Origin: Allodiplogaster sudhausi
Taxonomy: Eukaryota; Nematoda; Chromadorea; Rhabditida; Diplogasteridae
Reading direction: 5' to 3'
Assembly: GCA_945643635.1 (NCBI GenBank)
Contig: CALZFC010000042.1
Span: 1,791,001-1,855,000 of the forward strand
DNA length: 64,000 nucleotides
The notes beneath the pieces are model-generated. The model saw nothing but the letters and a program-made list of their open reading frames with translations, had not been told where the DNA came from and made no database searches. Shown piece by piece: positions 1 to 64,000 of the stretch. Position numbers and translations under genes: made by a program. Positions within the stretch are counted from its first letter, which is position 1; each line of letters starts with the position of its first letter.

Positions 1-95
1 TCATGCTCTTTTACTTACCCTCTCACTCTTTTACTCTCTCACTCACCTTCTCACTCTCTTATTCTCTCTTACTCTCTTACTCTCTTACTCTCTTA
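1..95. repeat. CT-rich degenerate tandem repeat in an intron
   Basis: Units of the CTCTTACT and CTCTCACT type repeat about ten times. The stretch lies upstream of the first visible sulfatase exon and is most simply intronic. The short open frame across it comes from base composition. Confidence 0.7.
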
Positions 96-281
96 AATTT
101 CACTGAGCAAAGCTACATAGCTTCCTCGTCTAGCTCTTTCTTCCTGTTTCAAGTCAGAATATGCACATCTTATTCAGTCTCCGAACTCTAATAAATAACT
201 CCGGGAAGAGAGGAACAAATATTAATTTATATATTCATGTGAGGGATTTTAAATGATGACAAGAATTAAAAAAAAATGCAG

Positions 282-3200
282 GGTACGTGACGGGAATGAT
301 CGGAAAGTGGCACTTGGGCATCAACAAGGTCAACTCTTCCGACGGCACTTATCTGCCATCTCGAAGGGGATTCGACTACGTCGGAATCAACCTACCATTC
401 ACCAACGTCTGGGAATGCGACACTTCCGGGGTTGGCGCATTTCTTTTATTAGCCAAAAAAACAATTGCATGCAAGTCATTTTTGAAATAAATAGGAACAA
501 TGCAAAGGGTTGTAGGTCCAAGTGACAAGACTAACAATTTTTGACTTTTAGTTACATACCTTTTCCTTGTTGTCACTCTCCTCACATATCTTTGTCTTTG
601 CCTTGTTCCACGACATTGCGAAGAAAAGGCCTGTGTGCACACTTTAATGTCAGCAAACGAGAGTATAAAACTACAAAGTGTTAGATTTGAGTAAAGTTAG
701 AAGGGAGTGAGAGGGAAAGACAGAAAAATGCTTCTACATAGCAGATTTAAAGAAATCTACGCTGTGTTCACATCGTTCCATGGTTAGCGGTCGCTTCTCT
801 GAAATCTCTGCCGGGCCAAACAATGAGCGATGTCGTATAGTAGTGTTCTCTGTACCACAAAGCAGCAAAAGCCACTCACAAAGGTCGACATGACTTTTGA
901 CATTCCGAGAAGAAAGGTTCCGAAAGGATCTCTTCTTTGACTTTCCCCCGCATTCCTCGGCCAAGGTGTGGTCTCTAAAGGTCAGGCCTGCCTACTACTT
1001 CAATCTCATCAATGTGTTTTTTTAATTCTATGCGCGAGATATCAAGTCTACTAGAGAATGTCTGCAAACCTTTTGTTCCTCTTTAAATTCCCTTGGAAAT
1101 GCATGAAGTATAATGAATTCGCAATTACAAGGAAAAAGACAGACATACTTCAGGGGTATGGTTATTACATCGTCGATTTCTGAAGGGTTACTGTAGCGGC
1201 ATTATCAACGTAGCTTTTCCGTGAATCGGCGTGACGAAGCTCGCCTAATCTATGGAGCCTTATCCCTTTTCCTTTTTGTCGTGGACAAGAAGCCACGAGA
1301 TTCCGCGAAGAAAGAAGCGTTCGTTGAGTAATCAAGGAAACGAATGTCCTCTTCCTTCTTCTTACGCAAGGGAGCATGTACATATTTTTGAGAAGGAGAA
1401 TAAAAGTGCGTAAATCTATTCAATAGCTTCTAGATCTTATGTGGCTTATCTTCTCCAAATCTTCAAATCTTTACAAATCTATTGTAATTCTATTTCACTT
1501 ATCTTCTATGCCATATTTACAAAAAAGTTCACTTGTTCGTTTCGTTTATTTGTATTCTCATGTTACTATGGGCTCGATTAACTGAGTGTGAGGATCGGCG
1601 ACCACATCGAGCGTGACGTAGCAAGAATACAAAAAAAACCTTGAACATTTGGCAGCTGAATTACATACTATGCTTTGCGGTTTAGAGCACTTTTTACATT
1701 TTGAAAAAGTAACCACTTTTGGAAGTACATAAAAAAAAATATAACAATCGACATAATGCTCCTCATGAATTATGTAATATATATGTAATATATATATATA
1801 TATAACAGTAATAAATTGCAGAATTTCTACGACGCCGGACCGAACAACACGGTGTGCTTCTTGTACGACGGAGATGAAATTGTTCAGCAGCCAATGACAT
1901 TCGACCACATGGCCCAGAATCTAGTGGACGACTGGAAGAACTTTCTCAATCTACGCATGCAGAAGGTTACCTTTCTATCACACATTCAGCATTGCTGCAG
2001 CAACGTTCAAAAAGGACTGTTCCTTTTAGGTTTTCAGTTCACTACTAACATAAATTTTTTGGCGTATGTACATATGTACATAGTGTGTATGTATTTACAT
2101 ACATATGAATGTGTCTATCTAAACACAGATATTTGAATATATGTAACTTCATTAAAAAAAATTGTCATTGACGACTTTTGAGTGGGTTTAGTTTTATTCA
2201 GGATCAGAAGGAGAAGCCTTTCTTCTTCTACTTCTCATTCCCTCACGTGCATTCTGCGCAGTTCGCATCGCAGCCCTTCCTCGGTTCATCCGTGCGAGGT
2301 TCTTTTTCCATTTTCCATCTCATTTTCATTCATTCTTTTGAAACGTTTGTCTGTAAGGTATTGCGAAGAGTATTGTTTAAATTAAGATGTATCATATTTG
2401 ATGACAATAAAAACAGGTTTATACGGCGACAACATCAACGAAATGTCGTGGGCGGTGGGAGAGGTGCTGGATTCTCTGCGGGCTGCGCGGATCGATAAGA
2501 ACACTCTGGTCATTCTCATGAGTGATCACGGTCCTCACGCTGAACTCTGTCTCAATGGAGGCTCGACCGCCGGACTCCGCGGTCAGTCAACTCAGAACTG
2601 TTCACTCCTTTCTATTATTTATTAATTTGGCATATGCTTTTGCCTTAGAGACGCCACAGCAAAATTACTTTGTGAATTGGGGCGAAATTTTCAAGTTACA
2701 AATGTCTGAATCTCCTCGACTGAACGCTCACTACGATAGAAAGTCTGCTTCCAAATTTCGCAAAGCAAATTCGCAAAGTGTATGATTTAAAGAAATATAT
2801 TTAAATATATAATAGTTTCCTTTTAGGTGGAAAGTCGAACAGCTTTGAAGGCGGCTTCCGTATTCCTTTCGTCGCGTGGCAACCTGAATCGGTGGGTGTC
2901 TTTACAATATTCGACCGGTGTAAATATTCAGCACCAATACAATGGCCAAAATAACAAGACATTTTGAATGTCGTTTTATTTCAAAGTAAACTAGAGTGCT
3001 TATTAAAACAATAAGGTTAAGGTGCCGGCAGGCCGAGTCTCCCACGAAGTCATCTCCAGTATGGACGTCTACCGGACTCTGCTAGAGATTAATCCATGCC
3101 AAGAGGACAACGAACCGGTTCGGATTCTTAGATTTAGGCTTGCTAGATTGCTACTTTTGGAGAATACATTCTCATGTCTCTCATAGCAAATTAAATTTTG

Positions 3201-3747
3201 TGATAAATGCTTAAATTTATTGCAATTATTCCTCTTTTTTGAATCTGAGCAAAATAAAAAAAAATTAATTATTAGGCTGGCTGACGCTTTTAAAGCGTTT
3301 CATTGCAAGTGAGAACAAGGTATCAACAAACTTGCAAGGTTTACAAGAATTATTCTGCAAAGTTTCTTAGAGTAAATGAATGTTTACTCTTTTAGAGCAA
3401 ACCACAACTTCTTCCACTTGACGGTAGTGACATCTGGGGCGAGTTGCATGGCAAAACACGCAAGGTGAAGGATTCTGACACCTTGCCCGCCCTCACTGAA
3501 TATCTGTGCCATTTCTCTTCTTGGCTCATTTGCTCTTTTTGATAGGTTGGCGAGCTCGCGACACAGCGTCCCATCTTCTACTACTGCAACACTCATCTCA
3601 TGGCTGTTCGCTTCGGCCGTTACAAGGTTTATCTCTAATCTCTTGACAGATCAGAACAGTCACAACTCGCGTCTCTTTATTGCTTGTCGCGTTTGACTGG
3701 GGAATAATGTAGTTTACCGGTGAAGGTCTTCCTTGTGCATATGGAAT

Positions 3748-3784
<37 letters not shown>

Positions 3785-5289
3785 CTCTCTCTCACTTTCA
3801 CGGGTTCTCTCTCTTATATTTTTGAAATTAATATGTATGCATTAATGGGTGAAACATGTTAAGCGCTTTATCAATTTGCGCAGGCGTTCTGGCTAGGTGG
3901 ATAAATTCCCATGAAATTACGTGAGTGCCCGTGATGAAGATCTGTGATGCGGTCTTTCCATGTTTGATTCGTTAGAGAGAAAGCGAGTGAGGGTGGGAAT
4001 ATACAGTTGAATTAAGAGAAGAAGAAGAAAAAAAAAGGATATTGTTATTTGTAAAAGAAGTTCACTGAGTGAGAATGTGGCTACATGTAAATGTTTGCGT
4101 GTTGGCACCTCACGAGTGGGTGGTGGAAACAACGGGAAATCTTTGGAGAGAAAATGAGAAGTCTGTAGTATTTACGCCAGCTGATCTAAATGCCATGGGA
4201 AATGAGCGCGATCAGCGAGAATACAAAATCAGAAGCCAGAGAACAGAGAAGGAGCAAGCAAGGAAAACAAGCGAGGGACTGAACTTAAAACATGTTTTAC
4301 TTTTGATGTATCCGACAAAATTATGAACAATTTGTGATGTATTTGGGGTACTAAAAGAATATTCTGTGACAAAATTTTATATATTTGTCACACCTCAAAA
4401 AAGAAGCCAAAAAACACTGCAAACCTTTCAGATCCACTACAAGACGTCTCCGATCTTCCGCAATGAGACTTCGGAGAAGGCAATGAGGCACTACTGCCCA
4501 AACGGGAAGCCAATCGACGACTGGTAAATTGAACTTCTTGTCTTTGGCAAACATTTATCACTGTGTTTTACATGCTTTACTTCGCAATTTACTTTTTAAA
4601 ACATGTTTATTAGAATTCAATTTTAAAAAGATTCAATTTCAGGTACTTGAGCCAGAAGTGCCCGGACGAGCATCTCACAGTTCACAACCCGCCACTAATC
4701 TACGATCTCGCCATGGATCCCTATGAGATTTATCCGCTCATTGATGACGACATCACTGATAAGGTTCATCTTTGTTTCTTTTTTTGAATTAAAGTGTATA
4801 AAATAAAGTTATTCAGATACATATTGTTTTCGGTATTTCAATAGAAAGTAATGAGTTGCCGTTGAAGATCCGCTACAAAGCGTCTCGTCTGATGCTGGCG
4901 CATCGCGAGTCCGTGGTACCGGTGCCGCAAGTGCTGGGGAACTTCTCCACCTCGGTCCTTCCCTGCTGCGACCCTCCCCTCTGCCGCTGCGACAAGCTCA
5001 AGAAGCGCACGCCCTTCCATCTTCCGGTTTCTTTTCTTACACTTTTTCTAAAGCAATCAATCGAGTATAATTCCTGCTTTCAACATAGCATCGAATGCTT
5101 AAATTCGCTTAAAAAACAATTATTGTCTGTATTTCCACTCGTTGATCTTATAATTAGCAGATGCTTGAATCCCGACGGAAGACCAAGGCTCGTCGTTCAG
5201 TGTCCATCTACGAGGACTTGCCGTACCGCGAAGAGGAAGAAGACACACTCGAAGAGTACGTGGACGCCTATCTCATGGAGCAGTTCTAG
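282..5289 (+). CDS. Arylsulfatase, 3' twelve exons (5' end outside window)
   Basis: Sulfatase-family hydrolase that cleaves sulfate esters, probably in the secretory or lysosomal pathway. Exons: 282-430, 1822-1965, 2202-2298, 2417-2581, 2827-2891, 3016 or 3022-3117, 3396-3464, 3546-3626, 4432-4523, 4643-4763, 4817-5026 and 5161-5289 (TAG). All junctions I could fix keep phase. The first exon carries the second sulfatase signature, [13 protein letters not shown], followed by [11 protein letters not shown]. Later exons carry the metal-site motif MSDHGPH, then GGSTAGLRG and FEGGFRIPF. The Cys-containing signature I, the site of formylglycine formation, must lie in upstream exons. The tail is Cys-rich (CCDPPLCRC) and ends in an acidic segment. 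The reading resembles nematode arylsulfatases of the sul-2 type, but the exact orthologue is not established. The K acceptor at 4816 is the weakest boundary. Confidence 0.9.
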
Positions 5290-8014
5290 AGGTCTTTCCT
5301 CAGTCATCTCCAAGGATCTCCTTATCAGATCTCTCAAGGGATCTTGGGATCTCAGGATCTCTACCCCTCTGCCAATTGTCCTTCACTCTTCTCCGTTCAC
5401 TTCGGCTCGCTCTGGTTTATGCAGAAATTGTCGCTTTTAATAGTTGCTTATCGCTAAACATTCAGACAAATATAATGCACGCTTCCATTGAACCAGAGCA
5501 TAGAACGCATTTTTTTATTCATATATGTATGTATGTACAACGGAACACATGCAATACATTTTCTTTGGTTCTCCCAAAAACGGCAATATTTTTTGCTAAC
5601 AATCTTTGTCGATTTTAATAATGAGCTTTCCTTTTCTCTCCTTCTTCTGAATCTCTGTCAGATACTTTTATATAGAAAAAACTGACTACATTAATTTGCT
5701 TTCCACATTTATCTGTATGTACTTAGAAATGGAAGCATGTGTGTTTGTAATAATCTTTCTTAGAGCAATTTTTCTGACAGCAGTAAGATGTGCTGTACGG
5801 CAAGACGGCAAGAATTGCCTTGGATTAAGGGTCACCACTGATCTTCTTTATCCCTTTTCGGTGGTGAGTGAATATAAATATAATGTACTCCAAGATGTAT
5901 GACGGTTCACCACATTCTTCACTCTGCTTTATCCTTCATCTTACCACCGTATTAGCTGGTTTAATTTATTCTTAATTAATTATATAAATAATATGCCTGC
6001 CTAGAAGCTGCTCGCTTTGATAGATATTTTCTCTCTCTTTCTTTTGAAAGATTCATAATGATGGGTCAAGACGGGAGGCAAAGTGTGTTTTTTAAGAAAA
6101 GAAGAGTATTTCTGCAAGATTCGTTGAAATACATATGTATGTCTGTATTCTTGTCATGTGGATTGTGAAACAGTCAACGTCTGCTTTCTTCTGCTTCTCT
6201 TTTTTAAATATACCTTTGCCAAGCCAATGCATAGTCTCACCATAAGACATCTCCTTACCGTCCACTAATGTTGATGTGCCCATATTTCATGTATCTTCTC
6301 TTTGATTCTATCTTGTAGTTCGATTTGCCGCGAGACTTGCTTTCCATATGATCAAGAATAGGTCTGAACAGGGTTTGCTTTCAAAATGTTCGTGTGAATT
6401 GTGAAGAACAACTTGTTCTAGGCCAGTTGTCATCTCAGCAAGGTTTCCAGTCTCTTGGCCATAGAACTGCTTAGTTACCGGTTATCCGTTTGTTTCATGT
6501 GATATGAACAACTTATTAATCATATTTACCACTAATAAAAGACGTTAACTGAATTGTTGTCTGTCGTAGTCAAACAGCCCACGAACCGTGAGCTCAGTGC
6601 AATTTTGAATTTCAAATTGTAGCAGAGTAAATGTCAAAAAAAACGTCACGACCGACAGAATACAAATTAATGGGCGGAAGCAGAAACTAAGAAACTATAG
6701 AGAAATTCACATGTCGTGATGTAATATCCCATAAACATAAGTGCAAAAGCAGAACACCCACCATCATACTCCTATGTAAATGCATACATGCGCATATATG
6801 TATGTATGTACATATATATGTATATATTTCCGTCAGTTTTGTTATGGGGGTCGTTTCAAGATGAAATTAATCCACAATAGAACTTCTATATAAAGAGGGG
6901 AAATTTTTTTTTGAAAACAATGGAATTTCGAGAGAAATAAAATCAGTGAAAAGGCTAATTTAGTTGAAAAGAATGGAAAAAATTATAATTCTAGTCTTTC
7001 AGTGTTAAAGATCTTTTTTGCACATACATTGATAGTGACGAAGAAAGGATTCTTCTGTTCCAGTGGAGTTGCTCGAGGTGTGCCTTGAATGCATTATGAG
7101 TCTCCATCAGTACAATTGTGCGTTGAGAGGGGGGCTGAAGAGGCATTCCTTATCAGTTGCACTTAGTACTTTCATACTTCCAAGCTCGCTTGCACTCACT
7201 AAATCGTCTTTGTAGACAAGATGGCGGCATCTTCCAACTGACAATGGTCAGACCATATCAGAGCGGAGTTCATTCCAACTGTTCATGCTCTCACTCTGTA
7301 TCCACACAATTCATACGGGCATGCGTACGACTTCATTTGCACTTATGACTTCTCAGCCGATATATTCGTCCTATCCTTTCATTCTCTATGGTTGGTGGAA
7401 TGATAACAAACCATTGCAGGTGCACGTTGCTGATCTCCTTGAGACCCTCGTTTGTATGCAAAAGAGCACTCGTCGACCTTTGAATTGAATATATAGCAAC
7501 ACAAAGATATTTCCATTCCTTATCAGGAGACCACATTTGACTCGTATGATTCTATCACCTTTGCTGAGTATCTCACGCTCTCTCTCTCCCTCTCTACTCT
7601 CTCTCTCTCTCTCCTTCTCTCTCTCTCTCTCTCTCTCTTTCTCTTTCTCTCATGTCAACCAGGATGTAAACACTCTTTGTCTGTCGTAAGCAGGGAACTT
7701 AATAGAGTGCAAAGAACGACATCATAGACTAGGCAACATTTCCCATGCACCAACAACTGATTACAATCCGTCTGGGATTCCAAATGCGGGGGCCACTCAT
7801 GATATGTATTCCATCATGTTATCAATTTGTATATAACAAGAGGCAACTCGGGGACCTGCTTATTCCGACGAGAATTCAAAAAAACTCTTAACTTAACAAA
7901 ACTCTTTTTATTCTTGAAGGAACAGTCAGGAAAGGGGATGAGGGGTCTTTCTACTCTCTCTCTCTCTCTCTCCACTCTCTCGTTCTCTTTCTCCTCTCCG
8001 CTCTCTCCGCTTCT
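5290..8014. other. Intergenic spacer between convergent genes
   Basis: No convincing coding exon is seen on either strand. The stretch holds an ATGT/ATAT-rich simple repeat near 6778-6830 and a (CT)n tract near 7577-7650. It lies between the 3' end of the sulfatase and the 3' end of the phosphatase, so it should contain both 3' UTRs. Confidence 0.6.
7577..7652. repeat. (CT)n microsatellite
   Basis: Nearly pure CT dinucleotides with occasional T or A interruptions. A similar tract lies at about 7953-8000, and a complementary GA tract at about 8171-8235 flanks the last exon of the phosphatase gene. Confidence 0.9.
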
Positions 8015-10321
8015 CTAGTCGATGAGCGGTCGACTGCAGAAGTGCGTGCCGAGCGTGAGGGGCGGAATCATGTTGCGGAGGAGACGGTAGCGGAAAGGGA
8101 CCGAGCAGCCAACGCGCGCCAGGCACACCAGCGAGCTGTACGGGAATCTGGAAGTAAGAGAGAAGAGGGAGCAAGAGAGAGAGAGAGGAAGAGAGAGAGA
8201 GAGAGATAAAGAGAGAGAAAGGGAGAGAGGGAGAAGGAAGAACAAAATCATAAGCTTCAAACAGCGATGCTTGAAAGCTCGAGGAATACTGCGGATGACC
8301 TCAGCTAGGCAATCCTTTTTATAGAAAGAGGACACTCTAACCACCGGAACACCCCGCTGGACTCTCGCCAATGACAAATTCGGGCATTCGTAATGAAGCC
8401 ATTTTCATTGAATCTGATGTTCTAGGGAGGGGGTCAAAGATTGAGAGTAAGAGTAATGTCAACGGATGGTTTCTAGTGGGTGCTTATGGTTAGAGGGAGG
8501 GTGAACAAGGCACAGCCACGGAGCATTTCTGCGGTTGAAGCTAATCACTAAGACTGATGACGAAGTGTTCTTCATACTTGATTCCGAGATGAAGCAGGTC
8601 GACGGGCTGCTCGAGGTACTCCTGGCAGAGCTTCTCGTCAATCTTCGCGCAGTCTCCCTCACGGGAGCCATCCTGGAAAGCAAGGGCCTGGGAGCTGAGT
8701 GAGAGAAATCTTGAGAGAGAGAGAAAGAGAGAGAGAGCGAGAGAGAGAGAGAGAGCTTCTGATCGAGGATGAAGAAAGAAGAGCTGACGGCCATGTTGGA
8801 GAGACTCCGGCACGGAGAAGTGAACTCGTCGTCCATCGCCTCAGACGCCTCTTCGCTCGACTTGCAGGATTCAGCTTAAAAGAGACATATTTCAATCCTA
8901 TATTTATATTACACTTTCGATTCGCCGCACCGATTCAGATGTTTTTTTAAATGATAATAAATAATAAATATTTCTACCAATCTTGACGGCAATGTCAAGT
9001 GTGAGCGCATGCGAGACGAGCAGAAGCGGGCCGCGTCGCTCCATCGATCCGAGATATCTACATAGACATTCATTCATCAATTATCAATCTCATTCATTCT
9101 AAGCAGTTCCACTATCTGTCTGCCTCGGATTTGTCTGTCTTCCTCGCCAATTTGCTCATTCTTAATTCTTCCTTGGATGACATCTCGATACCTCAACACA
9201 AAATCGATGCGTAGTTTGCTATCCAATTCACTTTCCAAGTTGCCTTTCTCCTCGAACTGCTCGCGCGAGATCACGGGGTAGCTGAATTTCAGACAATTTA
9301 CTAAATTTATATTGTTTTCCGGGTTATGTAAATTTAGCGAGTGTAAATATCAATTAGCAAAAGTAATGTACGGACTACTCAATATCGATAGGGAAGCCGA
9401 GTTGCTTGAGCTGCTCGGGAGTGACGTGAGGAGGCGCAAGACACTGGCCGTCTGCGTTGCGGAACCACTCGCGTGGCTCCGCAAGGCCCCACTCAATCTA
9501 TAATCTATTTCGTTTACTTTCACGCCTAATTAATTATTTATATTAATATTTTTGGCAAAATGAATTGACTGACGCAAACTTTGGCCTTGAAGTACTCGGC
9601 GGCCGCGATGGCAGTCTGCACACAGCGGAGAGCGGGCGAGCAGACGATCAGACGGGGAGCCGCGCCGCGCTGCGCCAGACCACGCGCCACCAACTTCGTC
9701 GTGTAGTGACCTGCGAGAGATGGGGAGAAATAAGACACAGAGAGAGAGAGAGGGAGAGAGAGATAGTAAGTGCATATGTGAGTAACAAATTTACATTTAC
9801 TTTTATGCCAAAGGCATGCCCATCAATTGAAGTGATGGGAGAGTCGAGTTCAAAGGTTGTAAATTGCGAAAGCTTCGCCAGCGACGGTGGAATGTTTTGG
9901 TCGTCGGCACGAACTGCAGGGGGGAGTTGCATGAGTACATTCATTCTGAGCGTTTTATAAGAACGTATGCACTTGAAACTTTTGTATTCCGAATTCTCTT
10001 CATGCTAATTTTTTTTTTGCTCGACCGCAATTCCCTAGAAGATGATGCATAAATAAATAAACAATATTCATTGAGTTGAATATGTATGAGTTAAGTTTAG
10101 TTGTCTAGAATACCTATTAGGGTAGTTCTGTTGTATAGTTTGGAAACGTCTGAATAGTTGACTCCGACCTTGCCATCAACCAGCTCAGTGTCGAGCCAGT
10201 CCGTGCCGAAGATGCGGTCGACTCTCTCTGCATTTCTCATGAGGAAGATGAGTCGACTCCTCTCCTCCTTCCGGTCAGAGATGCGCATCCACAGGGGATA
10301 CGTCACCAGCGGCGCCGCAAG
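8015..10321 (-). CDS. TULA/UBASH3-like histidine phosphatase, catalytic His replaced
   Basis: Histidine-phosphatase (phosphoglycerate-mutase fold) protein of the UBASH3/TULA type. Exons from 5' to 3': 10321-10114, 9913-9809, 9710-9580, 9497-9379, 9281-9192, 9057-8978, 8874-8789, 8672-8578 and 8147-8015 (TAG). All phases agree. The N-terminal motif that should read RHGE or RHAE is LMRNAERVDRIFG, so the phosphohistidine nucleophile is Asn (AAT at about 10228). The second Arg motif (CSPALRCVQTA), the second His motif (LLLVSHALT) and the C-terminal IPPLTLGTHF match the family. Without the first His, phosphatase activity is not expected, which points to a pseudoenzyme. The intron after 9809 appears to start with GC. 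The exon at 10321 is entered in phase 0, so at least one 5' exon is missing. A candidate is the open stretch near 11104-10980. Confidence 0.82.
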
Positions 10322-10436
10322 CTGCAATCATTTACTTTCGATCCTCCTGATCAATACCATCTTTGAGCTCACAATCTTTGCTCTGTTTCTGTCAATCCGC
10401 AATTATTCTTTCCCTTATCATAAAAATAAAAAAAGA

Positions 10437-10791
10437 GGTACTATTGTACTATTCCCTCCCCAGAGGTTGAAAAAAAAATTTTCGAAATTTTTTTTCGCTG
10501 AAATTCACCACGAGGGTTTTCAACACGGGGAAAACGAATATCATATTCATTTCATTCTCAGGCTTCACTTAATCACTGTCGCAAAGTACGTGGGAGTGCT
10601 TTGGGAAGTGCAAAACATGCATTCTACGTCCCTAAACTTACCAAACTTACCGTGAAAATGACATAATGATACGAAATAGATATGATATTCGTATTCCCCG
10701 TATCGAAAACCCCCTTGGGATGAATTTAAGCAAAAAAAAAAAATTTTTTTTGAAAAAAAAATTTCAACCTCTGGAATAGTACAACAGTACC
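10437..10791. mobile_element. Foldback / MITE-like element with long inverted repeats
   Basis: The left end begins GGTACTATTGTACTATTCC and the right end, read in reverse complement, begins GGTACTGTTGTACTATTCC. Both then continue through AGAGGTTGAAA, an A/T run, a GGGTTTTC.ACGGGGAA block and an ATATCATAT block. Arms of about 130 nt surround a spacer of roughly 100 nt. No coding capacity is seen. The element lies just 5' of the first recognised phosphatase exon, on a transcript that could fold into a hairpin. Confidence 0.75.
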
Positions 10792-10979
10792 AAAAAAATG
10801 CTAATTGGCCAATTAGCATTTTGGCCCAATATTGGGGTTGAACTGTGGAGTTCCCCAGTGTAGACATCCTATGGCAATGAAGTGGAAGTCGAGTTATGGC
10901 CTACTTCCCGTTTTATGATGAAACTGGCTATGTTCTTGTCACCATTGTCTATGCCTACAATGAACAGATTGACCCGTGG

Positions 10980-11104
10980 AGAGCAGTCTAACCAGCCCAT
11001 TCTTATCCACTGTCTCCTTCGCTTTCGCACAGCGATTGCGCGAAGGAGCCTTGTTGCCGTCCTCAAGAGAGACGTTCAGTTCTCCAGAGTCCGTCTGCAG
11101 TAAT
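10980..11104 (-). CDS. Possible 5' exon of the phosphatase gene
   Basis: After a good acceptor (TTACTGCAG) the minus strand is open in phase 0, beginning TDSGELNVSLEDGNKAP. It could splice at GGGCTG|gttaga to the phase-0 exon at 10321. No start codon can be tied to it, because an upstream MGC-like start would use GTG. It could equally be non-coding. Confidence 0.25.
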
Positions 11105-11663
11105 CATTTAGTGATACATGTGCTCGCCGGTTCCACCAGTTTCTATTTGAATGCAATTTGAGCTTCAAACTATTTTTTATTGGCAGAGATTTAAATAAAG
11201 AATGTGAAGGTAAAATAGGGCCGACTGACTGATTCCTTCGACAAACCAGGCATGATCGTTGAATTGATGTGAAATGACAGCCCACGATTATTTTCGATCA
11301 GTTCAGTATTTCAAAATATTATGCAAAAATTGCGCTTCACAGAGCAGACGCAATTCAAAATGCATTCAAATCACACATTTCATCCTTCTTTGTGCGGTGT
11401 TGTTATTTTCCTTTTCCTCCACGTGTAGTTCTGCACGTTCGCCGTCCTTTCATACATTTATTAATAAATACACAATGTTCTAACAAAGATCGAAAGTGAA
11501 ATAACAGTATAAATAACAGAAGGCCGGAAGCAAGATCATTTTTTAATCGTGTCTTCGACCCATAATAAAGTTTAACAATGCTTGAAAGAGCTGGAAACTT
11601 CAGTCACCATTAGCACAAAATTAAGAAAATCAAGACAATTACGATGGTATATTAAACTGTTAT

Positions 11664-12027
11664 CTAATTCTTGAACATAGCAAACATAGTATCAAACTTC
11701 TTGCACATCGAGCGACCCGGCATTCTTTTGTATTGAAGGTAAGTGAATCTGAAATAATGACATTCATCATCTTCCTCAGAGATAAAGGAATTATTAATGG
11801 ATTCTCAGAAAACGAACTTCAAATCGTCTTGAGTGGCATTCTTCTCATCCGCAATGAACCTCCTCGTGGCCACAGTCGGATCCTCCGCCAGAGGAAAGAC
11901 AATGAAGACCACGCGGGTCGACGCGTTGTTCACCTGAAGATACGCTCTTCTCCACAGTTAGTATACATTGCTCCAGGAGGTTAGGGCTCAAAAAACATTT
12001 GCTACACTGACTAGGACTCCTAAGAGT

Positions 12028-12073
<46 letters not shown>

Positions 12074-15000
12074 GGGAAGAAGACAAGAATGGAGGACAAG
12101 AGAATCAAAGAGGAAGAAAGAGGACAGAGGAAAAAAATGAGATAAGGAAATAAGTGTAAAAATAGAATGTACCAGGTAGAGTGTAGGCGCAGGCCGGCCA
12201 TTCTCGTCCATCGCGTTCAGATTTGCGTGCAGAACCTTAACAATTGTCGATTATAGTTAGAAAAAGGCTTAAAACATTTCGCCATAGCTGAGATGACGTG
12301 GTTGACAAGAGTTCGACGTATCAAAATCACGTTCTGGGTACCCGGACTGATCGAAGCGGAAAACACCTGGAAACTGCTGTTCTTTGCCATGCTGCTGATT
12401 GTTGAGAGGTGGAAAGAGGCATTCTGAAAGAAATTGACGTAATATAAGAGTATACAGAAAAAAAGAAGAATAATTTTATGATGTACTTTTTGAATGAAAT
12501 TGATATTGAACTAAATGAACCATATAGTGAAGAGTGTATCGCAGCTCATTGCAGTCTCTTCTGCACTCCATCGGGGCGAGGTCTTTTGGCTGCACGGAGA
12601 CGCCATCCGTCGTGATGTGGATGTAGTGCGTCACTCTGCCATTCACTTCCATCATATCAAAAGAACACTTCTCGTTCGTTCTTTGCTCTGGCCATTAACG
12701 GTGGGGAAAAGAACTGAAAGAACTGACTTGCCAATGACGTATTCATAATTTCGATTGTGGAGGGTACAAATGACCATTGAGTGCACTGGCGAAGCACGAA
12801 TCCATCGCCAGTTCAACTACAACAATTGAAGGGAGAGGGAGACGGATTGAGTGGAAATCATAATTCACACAAAAGTAAACACTAATTAAATTTCCTCCAA
12901 TTATAAAAAAAAAACAAATTCCATACAATGTCATTTCAATTATATCGTGATAACCACCAAACCAACGATCAAAATAAAAGAGGAAAAAAGAGATGAAACC
13001 TGAGGGTCGTTGCAGGCGATAGTGTGCTCTTTGAGAACGGAAACCGTTTGCTTCACCAGCCAGTAATGAGAAGCTGCCTGTAAGCACTTTTCCAGCTAAG
13101 TTTTCGAAGTATCAAGAAAAAATTTAATTCAAATTGCCGCATTTTACTTTGCAAAGAAAATAATCGGCTCGAGCATCAGTTGCATAAGGTATAAAAAGTA
13201 ACAGAACCTTAGTCATCCGGTTGAGGATTCCTTTGGGAACAGTGTAGCGAGCCTCGATCTAAGGTTGGATATTAAATTAATAGACTCATGTCTTAAATTA
13301 AAGAGCATCGGCCAGATAATTAATGAGGGGAAAGCTCCTTAAAGAAGATGAACCTCATCTTGAGTGAAAGCGAGAGGACCCCGAGAGTCGAGACTTTCAG
13401 GAAGACGAGTCAAGGGAAGATCAACGAAGCTCTGCGGTCGAATCGGCCGAGTGCACTCCTTAAGAAGATATGCAAATATGTTTATAACAATATTAAGGGG
13501 AAATCGATTTGGAGAGGATCATCCCAAAGGCTTTCAAATTTTTCACGCGTTTTTCCTCAATGATTCGCTCAAAATTGCTTTAGAAAGTATAAATTACAAA
13601 AAAATAGCATCCTAGTTGTGTTATTTGAGCGTCAACAGTACTTCTAATAAGGAGAATAGGTAAGTAAAGAAGCCAAACCCGACCATGGCCAGATGGCACT
13701 CTCGAAGGAGGCGCGTGAGGTAGGCATCTCCGTCATCTGGCACAGATGTGGCCTATCAAAGAGGCACTGCCTTACTCACAGGAAAGTCTATGAAATACTA
13801 AAATCAACTTTTTGACAGTAAACAGTGAATATCGTTAAGCTATCGAAATGAAGCTTTAACTCTAGCAAAGGAGAGGGAAACTTGCAAAGAACTGAGATGT
13901 ACCGTGAATGGAAATGACTTGAGCTCGAATCTCAGGAGGAGGCTGTCGAAGAGAGAGACGAGGACAACACTGTCTCCCACCACTGCCAACCGCCTTGTCA
14001 ACTGCACTGCGTCCGTTGAGAGCTGAAAAGAAAGATTATTACCTTCATTTCATCGCAAGTTGCATTGTTATACTAATTTTGTTTAAACAATTACGACTAA
14101 ACCATAAGGAAGCCTCTTTGAGTCAGTGCAGCTGCTCTCTTATTCTGATTACGGTATATGGAATTGAGATACGGTGGACTTACCATGTTGAAGATGTCTC
14201 GGCAGATGAAAGTCTCCTGTGCATACTGAAGGGCCTTTTCCCATGGCAGCTTCTCCGCTTCTTTTCGGTCAACCTGAAATTGCAAATAAGATAAGATTTT
14301 CATGAACAAAGACAGGCTTTCTTTAACCTATTTTATTGATAAAAAAAATAAACGCAACACTAAAAACCTCCATGAAGGCAAATGCTTCGTCATCTCGGCA
14401 ACCGAATAGATTCTTCGTTGATTCGTCATCTTAAATGTCTAACTGATTTCTTCATGCACTTTGTCGGCAAGTGCCGAGTATAGGAAGTTCTTTTCCCCCA
14501 TCCTACTAATGAATCATTCCTCCGCTTCATCTATTTTTGGTAAAGGAAAAGAACTCTAGATGAGTTGTTTTTCACCCTTCTCTTCTGCCAGACATATGAA
14601 AAGGTCTATATGAATCACCATCTCCTCCTCTTTCCTTGATATTGTGATAGAAGACAGAATGTCTGGAATGCTTTCTATCATGCTTTAAAAGGAGAAGTCA
14701 AGCACTTATTATTCATTTTTCTCTCTTCATTTTGATTTTATGTTTGAGATGAACGGTTTAATTACCCAAGTTTGAGGGACAATAAAGGATACCTGTCTTC
14801 TTGCTCGCAACAACTGGTGCGTCGGCACGCGTGAATTCTGGAGCGCCAAGTCAGAGACACAGCTGTTCCAGCAATGTCAAAAACAATCTTGTCCAACGTG
14901 GACTCGCTGCTGCAAAAACTCAAAAAGAAACTCAACGATGCAGAGGCAATCGACTTCGACAACGATTCAATCAGTCAGTCAGAGATCGACTCTCTCGCAA

Positions 15001-18000
15001 AGGTAACAACTTCTTCACTCGCTTCGATACAAGTTCTACGTGAACAGCTCTTGTCAGCAATGACATCTTGGGATGAATTTATTGACCGTCTCTCAAAAGA
15101 TCAACAAGTCATTCAAAACGATGCAAAAGCCAAGAAAGAAGCAGGTGATGACGGCGTCACAGCAATTCTAGACAGGGCACTAGAGACGATGCAGCTCCTC
15201 AAAACCAACGAGCGTACTCTACTCTCATCCGCCAAACAAATCCAAAGTCAAGGCTCGGTAGCCAGCTTAAGTGACAATGCTTCCGGCGAACAAGCAACAC
15301 AAGGCAATCAAGCAACTGCTCCTCCCCGGTCAGTCTTTGCAAGGCATTATCACACGGACCATAATCAAGACTCGCGCATCCCCCGTCTCCCACTATTGCA
15401 AATCCCCCAATTCGATGGAAACATGAATGACTGGAGGAGCTTCATACAGCTTTTCCGTTCAACCATCGACTCGCAACCGATACCCGAGATTGAAAAGCTG
15501 AGATATCTCATGTCAGCGATTACGGGTCCAGCGAAAGACGTCATTGCGGGATATTCTGTCGTGAACGGTGCATACTCTGATGTGTTGGCAACACTTGAAG
15601 AGGAATTTGGCGACATGACAGTCAACCGGACACGATTACACGCATTGATCCGCAGAGTCAAGAAACCGGACGAATCAATTTCGGGAGCAAGAGTCGTCAT
15701 TCGCGAGCTTACGAAGCTATGCCGTCAACTCACGGAGACAGGAGCGGACATCGAACATGAGCAGATGGTCTTAACAATTCAAGAACGCCTCCCTTCCTGG
15801 CTGCTGACTGCGTGCATCCGAGAGAAAAGGAGAGCAGCTGTGAGGAATGAAGAATGGACCGTGATGGGAATGCTCAGCTTTTGCCTCGAAGAAGTTCGGG
15901 ATAGACGAGCTGTCACAGAGATAGAGGATCAGTTGAGAGTGAAAGTGTCCGTTGCTGCTATCCCTCAAACGAAGGAATGGAAACCAGGATCGTACTCGAA
16001 AGCCAAACAGACTGAATGGAAAAGAATATGCCGGCTGTGCGAATCCGAAGATCATCATGCAGCTTCTTGCAACAAATTCCGAACGATGAGAGAACGGAAG
16101 GAGCAAGCCAAAGCCAAGAAGCTATGTCTACGCTGCTTAAGCAACAGACATTCGTCGGACAAATGCACGAGCAGATTCCGATGCCTCAACTGTGGAGATC
16201 AACTCCACCACACCAGCCTCTGCATCTCAAGCAAGGCAAACCAACCAAGAAGTTCCGCGTGGCAGGCCCCCTCACGAACAACGACAGCATGCGCCGCTGA
16301 AACGGAGAAGGATGTGGTCCTTCTGACAACACCAGTCACTCTGATCAACCTCGAAACTGGAGAGGAACATGAAGCAACTGCATTCCTTGACTCTGGCAGC
16401 CAAGGAAGCTTCATCTCAGATGACTTGGCAGGAACTCTTCAACTGCAGCCGAAACGGACAACCATCCTGAAGATGACTACCTTGAATAGAGGATAATCGA
16501 GAGCAAGGTCTTCTCGATTGGCCTTCGGCAAGAAGACGGCTCTATTCTTGAGATGACCGTCAAGAGCACTCCGACAATCGTTGGAGCAGTGCGCGCAATC
16601 ACGGAGCAACAGTTCCAACAGCAGCAACCTAAAGGAGTGTACACGAAGCCAATTCTCCTAATCGGATCAGATTACTTCTGGTCGATCATTCGTCACAAAG
16701 ACAAAACCCTCCCTTCCGGCTTGTCTTTGATCGACACAACTCTTGGACAGATCGCAACTGGATCCGCAGTAGTTGCAGCAGCGTTCCAAGATGATGCAAT
16801 CACCATTGCCATCGCGAAAGAAGACAAGGTGAAAGAAGAAATTCTCAAGGCCATGCATTCTCTAGATTGTCTGGGCATCACAGACAGCCCTTTCGAAAAG
16901 GACGACGAAACCGCTGTGAAGCTGTTCGAAGACAGCGTGACAATCTCGACTGAGCCCGGAGAAGAAGGCCGTATCTATGTTGGATGGCCGTGGAAGGAGA
17001 AGCGCCCGAATCTCCCAACAAATCGAGGAATATGCTTCGGAAGGCTCAAATCTACCGTGAAGAACCTCACTGAGCAAGCACGCCTCGAGATGTATGACGA
17101 AGTCATCAAAGAACAACTCCGCTCCGACGTCATTGAGGAGGTGCCCAAGGAACCTCCTTCTGACGGACGACCCATTCACTACTTGCCACACCACGGAGTG
17201 TACAATCCAGCCAAGAAGACAACCAAGCTTCGGATTGTCTATGATGCTTCATGTGGACCAAAGGGAAGATCACTGAACGACATGATCTATTCCGGCCCCA
17301 AGATGATTTCCAATCTCGTTGGAATGCTCCTAAGAATGCGCTGCCACCAGTTCATCATCACAGCAGACATCAAGAAGGCCTTCCTGCAGCTCGGTCTGAT
17401 CGAAAGGGATCGAGATGCCACTCGCTTTCTCTGGCTCCGTAACCCACTCGAGTGCGTCACTGAAGAAAACATAGTCGAGTACCGCTTCAAGCGGGTCCTC
17501 TTTGGCGTCATCGCCTCGCCCTTTTTGTTAGCAGCGTCCGTCGATCATCACCTGAGCAAACAGAACTGCCAACTCGCAGAAGAACTCAAGAACAGCATTT
17601 ATGCTGACAACTTCATGATGTGTGCAGACAGTGAGGAGGAAGCAAGACGGAAATGCATCGAGGCGAAGGAACTGCTAGCTTCAGCACAAATGACATTGCG
17701 CGAATTCACAAGCAATAATGCTGCAATCCACGAAGAATTCGCAGACGAGCCGGCAGAAAAAATAACGAAGTTCTTAGGTCTCATATGGAACACTGAAAAG
17801 GATGTTCTCTCGATCAAGACCGGCCAAAAGAGAGGTGAAGTACAGACGAAAACGACAGTGAGCGCTGAACTTGCTGCCGGTTTCGACCCGCTAGGCCTCA
17901 TCAGTCCTGCAGTCCTTCCTGCTCGACTATTCTTACAGAAGATCAGCAAAAAATACGACTGGAAAACAGCACTGGACGGCGAAGACCAACTTGAATGGCA

Positions 18001-21000
18001 ACAGATCTCAGGAGAACTCCTGGAACGCCAGATGTCCATCAAAAGGCAAGTAATCGCCAACAGCTCCACAGAACTTCACTCCTTCTGCGATGCCAGTGGT
18101 AATGGAATTGGAGTAGTAGTTTATCTCCGAACTACGACAGAAGGTGGAATTCACGTGATGCCTGTGCTTGCAAAATCCAGAGTTGTCCCATCCTCAGAAA
18201 AAGACAAGGAAGAGAAGGTCACGATTCCCCGTTTGGAACTAACGGCAGCACAGATTGGAGCCAAACTTCTATCCTTCACAAAAAAGGAGCTCAGAATCCA
18301 GCCGAAGCGAACGATCCTTTGGACAGACAGCCGATGTGTGCTCGCGTGGCTGAAGAACGAAAAGCTGGAAAAGCTGCCTCGTTACGTCGGAAACCGAGTG
18401 AACTCAATTCTAGAAGAGAAAATCGAGCAAATGAGATTCGTGCCGACCAAAGAAAATCCCGCAGACATCGCATCTCGAGGAGTCCCTTTCGACGAGCTCC
18501 AGACATCTCAACTCTGGTGGAATGGACCAAGATGGCTCACAATGGAGGAATCCGAATGGCCAGAAGCACCTCCTGTCAATGGATCAACCAGAATAATGAA
18601 GAGATCCATCTCCAGACAGCTGCCGTCACATCGAGCACCTCCAAACTGAAGCTGTCGCCTATCTCAATCAACACGGAAAGGTTCAGCAACCTCAGCAGGC
18701 TCCTCAATGCCACTTCTCAAGTCATCCGCTTCGCAGCTCTCATGATGAAGACTATTAACAAGTCTCCCCAGACAAGATGGCTTCAAGTCGCGACAACCTC
18801 AGCAACTCCGAGTGCTGATGAGCGAAACAACGCTCTTCGCCTCCTTCTCATGCAATGCGCTTACGATCATCCTCCAGACAAAGATTTGAAAACGAATCTA
18901 GACCTTCAAGAGAAAGATGGAATCTGGACGTGCCAAGGTCGCCTCGGCAATTGCGAACTGCCAGCGAGAACACGCCACCCGTGGTTTGTTAACGCGAAGT
19001 CACCCTTGGCGCGAGTCCTCATTCTCGACGCACACGTGCGCAGTGCACACAGCAACTCCGCAAATACGGTCGCAACTCTCCGACAGAACTTCTGGATCAA
19101 CCGAGCAAAGCAGTTGACGGCGAGCGTGATCAGCTCATGCAATAGCTGTCGAAAGCGAAAGGCGACCCCTTTTGCTGCTCCACAGATGGCTCCACTGCCT
19201 CCGGAAAGAGTCATCCGTTCGCCCGCTTTCTCCTCCACTGGACTCGACTACTTCGGCCCTCTCTCAACCATCAGAAATGGTCAACCACTATCGCAATGGG
19301 TGGCACTCTTCACGTGCACCGCGACTCGTGCAATTCACCTGGAAGTAGTCAATGATCTGTCTGCAGCAAGTGCCATCAACGCAATCAAGCGATTCATCGC
19401 AAGACGAGGGAAACCTGTGAAGATCATCACGGACAATGCCACCTGCTTCACACTCGCCCAGAAAGCGTGCGCTGAGGCCATCGGAGACCTGAAATGGCAA
19501 TTCATTCCTCCGAGATCGCCTTGGCAGGGTGAGTTCTATGAGAGGATGGTGAAGGAAGTGAAAGTATGCCTCCGCTCCACAGCCGGCAAGAAGAAGATCG
19601 AAGCAGATGAACTCCAAACTCTGATGGCAGGAATTGAAGCCATTCTCAACAATCGCCCACTCATTCAAACGGGTGACGACGATGAAGTCCTTCGCCCACA
19701 AGATCTTCTGCAGCCTCTGGTGAACACGACGCTGCACTCCTTCGAATTCGATGTCTACGACGAGGACCAACCGAAACACAAACTACTAGAAGCATGGGAA
19801 GCGACGAATGAACTACTCGAAAAGTTCTGGGACATCTGGACCCGGCATTATATCCCTGCATTGCGAGAACGGCATCAACAATTCATGAAGCAGAATCGTA
19901 GTCGAACCAACAGAGCTCCAACGATTGGCGAAGTCGTGATAGTCGTCGATGAACTCAAGAAGAGAGACGACTGGCCACTCGGAAGAATCGTCAAACTACA
20001 CGAAGGAACAGACGGAAACATCCGCACAGCTACAGTGAGAATGAAAAACGAGCGTGAGTTGAAGCGAAGCGTCACGCATCTTCTCGCACTTGAAGGAGAA
20101 GGAGATACGCTGCCAGCAGAAGTTACAGAAGAGGCAACCGATACGACAGTTGATGCCGCCGATGCAGTTGACAAAAGGGCACAAGAAAAGAATCAACCAG
20201 AAGGTACGAGCAAGAACACGACTCAACGACGCTATAACCTCAGGTCAATCGCGAAACAAGCTGTGGCGAGTATGTTTCTCATCCTGATCTTTGGAAACGG
20301 GACACTCGCTAGCCGATGCCCTAACGACAAGGCACCACTCGGATCACAACTCTACTTCTTGGAAGAGTGCCAGGAGTACGGTGTCGCTGCCTTCAAGAAG
20401 CCCGACGGCTCACTCTGTCACTTGTCCCGAGAATGTCCTGGAAACGCCCTGCGTAGCGAATCTGGAGACCTCTGTGGCCCTCAATGCAGTTGTGAAGAAT
20501 GGGCAAGTGGATGCTCTCACTACCAAGGCATGTTCACACACAACTCATCCAGCAAGAATGAGAAAACCAAAGCAATCCTCGCAGATATGAAGCCAATCTA
20601 CTGCTCTTGGCACCCGAATCCAAATTGCAGCAAGGATGAACTTCAAATTGACGTCTCTCAAGTTATGTTATTCGATAACTCATATTACCCTCTGAAGGAG
20701 ATAAACATCAAGTTTACCGAGATCGATCGAGCACACTGCAAGGGACAAGGAGCCAAGACTGGAACATCCGAATACTGCACATATATTTAATTGCACAGAG
20801 AACGGAACTGCTTTCTGTTTCCTCCCGAAACAGCCGATAGCTCTTCTCGTCACCAAACAAGGAAATATCGCAATAAAGCAGTGGGGCTCAGTGTCAAGAA
20901 CAGTCTACGGCTTCAAGAAGGAGAAAGAAGAGTGTACCACATGCTCAATCTCCTGCTCAAACGAAGGAATTTCTACAACCAGTGATGGTGCTCGACTGAT

Positions 21001-24000
21001 AGCCGTACAAATGGAGAAGTACTCGACAATGGTCGAGCATCCCACGCAGCAGCAAGAAGTGCGCTTCCCGCATTCAGTGATTGCTATTCCGTACAACGTG
21101 AACGTGAAGATGCACAAAGGCAGCACTGTTGTCTTTGACAAGGACATTCACTGTGAAGCCAGAAACGTCTGCGAAAACATTACATGCACACTCTGCTGGG
21201 AAGCCATCATCCACCTCCAATGCTATCCGAAATGGATGATCGCCCTACTCATGGCCGCCGCATACATCCTCCTATCACTAGCCGTCATGCTTCTGAGTGC
21301 CAGCTGCTGCATTTGTAAAGCGCTTAAAGGAGGCGCCAACTCTGCCCGCCTAGCCAGCAGAAGCATCATCACAGTCGGGAGGGCCGTCGCGAGCTGCATC
21401 GGAAAATGCATCCCGAAAAGGAAACGCCATAAGGAATCTCGAATCCGTCTTGTCAGCCTCAAGAAGCGGAAAGAAGCAGTCCCGCTATTAGCTCTAGCTG
21501 TGATTCTATCAATCTTTACTCCAGCTTCAGCGTGCGACCAAACAATCATCATCACCACCACCGAGGACTTATGTCAAATCCAAGACGACAAGACAGTGAT
21601 TTGCACATCCATTGATGTAGCCAACTTCAACGGAGCTGCAACAGGTGCAATAACCTGTCTCCAATTGAAGGACGAAAATGGCAATCCTGCAGCCTCAATC
21701 CAAATACAAGTCGAACAGATCGCTAACAAATGCGAAAAGCAGTTCAAATTCGCCACAAGAGCCTTCGAGATCGAGACAACATCAGTGAAGAGGTGCGCTG
21801 GATCTGGAAGCTGTCAAGAAAATCGGTGTGCTATTATGGCAACCGATGAGGAGATAACTGAACTCGGGTATGTGAACAGATTCCCTGGAGTTTCTGGTTG
21901 TCTTGGAAGTTCCGGGTGTCTCTGGAACGGCTGCCTTTCTTGCAACAGCCATGCACCTTCTTCAAATCAGTAGGAAGACCAACAGATAATCGACTATATG
22001 AAGTCTTTCACTGCTCCAGCTACCTGCCTGTTGTGACAATCAGCATCGAATTTTCAACCAACAACGAAACAGAGAAGCAGTTCTTCAAAATGTCACCAGG
22101 AATGCTGACAACCATGAAAGGAATCCAAGTGAAGATGAACTACGTCATCGAACCGCCCATGCCAGCCTTGACGACAGCCTTCGTATCAGACGGAGAAGTG
22201 GTGGCTCTACTGACGCCTGAGGAAGAAAGAGAAGCATCAGTCTTCCCATGTAACTCCTCAGATCTCAGCCAGTGCCAATTCAGAAAGGAAGCTTGTCAGT
22301 GCAAATTAGCTGACGACGACTTAGTCAAGTGTGCCTGCGCAAATGGACAAGCAACCGCAAATGCAATTCGAAGATGCACACTTCCACAACAGCAAGGATC
22401 AGTCTGGTTTGAAGCAGAAGGCAGTTCGGTATCTGTGGCACAGCCGACCGCAGTTGCCGATCTTTCGATTAGAATCCAGGACTTGGAGCTCGCTCAGATC
22501 GAGTCGCATGCGAAATGCATGATGGATTCAACAAGCATGGTCGGCTGTCATAGCTGTAGTGCTGGGGCAACGCTGACGTACGTCTGCAGCTCTACTCCCC
22601 ATGCAGCTATCGGCCCCTGAACTGCGATTCAGGAAAAGCCCTCTCTGTGAAGTGCACGCCCGAAGCCATTACGAGGATGACTACCTTCACTTCTTCCACC
22701 TCTGAAGTTCAAGAGAACTGCCAACTAAGCTGTGGTCGCGAACAAATCAAAGTCAAGATCAATGGAACTCTCAAGACAATCTTCGATGTAAGCGAACAAA
22801 AAAGCAACACTCAGTTCGGCCTCATCATTGCCACTCGAAATAATATATTGGCCCTCCTTGCAGATCATATGTCCTATTCTATTGTTCTAATAGCATCATC
22901 AATCACGGTCATTTTCTTCGTCTGCAAAATCTGTATGTAGCTTTCTTTCTTCGCTAATTTCCTCTCCCCCAGTGTCGGCAAGTGCCGAGTATAGGAAGTT
23001 CTTTTCCCCCATCCTACTAATGAATCATTCCTCCGCTTCATCTATTTTTGGTAAAGGAAAAGAATTCTAGATGAGTTGTTTTTCACCCTTCTCTTCTGCC
23101 AGACATATGAAAAGGTCTATATGAATCACCATCTCCTCCTCTTTCCTTGATATTGTGATAGAAGACAGCATGTCTGGAATGCTTTCTATCATGCTTTAAA
23201 AGGAGAAGTCAAGCACTTATTATTCATTTTTCTCTCTTCATTTTGATTTTATGTTTGAGATGAACGGTTTAATTACCCAAGTTTGAGGGACAATAAAGGA
23301 TACCTGTCTTCTTGCTCGCAACACACTTACTCTATAAACGATTCGAGATTGAAAACAACTACCTTTAACAATCGTAACTGTAAGCGTTGTACGCTTCATG
23401 AGGTCCTTCGGAACGCTCACCTTGAAGAAAAATAAATAAAGTTAGAAACTAAGAGAAACTAAAGTATGAAAAAGTGCTGAAATAAATACGTGTGAAAAGT
23501 AAAAGGTAGAAATGACTGAAAACACAAACCGTCATGACGGACTTGTCAATATGGGAGCTCTTGTCCAGAATCTTCCGAGAGATGTCAAAGAGTCCGTGGC
23601 CGTCCTGTTTGTTGCCAACTGAAAAGATCGCATCAAATGCGAGGATATTGTTTAAATGGTAAAAGACCGAAAAGGAACAACGCTGAAAGCAATGAACAGA
23701 CAAATCTTATATCCCAGATCGCCAAAGATGTGATCGCCCTGCTTGCGAACTCTCCACAATTCTCGCATCTTCCGAAGTTCCCTAATAACAATCTTCATTG
23801 AAATCTGATATACAAAGTCCAAATCTTCATTAACCGAAGGACAGTTAAAACGTACTGGAAGAAGACGTCTCGCTGCATCTGAATTGTTCCATCGACAAGA
23901 GAATCAGAAGTGGAGAGAGAGTGGCCGGATGCTCCTCTGGTGGGAGAAGTCAAGCCAAGTCTCTGGTTCACTGCCACTTCCAGAGCACGCGCCGACTCGC

Positions 24001-25997
24001 AAAGGGCCTGAAAAACAATTCTTTTGCAAGATAGTGTTCACTAGAAGTATCACACAAGCTCATCTCAGAATCATCAAAGATCTAAACCTTGCGTTTTGAT
24101 ATCCACTGGAAATGCTTACTGCTGTTAAACATCTCTTGAGAGTTCGCACTCGCTTCCTTCATGGGATCTAGAATCTGAAGGAGGGGACATTTTTAATATT
24201 CTGCCCTTCAGTCTGACGAGAGAATAAATAATCAATCTCACGAATTACATGAGAAAAGTATCACGTGAAACATTTGTGCCTTAACAAATCCCATAATGTG
24301 CACTTAATTTTATTTATATATTTCCCAATGTCGTTTCCCTAAATATGTAATATAAAAAAACTTTCTTCTTCCAATACACTTTTACATGAACACGACTGCT
24401 ATTGAAGTATAAATGATTGAGAATTCAAACCTGAACAGCATCCATGTACGGAGTTGCGCGCAGAATAGCTAAATCATCCATGAGGACATTCAATTGTTGC
24501 AGAGATTCACTGAAACTTCCATCATTTTCGAGTGCTTGGCCGATTCAGAAAAAAAACAATGCTGAAAAGATTACATTTTGCTGACATGATTACATTCTGG
24601 CTCATTTAAAAGAACACTAATCTGTTCTACCATTCATATTTATGCGAAAATCTTGTTTTTTTTTTTACAAAAAGTACTGTAGAGCATACTGTAAGCATCT
24701 TGCAACGTTCTGCCAAGGACCGGCTTCAGGCGCCTGCATCTTCTCTCCCTTCTTTTTCTTCTTTCTCTTCTGCGACGAACTTCTCGTCTTCACTTTCTTC
24801 TAAATTAGGATTTCTCTTAAGATTAAAAGAATGATATAATTGATTGTCCTGATGAGAACACTCGAAAACTGCACCTCAACGACGAGATTAGGGTTGTCGT
24901 AGGTGGTGTCATCATCACCGATCAGCTTGGACCAGTCAATCTTCCTCGCCAGAGCTCCGACGTGGTCGCTATAGTTCACTGGGCTGCAGTCAAATCGGTT
25001 TGATTTATTTCTCCAACCGCATATTGGGTATCCCTGAAAACCCAACCCAAGTATAGTGCAAATATCGGTATTACCCATACACTACCTCGCTTTCGGGGAC
25101 AAAGAGCATTTGCTCAAATCGTCGTTTTGCCCGACATTGTAACTCCTCCGTAAAGAAAGAAATATCCTCTCATAGAAGCATGGAAAAGAGAGTATTTATG
25201 CAGTGAAAAAGGTCTAAATACTCATCATGTACAGACTTAAAGAATAATTCGCACAGCTGTATTCCAACAATAACTATAATGGGTATCTCTTTAGTAAGTG
25301 GATAGTTGTTCGTAAGGAAAAGTGGGGCTTGTCATAGAGCAGAAATAGCCAGAAAACCCTCCAAGCAGCAGAAGACTAACATTTTATATTTCTCGGTGCC
25401 GTCAAAGGCGATCTCCTTGACTGGCCACTCTTGGTAGGACTCGAGATGCATGAGCACGCCATGATCAAAGTTGCTTGTGGAAGAAGACGAAGGGTGGCCT
25501 GTAAGAAATCACTTAGCTACATTCCAGGCAATGCAAACAAGCAATAAAATTACAAGCCAACAATGTTGGTCAATCTTCCTCGCCAGAGCCCCCCAACTGA
25601 TAGCTTAGTTCTTGAAAATTAACAAATGGCTGAGAATCACATGAATTCCGGTAGCTTATCCAGGTTAAAGAAACATTCCACGAGAACAACAAGAACAAAT
25701 GTCGATCAGGAATGATCAGGAAGCAATAACATCAAAGTAAATATATTTATTTTTTCGGCCTTCTTTTAAAGATAAGCTAACAAGCGCAAGGGTTCCCTTT
25801 AGATAGTCCAAATGATATAAAACCGTGCATAAGATACAAGGAGATAAGAGGAATGCCAGCGAACCTTGCGGAATGCCCATGCTGCTGGCTCCACCAGGCA
25901 GGATTTGCATGCCTGCGCCGGCTGCTCCAGGCAGCATCATTCCCCCTCCACCACATGGCGGCATGCTTGGCAGTCCTCCGTAGCCGAGCGAGGCCAT
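11664..25997 (-). CDS. MED17: Mediator complex subunit 17
   Basis: MED17 is a head-module scaffold of the Mediator coactivator that contacts RNA polymerase II in the nucleus. Exons: 25997-25865, 25498-25381, 24983-24875, 24799-24690, about 24535-24431, 24174-24088, 24007-23856, 23781-23702, 23618-23530, 23420-23363, [BEL element], 14429-14368, 14273-14184, 14022-13903, 13752-13684, 13458-13354, 13258-13208, 13077-13000, 12816-12732, 12687-12521, 12423-~12280, 12235-12173, 11933-11818 and 11748-11664 (TAG). Family landmarks are the DGTEKYK then SDHVGALARKIDW segment, LWRVRKQGDHIFGDLGY, QETFICRDIFNM and the C-terminal YKRMPGRSMCKKFDT. The N-terminus is Gly/Met-rich and a Lys-rich KRKKKKKGEK run may be a nuclear signal. 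The start ATG at 25997 follows TTTTTCAG by six bases, compatible with trans-splicing. Two junctions (near 24535 and 12280) are not resolved in phase. Confidence 0.88.
14457..14461. repeat. Target-site duplication CACTT, left copy
   Basis: The five bases before the left LTR are CACTT, identical to 23324-23328 after the right LTR. A 5-bp duplication is usual for BEL/Pao integrases. Confidence 0.95.
14462..14812 (+). repeat. Left LTR
   Basis: Starts TGTCGGCAAGTGCCGAG, which contains a CTCGGCACTT-type inverted pair with its own start, and ends CTTGCTCGCAACA. It contains the full SL1 sequence at 14755-14776 and AATAAA at 14781-14786, leaving only about 26 nt to the LTR end. Identity to the right LTR is 349 of 351. 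Confidence 0.97.
14755..14776 (+). promoter_or_regulatory. Nematode SL1 spliced-leader sequence in left LTR
   Basis: All 22 nt of SL1 are present, starting GGTTTAATTAC and ending CAAGTTTGAG. The next bases are GGACAATAAAGG, not the GT donor that follows SL1 in an SL RNA gene. It is therefore an exon-type copy and cannot donate a leader. Its position 36 nt from the LTR end suggests the RNA start (R region). Confidence 0.93.
14815..14826 (+). promoter_or_regulatory. Primer binding site, Gly-tRNA type
   Basis: TGGTGCGTCGGC begins two bases after the LTR. It is complementary to a tRNA 3' end GCCGACGCACCA, which fits the acceptor stem of a tRNA-Gly(UCC)-like molecule. Gly primers are known among BEL elements. 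The tRNA identity is inferred from memory of the stem and should be matched to the host set. Confidence 0.65.
14874..16496 (+). CDS. gag-pr: BEL Gag with aspartic protease start
   Basis: A 540-codon open frame from ATG 14874 to TAA 16496. The first ~120 residues are helical and Lys/Glu-rich. A DUF1759-like capsid region follows (IPQFDGNMNDWRSF at ~180, then the IRRVKKPDESISGA region). Three CX2CX4HX4C knuckles lie at about residues 385-450 (CRLCESEDHHAASC, CLRCLSNRHSSDKC, CLNCGDQLHHTSLC). The protease begins with FLDSGSQGSFIS at ~503. The frame stops soon after the protease active site, and the continuation lies in the -1 frame, which opens at 16490. The two frames share only seven bases and I see no slippery heptamer, so this looks like an indel more than programmed shifting. 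Confidence 0.93.
   Translation: MSKTILSNVDSLLQKLKKKLNDAEAIDFDNDSISQSEIDSLAKVTTSSLASIQVLREQLLSAMTSWDEFIDRLSKDQQVIQNDAKAKKEAGDDGVTAILDRALETMQLLKTNERTLLSSAKQIQSQGSVASLSDNASGEQATQGNQATAPPRSVFARHYHTDHNQDSRIPRLPLLQIPQFDGNMNDWRSFIQLFRSTIDSQPIPEIEKLRYLMSAITGPAKDVIAGYSVVNGAYSDVLATLEEEFGDMTVNRTRLHALIRRVKKPDESISGARVVIRELTKLCRQLTETGADIEHEQMVLTIQERLPSWLLTACIREKRRAAVRNEEWTVMGMLSFCLEEVRDRRAVTEIEDQLRVKVSVAAIPQTKEWKPGSYSKAKQTEWKRICRLCESEDHHAASCNKFRTMRERKEQAKAKKLCLRCLSNRHSSDKCTSRFRCLNCGDQLHHTSLCISSKANQPRSSAWQAPSRTTTACAAETEKDVVLLTTPVTLINLETGEEHEATAFLDSGSQGSFISDDLAGTLQLQPKRTTILKMTTLNRG
16490..18649 (+). CDS. pol: BEL protease remainder, reverse transcriptase and RNase H
   Basis: The open frame continues the protease, then the RT: AFLQLGLIERDRDATRF (palm), FGVIASPFLLA, and the active-site box YADN at about 17601. 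The second Asp of the usual YxDD box is Asn here. RNase H follows, with FCDASGNGIGVVVY and ILWTDSRCVLAWL. The C-terminal ~20 codons are out of frame: sequence related to the linker before integrase continues in another frame from about 18590. The first ATG at 16553 is unlikely to be a real start. Confidence 0.92.
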   Translation, partial: RIIESKVFSIGLRQEDGSILEMTVKSTPTIVGAVRAITEQQFQQQQPKGVYTKPILLIGSDYFWSIIRHKDKTLPSGLSLIDTTLGQIATGSAVVAAAFQDDAITIAIAKEDKVKEEILKAMHSLDCLGITDSPFEKDDETAVKLFEDSVTISTEPGEEGRIYVGWPWKEKRPNLPTNRGICFGRLKSTVKNLTEQARLEMYDEVIKEQLRSDVIEEVPKEPPSDGRPIHYLPHHGVYNPAKKTTKLRIVYDASCGPKGRSLNDMIYSGPKMISNLVGMLLRMRCHQFIITADIKKAFLQLGLIERDRDATRFLWLRNPLECVTEENIVEYRFKRVLFGVIASPFLLAASVDHHLSKQNCQLAEELKNSIYADNFMMCADSEEEARRKCIEAKELLASAQMTLREFTSNNAAIHEEFADEPAEKITKFLGLIWNTEKDVLSIKTGQKRGEVQTKTTVSAELAAGFDPLGLISPAVLPARLFLQKISKKYDWKTALDGEDQLEWQQISGELLERQMSIKRQVIANSSTELHSFCDASGNGIGVVVYLRTTTEGGIHVMPVLAKSRVVPSSEKDKEEKVTIPRLELTAAQIGAKLLSFTKKELRIQPKRTILWTDSRCVLAWLKNEKLEKLPRYVGNRVNSILEEKIEQMRFVPTKENPADIASRGVPFDELQTSQLWWNGPRWLTMEESEWPEAPPVNGSTRIMKRSISRQLPSHRAPPN
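18319..20790 (+). CDS. pol: BEL integrase, then DUF5641-like domain and envelope N-terminus
   Basis: Meaningful sequence begins about 18590, the upstream part of the frame being a shadow of RNase H. A zinc-binding H2C2 domain (HVRSAHSNS...CNSCRKRK) is followed by the integrase core: LDYFGPL, ITDNATCF and the Glu in PWQGEFYERMV. An SH3-like DUF5641-type region follows (GEVVIVVDE, WPLGRIVKLHEG). The frame then runs directly into a hydrophobic stretch from Met 20272 (MFLILIFGNGTLA), which looks like the signal peptide of the envelope. It stops at TAA 20788-20790 and the envelope continues in another frame. Confidence 0.92.
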   Translation: MDRQPMCARVAEERKAGKAASLRRKPSELNSRRENRANEIRADQRKSRRHRISRSPFRRAPDISTLVEWTKMAHNGGIRMARSTSCQWINQNNEEIHLQTAAVTSSTSKLKLSPISINTERFSNLSRLLNATSQVIRFAALMMKTINKSPQTRWLQVATTSATPSADERNNALRLLLMQCAYDHPPDKDLKTNLDLQEKDGIWTCQGRLGNCELPARTRHPWFVNAKSPLARVLILDAHVRSAHSNSANTVATLRQNFWINRAKQLTASVISSCNSCRKRKATPFAAPQMAPLPPERVIRSPAFSSTGLDYFGPLSTIRNGQPLSQWVALFTCTATRAIHLEVVNDLSAASAINAIKRFIARRGKPVKIITDNATCFTLAQKACAEAIGDLKWQFIPPRSPWQGEFYERMVKEVKVCLRSTAGKKKIEADELQTLMAGIEAILNNRPLIQTGDDDEVLRPQDLLQPLVNTTLHSFEFDVYDEDQPKHKLLEAWEATNELLEKFWDIWTRHYIPALRERHQQFMKQNRSRTNRAPTIGEVVIVVDELKKRDDWPLGRIVKLHEGTDGNIRTATVRMKNERELKRSVTHLLALEGEGDTLPAEVTEEATDTTVDAADAVDKRAQEKNQPEGTSKNTTQRRYNLRSIAKQAVASMFLILIFGNGTLASRCPNDKAPLGSQLYFLEECQEYGVAAFKKPDGSLCHLSRECPGNALRSESGDLCGPQCSCEEWASGCSHYQGMFTHNSSSKNEKTKAILADMKPIYCSWHPNPNCSKDELQIDVSQVMLFDNSYYPLKEINIKFTEIDRAHCKGQGAKTGTSEYCTYI
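20272..22940 (+). pseudogene. env: Phlebovirus-like Gn-Gc type envelope, frame-broken
   Basis: Cys-rich sequence read in successive frames 20272-20790, 20792-~21950, ~21945-22620 and ~22600-22940. Architecture: signal peptide at 20272; ectodomain with paired Cys; membrane span at about 21233-21310; a basic tail with SRIRLVSLKKRK; a second hydrophobic stretch at 21476-21532 ending ASA before a Cys, like an internal signal peptide; a second Cys-rich ectodomain with a GCLGSSGCLWNGC loop; and a final membrane span at about 22866-22930. This two-ectodomain layout matches bunyavirus/phlebovirus glycoprotein precursors, a source of envelopes already known for some nematode BEL elements (Tas, Cer7). 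At least three frame breaks make this copy non-functional as it stands. Assignment rests on architecture, not alignment. Confidence 0.8.
22973..23323 (+). repeat. Right LTR
   Basis: Same boundaries and length as the left LTR, with T at 23065 and C at 23169 as the only differences I found. It carries SL1 at 23266-23287 and AATAAA at 23292-23297. Confidence 0.97.
23266..23287 (+). promoter_or_regulatory. SL1 sequence in right LTR
   Basis: Identical to the left-LTR copy, exactly 8,511 bp downstream. Here it would lie in the 3' R region, before the poly(A) signal four bases further on. Confidence 0.93.
23324..23328. repeat. Target-site duplication CACTT, right copy
   Basis: Directly follows the right LTR and matches 14457-14461. 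Confidence 0.95.
25569..25589. repeat. 21-nt copy of a MED17 exon fragment in intron 1
   Basis: The 21 bases at 25569-25589 are identical to 24935-24955 within MED17 exon 3, in the same orientation. Flanks differ apart from a weakly similar TAG-TT block, so this looks like a short local duplication. Confidence 0.6.
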
Positions 25998-27328
25998 TTC
26001 ACACTGAAAAAGACACAAAATAACCAAGTTAAGAAGCAAAAATTACAAACACAAACACCAGAGGAAACGAAGTAGTTTGTTAAAATCGTGGTTTTCGGTG
26101 TGTATTCTAAAACTACACTACTCCTTAATTCAATCAGGCTAGTGCAAATCGTTTAGCGCGCCAGTGAATATCGCGTTTCTTTTTCAAGTTAAAACATGTT
26201 CTGCAATTTTAACCTCTCGCGCTTGAAGGGGAGAGCACGCGTCTCTTCACGATCAGTTGTATTTATGTCGCTCTCTGTGGTGTAGTTTGGGGTGTGTTAT
26301 CCTAGATTATGTTGGAGTTTTGTTAAAGTATAAGGGCAGTTTTTTTCTCCATATAAACGGGAGTGTCCTTTTACTTTTGTACCGAAGTAGTTATGCATAA
26401 AAGTTGACGAGTGGTGAACAGCTGCTTCGTAGTCATTAATCAGTCGTTCTCGGCACTTCCCCTCCTTCTTTCTCGCTCAAATATGGAAACCGTTTTTTGT
26501 TGGTTTGCCATCCGTAAACGTCCCTAGACAGCATTCAGTCTTTCTCTCTCCCACTTCTGTAGAAACTTAGTGCTGCGGAATGTGAATGCTTTCTTGAGCT
26601 ATCGATTGATTCCCTTTCTTTGCCTGCGGCATAAAAGCCCAAGCATCAGTATCTGTGGCCTGCAGCCATTCTTCACGTTTTCACTGCGCATCGAAATATT
26701 GCACTGCATTCGCTGCTGATTTTCACGAGTTCTTCTCCTGTTCGCACTTGATCTTACCTATTTGGTCCGATAATTGGCAGCAAAATGAATCGTAATTGAA
26801 AAGGCCGGACCATATTTTCGTTTTTACTAGGTCCCATTGCATTTGCATCGTCTCATCGTCCTTCCTTAGCACTCTCTCATTTCGTCTCTTTTGAAAGTAG
26901 GGGTTGGCTGTGGCCTAGTGATCTAAGTACCAGTGGTTGAATTGGTCATATGGAAAATGAAATTCAATCTTCGACGAAATGTTGGCATTGTGTAGATCAA
27001 AGGAAAACGCGCGCAATCTGTTATGTAGATAAGGGAAAGCGCGCGTAATGCGGCTCCGTTCCCGCGCGCCATTCATTGCCTGGGTAGTTTTGCGAAATTA
27101 CCGAGAATTTTTTTATTGTTTTTTTTTGCTCCTACTTATGTAACCATGTTTTTTGTCGATGGAAACAACTTTATTATTTAAAAAGCAGGGCGCGCGGAAA
27201 TAAATAAATGTGCGGGAGTCTGTGTTCGCGAGATAATCGTATTGTTAGCAAGGATAATGATGTTGATATTAATTCAATCTCTTATCTCTTAAGGACTTTT
27301 TCGAGTGGCGCGAAGTCAGACTGAAAGG
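25998..27328. promoter_or_regulatory. Divergent promoter region between MED17 and Argonaute
   Basis: No coding exon is recognised. The spacer separates two genes reading outward. It contains several CpG-rich palindromic cores (GCGCGC near 26155, 27007, 27042, 27064 and 27191) unlike the surrounding A/T- and CT-rich DNA. The Argonaute-proximal end has CTTAAG 20-30 bases before the start region, a possible trans-splice acceptor. Confidence 0.5.
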
Positions 27329-30300
27329 ATGGAAGTGGACGGCGAGCATAACGCCAGGCAGCCAGAACCATGGGAAGCTATTCAGCTTCCTATTGCAGGC
27401 TAGTCATTGCACTCTTCCCCTGTATGCCCGACTAATTTGCTCCGCCCTTCAGATGAGACCCTCACGCAGCTCTTTCCAATCGGGGAGGAGGTCGCTGTCA
27501 AGGTGCCCTTCACATCTTTTATGTAGCTAAAGAAAATAATGCCTTGAAAGTTAATGCATAATTTTGTGAAGAGCAGCAAAATGTTTGCAGATATTGAAAC
27601 GATGAGGTATTGAAATATTCTAGTATTTAGTCAGTTTATTCCAGGTGAATGGCTTTGCTCTGGATACCCGTGGTATGAAGGACGTCTTCTTGCACGAGAT
27701 CCCCTTCACCGTGCACACGGACAAGAAGACTTATCTGCTCCACTTGAAGGGGCACAACAACGAGTGCGTGTGTGGAATTTTTCTCCTCATTTGTACCGCT
27801 CTTACAGTTTCGAACAAGGGAAAGAAAATGTGCTGCGGTTTGCGAATGCCCACCTTGATTTTGAATCATGACTGTATAGATCATGATGATTTTTGTCGTT
27901 GAAGCGTGATGAAGCAGAAGCGAAGGGCCGCGTGCTGGGCCATGCTGGAGTTGATCCAGAAGCAGCACTTCAATGAATTCGTCCGAGTTGCAGAAGGAGA
28001 CTCCAATGTGAACCCTTCTAATGTTAGCACATATACATATTACACTTCGAACAAATAATTTAGGTTTTTTTTTTAAATCATGCTTGTTATAGCACCACTC
28101 TTTAATCTTTCAGCTCAAGGATTTCTTCGTCTACGATGGATTCGCCCTCTTCTACTCCACTGTTCCACTGCCGCAGCCTCTCAAGGGAATCGTCGATAAG
28201 GTGATCCGACCCTGACCAGGATTGATATGCTTTCTCCCTTTAAAGCTTCGTCCCCAACGAAGCAATATTGCTCGCCATAAAATCAGTCATTTTCATGGCG
28301 TATAGTGAATATGGACAGCGATAAAGCTATACAAAGATTTTTTTATTTTCTTTGTTCGAGTTAACAGCCCTACCATTTCCAGGCTGATTTTCCGCCTGAA
28401 GTGCTCGAACTGACCGGAAACCGTGCAGAGCGAATCGAGTACGATGTCAAGAAGCCAACTCAGGTCTGGAGGTTCGGAGCGGATGCGGATAACCAGAGAC
28501 TCAGGAAGACCGAGCCAGTCCTCATGTTCCTCAAGAACCTGACTTGGGCTCGAGTCGGGCAAGTTCATTCATTCTTAGTAGTCCGTTCTAACTAAGATTC
28601 TAATCGTGTTGTTTAGTGAGCGCCATCTCCACTACGGCAACAAGGCCTTCTACAAGTCTCATGAGAGTCAGCTCATGCCTGGCAAGGTTCGAAGCGCTTT
28701 GAGATTTCATTTTGCTGCTCTGGAAACAAATCTACTTCTTTTAAGATCTCGATTGGCGGAATGGAAAAGACAATCCGCCCGATGGGCGGACAGCTGGTCA
28801 TGCAGATAGACGGTACGAGATTCTTCTTTAACTAGAGCGTGTACTAGCTGTATCTGCTAAGTATTCCTTTTTCCTGTTTGCAGCTAAGGTTTCCCCGTTC
28901 TTCTCGGAGATGCCCCTCCTGCAGCACATCGAAGAGCAGATCGGCAGCGTCAACCGACTCAGAGATCCGATGAATGCTAAGAGACTCGCTAAGGCACTCC
29001 ACGGTCAGCATGTACTTCATTTATAGTTCCCTCTCTCGAAGACATGGAGATTACTACTATACCACCACCCTGTAATATTGAATATGACTACAATGTTGAA
29101 TAAGGTTGTATTGCAGGAATTGCCGTGGAGACGACTCACATTAAGGGCAGGAAGACGTTCCAGTTCAGCGGGTTCTCTTCCAAGGACGCTTCCTCGTTAG
29201 TCCAAATTCCCCAAGAGTTGGGAGAATAGGATATGCTTTTAGGAGCAAGTTTATGCTGAACAACCGTGCGACTGGCAAGAAGCAGGAGATCACCGTCAAG
29301 GACTTCTTCCTCGAGACTCACAAGGTCGGCAATATGTTGAGAGAAACAGAGAGAGAGAGAGAGAAGAGGTAACTGAATGATTAAGCAGGGAATTTGAGCG
29401 TGAATAGTCCGTTTGTATTTCAGGTCCGCCTTCAGTACTCGGAGCTGCCTCTCGTGAAGGACATGTGCGGAACGAGGGTCAACCACTACCCGATCGAGGT
29501 TTGTGATGAAGATCTCTCCTCATGGTAGCAGATCTAGGAAGAAGAACCGAATGTCTTGCAGGTCCTTCGCATTGTCGGAGGCCAACGAATTCCGAACAAC
29601 AAGAGCACCCCCGAACTGATCGAGAAACTCATCAAGGTCCTTTTTTCTAATCATTTTTTGAATTTGGAAAATTTCTCCTTCCCTATGCCCACTCTCCTCT
29701 CTCTCTCTCTCCCATTTCAGGAAGCGCAGATGAAGCCACAACAAATGTTGCATCACATCGAGGAGCAGGCCTACAAAGCGTATCTGGACGGCAAGAAGCA
29801 CCAGCAACTCAGCCACTTCGGAGTGAGTTTCATTTCTATTTTGTCTGTCCTTTGCCTCTCTGCTACAGCGGACGTCTCATATAAGAAGTTGTTTAGGTGA
29901 AGACGTTCAACTCCTTTCTGCCCGTGAAGGGACAGATTGTCGCAGCACCAGAGATCAAGATGATGGGAGGGTCGGCTGCGCAGGTTCCTTCTCCATTCTC
30001 CATTCTACCAATTGGAGACATCCTTTGCAGCGAGACGGCCGCTTCCCTGAGAAGTGGCGGATCGGCCAGCGCGACAAGTACTTCCGTCCTGCCTTGGCCA
30101 GCGGAGACATCTACTGCCTTGTAGTCGAGAACTGCACCAACGATGCCAGGTCTTCTTCTAGCCCATCCGTCCTTTGCCGAATTTTTTTAACTATTGAACA
30201 CTGCTTGAGAACTCTGATGGATCGCCTGATCGGGGTGTGCAAGGATCGCGGGATGGGAGTCGATCAGAAAATGGCGAGTTTCGGATCTCTTATCCAACAT

Positions 30301-32341
30301 TGAACTATACGTTCTTTCTCTTTTAGGTGAAGCACGATCGAGTCTCCTCGGATCCCGATGCGGTCGCGTCCATGATGGAGAAGTTCAAGAGCAACGGCAA
30401 GGTCAGCATGGTCGTCTACATCACGAAGGACAAGCGCGACCCCGTCCACAGTACGCTCTTTTAATCATTTATGCTCAAGAGTTCGTAGTAAATGAAAGAG
30501 AGATGGACTGGTTTCAGACACGATCAAGTTGCTGGAGTCGCGCACTGGAGTGCTGACCCAGCACATGTGCATGAGCACGGCCCAGCAGGTCTCTGCAATC
30601 TCATTTAGCGCGCTGATTTTATAGATAACTTGGATGCACTTTTTTAATGGTAAAACAATATTCTTCCTTTAAGATTCTGCAAGGCAAGCCGCTGTGCATG
30701 AACAACATCGCGCAGAAGATTAACCAGAAGCTGGGCGGAGTCAACTTCGACATGGGCCTGAGCCAGCAGCTCCGCACCATGAATCCCGAGATGTTCAACA
30801 AGTCAGATTTCGTCGTCATCTACTTTCCTCCAAAATGCACTTTCCTCACAGGGCGAACTCGTCGTGGTTCAACGGCCGCACTCTCTTCATCGGTCTTGCC
30901 CTCTCGCACGCCGGTCCGCAGTCCTTCGCAGACCGAATCCGCGGCAGCCAAGAAGTGGCCCCTTCAGTTGTCGGAGTCAGTTCCCATTCATATGGATGAC
31001 CGGTTTGGCCATTTCAAAATTTAAAAAAAGCCCCTGGTTTTAGATCGTTTACACTCTGAAGGAGGTCATGGCGTACCGCGGGGAATACATATTCCATAGC
31101 GCTCGCAAGTCGACTATTGAGGTTTTGATCTGCTCTGCCAGATATCGTGTGCCCTTCCTGGCAAAGCTTCGATCTCTTATCATTGCAGAATATGACTCCT
31201 TCAATCGAGCGCGCCTTGACCAACTTCCGCCAGAGTGCCGGTGATCTTCCTATGAACATCGTCATCTTCCGCTCGGGCATGAGCGAGGGAGAATTCAAGA
31301 AGGTACATCCAGTTACTCTTTCTGGTCTTCTCTCTGCATCGCCCTCCTCAAACTGGCCTACAATAATGTTTGCTGGCGAAATTGGACTTGTGTATTAGAG
31401 TAGGCGATGAAAGAAGTTGTCTTGCAGGCGGCGTTCGAGACGGAGCAAGTGCTGGCGGCGGTCCGCAAGGTGCAGAACCTCTCGCGCTCCCCGAACTACT
31501 CGCCGAGTGTCACGACCATCTTCATCATCTCCGGCTCGAACTACCGAGCAGTCACTGCTAATGGAACGGTGTGCTTTGGAATTCAAGCACTTGCATGCAT
31601 CATTGACGGATTTGATAGAGATGTCTTTCCAGCCCGATAACCTGGCCCCCGGCACTTGTCTGGGCAGACAGGCCGTGAACCCCGACCTGAAGGAGTTCGT
31701 CATGGTCCCGCAAAGAGCCATTATGGTCAGCTTGTCAGAGTGAAGATGCTGTTCATTGTGATAAGATGACATCTTCAGGGAACGGCCCGCCCGATCCGCT
31801 GCACTGTCGTCCGTGAAGAGAAGGGCAAAGTGGGCAGTCTCTTCAGCACGGCTGAGCTCAAGGTCAAATGTCAATTCAAATGTATTATAGTTATTCCATT
31901 TCTGCACAACATAGTAAGCAGGTATCTGAATGCAGGTGATGGTGAACACTCTCTGCCACGCTCACCCCAAGGTCACTGCTCCCGTCCACGCACCCGGCGT
32001 ACTCATGGCGGCTGAGGAACTGGCCAAGCGAGGACGCAACAACTACAATGAGGAGCAGTCAGTGAACAGAGGGAGAGAGAGAGAGAGATAAGAGGAAGGG
32101 AGAGAGAGATAAGTGGAGAGGAAGGGAGAGAGAGAGATAGATAAGAGGAGAGGAAGGGAGGGAGATCTTCTTCCTTTTTAGCCAGTTCCTTGACGACACT
32201 TCTACGACGGTGTCCGGAGGCAGCGGAGATCTTGGAGGGAGAGTGGATGTCACCAAGGAGGCTGTCGACGTGCAGATCAGCGAGCTGAACAAGAAGCTGT
32301 CGAACAACCGTCTGAACCAGACTTGCCACTTCTGGGCCTAG
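27329..32341 (+). CDS. WAGO-type Argonaute, slicer residues absent
   Basis: 28 exons encode 927 residues, all in phase: 27329-27398, 27453-27502, 27645-27763, 27905-28007, 28114-28200, 28383-28558, 28617-28686, 28746-28812, 28884-29003, 29117-29195, 29243-29324, 29424-29498, 29562-29636, 29721-29822, 29897-29983, 30031-30149, 30210-30273, 30327-30450, 30518-30588, 30674-30801, 30852-30975, 31044-31121, 31189-31302, 31428-31568, 31633-31725, 31779-31862, 31936-32057, 32182-32341. Small-RNA-binding Argonaute with N, PAZ, MID (NIAQKINQKLGGVNF) and PIWI domains. PIWI positions that carry the catalytic D-D-H read IGLALSHAG, FRSGMSEG and RPIRCTVV, so all three are lost, as in worm-specific WAGOs. 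The AKRGRNNYNEE tail is typical of that clade. Introns after 27398, 28558 and 30273 begin with GC. Confidence 0.93.
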
Positions 32342-33049
32342 AAGCCACTCTCTCATCATCCGTTCTCCTCTTTTTATCAATTCCCTTTCCCTTCGATCTC
32401 CCATTCTTTCCAACCTCACTATTCTACCGATCTTTTTTACTATTAAAGCAGTTCTCTAAATCATACTGCTATGTGGACATGTTATACCACGATTTGTTAA
32501 TTAGTTTTGTTTTAGTTGTTGATGGTAGCTTTGGTTTTTCACCGCATTAAGTTTAGGCACATAAGAGCGAGCTGAATTAGCTAGAACAAGATTAGATAAT
32601 CGAAGTTAGCTTTAGTTCTGCCATTCTTGTCGAAACTGCCATTTGTTGTATATATGCGATTCGGTTTTGAGGGTTCCGGGTATTTCTTGCTCAGACGTAC
32701 ACCTCATTTATATTTTCCTGCTACAGCAGCCCTGCATTTCCCACCTTTTTATCCGCGCATAATTGACTGAAATGCCTTTAGGCTGTTGTCAACACTGTTA
32801 ATATGCATTGAATATTCGTGCGATAAACGAAGTTCCACAAGCCAGCTTTTACAGAATAACAGTGTGCGAACAACTGGGGTTGGTTTTACGAGAATAGTGA
32901 AGTTGCAAGTAGATTCCGCCATATATAATTGTGAGGGTGCCAGTGGCAATGATGAAGTCTACCCCATCTATCTATCATGCATGTATTGTATGTTCTAGTG
33001 TAAGATGTGGAGTGGATTGCTATGTCTATCTCCCTCTCTCTCTCTCTTC

Positions 33050-33107
<58 letters not shown>

Positions 33108-33433
33108 CTTATTTGATGCTATATCTTGCCAGCTTTCTGACTTTTACCCAGTTGATTAATCATAGGCGGATCAAATAATTTAACAGCACGTTGCAATCTG
33201 TTTAGAGAAGGATCTGTAAAGCTTGTGTAAAATATATTGGTTTTCGTTTTACCACAACTCATTTTTTTCTGCCTGCCACAGTTGCGAAGATTTATATCAT
33301 TTTTATTTTTGTGCAATATGAGTATTATGCCTAGTCTTACCTAGCAATAGCCAGTGTGCTTCAGGATATGGCAAGTGGAAGCACTTTATTACTGTATGCA
33401 AACGAGAATCACCGTATACATGTACTAAAACGA
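32342..33433. other. Convergent 3' spacer
   Basis: No exon is recognised. An ATTAAA at about 32440 may serve the Argonaute transcript. A (CT)n tract fills about 33025-33108. The spacer separates the Argonaute stop from the last exon of the minus-strand gene. Confidence 0.6.
33025..33108. repeat. (CT)n microsatellite
   Basis: About 80 bp of CT with two TT interruptions. Confidence 0.92.
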
Positions 33434-34243
33434 CTACATAGCAAATACTATTGCCTTTTTCCACAAACGCCTGGTTGGGTATTGATGAAAGGCTAGGAGG
33501 TCTCGGAAGGGGATCTTAAAATCGCATGGATTTCCCGCTTCTCCAGAAATAGGGAGAACACAGGGTATTGGTCGCATTTATATGTATGAGACCTGACGAG
33601 CGGGAAGATGTATGAATGGATGGTACCTCTACTCGTTCGAATGGTGCAGATGACCACGGACCACATATCGTTTCCCTCTATAACCTAAAGAATTTGTGCT
33701 GGGCAGAACAAGAAACGACAAGGAGTAACAACAAAAAATAAAGCAACTGCAATCATACTTTTCAAGGAACGGATTTCTTCTAGATTATACATTAACAAAT
33801 GAGCAGTTAATGATTTTGAGCTTGGTGAAACGGAAAGAGTGAGAGAGAGAAAAAGAGGGAGAGAAGGGGTTGCAAATAGCGTGTTATTTTTATATATGGA
33901 GAGTGCTTTAAAAAAAAAGAAGACACCAACTGCGCGATTTCGGTAGTATTTTCCCGTTGTATATCGCATCAATTTTTTTTTTTTGAAATTATAAGTACAA
34001 AAAAGAGACTCAAAGTCATGGGGCACTTAGAGAGGTTAGAAACTAGTCAGGGACATGATAGAGCGGAACGAGTGTCGCAGGCGTAGACTGGTGCTGGATG
34101 AGGCGCAGGAAGGACAACGTTCGAATGTCGCCTGGGTCCTGCGACGTCGAAGGGCGTACTGTAGTCAAAGAGGGCTTAGAAGACGCGACGTCGACAATGT
34201 CGAGGCGAATACAAAATGTGTCGGCCACCAGCTGCCATTCCAT
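33434..34243 (-). CDS. 3' terminal exons of a minus-strand gene, product unknown
   Basis: Three exons join in phase: 34243-34055 (acceptor TTGCAG, donor CAT|gtccct), 33684-33627 (acceptor CTTTAG, donor AGAG|gtacca) and 33540-33434 (TAG). Translation includes WQLVADTFCIRLDIVDVAS, LVPLYH, then EGNDMWSVVICTIR, then GNPCDFKIPFRDLL. The third-position GC bias of the first exon supports coding. If the first donor is skipped, the exon ends at a TAG at 34043, so an alternative C-terminus is possible. I recognise no family. The incoming phase is 0, compatible with the exons at 39-41 kb. Confidence 0.6.
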
Positions 34244-35132
34244 CTGCAAGCAGAAGAAGTAAGTGATCCTATTTTTAAATAGCTGTTATAGGCGAATCAG
34301 ATTGGATTTATCAATATAAATTCCATTAATTTTTCACTTTTTTTCCAACGCTACAGTTGAAGTTGCAACATAATGACTCATTACAGCATACACAACGGGT
34401 TTACTTGGTGGAGCGAACTTTAATCCAAGTCATAGAATCGCGAAGTCGTTCTCCTATTTCCTAGCACTCCATACGCTCTTTGTTAATTTCTGATGCTTTA
34501 TTAGTATGCACAATGCGTCATTGCAATACGTCGGTCAGTGAACAAGCTCACGTTTCTTTACCTTACACGCGTCGATCTCTTTCTTCGTTTCCCTCTTTCT
34601 TTCTTTCCCTCTCTCTCTCTCTCGCTCTCCCTGTACCTCTCGGGCTGTCTATCCGCTGATCTTGTTCTTTTACATACTATGTATGCACTATATTTCCATC
34701 TACATATCTGACGATTCTATGCGTATTTAATAGTAATTCCCCCATTGTTTCACTCAGAATTCTTAATAATGGATTAGATATTTATGTGCATATCACATGT
34801 CATAGAAAAGCCGCGCAGAATCGGCCGTCTGTTTGTATTCTTCAAAATCGTCTGTCTTGTGACATCGCAAAGATGCAAAGCGCGTGTCGAAAACGTTTTC
34901 ATCTCGTGTTTTGGCAAATGACGTCTCTGAATGTTTTTCTCTAAGAACCCTTTATGTCTTCATACGTGTCTCCGTCATAGTCCAATTGAAGAGCTAACAA
35001 AAAAACCATATTAAATGTCGTATTTTCATGAAAGGAGAGCTTTTCCCCATATCTTTTCGTTATTTTTAACATGAATTATCATATGACTTTTTCGTGCCCG
35101 TGACCGATCCTGCTTCTTTTGTTCATTTTCAC

Positions 35133-35187
35133 AGCTGGTCCACGGCAACAACAACAGGACTGCGCAGAGTGGAGATTCTGTTGTCAT
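35133..35187 (-). CDS. Possible isolated exon
   Basis: 55 nt between AATAAG and gtgaaa read RISTLRSPVVVAVDQL, which has coding-like composition. Its phases (1 in, 2 out) do not join the exon at 34243, so another exon would be needed. Low confidence. Confidence 0.25.
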
Positions 35188-36521
35188 CTTATTCTTAGGC
35201 TGCACTTCTTGCGGAGAGGATTACGAGGGTGGGAGATTTAGAGTGGAGGAGAGATAAGCTGAAACAGTAATACATGGAGAGAAAACAGAGAAACAGAGCG
35301 CGAGAGAGAGGAGAGAGAGAAAGAGAGAGACAGTGAGGAGGAAAGACCAAAAATGTCATCACTCCATTATGGTAGGCATTGAGATAACGCCACCGCATGA
35401 CTGAAGACATATCTTATCTGCATTCTTACTTTTTATCCGGGAGATATAAGTTATCCCCTTTCAGCCATGAGATCACTTTGATATTCCATTCTTTCTCTTC
35501 TATCGTCTTTTCCTTCCGCTGCTTGGACTAATCTGGAGATAATACCACTGCCATTGGCAGAATATAATAATAGCAGTCACACTAACAGTGTGCTTCTGCA
35601 AGTTTTGCTAATGCCTCCAAGAATTATCTCGAACCTTTAACTATCACGAAAAGTCTCAGTCATTTAGTCCTTGTCGCTTTCTCTGTCTTCATTTCCCTTT
35701 CCTCATTCTTTCTTGAACTGGATGTCTGTGAACGCATAAAAGGTGATAAAGTGACTAATATATAAAGATATTCTCTGATCTCATTGGTGAGAACGAGTTC
35801 AGTACGATGAGATCGAAGGCAACAGAGAAACAGCTGGATTACGCTAGGGGTTTAGAAAAGCCAGCGATCAAATCGTTCGATATCAACTGGGCAGATGTAC
35901 AGATAGGAGATGAATGGAAAATTATCAACCCATATTCTTATATTTGCTAGCTCTACCACTTCTCTGGATTCATTTCTTTTTATGTCACAACTAATTTAAT
36001 TACTAATTTCACAATGTCTCGTCTCCTACAAAAGACATCCATACAATATTTATGTCCAGGTCTACATAATATTTGAATTCTAGAAACTTTCTATGTAGAA
36101 AATGTCACTTCAAGCAAACTCATATGTACATAACCTTGACCCTTCCAAAGTTGCCAAGACACCTTCTCATTTAGTCTATCATCATGCTTCTTTTGTCCTA
36201 CTAATTGTAGGTGGATGCTAACCATAAGCTTTTTTCATTCATTTGGTAAAGTTTTCACAATACAATTATATAGCAAATGATGAAGAGTATATTTGTTTCT
36301 TTTTTAGTTAGTCTATACAAAATTTGGATAATTTCTGCAAGAAATGGTAACAACAATAATTATAGGTGGTACCAAAATATTTCGGTAGTGTTTGTCTAGT
36401 TTGGCTTTTTCCTGTGCCGGAATGGGAGTTGACCTTGCTACCTCATTTTCTCGGCTACGCTAGAATGAGTCATCGCATTCGTAGACCCACTCTGTGATGA
36501 GGAACGGCATAGTCTATTAGC

Positions 36522-36612
36522 CATTCTCTCTCTCTCACTCTCTCTCTCTTTCTCGCTCTCTCTCTCTCTCTGTCTGTCTCTCTCTCTCTCTCTGTCTCTC
36601 TCTCTGCCTCTG

Positions 36613-36643
<31 letters not shown>

Positions 36644-36650
36644 GACTTTC
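36522..36650. repeat. CT/GT-interrupted pyrimidine microsatellite
   Basis: CTCTCT units are broken by CTGTCTGT and CTCG, giving about 130 bp of pyrimidine-rich low-complexity DNA. Confidence 0.85.
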
Positions 36651-37965
36651 TCGCCTGCTCGCTCACTTAGTTCTTCATATCTCTTTTTCTTCATGCATAC
36701 CTGTCCCTCTTTCGTCCCTTCATTCTTTATTTATCATCTTCTCTAGTTCGCTTCTCTTCGTGCACAGTCGCCACTGCTGTTGCACTCTGTATTTGATTAG
36801 CGGTGAAGTGAGGCAGAGAGAAAGAGAGCGAGAGAGAGAGAGAGACAGAGAGAGAGAGAGCAGAAGAAACATAAACAGATAGAGAGAGAGAATAGCGATA
36901 AGAGAGAGACACTAGCGACTGCTGGAAACGCCATGCTCGCGGCGTCGAGGAGACAGGAAGGAGTAGTGGGGGAGGAAATGAGTGTGGTCGCCTCCAGCTA
37001 GACCATGACGAAATGGAGAAACTCGCTGAGTGGGTACGATGAGTGAGAGAGAAAGCGAGAGAGAGAGAGAGTTAGACAGAAAAGAAAAAAATGCGGCCCC
37101 TAGGCCAACCTCGGTCGAATTGATCAGATAGAGAAATCTCACGTGGTTCCACAGTGACCAAACACGTCATCCTCTTTCCCTCCGAGTAATAAGGATAGAA
37201 AGTGACAGAGAAAGAGAGAAAGAGGGGAGAGGGTGTCAAGAGAACAATCTGATGAAGAGAACGAGAGACGGCCAAGAACGATAGCCACCTTGGCAGAATT
37301 GTGAAGTTGGTGGTTCTTTGAGCTGTGATCGGTGGAGGCTAAATTGAAACCCACTCGCGAGTCAGGAAACTAAAATCCCGAAAAGGCGTTCGGGGAAATT
37401 CACAGTGTTTCCGATAACTTTCCCAGTTGCCTGCTATTTGTTGAAGAATTAAACGTCTGTGAGAGATTGAGAAGTCGGGTTGGATGGCCAAAACGTAGCC
37501 ATTCGATGAAAGGAGCAGACTTCTTCTGATGAGTTGAACACAGACTCTTCCAGCAAGGATTCCCTCATTTTGAACGAACAAAAAAATCAGATCACTGATT
37601 CAGCAGCAAAGGCGGGTCGGCAAGATTAGCGCATCATTCTCTGCATGTTCTCCCTTCTCACTCTCATACGACATGATCTAAAAGATCTTGGAAGTAGATC
37701 ATGACTAATACTTCGACTCTGTCTTCCACTTCCCCTCTCTCTCTCTCTCTCTTCTCCACTCTACTGCTCTCTCTTTCACCCCCGCCCTAACTGTGCTCTT
37801 TTGTAAAGTCCAAGTTCATTTCTCTGCCTGTTAATTGCTTCCACGATACGATGGCAGTCTGCCCTAAATTGGCGCCCTGTGCTCTTGGCCTCGGAATGCA
37901 GCGGTCCTATAGGCATTCGCTCAATCGTTTAAGAAGAATGAAGTTCGGACCCCTTTTGAACCTCG

Positions 37966-37967
<2 letters not shown>

Positions 37968-38003
<36 letters not shown>

Positions 38004-38095
38004 TTCTCTCTCTCTCTTTCCTTTATCTCTTTATCTCTTTCTCCCTCTCTCTTTCCTCTTTCTGTCTTTCTCTCTCTCCTCTCCGTTTATCCTCC
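37968..38095. repeat. CT-rich microsatellite
   Basis: A pure (CT)n core at 37970-38000 continues into TTTCTCTC-type degenerate repeats. Confidence 0.85.
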
Positions 38096-38399
38096 TTCTC
38101 TGTCTTCAACCCCTTGCCTCTTTAGTTGTTTCATCTTGCGCTGTTTCATTGCCACCCCCGAAAAGACACTTCGATCAAGAGAGCAGAGCCCAGAAAATAT
38201 CAGGGAATGGCTAGAAATAGTTTTTTGACAATAGGTTTTAGGATAGTAAAATACGCAGCGAATTTCTTGACAAAACTTTTTATGGTTTAGACTTGGAAGA
38301 TCTCGCCGTGACGTCACAAGACAAAAGGTCGCATGCCCTTGAGAGAATGAGCGGGCATTCTTGGAGAGGGAGGACCGTGTCGTTGCTTTAGTCTTTCTC

Positions 38400-38430
<31 letters not shown>

Positions 38431-38808
38431 CCTCGCCCTCTTTACATCTTGCTATCTCTTCTGCCCTCTCTTTCTCTCTCTTCTTTCTCCCCTCTCTCTC
38501 TAGTTTCTCCATCTCTCCATCTAAGTAATTCTCATTCATCCCACAACTCCTCGTCTCGTGCTCGTTGCGTTTCAAAATTTTTCGTGAATATTTGGTCGCC
38601 GCGTAGGAGTGGACAGGTTCACGAGCCCGCACATGGAGATGCACACTCTAAATGCGCAGTCGGGGGGCTAAAAATAGAGCTTTCTTCCAAATGGGCACCG
38701 GAAATGAAGGCATGTCGAAATGAACTATGAGAGGGGAGAGAGAGAAAGTGAGGGAGAGAGGGATGGAAAGGAAGAGAAAGTGAGGAAGAAAGAGAGAGAG
38801 AGAGATAG

Positions 38809-38846
<38 letters not shown>

Positions 38847-39704
38847 TGAGTGAGTAGAAGAGCACCAACGTCTCACGAGGTCGGCTAATGCTCTGCTTCC
38901 GCTGGATATTTGTTTCGGAACACGTGCCACGGGCTTCTTTTGTTTCAGCCGCGCATCCCGCGGATTTGTGCAGAGATAACATCCGAGCCACATGTAGCCG
39001 GTGGCTCGCAGAGTGCACGGCGAGAGACAAAGAAGGCTAGAGAGAGAGAGAAAGAGAGAGAGTGAGAGAGGGAAGGGCAGAGAGTGAAGGATGAAATAGC
39101 GAGAGGGTAATGTGGCTCGGATGCTGCTACATAGAAAACAGAATAAAACTTTAAAAAATAGCCTTATTAACCGATTAAATATTTAATTTTTTCATGCTTC
39201 CGTTGCATACCCTTTTAACAACACTGTGTTTATGCATCTTGCTCTCTTTTGCTCACCGTTTAACTTTCGCTCCCTCTCCCTCTCTCCCTCACTACCTTCT
39301 CTCATTCTGCTTCTCTTTCTCTCTTTCGCTTCTTCCATCCCTTGCTGCTAAACTCCAAATATTGAGCAGAACCACTCATAATTGGTGCCAACTCTCGCTT
39401 TCTAGCCTCTTGGCCTAATTTGCTTGCCTGCTGCAATGGAGAATCTTATCATTACCTCGCTCTCCCTCTCTCCCTCTCTCTCTGTCTCTCTCTCTCTGTC
39501 TCTTTCTCTTCTGTCTCTCTCTCACATTCTCTCTCTCCCTCTATCTCTCTCTCTCTCTGTCTCTCTTCCGACCCCGTTCTCCTCCCTCAGTTCATATCAG
39601 TGCCCGTGCCAGCCTCAGCCATCCTCCCTGCGGTCGTGTCCTTGACACTTTGTTGTCTGAATCACCCCCAGGCGCGGATCTTGGATAGCTCCTGATCAAC
39701 CCTC

Positions 39705-41653
39705 TCATATCCGGCAGCAACTAGCAGCCTCGTGAGGAATGTAGAACACGCCAGACTGATAACGCCTGGGGCGATAAGAATTAGAATGGCCCAGTTTATC
39801 ATTTCTCCCAGCACTGGCATCACTTTTTCTCATCATCTTCTCTATATCTGAGTGCCTGTGAGGCGTAGCAAGGGGGTCGAAGAGACAGAAAACATGTGAG
39901 GTTTTTCCATTCTGCAAAAAAAAGAGAGAAAGAGAGAGAAAAGAGAGAGAGAAAAAAGAACTCTATAAGTGAAGGAAGACCGAGTGTAGACCAACCGAAG
40001 AATGGTTGGTATATTACGGTTGGTGCGTACTTTCAAAGTCGCATGTTGTCCGATATGATTGAAGCAAGGTACGTACATCCACTTGTTTCGAAGCATACAA
40101 CTGGCCTCGAATGTGTATGTACATACATGTTGCATCAGACTAGACAGACGAGGATTAAACAGCATAAGTGCATAATGTTTGATGTCAAAATCGGAAGTGA
40201 GCTACATTGTGTTGGTCGTCCGGAGGAAAACTGCGAATAAGTCATAGTGTAGCCCCCCCCCCACTCGGTCATATGGTGTATAGTGCAAAACATGGACGAG
40301 TAGTCACAGCAATCTTTGATGAATGTCTGGCCTGTTTTGATATCTGTTCGGCTCACCTCGCTAAATGGAAAGTCTGCTCTCTCGAGTCGTTGAATGACGT
40401 CATCAGGTCTCTCAATGGCCAGCCAATCCAACTTGGCCGAGCCGGCCATCTTCTGGTCGAAGAGTTCGCAGACTCGTAGTGCGAGGAGAACGAGAAGCCC
40501 GTTCACGGCATCTTCGCCATTGCGAAGGGCCTCCGATACCTACATATAGAAGACATCGCTGGGGTCTTTATTTGTCTACCTCCTTTTTATCGTCTCATTT
40601 TCATATGCCTTGTTTCCGAAGGAATGCCCCACCGTACTTTCAAGCAGAACCACACCAGATCTGTTCCTGTCGAAACCTTTCGCAAATAGCGCTAGCTTAC
40701 GGCGTGTTGTTTTTGGTGTTCTTCTTTACATCATTCGGGGGAACATCACTCAACGCGATCACATCCTCCCCTCCCTAATGCACACTCATGTTGAAAAGTG
40801 GGAGTGCAATGTTAAAAAGGGTAAATAAAATAGCCTCTCGCGCCTACATTCTATTTCGCTTGTCTAGTTGACGTATAATTTGTATGTACTTTACAATTAT
40901 ACATATTTTTACATTCATGTTGTTAACGTCAGTATGAGTAGTAGTTTGCGTCATAGAATTCATGGAATACATGTTGTCTATATTCCAGGAATCTCAAAGA
41001 ATCATACTGTAGTGCCCGTCTGCTCATCTATTGATTTGAGCAGAATGAGACGTGTGAATGGCAAAATGCCAACTGTCGTAATTTTCCTTCCCCCACCAAA
41101 GAGTCGTTCTCAAAACAACAACGACAAAGATCAGCTATGAACTAGTGGCTTTTCTTCTTCTCTTTCTGTGTTACGGCCCCGGCCCGTGGAGGCATAAATG
41201 AGCTGCTTATTAGTGGAGCGGGCGAGAAGCCATCTGACTTCGACCTTTTCAGCCTGCTTTTCATTTGCCATCTTTTTAAATGCATGCGAGAGAACGAAAA
41301 CACGACACAAATATAATTATGCGGCAAAACATAACGTTTAAAAAGAGTGTATTATGCTCTGGCATCAAATAGACACATCAGTGTGGCATGGATTGCATTA
41401 ATTTGCTCCCTTTCTCGCCATCAAAACCAGTTGACAATGGCAAGCGCCGCCTTGGAAATGACATTGTTATTATTATTATTATTATTATGACTCTCATAAT
41501 TTGGTTAATTATGAAATGAACAAAGAAATGAAGGGTGACCTGTGATAGAGCAGTGCGAACAGAGTCCGCGGCTGCCAGGAGCCCTTCCCAGCCAGCCTCA
41601 GCTAGTCTCCATCGTCGCAGTGCATTGTAGCGGTCGAAACCACAGCGGATTCG
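39705..41653 (-). CDS. Three linked exons of an unidentified gene
   Basis: Exons 41653-41540 (TTGCAG / CAG|gtcacc), 40539-40357 (ATGTAG / GAG|gtgagc) and 39911-39705 (TTTTTGCAG to TGA) are all phase 0 at each junction. Translations include CGFDRYNALRRWRLAEAGW, ALRNGEDAVNGLLVLLALRV, KLDWLAIERPDDVIQRLERA and SHVFCLFDPLATP. The pattern is helical, resembling large scaffold proteins, but no signature motif is visible. The last exon could be terminal or could splice on (for example at TCTGGC|gtgttc) to the phase-0 exon at 34243. An upstream exon near 42530-42300 is possible only with a GC donor. Confidence 0.65.
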
Positions 41654-43143
41654 CTGCAATTCCATCGTTTATTCATCTCTTTGCATGTACATCACATATT
41701 TTTTTCTGTCTATATTTATCATCATTACAGTAATATTCGTGCAGACTGCGGTGAAACCTTTTTTTTCCAAATTTAACATGTTTTGTCATTTTATGTCCGC
41801 ATTTTATGTTCATCTGTGCATTTCATTCATATTCTAGCGGCGTCAACAGTCTCATCTTTTGACAAACGTATTTTACCTGAGAAAACATTTCCATGACTTT
41901 CTGATCTCAGTGTTTATATTCAGCAGTCCTGAAATTCTCCCTTTCTCTCTATCACTGGTATCATCATTCTCTATCTTTACTTCATCATAACAGTCCATTC
42001 TTGGCGCTTTTTCTCTTTCTCTCCAGATGAACACTCTTCTTTTTACAGTAATCCTCCGTGTGAATATCCTCGAGTCTGTCTCTAACTCCTTCTTGTCTGC
42101 CTGAGTCTTGTCGAAAGTGCAGCTCTGCGTCAGACTGGCTTAATCTGCATTCTGATTAAATCCAGACCGCCCAGGTGGCTAGAAGCAGTTGTGGAGGCGC
42201 AGATAAGCGGGCTAAGAGTGGAATCCACAGATGGCTCTGCTATTTCTCGCCTCAATCAAATTCTCAGCCATGATGATATGGTGGCACTAAAAGCAGCTGC
42301 CTCGTCATAAAGGTCGGAAAAAGTGTGAAGGTGGAATGGCATTCCATTTGGATTCCGTTTGGATGATGATGGTGAAGAACCCAATTTGAATGGCAAGCAT
42401 AAACAGATATGTTGTGGTAGCAGATGAGACTGAGCTATTTCAGTCCCCGTGGCTCCTCCGGATGGATCACATATATCCTCCTCAAAATGGCCATGTTGCT
42501 TGGCGGGCGGCTGCAAGCACTTATTTTTGCTGAGAGACCGACCATTCGTGCGAAATCGTGCAGGTTGAAGAGAGATTGAAGAGAGAGAGAAAGAGAGAGA
42601 CAGAGGGAGAGAGAGATGAGAGGGAGAGAGATAATAGTATCTTTCTTTATTGTGCCTCGAAAGTGGCGCCAGAACACGAAAACACGAACGTTCGTGCAAA
42701 CTGCATCGCATATGTAGAAAGCATGCAGAGAATTCTGTGCCGGACCCGATAAATGAAGGTATATTAATTTGAACGTATGTAAGTACAATGGCCATGTAAG
42801 GAAGGAGTATCAATCAACGATACATTCTCCAGCCCACTGGGCGGACACGTTCAATTCAAGAAAGAGAGACAGCTTACTGGATCAAGAGCAGAATGACATG
42901 TCAAGATGGATGCTCGTTTGGATTCTGGCCACTTTTGGCCGGTTATTTCTGCTGGCTATTCTGGCCGGTAGAACTTGTCACACTCTCCTAACCGGGTTGT
43001 GCTGGTCTCTCACTCTAGCCCCGTCTACGTGACGCATCCGGTTGCCTTGTCAGCCCCGTTCTAATTGACGTTCCACTCTTCGAGTTCGTTTAGAGCTTCT
43101 TTTCACACATTGAGTCTTTTTTTATTATTCATCTCGCCCATTT

Positions 43144-43767
43144 CTAATAGCTCCCGCTGGACATGGACGCCTAAGAAGAGGAGTGGAACGGTTCTGAGCT
43201 AGACAACAGAAAATGAGCAAGTGACAGGCTAGATGGGCTGGCAGTTCTCACTCACACTTTGTGTGAAGTCCTCTCTACTTTTGGGGTGCATTTTAAATGG
43301 AGCGAACAGACTGGAGAAAGGATCCTCTGCATAATAGTGGAAATTATAATCAGCCGGAAGCTATGACGATAGAGAGGTGGGGGGAAGAGATGTATGATGG
43401 ATAGAGGTGGGAGAGGGAGACTGAGAGAGAAAGAGAGAGGGGAGAGGGAGAGAGGGAGAAAGAAGCAGAAAGTGGGAGATAGAGAGCAGCAGAGAGGCAG
43501 AGAGTGAGATCCAGAGAAAGAGAAACAGAGAAAGATACGAGTTGAAGACGAGTAAGGCTGGATTAAGAAGTAGTGTGGATGGTGCTTTCGTGCCAGGCAC
43601 GACGTTGAAAGAAGAATAAGAAGGCACTCACCATCATCCGAAAAGTACAGTGCGACCGGCCTAAAAGTGGGTGCCAAGAAGGAAAGACTCATTCCGATTG
43701 TGCATGTTGCGCAAAGCAAGAACATCCATTTGAAGAGAGATCCAGATCCTTCGAATTCGGAATCCAT
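43144..43767 (-). CDS. Small single-pass membrane protein, 77 residues
   Basis: Three exons: 43767-43632 (ATG, donor G|gtgagt), 43326-43256 (ATGCAG, donor AGT|gtgagt) and 43170-43144 (CTTCTTAG to TAG). Both donors are perfect GTGAGT and an AATAAA lies about 20 bases after the stop. An in-frame TGA upstream supports the start. The protein begins MDSEFEGSGSLFKW, has one hydrophobic span (about residues 13-33, MFLLCATCTIGMSLSFLA), then RPVALYF and an acidic SDDEDPFSSLF tail. It is a type II or III membrane protein by layout. I recognise no family. It lies within the span of the large minus-strand gene, on the same strand. Confidence 0.6.
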
Positions 43768-43957
43768 TTCGCGAATGGATCGCTTTGGTCACGAAGCACA
43801 GGCGTCAGAACACCTTCACAGATTGTGTAGCACTAGATTAGCCCGTTGCTTCTTCTAGCAACTTCTAACTTCCAGACACGTAGAAGAAGCAAGCGGGAAG
43901 TGACGCTCTCGTTTTCTCTCTCTCTTTCTCCCTTTCTCTCTCTCTTCCTTTCTCTCA

Positions 43958-43988
<31 letters not shown>

Positions 43989-44197
43989 GAGTACGTGAGA
44001 ATGGGACATGCAGGATTCATCCACACGTGAATGCCGTGAATATCTAGGTATCCACATACATACGTGCTCTTTGGTATGCATTCACAAAATTACTTTCTTA
44101 ATTTACACCAAGCAGCTCTAAATGAATAGCGCGCTTTCCCTAACAATGAGTTTCTTTTTCGGCTTTGCTATCTTATTGCATTCTTGAACCCTCACTC

Positions 44198-44255
<58 letters not shown>

Positions 44256-46620
44256 ACATTTTTTTCCTTTCTCTCCATCTCTGCCATGTTCACGTGCCTT
44301 CACGCCTTGCGGAAGTGATGGCGCAACCCTTTCACAGGTAGCTTCTCTAATCGGATGTTCCATTTTGCCCCTTCTTTCGCTTTTCGAATTCTTTCTTTTT
44401 CGTCCTTGTTGAGAGGAATCTCTCATTCTGTCTTTCTTCGCCAGAGTTCGAATGATTCCCAAATCTCGCTTTCCCTCCAATACAACTTCCCGGCTTGCTG
44501 TAATTTGGAGTGTCCAAATGGCATTAGGGCGGCGTTCCCGAGTGGAGCCGAAGCTGCACACGTGGTCGGTGGAGGGCGCCTTCCCCACACCCATCCAAGA
44601 CCCCTTGCACCCCTCTCCCCACCCCTCCCTAGAGGCCATCTCTCACAGTATTCACTTTGTCTCGTGCACTGAAGAGAACGATATGCTATCAGAAGAATGC
44701 AACAAATGTTGCGTCAGAAGAAGCCAAGGCTAATCTAGTTAGAAAACACGAAAAGACTATCAAAACTCAACAGGTCTTCGCTGTTGCTTCGGATTGAGTC
44801 GAAAAGAAAAGAAGCATGAAAAACTGCTGTCAAAAAGAAGTCGTGTGATGAATCCGTGACTGGGAACGAAAAGCCACGGGCATCTTTTTCATCTTTCCCA
44901 AATGGGCAGCTGGCAAAAAAAGGTTTGCGCACAATAGCTGTTGTTTCTTCTTCACTGAGTCATTCAAGGATAATTCTAAACACTGATTATCAGATGAACA
45001 GTTAAGCGATATTTAAGAAAAAGATTTTTTCAATTGTCCAAGAGATGTTTATGAGAGCGAACTTGCGATAGAACACTGAAACTTTTGACTAATCTCAATC
45101 CGTTTGTTATCGTCACAAAAAAGGGATACTGTAGCTATGACGAGTCATCCTTTTAGAACAACGGTTCTTCTCAGAGCGCGCTTTTCTTCTCAGAACAAAC
45201 ACGAAGGCCGAAGTACAGAGATATGTATTATGCTTGCTCATGAGCAATATTATATTATAATAAACACATGTTTAGCGTCTCCGGACATTACATAGATGCG
45301 TAATCCTGCTGCACTCGACATGAAATTGTGGAAAGTTGTAGTGACGGAATTAGCCAACGGTTTAGGAACGTTTTCTTGGTTCAGATACACAATGAGTTTG
45401 TGCTAAATCTGTCCTAGCGGTCGAAAGAGTTCCACTATAAATGTTCTCCCACACGTTTCCACTCAGAAAGATTGAAATGATCACTTAGAACTAGTAGAAT
45501 ACGATCATGAACGAATAGAGTCAAGAGCCAACGAGGGTGTAGTATTCAATAGGTACGAAGAGACTCTTTCGTTGACAGGTTGGATCCCCTCTGGTAGATA
45601 ACAAACAACATCAGCAGCATCCTGCCAGCTTATCGACAACGATTGATCATTATCATTCGAATGTCAGAAAGATCGTCCCCTTCACTCGCTTTCTACTGAT
45701 AATCTCTAGACTATAGCGTCATCGGCCTGAACGAATGCCCCATTCAAAACAATGGCTAAGAATGTCTCCGTTGCCTCCGGGCTCGCCTCAGGATGAACAA
45801 CCAAGAATAAAAAAGGAAGATTACGTACATACATTCGTTCTAATGACGTCAAACACAAGCCATTTTCTGCTTGAAAAACCAGGAAGTCATGAGGCCTTTG
45901 TCCGTTACTGTTTCGCTGAATTCCGCTGAATTATTCGTGACAGCTTTGACTAACATTTTTCATGCTCGAAAGAACATCGTTTCGTATTCAGATCCATCCA
46001 CTCTTGGTTACTCCTGAAATTCTGTGTTTGCATTTTCAAAGCAAGATATTAACATTTCAGAAGCTATTTCAGAACTTTCATTCACATTTCACTCAACTTG
46101 TTGGAGAAGACTGACTCAGCAGAATCAGAGAAAGGGAAGAAGACAAGATTTTGGTTCAAAAAAAGAAGAAATCAGCAAGAGACTGTCGAATGGGGATTAT
46201 GCCAGACTAAGAAATTGAAGATACAGTGGATTGGAAAATAAAAGTTGAACGGAAAAAGGGAAGATTAAAGGTAGTGATATTAGAAGCAGATAAAGAGGAG
46301 AGAGAGAAGTCAAGTTTAGAGAGAGGGAAAAGAGAATCGAGGAGGGAGGAGGGGTGATAGAGAGAGAGAAGGGGCGTGGTCAAGCTCGGCTGGAAAGGTG
46401 TATCTCAAGGGGGAGGAGAAAGGGGCAGGCAGAGGAGGCGCAAAACGCGAAATATAGGCAGCCCGCCCTCTCCCCTCTGTCACTAACAGCGAGAGCATCA
46501 CACAGAGCCCAGTCCTCCCTTCCTCTCGCTCTCATTTCCACAGTCTCCGACTCCGTCTCCGTCCACCTCTCAGAGTGTGTCTTGCTGACCCTGAGTGGCC
46601 ATCTCCTGTTCCCTCTCGCC
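43768..46620. other. Spacer or intron with GA/CT tracts
   Basis: No convincing exon on either strand. A CT tract at 43915-43990 and a pure (CT)n at 44185-44250 dominate the left part. GA-rich sequence with the likely 5' UTR or promoter of the Ly6-like gene lies at 46280-46620. Confidence 0.5.
44190..44250. repeat. (CT)n microsatellite
   Basis: About 60 bp of CT repeat, one of the purest in the window. Confidence 0.92.
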
Positions 46621-48093
46621 ATGCTGAGTCTTCATCTCCTGATCGCAGCCCTTTTGCCCGTTGCCACGGCTCTCACCTGCTACGAAAACGACGACGAGGT
46701 CGGTGTGCTTTTTCATCTTCCCTCTCAAACACTAACAAAACTTTCTTTTCTATCTTACTATTACACTGGCATACATTATTTGTCTCCATCTTTTATGTCT
46801 GAGCGCCTTGGATTCGTTGCTTTGCCTGAGATCTTCATAGTTGTGCGCATTTCTTGCTGGGCATTCCTCAATCCGATGCGTCATCTCTTCCTCCACAAGT
46901 GTCTTAGGAACATTCGCGAATGTCGTTGAAATTGTCGCGGTCGTGATGCAATGTTGAATGAGTGAGAGAGTGCGAGAGAAAAAGAGCGCGAGGGAGGGAG
47001 ACAGACGGAAAGAGAGAGAGAGAGACAGAGAGTGAGAGAGAGAAGTGGGGGAAATGCTCAAGGGACAATAATGCGCAAGAGTGATCGCGTACGCAAGAAA
47101 GAGGGGAAGAAGGTGCGATAGGCAGACAGAGGGAGGGAATAGAAAGATATACAGAGAGAGAGAGAAAGAGAGAGAGGGGCATAGAGAGAGTGCGGAGATG
47201 GGAGAGATTGTGAGAGCACTGAAAAGAGGCGATCGCACTCAGCTCGTTATGATACAACAAGCGATTCTTCCTCATTCTTGAATACATTTAAAAGCTGCAG
47301 AAATAGCTTTGGTGCCTTGTGCTTGCATTTCTCTATCTAATTTCATGAATTTGCATCTTAAATGTATAATGAGTGATAGAGTAAATGTTCAGGGCAACAT
47401 CTACGAACGAACAAACTCTTCGTGGACATATTGCTCTTTGATTCCCTTCGCTTCCCCGAGCCATGGCGGCAAGCTGCAAGGGGTCGGCCCGGCTGAGGAG
47501 AAGACTGACGGCTACGATGCCACCTTCTCTCAGTCTGGCATCGCTTACAAGATACTCACCGTCTGTATCTACGAGGTTAAGGCTTAGACCCCTTTCCGTA
47601 TATCACTTTCAAAGAGCAACTACAGTCACTCTTTCCGTTACATTCTAATCCGTCCTTCGTAGCTTGTGACGTAGAGAGAGGGAGAAAGAAAGAGAGAAAG
47701 AGATAAGGACGAGATCCGAGAAACAATGGGAAGGCTCCCTTTTGTGAGATGGCGCTGTTCATTGAAAAGGACGGCAGAAAGAGCGACCCTATTCAAATGA
47801 AACGGCGCGTGTCTTTGTGACGACACACAACACAAAACTATCTCCATCTCTCTCCCCTCTCTCCCCTCTTTCTCTCTCCCCTCTTCCTACTCTCTTTCTC
47901 TATCCCTCTCTTCCTCTCTTTCTCTTTTTAATTGTCTTCTCTCTTGCAGAAGTACGACTTTGGCACGATCGCACCAGCCTTCTCAAAGCAGAAACCGGAG
48001 TTCATGTTCCGTTGCTTCTGCAACTACGACCGCTGCAACTCAGCGACTACCTTCGTCGCTTACCTCAGTGGAGTCCGGGCGGCCAATCTGTGA
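46621..48093 (+). CDS. Secreted Ly6/three-finger-like cysteine-rich protein
   Basis: Three exons, 46621-46698, 47393-47575 and 47950-48093 (TGA), all phase 0, give 134 residues. A clear signal peptide (MLSLHLLIAALLPVATALT) precedes the first Cys. Mature Cys are in TCYEND, WTYCSLIPF, TVCIYE and RCFCNYDRCNSA. The CFCNYDRCN ending resembles the CCxxDxCN box that closes Ly6/activin-receptor-like three-finger domains, here with Phe in place of the first of the paired Cys. Nematodes have many secreted proteins of this kind with unknown ligands. No GPI-type hydrophobic tail follows, so it is probably soluble. Introns carry GA (46950-47190) and CT (47840-47935) tracts. Confidence 0.75.
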
Positions 48094-48212
48094 GACCCCT
48101 AAGGACCCAGCGTGGCCCTTCGTAGGCCCCTTTCACCCTTACACCGTCTCACACTGATACATATGTAGTAGTATGAGAACGTGGGCTTCGTCCTAGGATC
48201 ACAGAGCATGTA

Positions 48213-48244
<32 letters not shown>

Positions 48245-48465
48245 ATTCTCCCGTTGTCTCTCTGCCGTCCCGGGTATCTCCAGCACCACACAGATACACA
48301 CTTGGTCATCTCTCATCACGGTGTTGAATGCAACGCACCGTCCTTGTCTCTAGTATTTAGCCGGTTCTTTCTTTCTTTATGCTTTCTTTGCTCTTGCTGC
48401 TTCTTCTCCCCTTTCCACCTTTCTGGCCATGCTAAGTCAAAGACAGTAAGTTTCCTTCTAGTTGC

Positions 48466-48645
48466 CTGAGTCGTGGTTCTTCTGCCCCTTAGACGACCGT
48501 CTAGAATAAAACCCCCGGTTTCACGAACCCCAAGCTTCATTCCCCTCCCTCCACTCCCCACTCCGACTCTCTCGTAAAGCCTCTCCTGGCTATAACTGAC
48601 GTAGAATCCTGTGATAGCCTCATCAACCGAACGCATGTCCGTCAT
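48466..48645 (-). CDS. Candidate exon, 60 codons
   Basis: After an acceptor TAGTAG the minus strand is open in phase 0 with RSVDEAITGFYVSYSQERLY and RETGGFILDGRLRGRR, then a GC-type donor CAG|gcaact in phase 0. Composition and phase fit between the exons at 51704 and 41653, but the acceptor lacks a pyrimidine tract. It could also be the start of a separate gene from ATG 48645. Confidence 0.35.
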
Positions 48646-48699
48646 CTACTACTTCCTTATTTTTAGTGGGCTTTTTCGGTGTGCCACCCGGCCACATCA

Positions 48700-50677
48700 A
48701 CCCCTCTGGCAAAGTTATGCTTCTTTCATAATATTTTGAAACGATCTCTCGTTCTGTGTTTCTCTCCTTTTCTCTAGCAAGATTCTCGACTCAACAAATT
48801 GTTAATTCTCGTGTGGGCCTCTCGCACTGTATGCTATAGGAATTAAGTTGAAGGTATCTATCATCTTTTATGACAGTTACTACTTTCGTACGCATAAGCC
48901 GACGTTTAATGGACATATCTAGTGTGCTGGAAGACTTTTCCATTCTTCTCCCTTTTTTGTTATTAGCTGAGTGGAAAAGAGAAGACAATTGTGCTCTTGC
49001 ACTTATGACATTATCACGTCATAGACATCCAGATGAATCTTCTCTCTTTTTCTCTCTTCCTCTCTTTGTCCCTTTCTCTGGCCCGCACACATCAAACATT
49101 CTGTTTAAATGAATATTGCCGGGTACTGCTCTCTATATTGTGCATTTTGCTGTCCCTCTAAACGCCTTTCTGTTACTCCCTCTCCCCTCTCCTCCTTAAC
49201 TCTTCTCTAACAATATCGATGCCAATCTCACTGTCCATGTCAAATGAAATCTCTTTCTCCGTCCGCTTCCCTCCATTCTTCATCTCAACACTTCAACCAT
49301 CTCGATCTCATCCTTTCTTAGAACAAAGAGTAATAATGCTACCGTAGTTGCGTACCCCCTGCTCACGTTGCCTCTAGCCTGTTCGGTTATACTGTAGCCC
49401 GAATGAACGCGGTAAACACGCGCTCAGAGTTACCAATTCCTTATGTATTTGTCACTCTCACTCTCTGTCTCTCTTTCTCTCGCTCGCTAACTGACTCTCA
49501 TCTCGAGAGAAGAAGCGGATGACAAAGGCTTCGATGAGCCGAACATGGCTGGTGTTCCACTTTCCCCTCCCCAACTCTTTTTCGTCCACTTGTTACCCAC
49601 AAATGTTCAGTGATGATTGATGATAAATGATAATTTATTAATCTAAGTCATTTACACGCATTCTACGAGTGGAAGAGGGAAAAATGTCGCATTGTGCGTT
49701 GGGAGGAATACTGAAGTGAGTACTTGGGGGCAAGTGGCTGCAGTAACCTACACAACTAATCATAAATGCAGAGAAAAAATAATATAAGTTGGGGTAAATA
49801 AAGAAGGACGGAATGGAAGTAAAGCAGGCAAAAAGTAGTCTCTTTCAATCTCTGTCATTCCTGGCACGTCGTCAGCCCAATCCGGACACTAACAGAGCTC
49901 GCACATATTCCGGAAGGCCGTTGTCATTGAAGAGAAGCAACAACTTTATTTGATCCCTCTGATACCTTTGTAAGAGCATTCTGTAGAATACAATAGACTT
50001 GTGGCATCAGCAGTTGTATCAGATTACTCTGTATTCTGGCCTCGGAATACGTGGTTATGAAGAAAAGCTATGTAAGGAAGAATGAGAAGAGGATGCTGTG
50101 ATGACGAAAGAAAGTGGAGAGGAGAACGGCGATGGCGTGTAAGAAAGTCGGAGGGAGCCAAAGTGATAGAGAGGGAACTGTGAAAGAGACAATGAAGAAC
50201 GTTTGAGAGGAATTGGGTAATCTTTGCTCCTCGACAGGAACAGAAAGAGAAAGAAAGAGAGAGTCACTTTCCCGTGGGAACGCTGAGATTGGAACTTTTG
50301 AATGTGAATGAGAGCTAGGGCCATGGGGTGACGTGCTCCTTCACAACACGGTATCTCCTTGAGGGAAACCCAAGATCCGTTTATTATGTTTCTTGAGCCT
50401 GAATCACACTTGATTAACGAGATATATTTGATAGCACAATTGAACGCTCTCCTCTGGAAAGAGGAGATTCCGATTCAACCTTTGAACTTCCTCGCGGAAG
50501 CCAGATACCGTAGTCTATGTGTACGTGTGTGATTCTGCATTTTAATACATAATGCACCCGTATCCATTCGTGAATCTCTGCGAGAGAGAGGATGCAATAC
50601 TCTTTTTTACTTTACTATATCAATGTATGCACATGTCTGCTCACTCTCGCCTTATTACTTATTCATTGTGCTATTAT

Positions 50678-50729
<52 letters not shown>

Positions 50730-51703
50730 ATTTTCATCCTCTCTATCTCTCCCCTTGCCTACGTCAGGAGAGTTGAGAAAACTTCGTTGAATAGAAAGAA
50801 AGAAAGATTAGAAAAGCTAGAATAGTTAAACTGGGACTTGATGAGGTGCAAAGAGCAATTCAAATATAACCTCTAAAGAAGAGACAAAGAAGAGAGAAGG
50901 AAAGAAAGAGTGAGATAGGCACAGATAAAAAAACACACAGTGAAAAGAAAGTGCAAATGGTGACAATTCAGAGAAGAGGATCTTCTAGGAAGTCTCTAGT
51001 TGAGAAAGAGAAGGAATGGCGTGTGCTAGCCAGTCGAAGAGGACAGAACGAGCACCTCCTCGGGAAACGTCATGTGGGTCGAGAAGGAGAAGTCAAGCCA
51101 TTTCAATCAGCCATGACTCTGCTTCTCTATTTCTCTTTCTCCTTCTGTTACTCTCTCACAAATGTATAGTTCACAAATGTACAGCTTCTCTCAGGGGCTC
51201 TCAACTTTTAAGAAGGCTTCTGATTTCCTATCAAAAACAACCAAATTGAGAAGCAGCGCCACCGAGGGCGAGAAGAAGCCTTGAATTAACGTTCAGAATG
51301 TAAACTGTAGCTGGCAGATCAACATGACCTTCAGATTTGAGGATATTTGCATAGCATGACATTCTCGGCAATCATCTTTTTGTCACATGTCTTATGATTA
51401 GAACCCTAGTGAAACCAACAAGAAAACTTTCAATTGCAGAGACGAGAAAGCAACATTCAGTCAATCTTAATCTTGTGCGTATGCCTAGGCTCTATTTTAA
51501 ATGACACCTGTTCAAGCAGGTAGGTGAATTAATATTAGCTAAAAGCGACAAAATCGATGGTAAGTACCTGGAATGAGAAGCTTTATAGATTCTAATGCGT
51601 ATGAGCATAACCGCCGGGAGTATTAGTCGGGGGTGGCTGAGACCAAAAAGAGAGAGAGCTAGCAGAGTGGGGGCGGACAAGAGCGAGGGCGAGGGCGTCT
51701 GAC
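48700..51703. other. Gene-poor stretch
   Basis: No supported exon. A long (CT)n tract lies at 50679-50725. Sequence between is A/T-rich with scattered CT-rich patches. Confidence 0.5.
50679..50728. repeat. (CT)n microsatellite
   Basis: About 45 bp of uninterrupted CT. Confidence 0.92.
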
Positions 51704-54700
51704 CTGGATGAGCTGAGTGGGTTGCTCTCTGAGCAGAGGCACTTGGTGGTAAGCGGCGGAGAGGAGGAGGGAGCTCAGCTCGGCGCGGGACGAAGCCGCA
51801 ACCGCACGCGACACGCGACGCAGCCGACGCGTGCTGTACAGATCGGCCAGCAGCTGGAATAAAGAGAATTTAGAATCTTTTCTATACTTTATAATCACGG
51901 CTGCTCTGACCCATAATTCATTGTTTGTGCAAAGCTTGTCATTCAGTATTTGAAACTAGCTTTTTTCACGTTTTATATGTTATAACAAACATCTAAGTAT
52001 GACTGGTGATGATTCTTAGAATGCCCTCTCTCCGTGGAAACAAACAAGACTAAGCTTGCTTTATCAGTGAACTGCTTGTTGCGTACTTCCCTCTCAAGGA
52101 TATTCTAGGAAGGGACAGATGAATCCGATCACCTGCGTCTTGTATTTCATTACTTAACAAGGGCAAGCCTTTGTTTTCTGGTTTGCAGACTCTTATTGCT
52201 TCTCTTGTCCATATTTAGCCTTACTATGGCAAATAACATCATTCCAAAGAATACGGAGTAGTCTCTTCATTGTTTCTCCCTTCTACTCTGGTGTCTCCCT
52301 CTCTCTTGATCTCTTTCTCTCTCTTTCTCCCTTTTCCTCTTTCTTTCTCTCTGCTTACGTAAGGAATGTCTTGGTTTGAGCAAAATAGCCGGAAATACGC
52401 TTGGAGAAAAGAAAATATACCCAAGTAATAGAAACTCTTACGCTATATTGAATATCCGCCAGTGAACTGCAGGGCAGAAAGAGGGTGGTAGAGAAAAAAA
52501 GTTTTAAGAAAAAGGGTGAAGGAGAGATGGAAATGGACAGATAGGGAGTAAGAGAGAGAGAGAGAGTAAAAGAGAGCGAGATAGAAAAAGATGGAAGAAG
52601 AAATGCACAGAATTCGAGACTGAGCATTGTCTACTAGCCACCCTCCACAAATTGGGGTCAGCTGTAACCAAAAAGGAATTGCTCTTTTACTTCTCCTCGA
52701 CAATTCAAAGTGCCAACACACTCGAAAGACCCTGTGATCACATGCTCTCTCGTGTCTTTCTCTTTCTCGCTCTCTTTCACTCCTTCTCTTCCTGTCTCTT
52801 TCTCACAGTCTCTCCTCTGAGTCCATACCCTTGGTATCCCCACCAGAGCGCCAAGCTCTCGGCCAGGTGAATCTACTCTTGCCGATTACGAGGGCCATGT
52901 TGGAAGAGTTAAAGAAAGAGCCGCCTTGAAATATACCTTCTCTCTTCTTCTCTTCGTAGTCTATCCTCCGTCACGAGGCCTAGGAGGCGCTTTCATGTAA
53001 AATTATCCTTATCATTTTACATCGACGCTCTCCTTGAACTACCGTAGTTGTAGGATGACCCCTCTTTTGCTATTAGAAATGCCTCTTTGTACATTAGAAG
53101 AGGGATTGCGTATGTTGTGAGGGGGGGGGGGCGATTAGCTGTCGTAGGAAAAGCAGCAAAAAAAGCATAGAATAATTTACGGAGAGACGCCTTATTTTGC
53201 CTTCTCGAGTACGATTATGGAAGAAGAAGAAGAAGCGGGAGAGGAGGGCAGAGCAGAAATCATCTCTAAAATTGTTGCAGTAGTTGACATGCTCTCAATG
53301 TCAAAGCAACATCCATTTGCAGAGAGAAGAGAGAGTGAGAGAGAGTGAGAGGGAAGAGAGAATAGGAAGAAGAGTTAGAGAAGAAGAGAAATGGATTAAC
53401 TATGCGATGCAATTCATCCGTCGCCAACTACAATCTTGCGGATTGCGACTTGCAGACGTTGCCATAAAGTGATAATCATTCATCCGTAAAGCGAAGAGAT
53501 TGTACATGGTATGGCAATATGTATCCAAGCTTAGCTTAGGAGAAGCTTAACAAACGTACTTGAATCATAAAGATATGCTTCATTTCTCTTTTGTTTACTT
53601 AGAACCTTAGAAGATGCACGTACTGGCCAGAAGGTAGTTAAATATTCAGTTCTGTACAATACACAGAAGAAGTTGACAAGTTTGGGATGTATGCTCCTAT
53701 TCATCGAATGCCAGTGTTTCACTGATTAACCAGAGACTAAATGATGACATTCCATTTAACCTATTTTTACTCTTTGAAGGAAATGTTCAGACGAATATCG
53801 GGATGGAGTCCAAGTCAAACTCGTTTTAGTCATTAAAAATTATGATTTCTTAGGGATATGAGTGTTAAAGTCTAAGAAAAATTGACTGTCCTTGGTTTTC
53901 TTTTGAGTACCAAAAGCATTTACTGTTTGCTATCATCCGGATATGTATCTCCTGTTGTCTCCGTTTGCATTGATTAAATTGTGATGACCTCATCTGTCTA
54001 TTTCTCGGCCATCAAAAATGGGGCGATAAGTTATGTCAATTTCCGCCGTGGCAGCTGCAACACATTCAACAAAGTCTGTTCGGTCCACCCCCGGCAAGGT
54101 GGGTTCAGGGACAATTAGTCGTTTCCGCCATTCGCCATCTTTCCTGTGCGACCCTCCCGACTTCATTTCCTCTTTACCATTCAAAAGCACAGAGAAAGCG
54201 GACTTCCCCAGACATCTTTTTGACATGAGAAGATAACTATAAACGGTGCTATTCCTCACACATCCTACGCTGACAAAACTGCTAGAGTAAGATTGCCAGA
54301 GGGACATCCTTTCCCCGTAGGAGGAGGGATATAGAAATATGAAAACTCGACCTTTCTGCTAATCAATGTAGATCCATCCTAATTCCATCTGGCATAAGCT
54401 CGGCTATTCAAGTGCGAGGGTGTTCAATTTGAGACTCATCCCTGACGACATTAAATAGTTTTTTTCTTGTCTCCGCCATTCAGATCTCTCCAGCATAAAC
54501 CGATGTTTGATTTTATTCTTGGCCAAAGGCAGGCAGGTTGAAATTAAAGTGACTCAATTCGCAGCTTGTAATTCACACTTTTCTAATTTGACAAATCTTG
54601 ATAATCACTTTAACCTCAACAAAATGATGTGAACTGCAAAATCGAGGGAAATCATTCAGATGTCATGGACGGATGAGTGAGCAAAACCGAGAACAAAATA

Positions 54701-54757
54701 AGATGCGAGAAGAGGTAGAGAGATACAGAGGGGGGGGAGAAGAAGAGAGAGGAAGAA

Positions 54758-54792
<35 letters not shown>

Positions 54793-55702
54793 AAAGAGTA
54801 GGGAGAGAAAGAGAAATGAAAATATAATCCTTCATTTAGAGAGATTAGCCCATCCGCTTGATATAACATGCGCATTACAAATTTGTAGCACGCTTGACTT
54901 GCTAATGTGATAATTGGGCAAAAGTCAGACACCACCAGCAGCATAAATGAATGCATTAATGCTCAGAGAATAAAAAAATATACATTTAATTGTGATAATC
55001 ACCATTTTAAATACAAACAGAAATTTTCTGTAATCCAGAGAACAAAATGAAGGAAGAATGAAAAACCTTGAACTGGGATGACTTCGCAGCGAAGCGTTCT
55101 TTGGCGAAGACAATGAGATCACGCGAGTCGGGCGCTGCTTCACTGCCAATCACTGGACGCTCGCCAGGATCGTCCAGACGAATCTATACAGTCATTCATA
55201 AAAAAACATAACATAAATCTAAAGGAACTACGCATTTACTTGATATTCTTATGCAATTTATTTACCTTTGACAATGCTCTAGAACCGAATAATTTTGTAT
55301 GTGCGAAGATTATATACGTCACTTTTAGAGGAAATTATTTATCTCGAACAATTGGCTATTGAACTCGTTTGGAGATTGAAAACGATGGCACAAAAATATT
55401 ATCCTTTTCATTATTCTATGCACGTCCACATTTTAATTCTGACATCATTTGCCTCGAAGTTGAAATAAAAATGAGATTCAGACTTGCGTGCTAATCGTTC
55501 TTTGATGGCTCCGACCGTTCACAATTATTTCTTGACATGTCGATTAAATTGCTAAATGCGTAGAGTTTTGAAGTCTTCAGCACAAAGATGTCTCACCTTT
55601 TTCAGATTTTCTTTTCGAGACCACACACTTTGAATCGTAAATACACTTTATTGAAAGGATTTCCTTATCCCACGATGGGTATTTGTCCGCTTGAATCGTC
55701 AC
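51704..55702 (-). CDS. Internal exons of an unidentified large gene
   Basis: Exons 55702-55597 (TTTTTTAG / AAAG|gtgaga, phase 0 in, 1 out), a possible 11-nt microexon 55276-55266, 55183-55067 (TGTATAG / AAG|gttttt, phase 0) and 51853-51704 (ATTCCAG / CAG|gtcaga, phase 0). Motifs: ADKYPSWDKEILSIKCIYD, LDDPGERPVIGSEAAPDSRD and LLADLYSTRRLRRVSRAVAA. The last exon is GC-rich and strongly coding-like. The intron 55066-51854 is over 3 kb and carries GA tracts. Family not recognised. Confidence 0.65.
55266..55276 (-). CDS. Possible 11-nt microexon
   Basis: Between TTCTAGAG and gtaaat, 11 nt would convert the phase-1 donor at 55597 to the phase-0 acceptor at 55183 and add three to four residues. Without it, the two exons cannot be joined in frame. 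Confidence 0.3.
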
Positions 55703-56334
55703 CTAAAAAATGGAGGTATTAAAGGCTCGCCAAATGTTGCTCTGCCTGCTCTGTTTCTCTCCTGTGACAATGTACTTTTTTCCATTCTTCCTTTTTTGAT
55801 GCCCTTATGCCCTACCTCAGCGATATCTTAGATTAGACGGCAGGCAACCCATTTCGAACTTTCCCTCCGCACTTTTGCAACTTTGCCCCGAGGCGAGACA
55901 CTAAAAAAGAGGCCGGTTAACACCTCATTCCAATTGCAAGATGTTTGCCAGGGGATTGTGTGAGTGTGCCTTCTTTCTGTTTATAACATAAGAGTGGGAA
56001 ATGAGAGAGGGAAGTAGACGGAGAGACAAAGATAGAGAGAGCTAGTGATAGAGAACGAGAGAGAGAGAAAGAGGGATAGAGAAAGAGAGAGAGAGAGAGA
56101 GAGCTAGAGAGAGAAAGGAACTGAAACGATCTAAGGGATGCAGAGGCGCCGAACAGAGATTATACTGACGTTTCCAGCGTGAGCAAACTAAAAGATTTTC
56201 TCCAGGCCACGAGGCAATATAATTGGAGAAGTTCTCGCTCTCTGTCTCTCTTTCCCTCTTTCTCTCTCACTCACCCTCTGTCACTTCATCTCTCTATTTT
56301 TTTCTAGCTTTGCTTACCTCTCTCTCTCACTCAC

Positions 56335-56381
<47 letters not shown>

Positions 56382-56668
56382 TTTTCTCCTACCGACCTCT
56401 CTCCCTTTATCCAAGTTTACAACAAATCCTGACTATGATATTGGATTATCAGATCAGACAAACGGATCGTAAGACAAGAAAATATAGAAGCCCAGCGGGG
56501 AAGCTAAGGAATGAATGAATCCTATTAGGGGAAGCTCCCCCGGCATGCGGTACAATGCAAGTGGTAAAAGGGGTCGGTGAAGGCAGACCTTGTCCAGTGT
56601 GATCTATGTAAACGTGTAAGCTGAAGCACATGCTGCAAAGCAGTGAAGCTCAACACTCTAAGAGATTC

Positions 56669-56910
56669 ATATCCATTACCTCCAAACGGATGTAATGGAT
56701 ATTCGTTAAATGAAAACGTTAAGACAGGAGACCGAGACCTTGGCACGAATCCAACCTTTGCAGATGTCATAGAAATGTATTTTCTTCAGTTCGTTCGAAT
56801 AAGTGGGTGCACGCATTCAAACGAACTGAAGAAAATAGAACTGAGTATCTACTTTCGTGTGTGGAAGACAACCCACGGGTCGTCTTGGACACACCAAAGA
56901 AGATACTCAG
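56669..56910. ncRNA. Cluster of three hairpins, one pre-miRNA-like
   Basis: Three successive inverted repeats: 56669-56702 (11-bp stem), 56779-56836 (17-bp perfect stem ATTTTCTTCAGTTCGTT, 24-nt loop) and 56841-56910 (33-bp stem with four mismatches and a 4-nt loop). The last has the size of a pre-miRNA. No coding function is seen. It may instead be a foldback transposon remnant. Confidence 0.45.
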
Positions 56911-57175
56911 AGCATCCATAGGAGATCTCTGGGATTTCTTACCAAATTCTGTTCTCATTTCTGGTTGGGGTACATTAATAATCTAATTGCAAGGAGAACA
57001 CCAGACCAATAAAAACATTTAACATTAACTTAAACTTATGAATAATTTTTGACTGATCGCTTGGGACCAGGAACAAATTAAGGCATTAATTTCTGAATCA
57101 GCGTTCGGGACGGCGGAGATTAATCATGAACATTAGAGAATCGCTAGGGACTCTGAATACGGTAGGGGATCTAAC

Positions 57176-57619
57176 CCTTCGTAAGGAAGATTCGGCCAAA
57201 GGCAGGCCGTCCTCATCGAACCACTCCAGACTTGCAGCTGAAGAAGAAGCATTGCGATTCCTTCTCGGAGTCGATTCTTCTTCAATCGGCGATGCTTCTG
57301 AGGACAGACGAGGCTGACTAAAAGAATCGACATTATTCTGGACAAAACCAAGCATGTCGTCTTATTTTTTCTGTTTATTTAACTTTGTATTTTTGCATCT
57401 ATTATTGGTTGCTTCAGAATCTTAAACTGTGCATGCATCTCATCTTTTACAAATTACCCTATCGTAAAAACGGAGATATCCATCAATGAAAAGTGTTCTT
57501 TTCTTGTGCTTGTCTGCTCTTTTGGCGTTCCTTCTCCTGGAAGCCGACTCATTCTTCGCCGTGTTATAATGAGACGAAGCGAGCGTTTTAATCCGCTCCG
57601 GATAAATGAACTTGTGGGG
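57176..57619 (-). CDS. Two linked exons of the large minus-strand gene
   Basis: Exon 57619-57458 (TTCTCAG / AGG|gtaatt) and exon 57337-57176 (TTGTCCAG / AGG|gttaga), each exactly 54 codons, phase 0 throughout, and compatible with the phase-0 exon at 55702. Motifs: PHKFIYPERIKTLASSHYN, then a Lys/Arg-rich stretch, TLFIDGYLRFYD, and a Ser-rich acidic region ending LEWFDEDGLPLAESSLRR. The basic-then-Ser-rich pattern suggests a regulatory, phosphorylatable segment of a large protein. Confidence 0.65.
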
Positions 57620-58489
57620 CTGAGAAGACAGTAAGAGCATCGCTCAACTTAGAACAGAGACTGCCATGATATCATCCCGGAGATTCTATGTAACAAATAA
57701 GAGATGATACAGCTTGGGAAGTGGCTGAGATGATATTCAAGAGTGCAGGACAGAAGAAAAGAAAGAGGAATGAGAAAAGAGACAGGACAAGAGAGAGTGA
57801 GAGAAGCAGACAGTTCTAGTAGTCTAGAAATTCCAGATTGAGACTACTGGTTGTGAACAAGGCGAGACTGTAGAAGGAAAAAGAAGCGAGAATTTTGATG
57901 TCATTCCAGGGATTAGAGATCTTTGCAGTGTAAACAGACTCATGCATGAGTTGCGATGAACTCAACAAATACTTAGTTTACAACAGGGAATGTCTGTTTC
58001 TTGCAAAGAACATGTACATAGAGGGAAAGGGCAGAATTCATGTCAACCTTATGTCAGCTATGAATTTTAAATGCATTAAAATGTCAACCCTTTCTTGTTG
58101 TTTTCGTGGGCAGAGTGCTAAATGGATTGAGACTTGTAAGCTAACCAAGGGAGAAGGCCACTAAATGTCGTGGGAAGGATGGAAGCTTCTGAGTGGAAGC
58201 ACGTCCCTGAGACTTAGTAAGAGGACAAGGAACTAGAAAAAGAGAAGGGAAAGAAGAAGAGAAAGAGAGAAAGAACGGGGAAAGGGCAACCCACGTCCCA
58301 GGTCTTTTCATCAGAATTCACACGCTTCTTAGATGAAGTGTCCCTGTAGCGATGTCCAAGGAGTCAAAATACAGCGTATCCAATGAGGGACAGCTGTTCT
58401 CTTCGGTCAACAATGATTTCAGGGGAAATTGGAAAGAAGCATGGACAATTCATCATATTTCTCACAGCTCCCATCAATTTTTATCAACC

Positions 58490-59334
58490 ACATTCTCTCT
58501 CTCTTTCTCGCTTTCTCTCTGTTTTCTCTCTCTCTCTCTTTCTCGCTTTCTCTCTGTTTTCTCTCTCTTTCTCTCTGTTTTCTCTCTCTTTCTCGCTTTC
58601 TATCTGTTTTCTCTCTCTTTCTCGCTTTCTATCTGTTTTCTCTCGCTCTCTTTCTCTCTGTTTTCTCTCTCTTTCTCGCTTTCTTTCTGTTTTCTCTCTC
58701 TTTCTCTCTGTTTTCTTTCTCTTTCTCGCTTTCTCTCTGTTTTCTCTCGCTCTCTTTCTCTCTGTTTTCTCTCTCTTTCTCGCTTTCTTTCTGTTTTCTC
58801 TCTCTTTCTCTCTGTTTTCATTCTCTTTCTCGCTTTCTCTCTGTTTTCTCTCTCTTTCTCGCTTTCTATCTGTTTTCTCTCGCTCTCTTTCTCTCTGTTT
58901 TCTCTCTCTTTCTCGCTTTCTTTCTGTTTTCTCTCTCTTTCTCTCTGTTTTCATTCTCTTTCTCGCTTTCTCTCTGTTTTCTCTCTCTTTCTCGCTTTCT
59001 CTCTATTTTCTCTCGCTCTCTTTCTCTCTTTCTCTCTGTTTTCTCTCTCTTTCTCGCTTTCTCTCTGTTTTCTCTCTCTTTCTCTCTGTTTTCTCTCCCT
59101 TTCTCGCTTTCTCTCTGTTTTCTCTCGCTCTCTTTCTCTCTGTTTTCTCTCTCTTTCTCGTTTCTCTCTGTTTCCTCTCGCTCTCTTTCTCTCTTTCTCT
59201 CTGTTTTCTCTCACTTTCTCGCTTTCTCTCTGTTTTCTCTCTCTTTCTCGCTTTCTCTCTGTTTTCTCTCTCTCTCTCTCTCTCTTTCTCGCTTTCTCTC
59301 TGTTTTCTCTCTCTTTCTCGCTTTCTCTCTGTTT

Positions 59335-59366
<32 letters not shown>

Positions 59367-59455
59367 TCTCTCTGTTTTCTCTCTCTTTCTCGCTTTCTCT
59401 CTGTTTTCTCTCTCTCTCTCTCTTTCTCGCTTTCTCTCTGTTTTTCTCTCTCTCA
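58490..59455. repeat. Pyrimidine satellite, ~29-bp units with higher-order structure
   Basis: About 1 kb built from units of the form TTTCTCGCTTTCTCTCTG plus TTTTCTCTCTC. Blocks of about 100-130 bp containing the CTTTCTTTCTG variant recur (for example near 58740 and 58880). The + strand is almost free of A, which leaves three frames open for over 370 codons each. These are not genes. Confidence 0.93.
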
Positions 59456-60984
59456 CACAATCTCTAACCTCTATATTCATCTTTATTCATCATACAGTCC
59501 ACTTCTCTACAAAACACAGTCGGTTGTTGACAGAGACGTCACAGAAATGACTCCATTCTTGCCATTCTTCCAGGTATCACAGAGGCCAAATTGTAATTGC
59601 AGAAGGTTCAGTGGCTCCGTGAGAAAACAAATACGTAGCCCTCTGCAAGGAAAGCCAAGGCTTCCGACGGTGTCGTTAATTACAGATTCTCTGTTGGATT
59701 GATATTATCAAATCTAGATTAAATTACTACATCTAATTATATGGAAACTACCTGGCGCAGTAGCTGAAAAAATTTATGAATTCAAAGATCGCTGCCGAAA
59801 GACATTTTACGTGTGGGTGGACATTAAATGAAGGTGCAAAGGGGTAGTGGCAGGCTTTATTTTTAGTAACTAGACCAGTTTTGGGAAAGACACTAGGCTT
59901 ACGTCTCCTCTTTCCCTCTCTCTTTCTTTCTCTCTCTCTCTCTCTCTCTCTCGTCCAATCACTCTGCCCTCTGTTCATTCTCTCTCTCTTCATCTCTCTC
60001 CTTGTCACTCTATAAAAGGCCATCGCAATCAGCCATCCTCTCCAATACGGGAGCGTAAGAGTGCTTTCCACCAGCGGGAACAAGAGAAAGGGTGAGGGAG
60101 AGATCTCTTCCGAAAGAGTCAGATAGAGCGGGCACTTTTCTCTCCGACTAAATGTCAACGTCCACCTACAACCTAAGTTGACAGTGTAGCATAGTGAGAG
60201 TGAAGGAAGGAGAGACAGAGAGAAAACGAGAGAAATGGGGAGAGAGAGAGTAAATGAGAGAAAAGAAAGTAAGAGAATGAGGGAGAGACAGTGAGAGAGA
60301 CAGCGATCTACCGCTGCAAAATAAAGATATGGGCTGCCTCCATTGTATCTATCGGGTGTTTATTTCAATTTGGAAGGTTATAGAAAATAGCAACCAAAAT
60401 TTGGATGATATGTAGGTTTTTGGGGAAAAGAGGACAGAGCAAAACGAAGCAGCGGAAAGAAAAGGAAAGGGGGCGACGGCAGCTATTTCATGTACTTCCT
60501 TCTCCTCTTCACTGTTAGAGAGAAAAAGAGAGAGAGGGAGATAGACAGAGAAACAGAGAGAGAAGGAGAGAGACCTAAGAATAGTGCATAAATAGGATTG
60601 CCATGTAGTTGCCATTTATGGCCTCTCGCCATGCCAGATTTAGCTGCCGCCCGGCTCCTATTCATAATCCAGGGGCTTTGAAAGATCCCTACTGTAGGAT
60701 AAAGTTTTAGCAGTCTGTCAAAAGGTGCATATGCACACAGATTTGTATGAGTGGCTCGTGCCAAAAATAGCTCAAAGGCCGCCGATAAAGGGGTTGGATA
60801 TACATACTTGTGAGTAGAAAATTCTAGAGATTTTTTTGCAGCAGAACAAAGTACCAAGGCTGTGTGGTCCATCTTATAAACTAAAAAAAGACACAACGAA
60901 AGAGAGGAAAGAGGAAAGTATTTTAGTTGACTACAGTATATTTCGCTTGTTAGTTAGAAAAGAATAAATGAAAGAATGTAGATG

Positions 60985-61095
60985 AAAAGAGAAGCGCGCC
61001 TCCTGCAGCCGGCCGAGTGGAGAAGGCCTTCCTCGTCGCTACTCAACGAGATCTCAGCCCCGATCGCAGAGTCGAACATCGACCTCTTCCCGATG
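60985..61095 (-). CDS. Exon of the large minus-strand gene, 3' boundary unclear
   Basis: Acceptor GTTCCAG at 61096 and one base complete a codon left by the donor at 62526. The reading is GKRSMFDSAIGAEISLSSDE then a Cys/Arg-rich segment. No GT donor follows before a stop, so the 3' boundary must be a GC donor or lie earlier. Confidence 0.5.
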
Positions 61096-61359
61096 CTGGA
61101 ACAATGCAATTCTTCGCCTATTTCTGTCTTTTACTTTTCAGTTCCAAACAATCTTTCTTTTCCCCTTCCTGTTATTCAGTTCCTTGTGACCTCTAATCCT
61201 TTTTCCTGTTTACTTGGATGATGCCAATCTCTTTTACTGCTTGTTACATTCAAATGTGTCATGTTCATATACAAGAATGAAGAATGGAAATAGAGGATGT
61301 CGCGTAGCGAGTGCGTCAGCGGATGCGTACCGGAGATTTCCCGTTACTTCCGTACTGAG

Positions 61360-61604
61360 AGAGAGGGAGACAGAGAGAAAGATAGCATAAGAGAGGGAGA
61401 GAGAGAGTGTAGAAAGAGGGAGACAGAGAAAAAGAGAGTATAAGAGAGAAAGAGAGTATAAGAGAGAGAGAGACAGAGAGAAAGTATAGATGAGAGGGAG
61501 AGGGAGAGAGAAAGATGGAAGAAAGAAGGGAGACAGATAAAAAGAGAGAGAAGAGAGAGAGGGTGAAAGAGGGAAAAGAGAGAGAGAGAGGGAGAGAGAG
61601 AAAA

Positions 61605-61638
<34 letters not shown>

Positions 61639-61645
61639 TCATGTT
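61360..61645. repeat. GA-rich microsatellite
   Basis: Nearly 300 bp of GA units with TATAAGAGAG and GACAGA interruptions, in an intron of the minus-strand gene. Confidence 0.85.
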
Positions 61646-62525
61646 CAGAGTGTGTGAGAACACGGGGAAGTGCAATAGTGCGAGTGTTTCTGGAAATACA
61701 GAGACAGCGTTCTCAACCGCTCACTAGTTGTATGGAAATTGTAGAATGACGCCGCCTACTCGATTATCCTTCCTTTCCTCCACTCAGAAAGTGATTTCCG
61801 CAGATAGGGTGATCAGAGGACATCCAGTTTTCCTCCTCATGTCTGTCTCCCCCTTCTTTCTCTCCCCTCTCTCGCTCTCTCTTTCTTTCTTTCTTTCTTT
61901 CCTTCTCTCTCTCATTACATTCCTGAATAATGATGTAGTTTCTGCTACGGGCATAACAAGTCCGCGTCTCTCTTTGCAATCAGCGTCACTTTCAGAATCT
62001 CCCTTCCTGTCTGCTATTGTTTGATAACGTCATCTTTGAGATATTAACTACATACGCAATAATTCATTGTCCGTGAACCTACAGTAACCCATTCAACAGG
62101 AAAATGAGACTATAAGAAGGATGAAACAGTTTGCTACTTTTGCCAATGATTGTGACGAAAGTGATAGGCATGACTGCGCAGATTACGACTTTCCCGTTAG
62201 GAGCGGCGTGGATATTTGTGGAAACAGAACAGAATTGGAGAACAAAGGAACTGAACGCAGGCTGCAGACAAGTCGGCGACTATCAGAGAAAAAGATAGTC
62301 ACAATGGTTTTGCCGAGAGCACAGAAATCTAACATAAACACGACGCTGTGTATGTACATATGTTAGAAAATCGAAAGATTACTGTAACTCAGGCAGCAAT
62401 CAAAAGGTTGAAATCTGTTGCATCCATGTGAATAGATATTTACATATGTTTGGTAATGGATGTAAGGTTAATAAGATAGACGAATAAGTGAAAGTGCAAT
62501 GTGAAAGACTTCCTCAGAGTCTAAC

Positions 62526-63978
62526 CTGGTAGTTTTGGAGTGCGTGGATTGTGTAAGAACAGCGCCAGAGTCAGTCATGGAAGAAGAAGCGAGGGGGGAG
62601 GCGACGGAGGTGGATGGGGAAGCAGCGGCACGGGAGACGCGACTTGGCCAAGCGGAGAGGTGCGAGGAAGTCGTCGGGGGGTCGCTCAGGCCCCACAATC
62701 TGGGAATCAATGATTTCTTATCATTAGAACAAAATAAAAATAATATATTGCATATGAATAAATTATATGTATCTTCATGAGGATTCTTGTAAAATCGTTT
62801 ATAATGTTTAAATGAAAAATAAAGCAACAACAAAATGGCAGACCCTTCCATGCCTGGCTGTCGATTTCGGCTGCTCACTCGGCTGGCTGTTGAAGCCGCA
62901 TCCGAGCCGCCAAATTCGCTCCTGGGAAATTAAGTAATTAGAAAAAAATATCCTGTTCATAAACTGTAAGTACGAAATAGTTTTGAAATTATTTGCATTA
63001 CATTTCTAATGGTTTATAAATTCAAAATTTGCGTTCCAAATATCTTTAGCTACATACGAGTCTTTATTCACATTTCCTCTCAAATGTTTTTTCAAGATTT
63101 CAAATAGTTAAAATATGTTTGTAAATGTTTTATTTAGAAGCTGTATAGTTGTTTTTCTTCCTGTGTATGCTTATTTATAATATCATACAGTTTCTTGCGC
63201 TATTTTTTTTCTCTTGAAATCATAATCGCAATGTGTTGGCCTTCCACCGATTCGCGTTCTTCTAGACCTTTTTCTGATCTTCTGCACGTACTAAAAATGC
63301 AGTGGAAAGTGTCCGATTACGTCGACTTCGTTAATGCGATTATCTCTTTTTTCTCTCTGCTAAAAAACAGCGCGGCTTCATTGTCCGTCTCTGATTAATC
63401 CAATGTGGGTGGAAGGCGCGTGACTGGCGAGCGTCAGAAAGGGGAGATGCTTTGTATCATCCGAACAAATATTCAATGTGTTCCCTTTAAATCCCCGCGT
63501 GTCGTGGTTTTCGAGCTCTTAAAAATGGCTGTTTTTCAGAAGCAATGACATAAAAGATTAATAAGTCAAATGATGCGAGAAGAGAATGTAAAGGAGGAGA
63601 ACAGAACGAGAGGGTTTCCGACTGAAAATAACCTCAAAAAGCTAAGATGTCTTAACTGACCCTAAGACAACGACACTCTGGTACATGTAGGAGGGGTCAT
63701 GTCGGTTGAGGATGTCTCGGATGCGGATCTCGTCGTCCTCTTCTCCTTCCGCGGCTGCTCCACTGGGAACGCTTCGTCGGCTGACTCGGCCAACTCCTTT
63801 AACACACAGCTCAATATGTGTTCCTGCATTGAAGAGTGCTGCCTTGGAGCGTACAGATTTCTTATGGTAGTAAGTGTGAATAATGAATAGCTGTACTTTG
63901 AATGCGAGAAGTGGAAGAAGGAGGGCGGGCGGCGGGCTGCTCGCCAGCCACGGAAGACGTGCTCACCATGCTCAGTAC
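62526..63978 (-). CDS. Four linked exons of the large minus-strand gene
   Basis: Exons 63978-63897, 63823-63661, 62921-62844 and 62699-62526 join with consistent phases (0/1, 1/2, 2/2, 2/2). Acceptors are TTCTTAG, ATGCAG, TTCCCAG and TTCCCAG. The reading is Ser/Pro-rich with a conserved-looking core: THIELCVKGVGRVSRRSV, EDDEIRIRDILNRHDP, SYMYQSVVVLG and LWGLSDPPTT. The incoming phase at 63978 is 0, so the gene begins beyond the window. No named domain is recognised, and the long Ser-rich linkers suggest a large scaffold or regulatory protein. Confidence 0.7.
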
Positions 63979-64000
63979 CTAAGAAACCAAGTCAATTTTA

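What the first reader, a model, noticed from the sequence alone, without database searches (positions are those of the whole stretch)
14755..14776. Nematode SL1 spliced leader embedded in the LTR of a BEL/Pao element
Both LTRs contain all 22 nt of SL1 with no mismatch (14755-14776 and 23266-23287). What follows is GGAC then AATAAA, not the GT donor of an SL RNA gene, so the copy is exon-like. Its place, 58 nt before the LTR end and next to the primer site, is where the R region should begin. Inference: an ancestral genomic RNA was trans-spliced to SL1, copied by reverse transcription, and the leader became the permanent R start. The element's RNA would then carry a host-like 5' end whether or not it is trans-spliced, which could help translation and let SL1 at both RNA ends serve strand transfer.
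Basis: partly seen in the sequence, partly recalled or inferred. Interest (0 to 1): 0.93.

Follow-up and report, generated by a model that had tools for sequence, protein, structure and literature searches.

The report
Worm splice leader inside retroelement repeats
Several families of retrovirus-like BEL/Pao elements in this nematode genome carry the worm's complete 22-letter spliced leader inside their terminal repeats, most likely copied in from trans-spliced RNA, which could let an RNA whose front end has been replaced by the host still be copied back into DNA.

Summary
Both LTRs (14462-14812, 22973-23323) of an env-bearing BEL/Pao element carry SL1, 22 of 22. It is not one element's oddity. 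In the 352-Mb source genome, exact SL1 without a splice donor sits in LTRs of four U3 groups that a 75-nt alignment test does not link. Sampling by U3 alone, 80 of 96 rows lie next to exact SL1; the other 16, all read, keep an exact, changed or truncated SL1. A poly(A) signal adjoins SL1 in 22 of 26 LTR-like rows. Capture by reverse transcription of trans-spliced RNA is the best origin: edges are exon-exact, and a histone H1 fragment and LINE-like repeats also start with SL1. One correction: a TATA-like box lies 68-95 nt upstream of SL1 in 22 of 26 rows (0.85 expected), so primary transcripts should start about 40-65 nt before SL1. SL1 is the RNA 5' end only if the RNA is trans-spliced; then LTR-encoded SL1 restores the repeat needed for strand transfer. 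Two LTR groups show a one-letter-off echo of the SL1 tail, and one LTR family is a chimera jointed at SL1. No RNA data were available.

The parts
14462..14812 (+). 5' LTR, 351 nt, TGTCGG...GCAACA
   Evidence: LTR comparison and letters
22973..23323 (+). 3' LTR, 351 nt, 2 differences from the 5' LTR, none in SL1
14755..14776 (+). SL1, 22 of 22, in the 5' LTR
23266..23287 (+). SL1, 22 of 22, in the 3' LTR
14684..14690 (+). TATA-like TTTAAAA, 71 nt before SL1 (same at 23195-23201)
   Evidence: motif scan; function inferred
14713..14722 (+). initiator-like TCATTTTTCT; predicted primary RNA start at about 14715
   Evidence: sequence only; inferred
14715..14754 (+). T-rich outron-like stretch between the predicted RNA start and SL1 (56% T in the last 45 nt before SL1; whole U3 37%)
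   Evidence: inferred
14781..14786 (+). AATAAA poly(A) signal 4 nt after SL1 (same at 23292-23297)
14815..14826 (+). primer-binding site TGGTGCGTCGGC, 2 nt after the 5' LTR
   Evidence: assignment to a tRNA-Gly is recalled, not tested
14457..14461 (+). target-site duplication CACTT (second copy 23324-23328)
14874..16496 (+). gag-type ORF (DUF1759), 540 aa
16553..18649 (+). pol ORF with reverse transcriptase and Peptidase A17
18319..20790 (+). pol ORF with integrase zinc-binding domain, weak integrase core, DUF5641
20891..21973 (+). env-type ORF, Phlebovirus G1 and first part of G2
21898..22620 (+). env-type ORF, rest of Phlebovirus G2

Best explanation
The LTR SL1 is a captured trans-spliced leader that marks the 5' end of the trans-spliced form of the element's genomic RNA. 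Proposed cycle: RNA polymerase II starts about 40 nt upstream of SL1 from a TATA-type LTR promoter (inferred). The host's SL1 trans-splicing replaces the RNA's outron with SL1 (inferred). Reverse transcription from the primer site copies U5 and stops at SL1's first base, so strong-stop DNA ends in the complement of SL1. At first-strand transfer this DNA pairs with the LTR-encoded SL1 next to the poly(A) signal at the RNA's 3' end and is extended into U3. Without SL1 in the LTR, trans-splicing would remove part or all of the repeat that strand transfer needs. SL1 entered the LTR lineages when such cDNA was extended despite a mismatch (inferred), and later rounds could rewrite it from the host's SL RNA, much as the primer site is rewritten from a host tRNA. 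Shown: the sequence facts, breadth across families, exon-exact edges, TATA-like and poly(A) placement, one chimera jointed at SL1, and cDNA-type SL1 sequences elsewhere. Not shown: any RNA.
For: 1) Exact 22-nt copy with changing neighbours on both sides in four U3 groups that the test does not link: window/F2b/L108, F2/F4, F5, F6/L113. F1 and F2 gag are 47% identical in protein, yet SL1 is 22 of 22 in both. 2) U3-only sampling: 80 of 96 rows exact, and the other 16 all keep an SL1 copy. 3) SL1 lies 68-95 nt after a TATA-like box in 22 of 26 LTR-like rows, 0.85 expected in shuffles, leaving room for an outron; (A/G)ATAAA starts 0-9 nt after SL1 in 14 of 26, abuts it upstream in 6 and overlaps its last G in 2 (my reading). 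4) Echo of the SL1 tail: SL1 followed by TTTGAG exactly at 2 genome places, and with one change in the F5 and F2 LTR groups, as expected if a new SL1 was spliced at the internal AAG of an older SL1. 5) F2 LTR is a chimera whose 3' joint falls at SL1. 6) Host-cDNA control: a linker histone H1 piece starting at SL1.
Against: No RNA evidence at all. SL1's own end (TTTGAG) is a poor match to the nematode 3' splice-site consensus (recalled), so ongoing trans-splicing exactly there is uncertain. SL1 is lost or changed in older copies and, in 30 window-family LTRs, is not clearly more conserved than its surroundings (3 changed columns of 22). The F2 tail echo TTCGAG can also be read as a deletion in an F2b-type U5. 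The chimera joint at SL1 could be plain recombination, since SL1 is the only stretch seen to be shared there. The U3 groups may still be distantly related: F1, F2, F4 and F2b all hold ATGAATCAT, so one old capture followed by maintenance is possible. Nine A17 matches with open frames of 2,442-2,446 aa (such as C5:6512968) have no listed donor-less exact SL1 near them, so SL1 may not be needed by all BEL elements.
Confidence: 0.58

Rival explanations
1. Capture, then fossil: SL1 was copied in once per lineage or once in a common ancestor and now sits inside the R region of RNAs that start 40-65 nt upstream and are not trans-spliced; it is kept by chance, youth of the copies or a minor 5' UTR role.
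For: TATA spacing puts the primary start upstream of SL1. Older copies have changed or truncated SL1. SL1's end is a weak acceptor (recalled consensus).
Against: The 75 nt before SL1 no longer align between four U3 groups while SL1 is 22 of 22, too exact for neutral inheritance from one ancestor. The near-echo of the tail in F5 and F2 points to later re-splicing.
Confidence: 0.22
2. Promoter mimic: the SL1 exon acts as a promoter element, as recalled for Ascaris SL RNA genes, and fixes the RNA start at its first base.
For: Many dispersed SL1 copies occur in other repeats of this genome, some beside a splice donor. A dinoflagellate review proposes that relict leaders can act as promoters (PMC6050394, passages seen).
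Against: A TATA-like box 68-95 nt upstream predicts a start well before SL1. The base before SL1 varies (C, A, T) between LTR lineages, and I saw no SL RNA gene upstream sequence there by eye.
Confidence: 0.12
3. DNA-level copying: SL1 was pasted in from an SL RNA gene or SL1-bearing repeat by gene conversion or insertion.
For: SL RNA arrays and SL1-bearing foldback repeats are present in many copies. Two F5-type LTRs have SL1 followed by GTATGTA.
Against: DNA copying would not respect both exon edges in several lineages; the downstream bases are, by eye, not SL RNA intron sequence, also in the two GT cases.
Confidence: 0.06

Closest known systems
BEL/Pao LTR elements, Tas-type nematode lineage (PMC3118150, passages seen; Tas and Cer7 details recalled)
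   Same: DUF1759 gag, A17 peptidase, RT, integrase, paired LTRs, 5-nt target duplication, env-type gene
   Different: A host spliced leader inside the LTR; the terms SL1 and splic do not occur in the held main text of PMC3118150
Cer1, Ty3/Gypsy element of C. elegans (PMC3315495, passages seen)
   Same: Element RNA is SL1 trans-spliced in a nematode
   Different: There SL1 joins a spliced 2.4-kb mRNA; the passages say the 8-kb RNA was not trans-spliced at that site, and they describe no SL1 in the LTR
Relict spliced leaders in dinoflagellate retrogenes (PMC6050394, passages seen)
   Same: Leader copied into DNA through reverse transcription, sometimes in multiple copies
   Different: Host genes, not the R region of an LTR element; no role in strand transfer is described in the passages
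Echinococcus ta-TRIM LTRs that compete with the spliced leader for an acceptor (PMC4558846, passages seen)
   Same: LTR transcription meets SL trans-splicing
   Different: The LTR supplies a donor spliced in cis; no leader sequence in the LTR is described in the passages

Membership tests
BEL/Pao LTR retroelement | Pao peptidase A17 beside a reverse transcriptase | tested here: met
   PF05380 E 1.4e-39, PF00078 E 1.8e-9
BEL/Pao LTR retroelement | gag DUF1759 and integrase | tested here: met
   PF03564 E 1.1e-16; PF17921 E 1.3e-7; rve PF00665 E 1.7e-5 at 25.4 bits, below its cut-off of 32.6
BEL/Pao LTR retroelement | paired LTRs, target duplication, primer site | tested here: met
BEL/Pao LTR retroelement | placement in the Tas superfamily by a tree | not tested
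   only a protein search; named relatives include Sycon ciliatum (41%), Brenthis ino (38%), Onchocerca ochengi (38-44%), Loa loa (47%)
Relict spliced leader (captured by reverse transcription) | exact leader exon without the SL RNA donor | tested here: met
   two F5-type LTRs with GT are exceptions
Relict spliced leader (captured by reverse transcription) | host mRNAs copied with the leader in the same genome | tested here: met
   one histone H1 piece, PF00538 E 3.1e-12 over 35 of 74 profile positions
Relict spliced leader (captured by reverse transcription) | element RNA is or was trans-spliced | not testable with these tools
   no RNA data held
SL RNA gene | GT donor, Sm site and SL RNA fold after SL1 | tested here: not met
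   GGACAATAAA follows in the window; no Rfam match in the window at the gathering threshold; array units match RF00198 only at a laxer threshold

The most novel reading that the evidence does not exclude
These elements replicate through trans-spliced genomic RNA, and the leader in their LTRs is rewritten from the host's SL RNA in each cycle, as the primer site is from a host tRNA. SL1 is then a universal R shared by distant BEL families, and strand transfer through it lets families exchange U3 promoters, as the F2 chimera suggests.
Probability: 0.33. Interest if true: 0.93.

Novelty: new variant of a known kind. Interest (0 to 1): 0.82.

Why it matters
Trans-splicing should be harmful to a retroelement because it removes the front of the RNA and with it part or all of the repeat needed for strand transfer. 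An LTR that encodes the leader would solve this. If right, it is a retroelement whose terminal repeat is shared with the host's mRNA leader, and it makes a testable prediction for nematodes, flatworms, rotifers and other animals with spliced leaders. It also offers a route by which distant families swap promoters.

Tried and rejected
SL1 by chance: rejected (no match in shuffles; 0 in the reversed control). SL RNA gene in the window: rejected. SL1 as the primary RNA start: judged unlikely after the TATA spacing; the motif list was chosen after I had seen the sequences, so the shuffle expectation is somewhat flattering. Window-family LTRs as a conservation test: too young to tell. The stretch read for the family at C5:6512968 fell in an open, gag-like frame, so its LTR was not read. 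A pattern for SL1-GT followed by ATAAA within 30 nt gave 4 places, none at that family. The source species was not identified: one homology search with pol gave relatives at 47% identity or less, and one with a repeat-rich window ORF gave one weak hit; ten other window ORFs outside the element gave no Pfam family at E 0.01. In one search, 83 of 93 SL1+H places (the ten on contig C272 left out), all 21 and all 55 of the other two classes, and 119 of the 152 A17 matches reported were compared; by my count 48 of 119 have a donor-less exact SL1 on the same strand between -5.5 and +6.5 kb. SL1+GT places were not in that comparison. The chance estimate for the tail echo (2 of 23 LTR hexamers with at least 5 of 6 letters, P about 0.005) treats related LTRs as independent and is crude. 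Paper searches listed nothing on a spliced leader inside an LTR as far as their listings and the passages read show; I did not see the original Tas and Cer7 papers.

Full report
OBSERVATION. SL1 is present letter for letter at 14755-14776 and 23266-23287 and nowhere else in the window with up to 3 mismatches; 100 shuffles gave no match. The element is bounded by LTRs at 14462-14812 and 22973-23323 with 2 differences in 351 nt, has a CACTT target duplication, and its primer site TGGTGCGTCGGC starts 2 nt after the LTR. Pfam finds BEL/Pao gag, Pao peptidase, RT and an integrase zinc-binding domain (the integrase core scores below its cut-off), and a Phlebovirus G1/G2-type env. In the window env is spread over two overlapping frames and gag and pol over separate ones; copies with long open frames exist elsewhere in the genome.

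BREADTH. The window lies in a 351.8-Mb genome of 382 contigs. Exact SL1 occurs 1,821 times, with 0 in the reversed control: 93 with the next base not G, 21 with GA or GC, 55 with GG, and 1,652 with GT by subtraction. The GT class includes SL RNA arrays with a 460-nt unit whose copies match Rfam SL1 at 41 bits, below the gathering score of 75. I read the surroundings of 50 of the 93 (30 with 1.5-kb flanks; 20 in short stretches), 19 of the 21, and 29 of the 55 (loci L001-L030, L036, L037).

LTR FAMILIES. Names are mine. F1 is the window family. F2 has 12 pairs of SL1 8,653-8,654 nt apart with an A17 peptidase between, an LTR of about 486 nt, and a gag 47% identical to F1's. F4 shares the F2 U3 but has another U5 and primer site. 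F2b has the F2 leader and 3' internal end with another U3. F6 (L115) has an A17 match 3.9 kb downstream of its SL1. F5 is assigned to BEL only tentatively: only one 24-residue stretch of its gag-like frame aligns to F1's (E 0.006), Pfam gave no gag hit for it, no listed A17 match lies near its listed SL1s, but an L090 piece has an integrase zinc-binding domain. Shuffle-tested alignment of the 75 nt before SL1 links F1, F2b and L108; F2 and F4; five F5 rows (L062, L090, L109, L077, L094); and F6 with L113. No link above z 5 was found between these groups, and L093, L107 and L111 stayed unlinked. Against complete independence, F1, F2, F4 and F2b all hold the word ATGAATCAT in U3.

UNBIASED SAMPLE. 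Four searches used only the 100 nt upstream of SL1. Of 96 rows (95 distinct places), 80 lie next to an exact SL1 of the listed classes: 38 of 40, 5 of 7, 32 of 40 and 5 of 9. The other 16 were all read: 14, plus L021 and L025 from loci in hand. All keep SL1: one is exact but followed by GT (L142), two are truncated (L131, L134), and 13 have 1 to 3 changes. So within these lineages SL1 is general. The seeds all carried SL1, so lineages without it would not appear unless their U3 were similar, and two of the searches scored only 40 of 47 and 40 of 74 candidates.

A FAMILY WITHOUT IT? Eleven A17 matches at 112.7-113.1 bits, nine of them with open frames of 2,442-2,446 aa, have no listed donor-less exact SL1 near them. 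That they form one family is inferred from those figures. Their LTR was not read, so a changed SL1 or one followed by GT is not excluded.

ANATOMY. Of 26 LTR-like rows, 22 have a TATA-like motif 68-95 nt before SL1 against 0.85 expected in dinucleotide shuffles; with one row for each of eight lineages it is 8 of 8 against 0.26. L083, L085, L094 and L101 lack it. A 27th row, L074, is the histone copy and is not counted; L137 and L142 gave no row. The rows include several copies of one family, and for L107, L108, L111 and L113 no LTR pair was shown. The last 45 nt before SL1 are 56% T in F1 against 37% in its whole U3, and 38-53% T in eight other LTRs. In F1 an initiator-like TCATTT places the predicted start at about 14715, 31 nt after the first base of the TATA-like box and 40 nt before SL1. 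This is inference from sequence. (A/G)ATAAA starts 0-9 nt after SL1 in 14 of 26 rows, abuts SL1 upstream in 6, and in 2 more ATAAA follows SL1's last G directly; L103, L107, L111 and L141 have none so placed. SL1 is therefore placed where an RNA 5' end made by trans-splicing and a 3' end made by polyadenylation could overlap.

CHIMERA. The F2 LTR begins with about 26 nt matching F2b (96%). From position 25 of U3 on it matches F4 (94.8% over the 345 nt that the fetched F4 stretch covers; 91% over the last 100 nt). After SL1 its U5 and leader match F2b from the fifth base on (93.8% over 129 nt), as does its 3' internal end (95.7% over 953 nt), with no match to the fetched F4 pieces there. The downstream joint lies at SL1. 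This is what strand transfer through SL1 would give, but SL1 is also the only stretch seen to be shared there, so other recombination would do the same; a second switch near the U3 start is needed in any case.

ECHO OF THE TAIL. If a new leader were spliced at the AAG inside an older SL1, the result is SL1 followed by TTTGAG. The exact form is found at 2 places, one of them a LINE-like 5' end (L116). With one mismatch allowed anywhere there are 39 places in all: those 2, 32 with TTCGAG (the F2 form), 4 with TTTGCG (three F5, one foldback repeat, L078) and one with a change inside SL1. In F5, LTRs with SL1 joined directly to ATAAAG (L143, one change in SL1) and with SL1-TTTGCG-ATAAAG (L061) are related by just this step. 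For F2 a small deletion in an F2b-type U5 is an equal reading.

CONTROLS FOR CAPTURE. L074 has SL1 directly followed by a short leader and a linker-histone frame (PF00538, E 3.1e-12). A repeat family (L076, L084, L116, L119, L125, L126, L129) shares a body that follows SL1 while the upstream flanks differ, often with truncated tandem SL1 copies; calling it LINE-like is my reading of the ORF, as Pfam gave only a weak trimerisation motif below cut-off. So cDNA of trans-spliced RNA seems to reach this genome. In dinoflagellates such relict leaders are known (PMC6050394, passages).

AGAINST. In 30 window-family LTRs SL1 has 3 changed columns of 22, each in one copy; changes elsewhere are somewhat more frequent but the family is too young for a test. 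No RNA data exist here. SL1's 3' end is a weak splice acceptor by the recalled consensus. Cer1 of C. elegans is trans-spliced on a spliced mRNA and, by the passages read, not on its 8-kb RNA (PMC3315495), so trans-splicing of genomic RNA is not a given.

VERDICT. Confirmed observation; interpretation partly supported. Origin by capture of a trans-spliced leader: about 0.8. A present role in replication through trans-spliced RNA: about 0.58 as the best single account. Renewal of SL1 each cycle: about one in three.

Noticed in passing
L076, L084, L116, L119, L125, L126, L129: LINE-like repeats start at or near SL1 with differing upstream flanks and often truncated tandem SL1 copies, like relict leaders of dinoflagellates.
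   Followed up: partly
L074:1501-1800: Linker-histone H1 fragment whose first 22 nt are SL1, like a processed copy of a trans-spliced mRNA.
   Followed up: partly
L032:912-2076: Dispersed foldback repeat with 474-nt arms 98% complementary and SL1-GTAGCGAAATAG in its 217-nt centre; no Rfam match there.
   Followed up: partly
L141, L142: Two F5-type LTRs have SL1 (exact in L142, one base off at its start in L141) followed by GTATGTA, a good splice donor, so an LTR-encoded SL1 exon could be spliced in cis.
   Followed up: no
L068, L099, L121, L144-L147: F2 appears to have taken its U3 promoter from an F4-type LTR while keeping an F2b interior.
   Followed up: yes
window 22953-22972: The stretch before the 3' LTR is pyrimidine-rich (CCTCTCCCCCAG), not the purine tract expected for plus-strand priming.
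   Followed up: no
L071:1560-2953: An F2 copy lies beside nine tRNA-Cys genes in tandem.
   Followed up: no
window 20891-22620: Env-type gene resembles Phlebovirus G1/G2, as recalled for Cer7-type elements.
   Followed up: no
F1, F2, F4 and F2b U3 regions: All four hold the word ATGAATCAT (twice in F2 and F4), perhaps a shared promoter motif or a trace of common descent.
   Followed up: no
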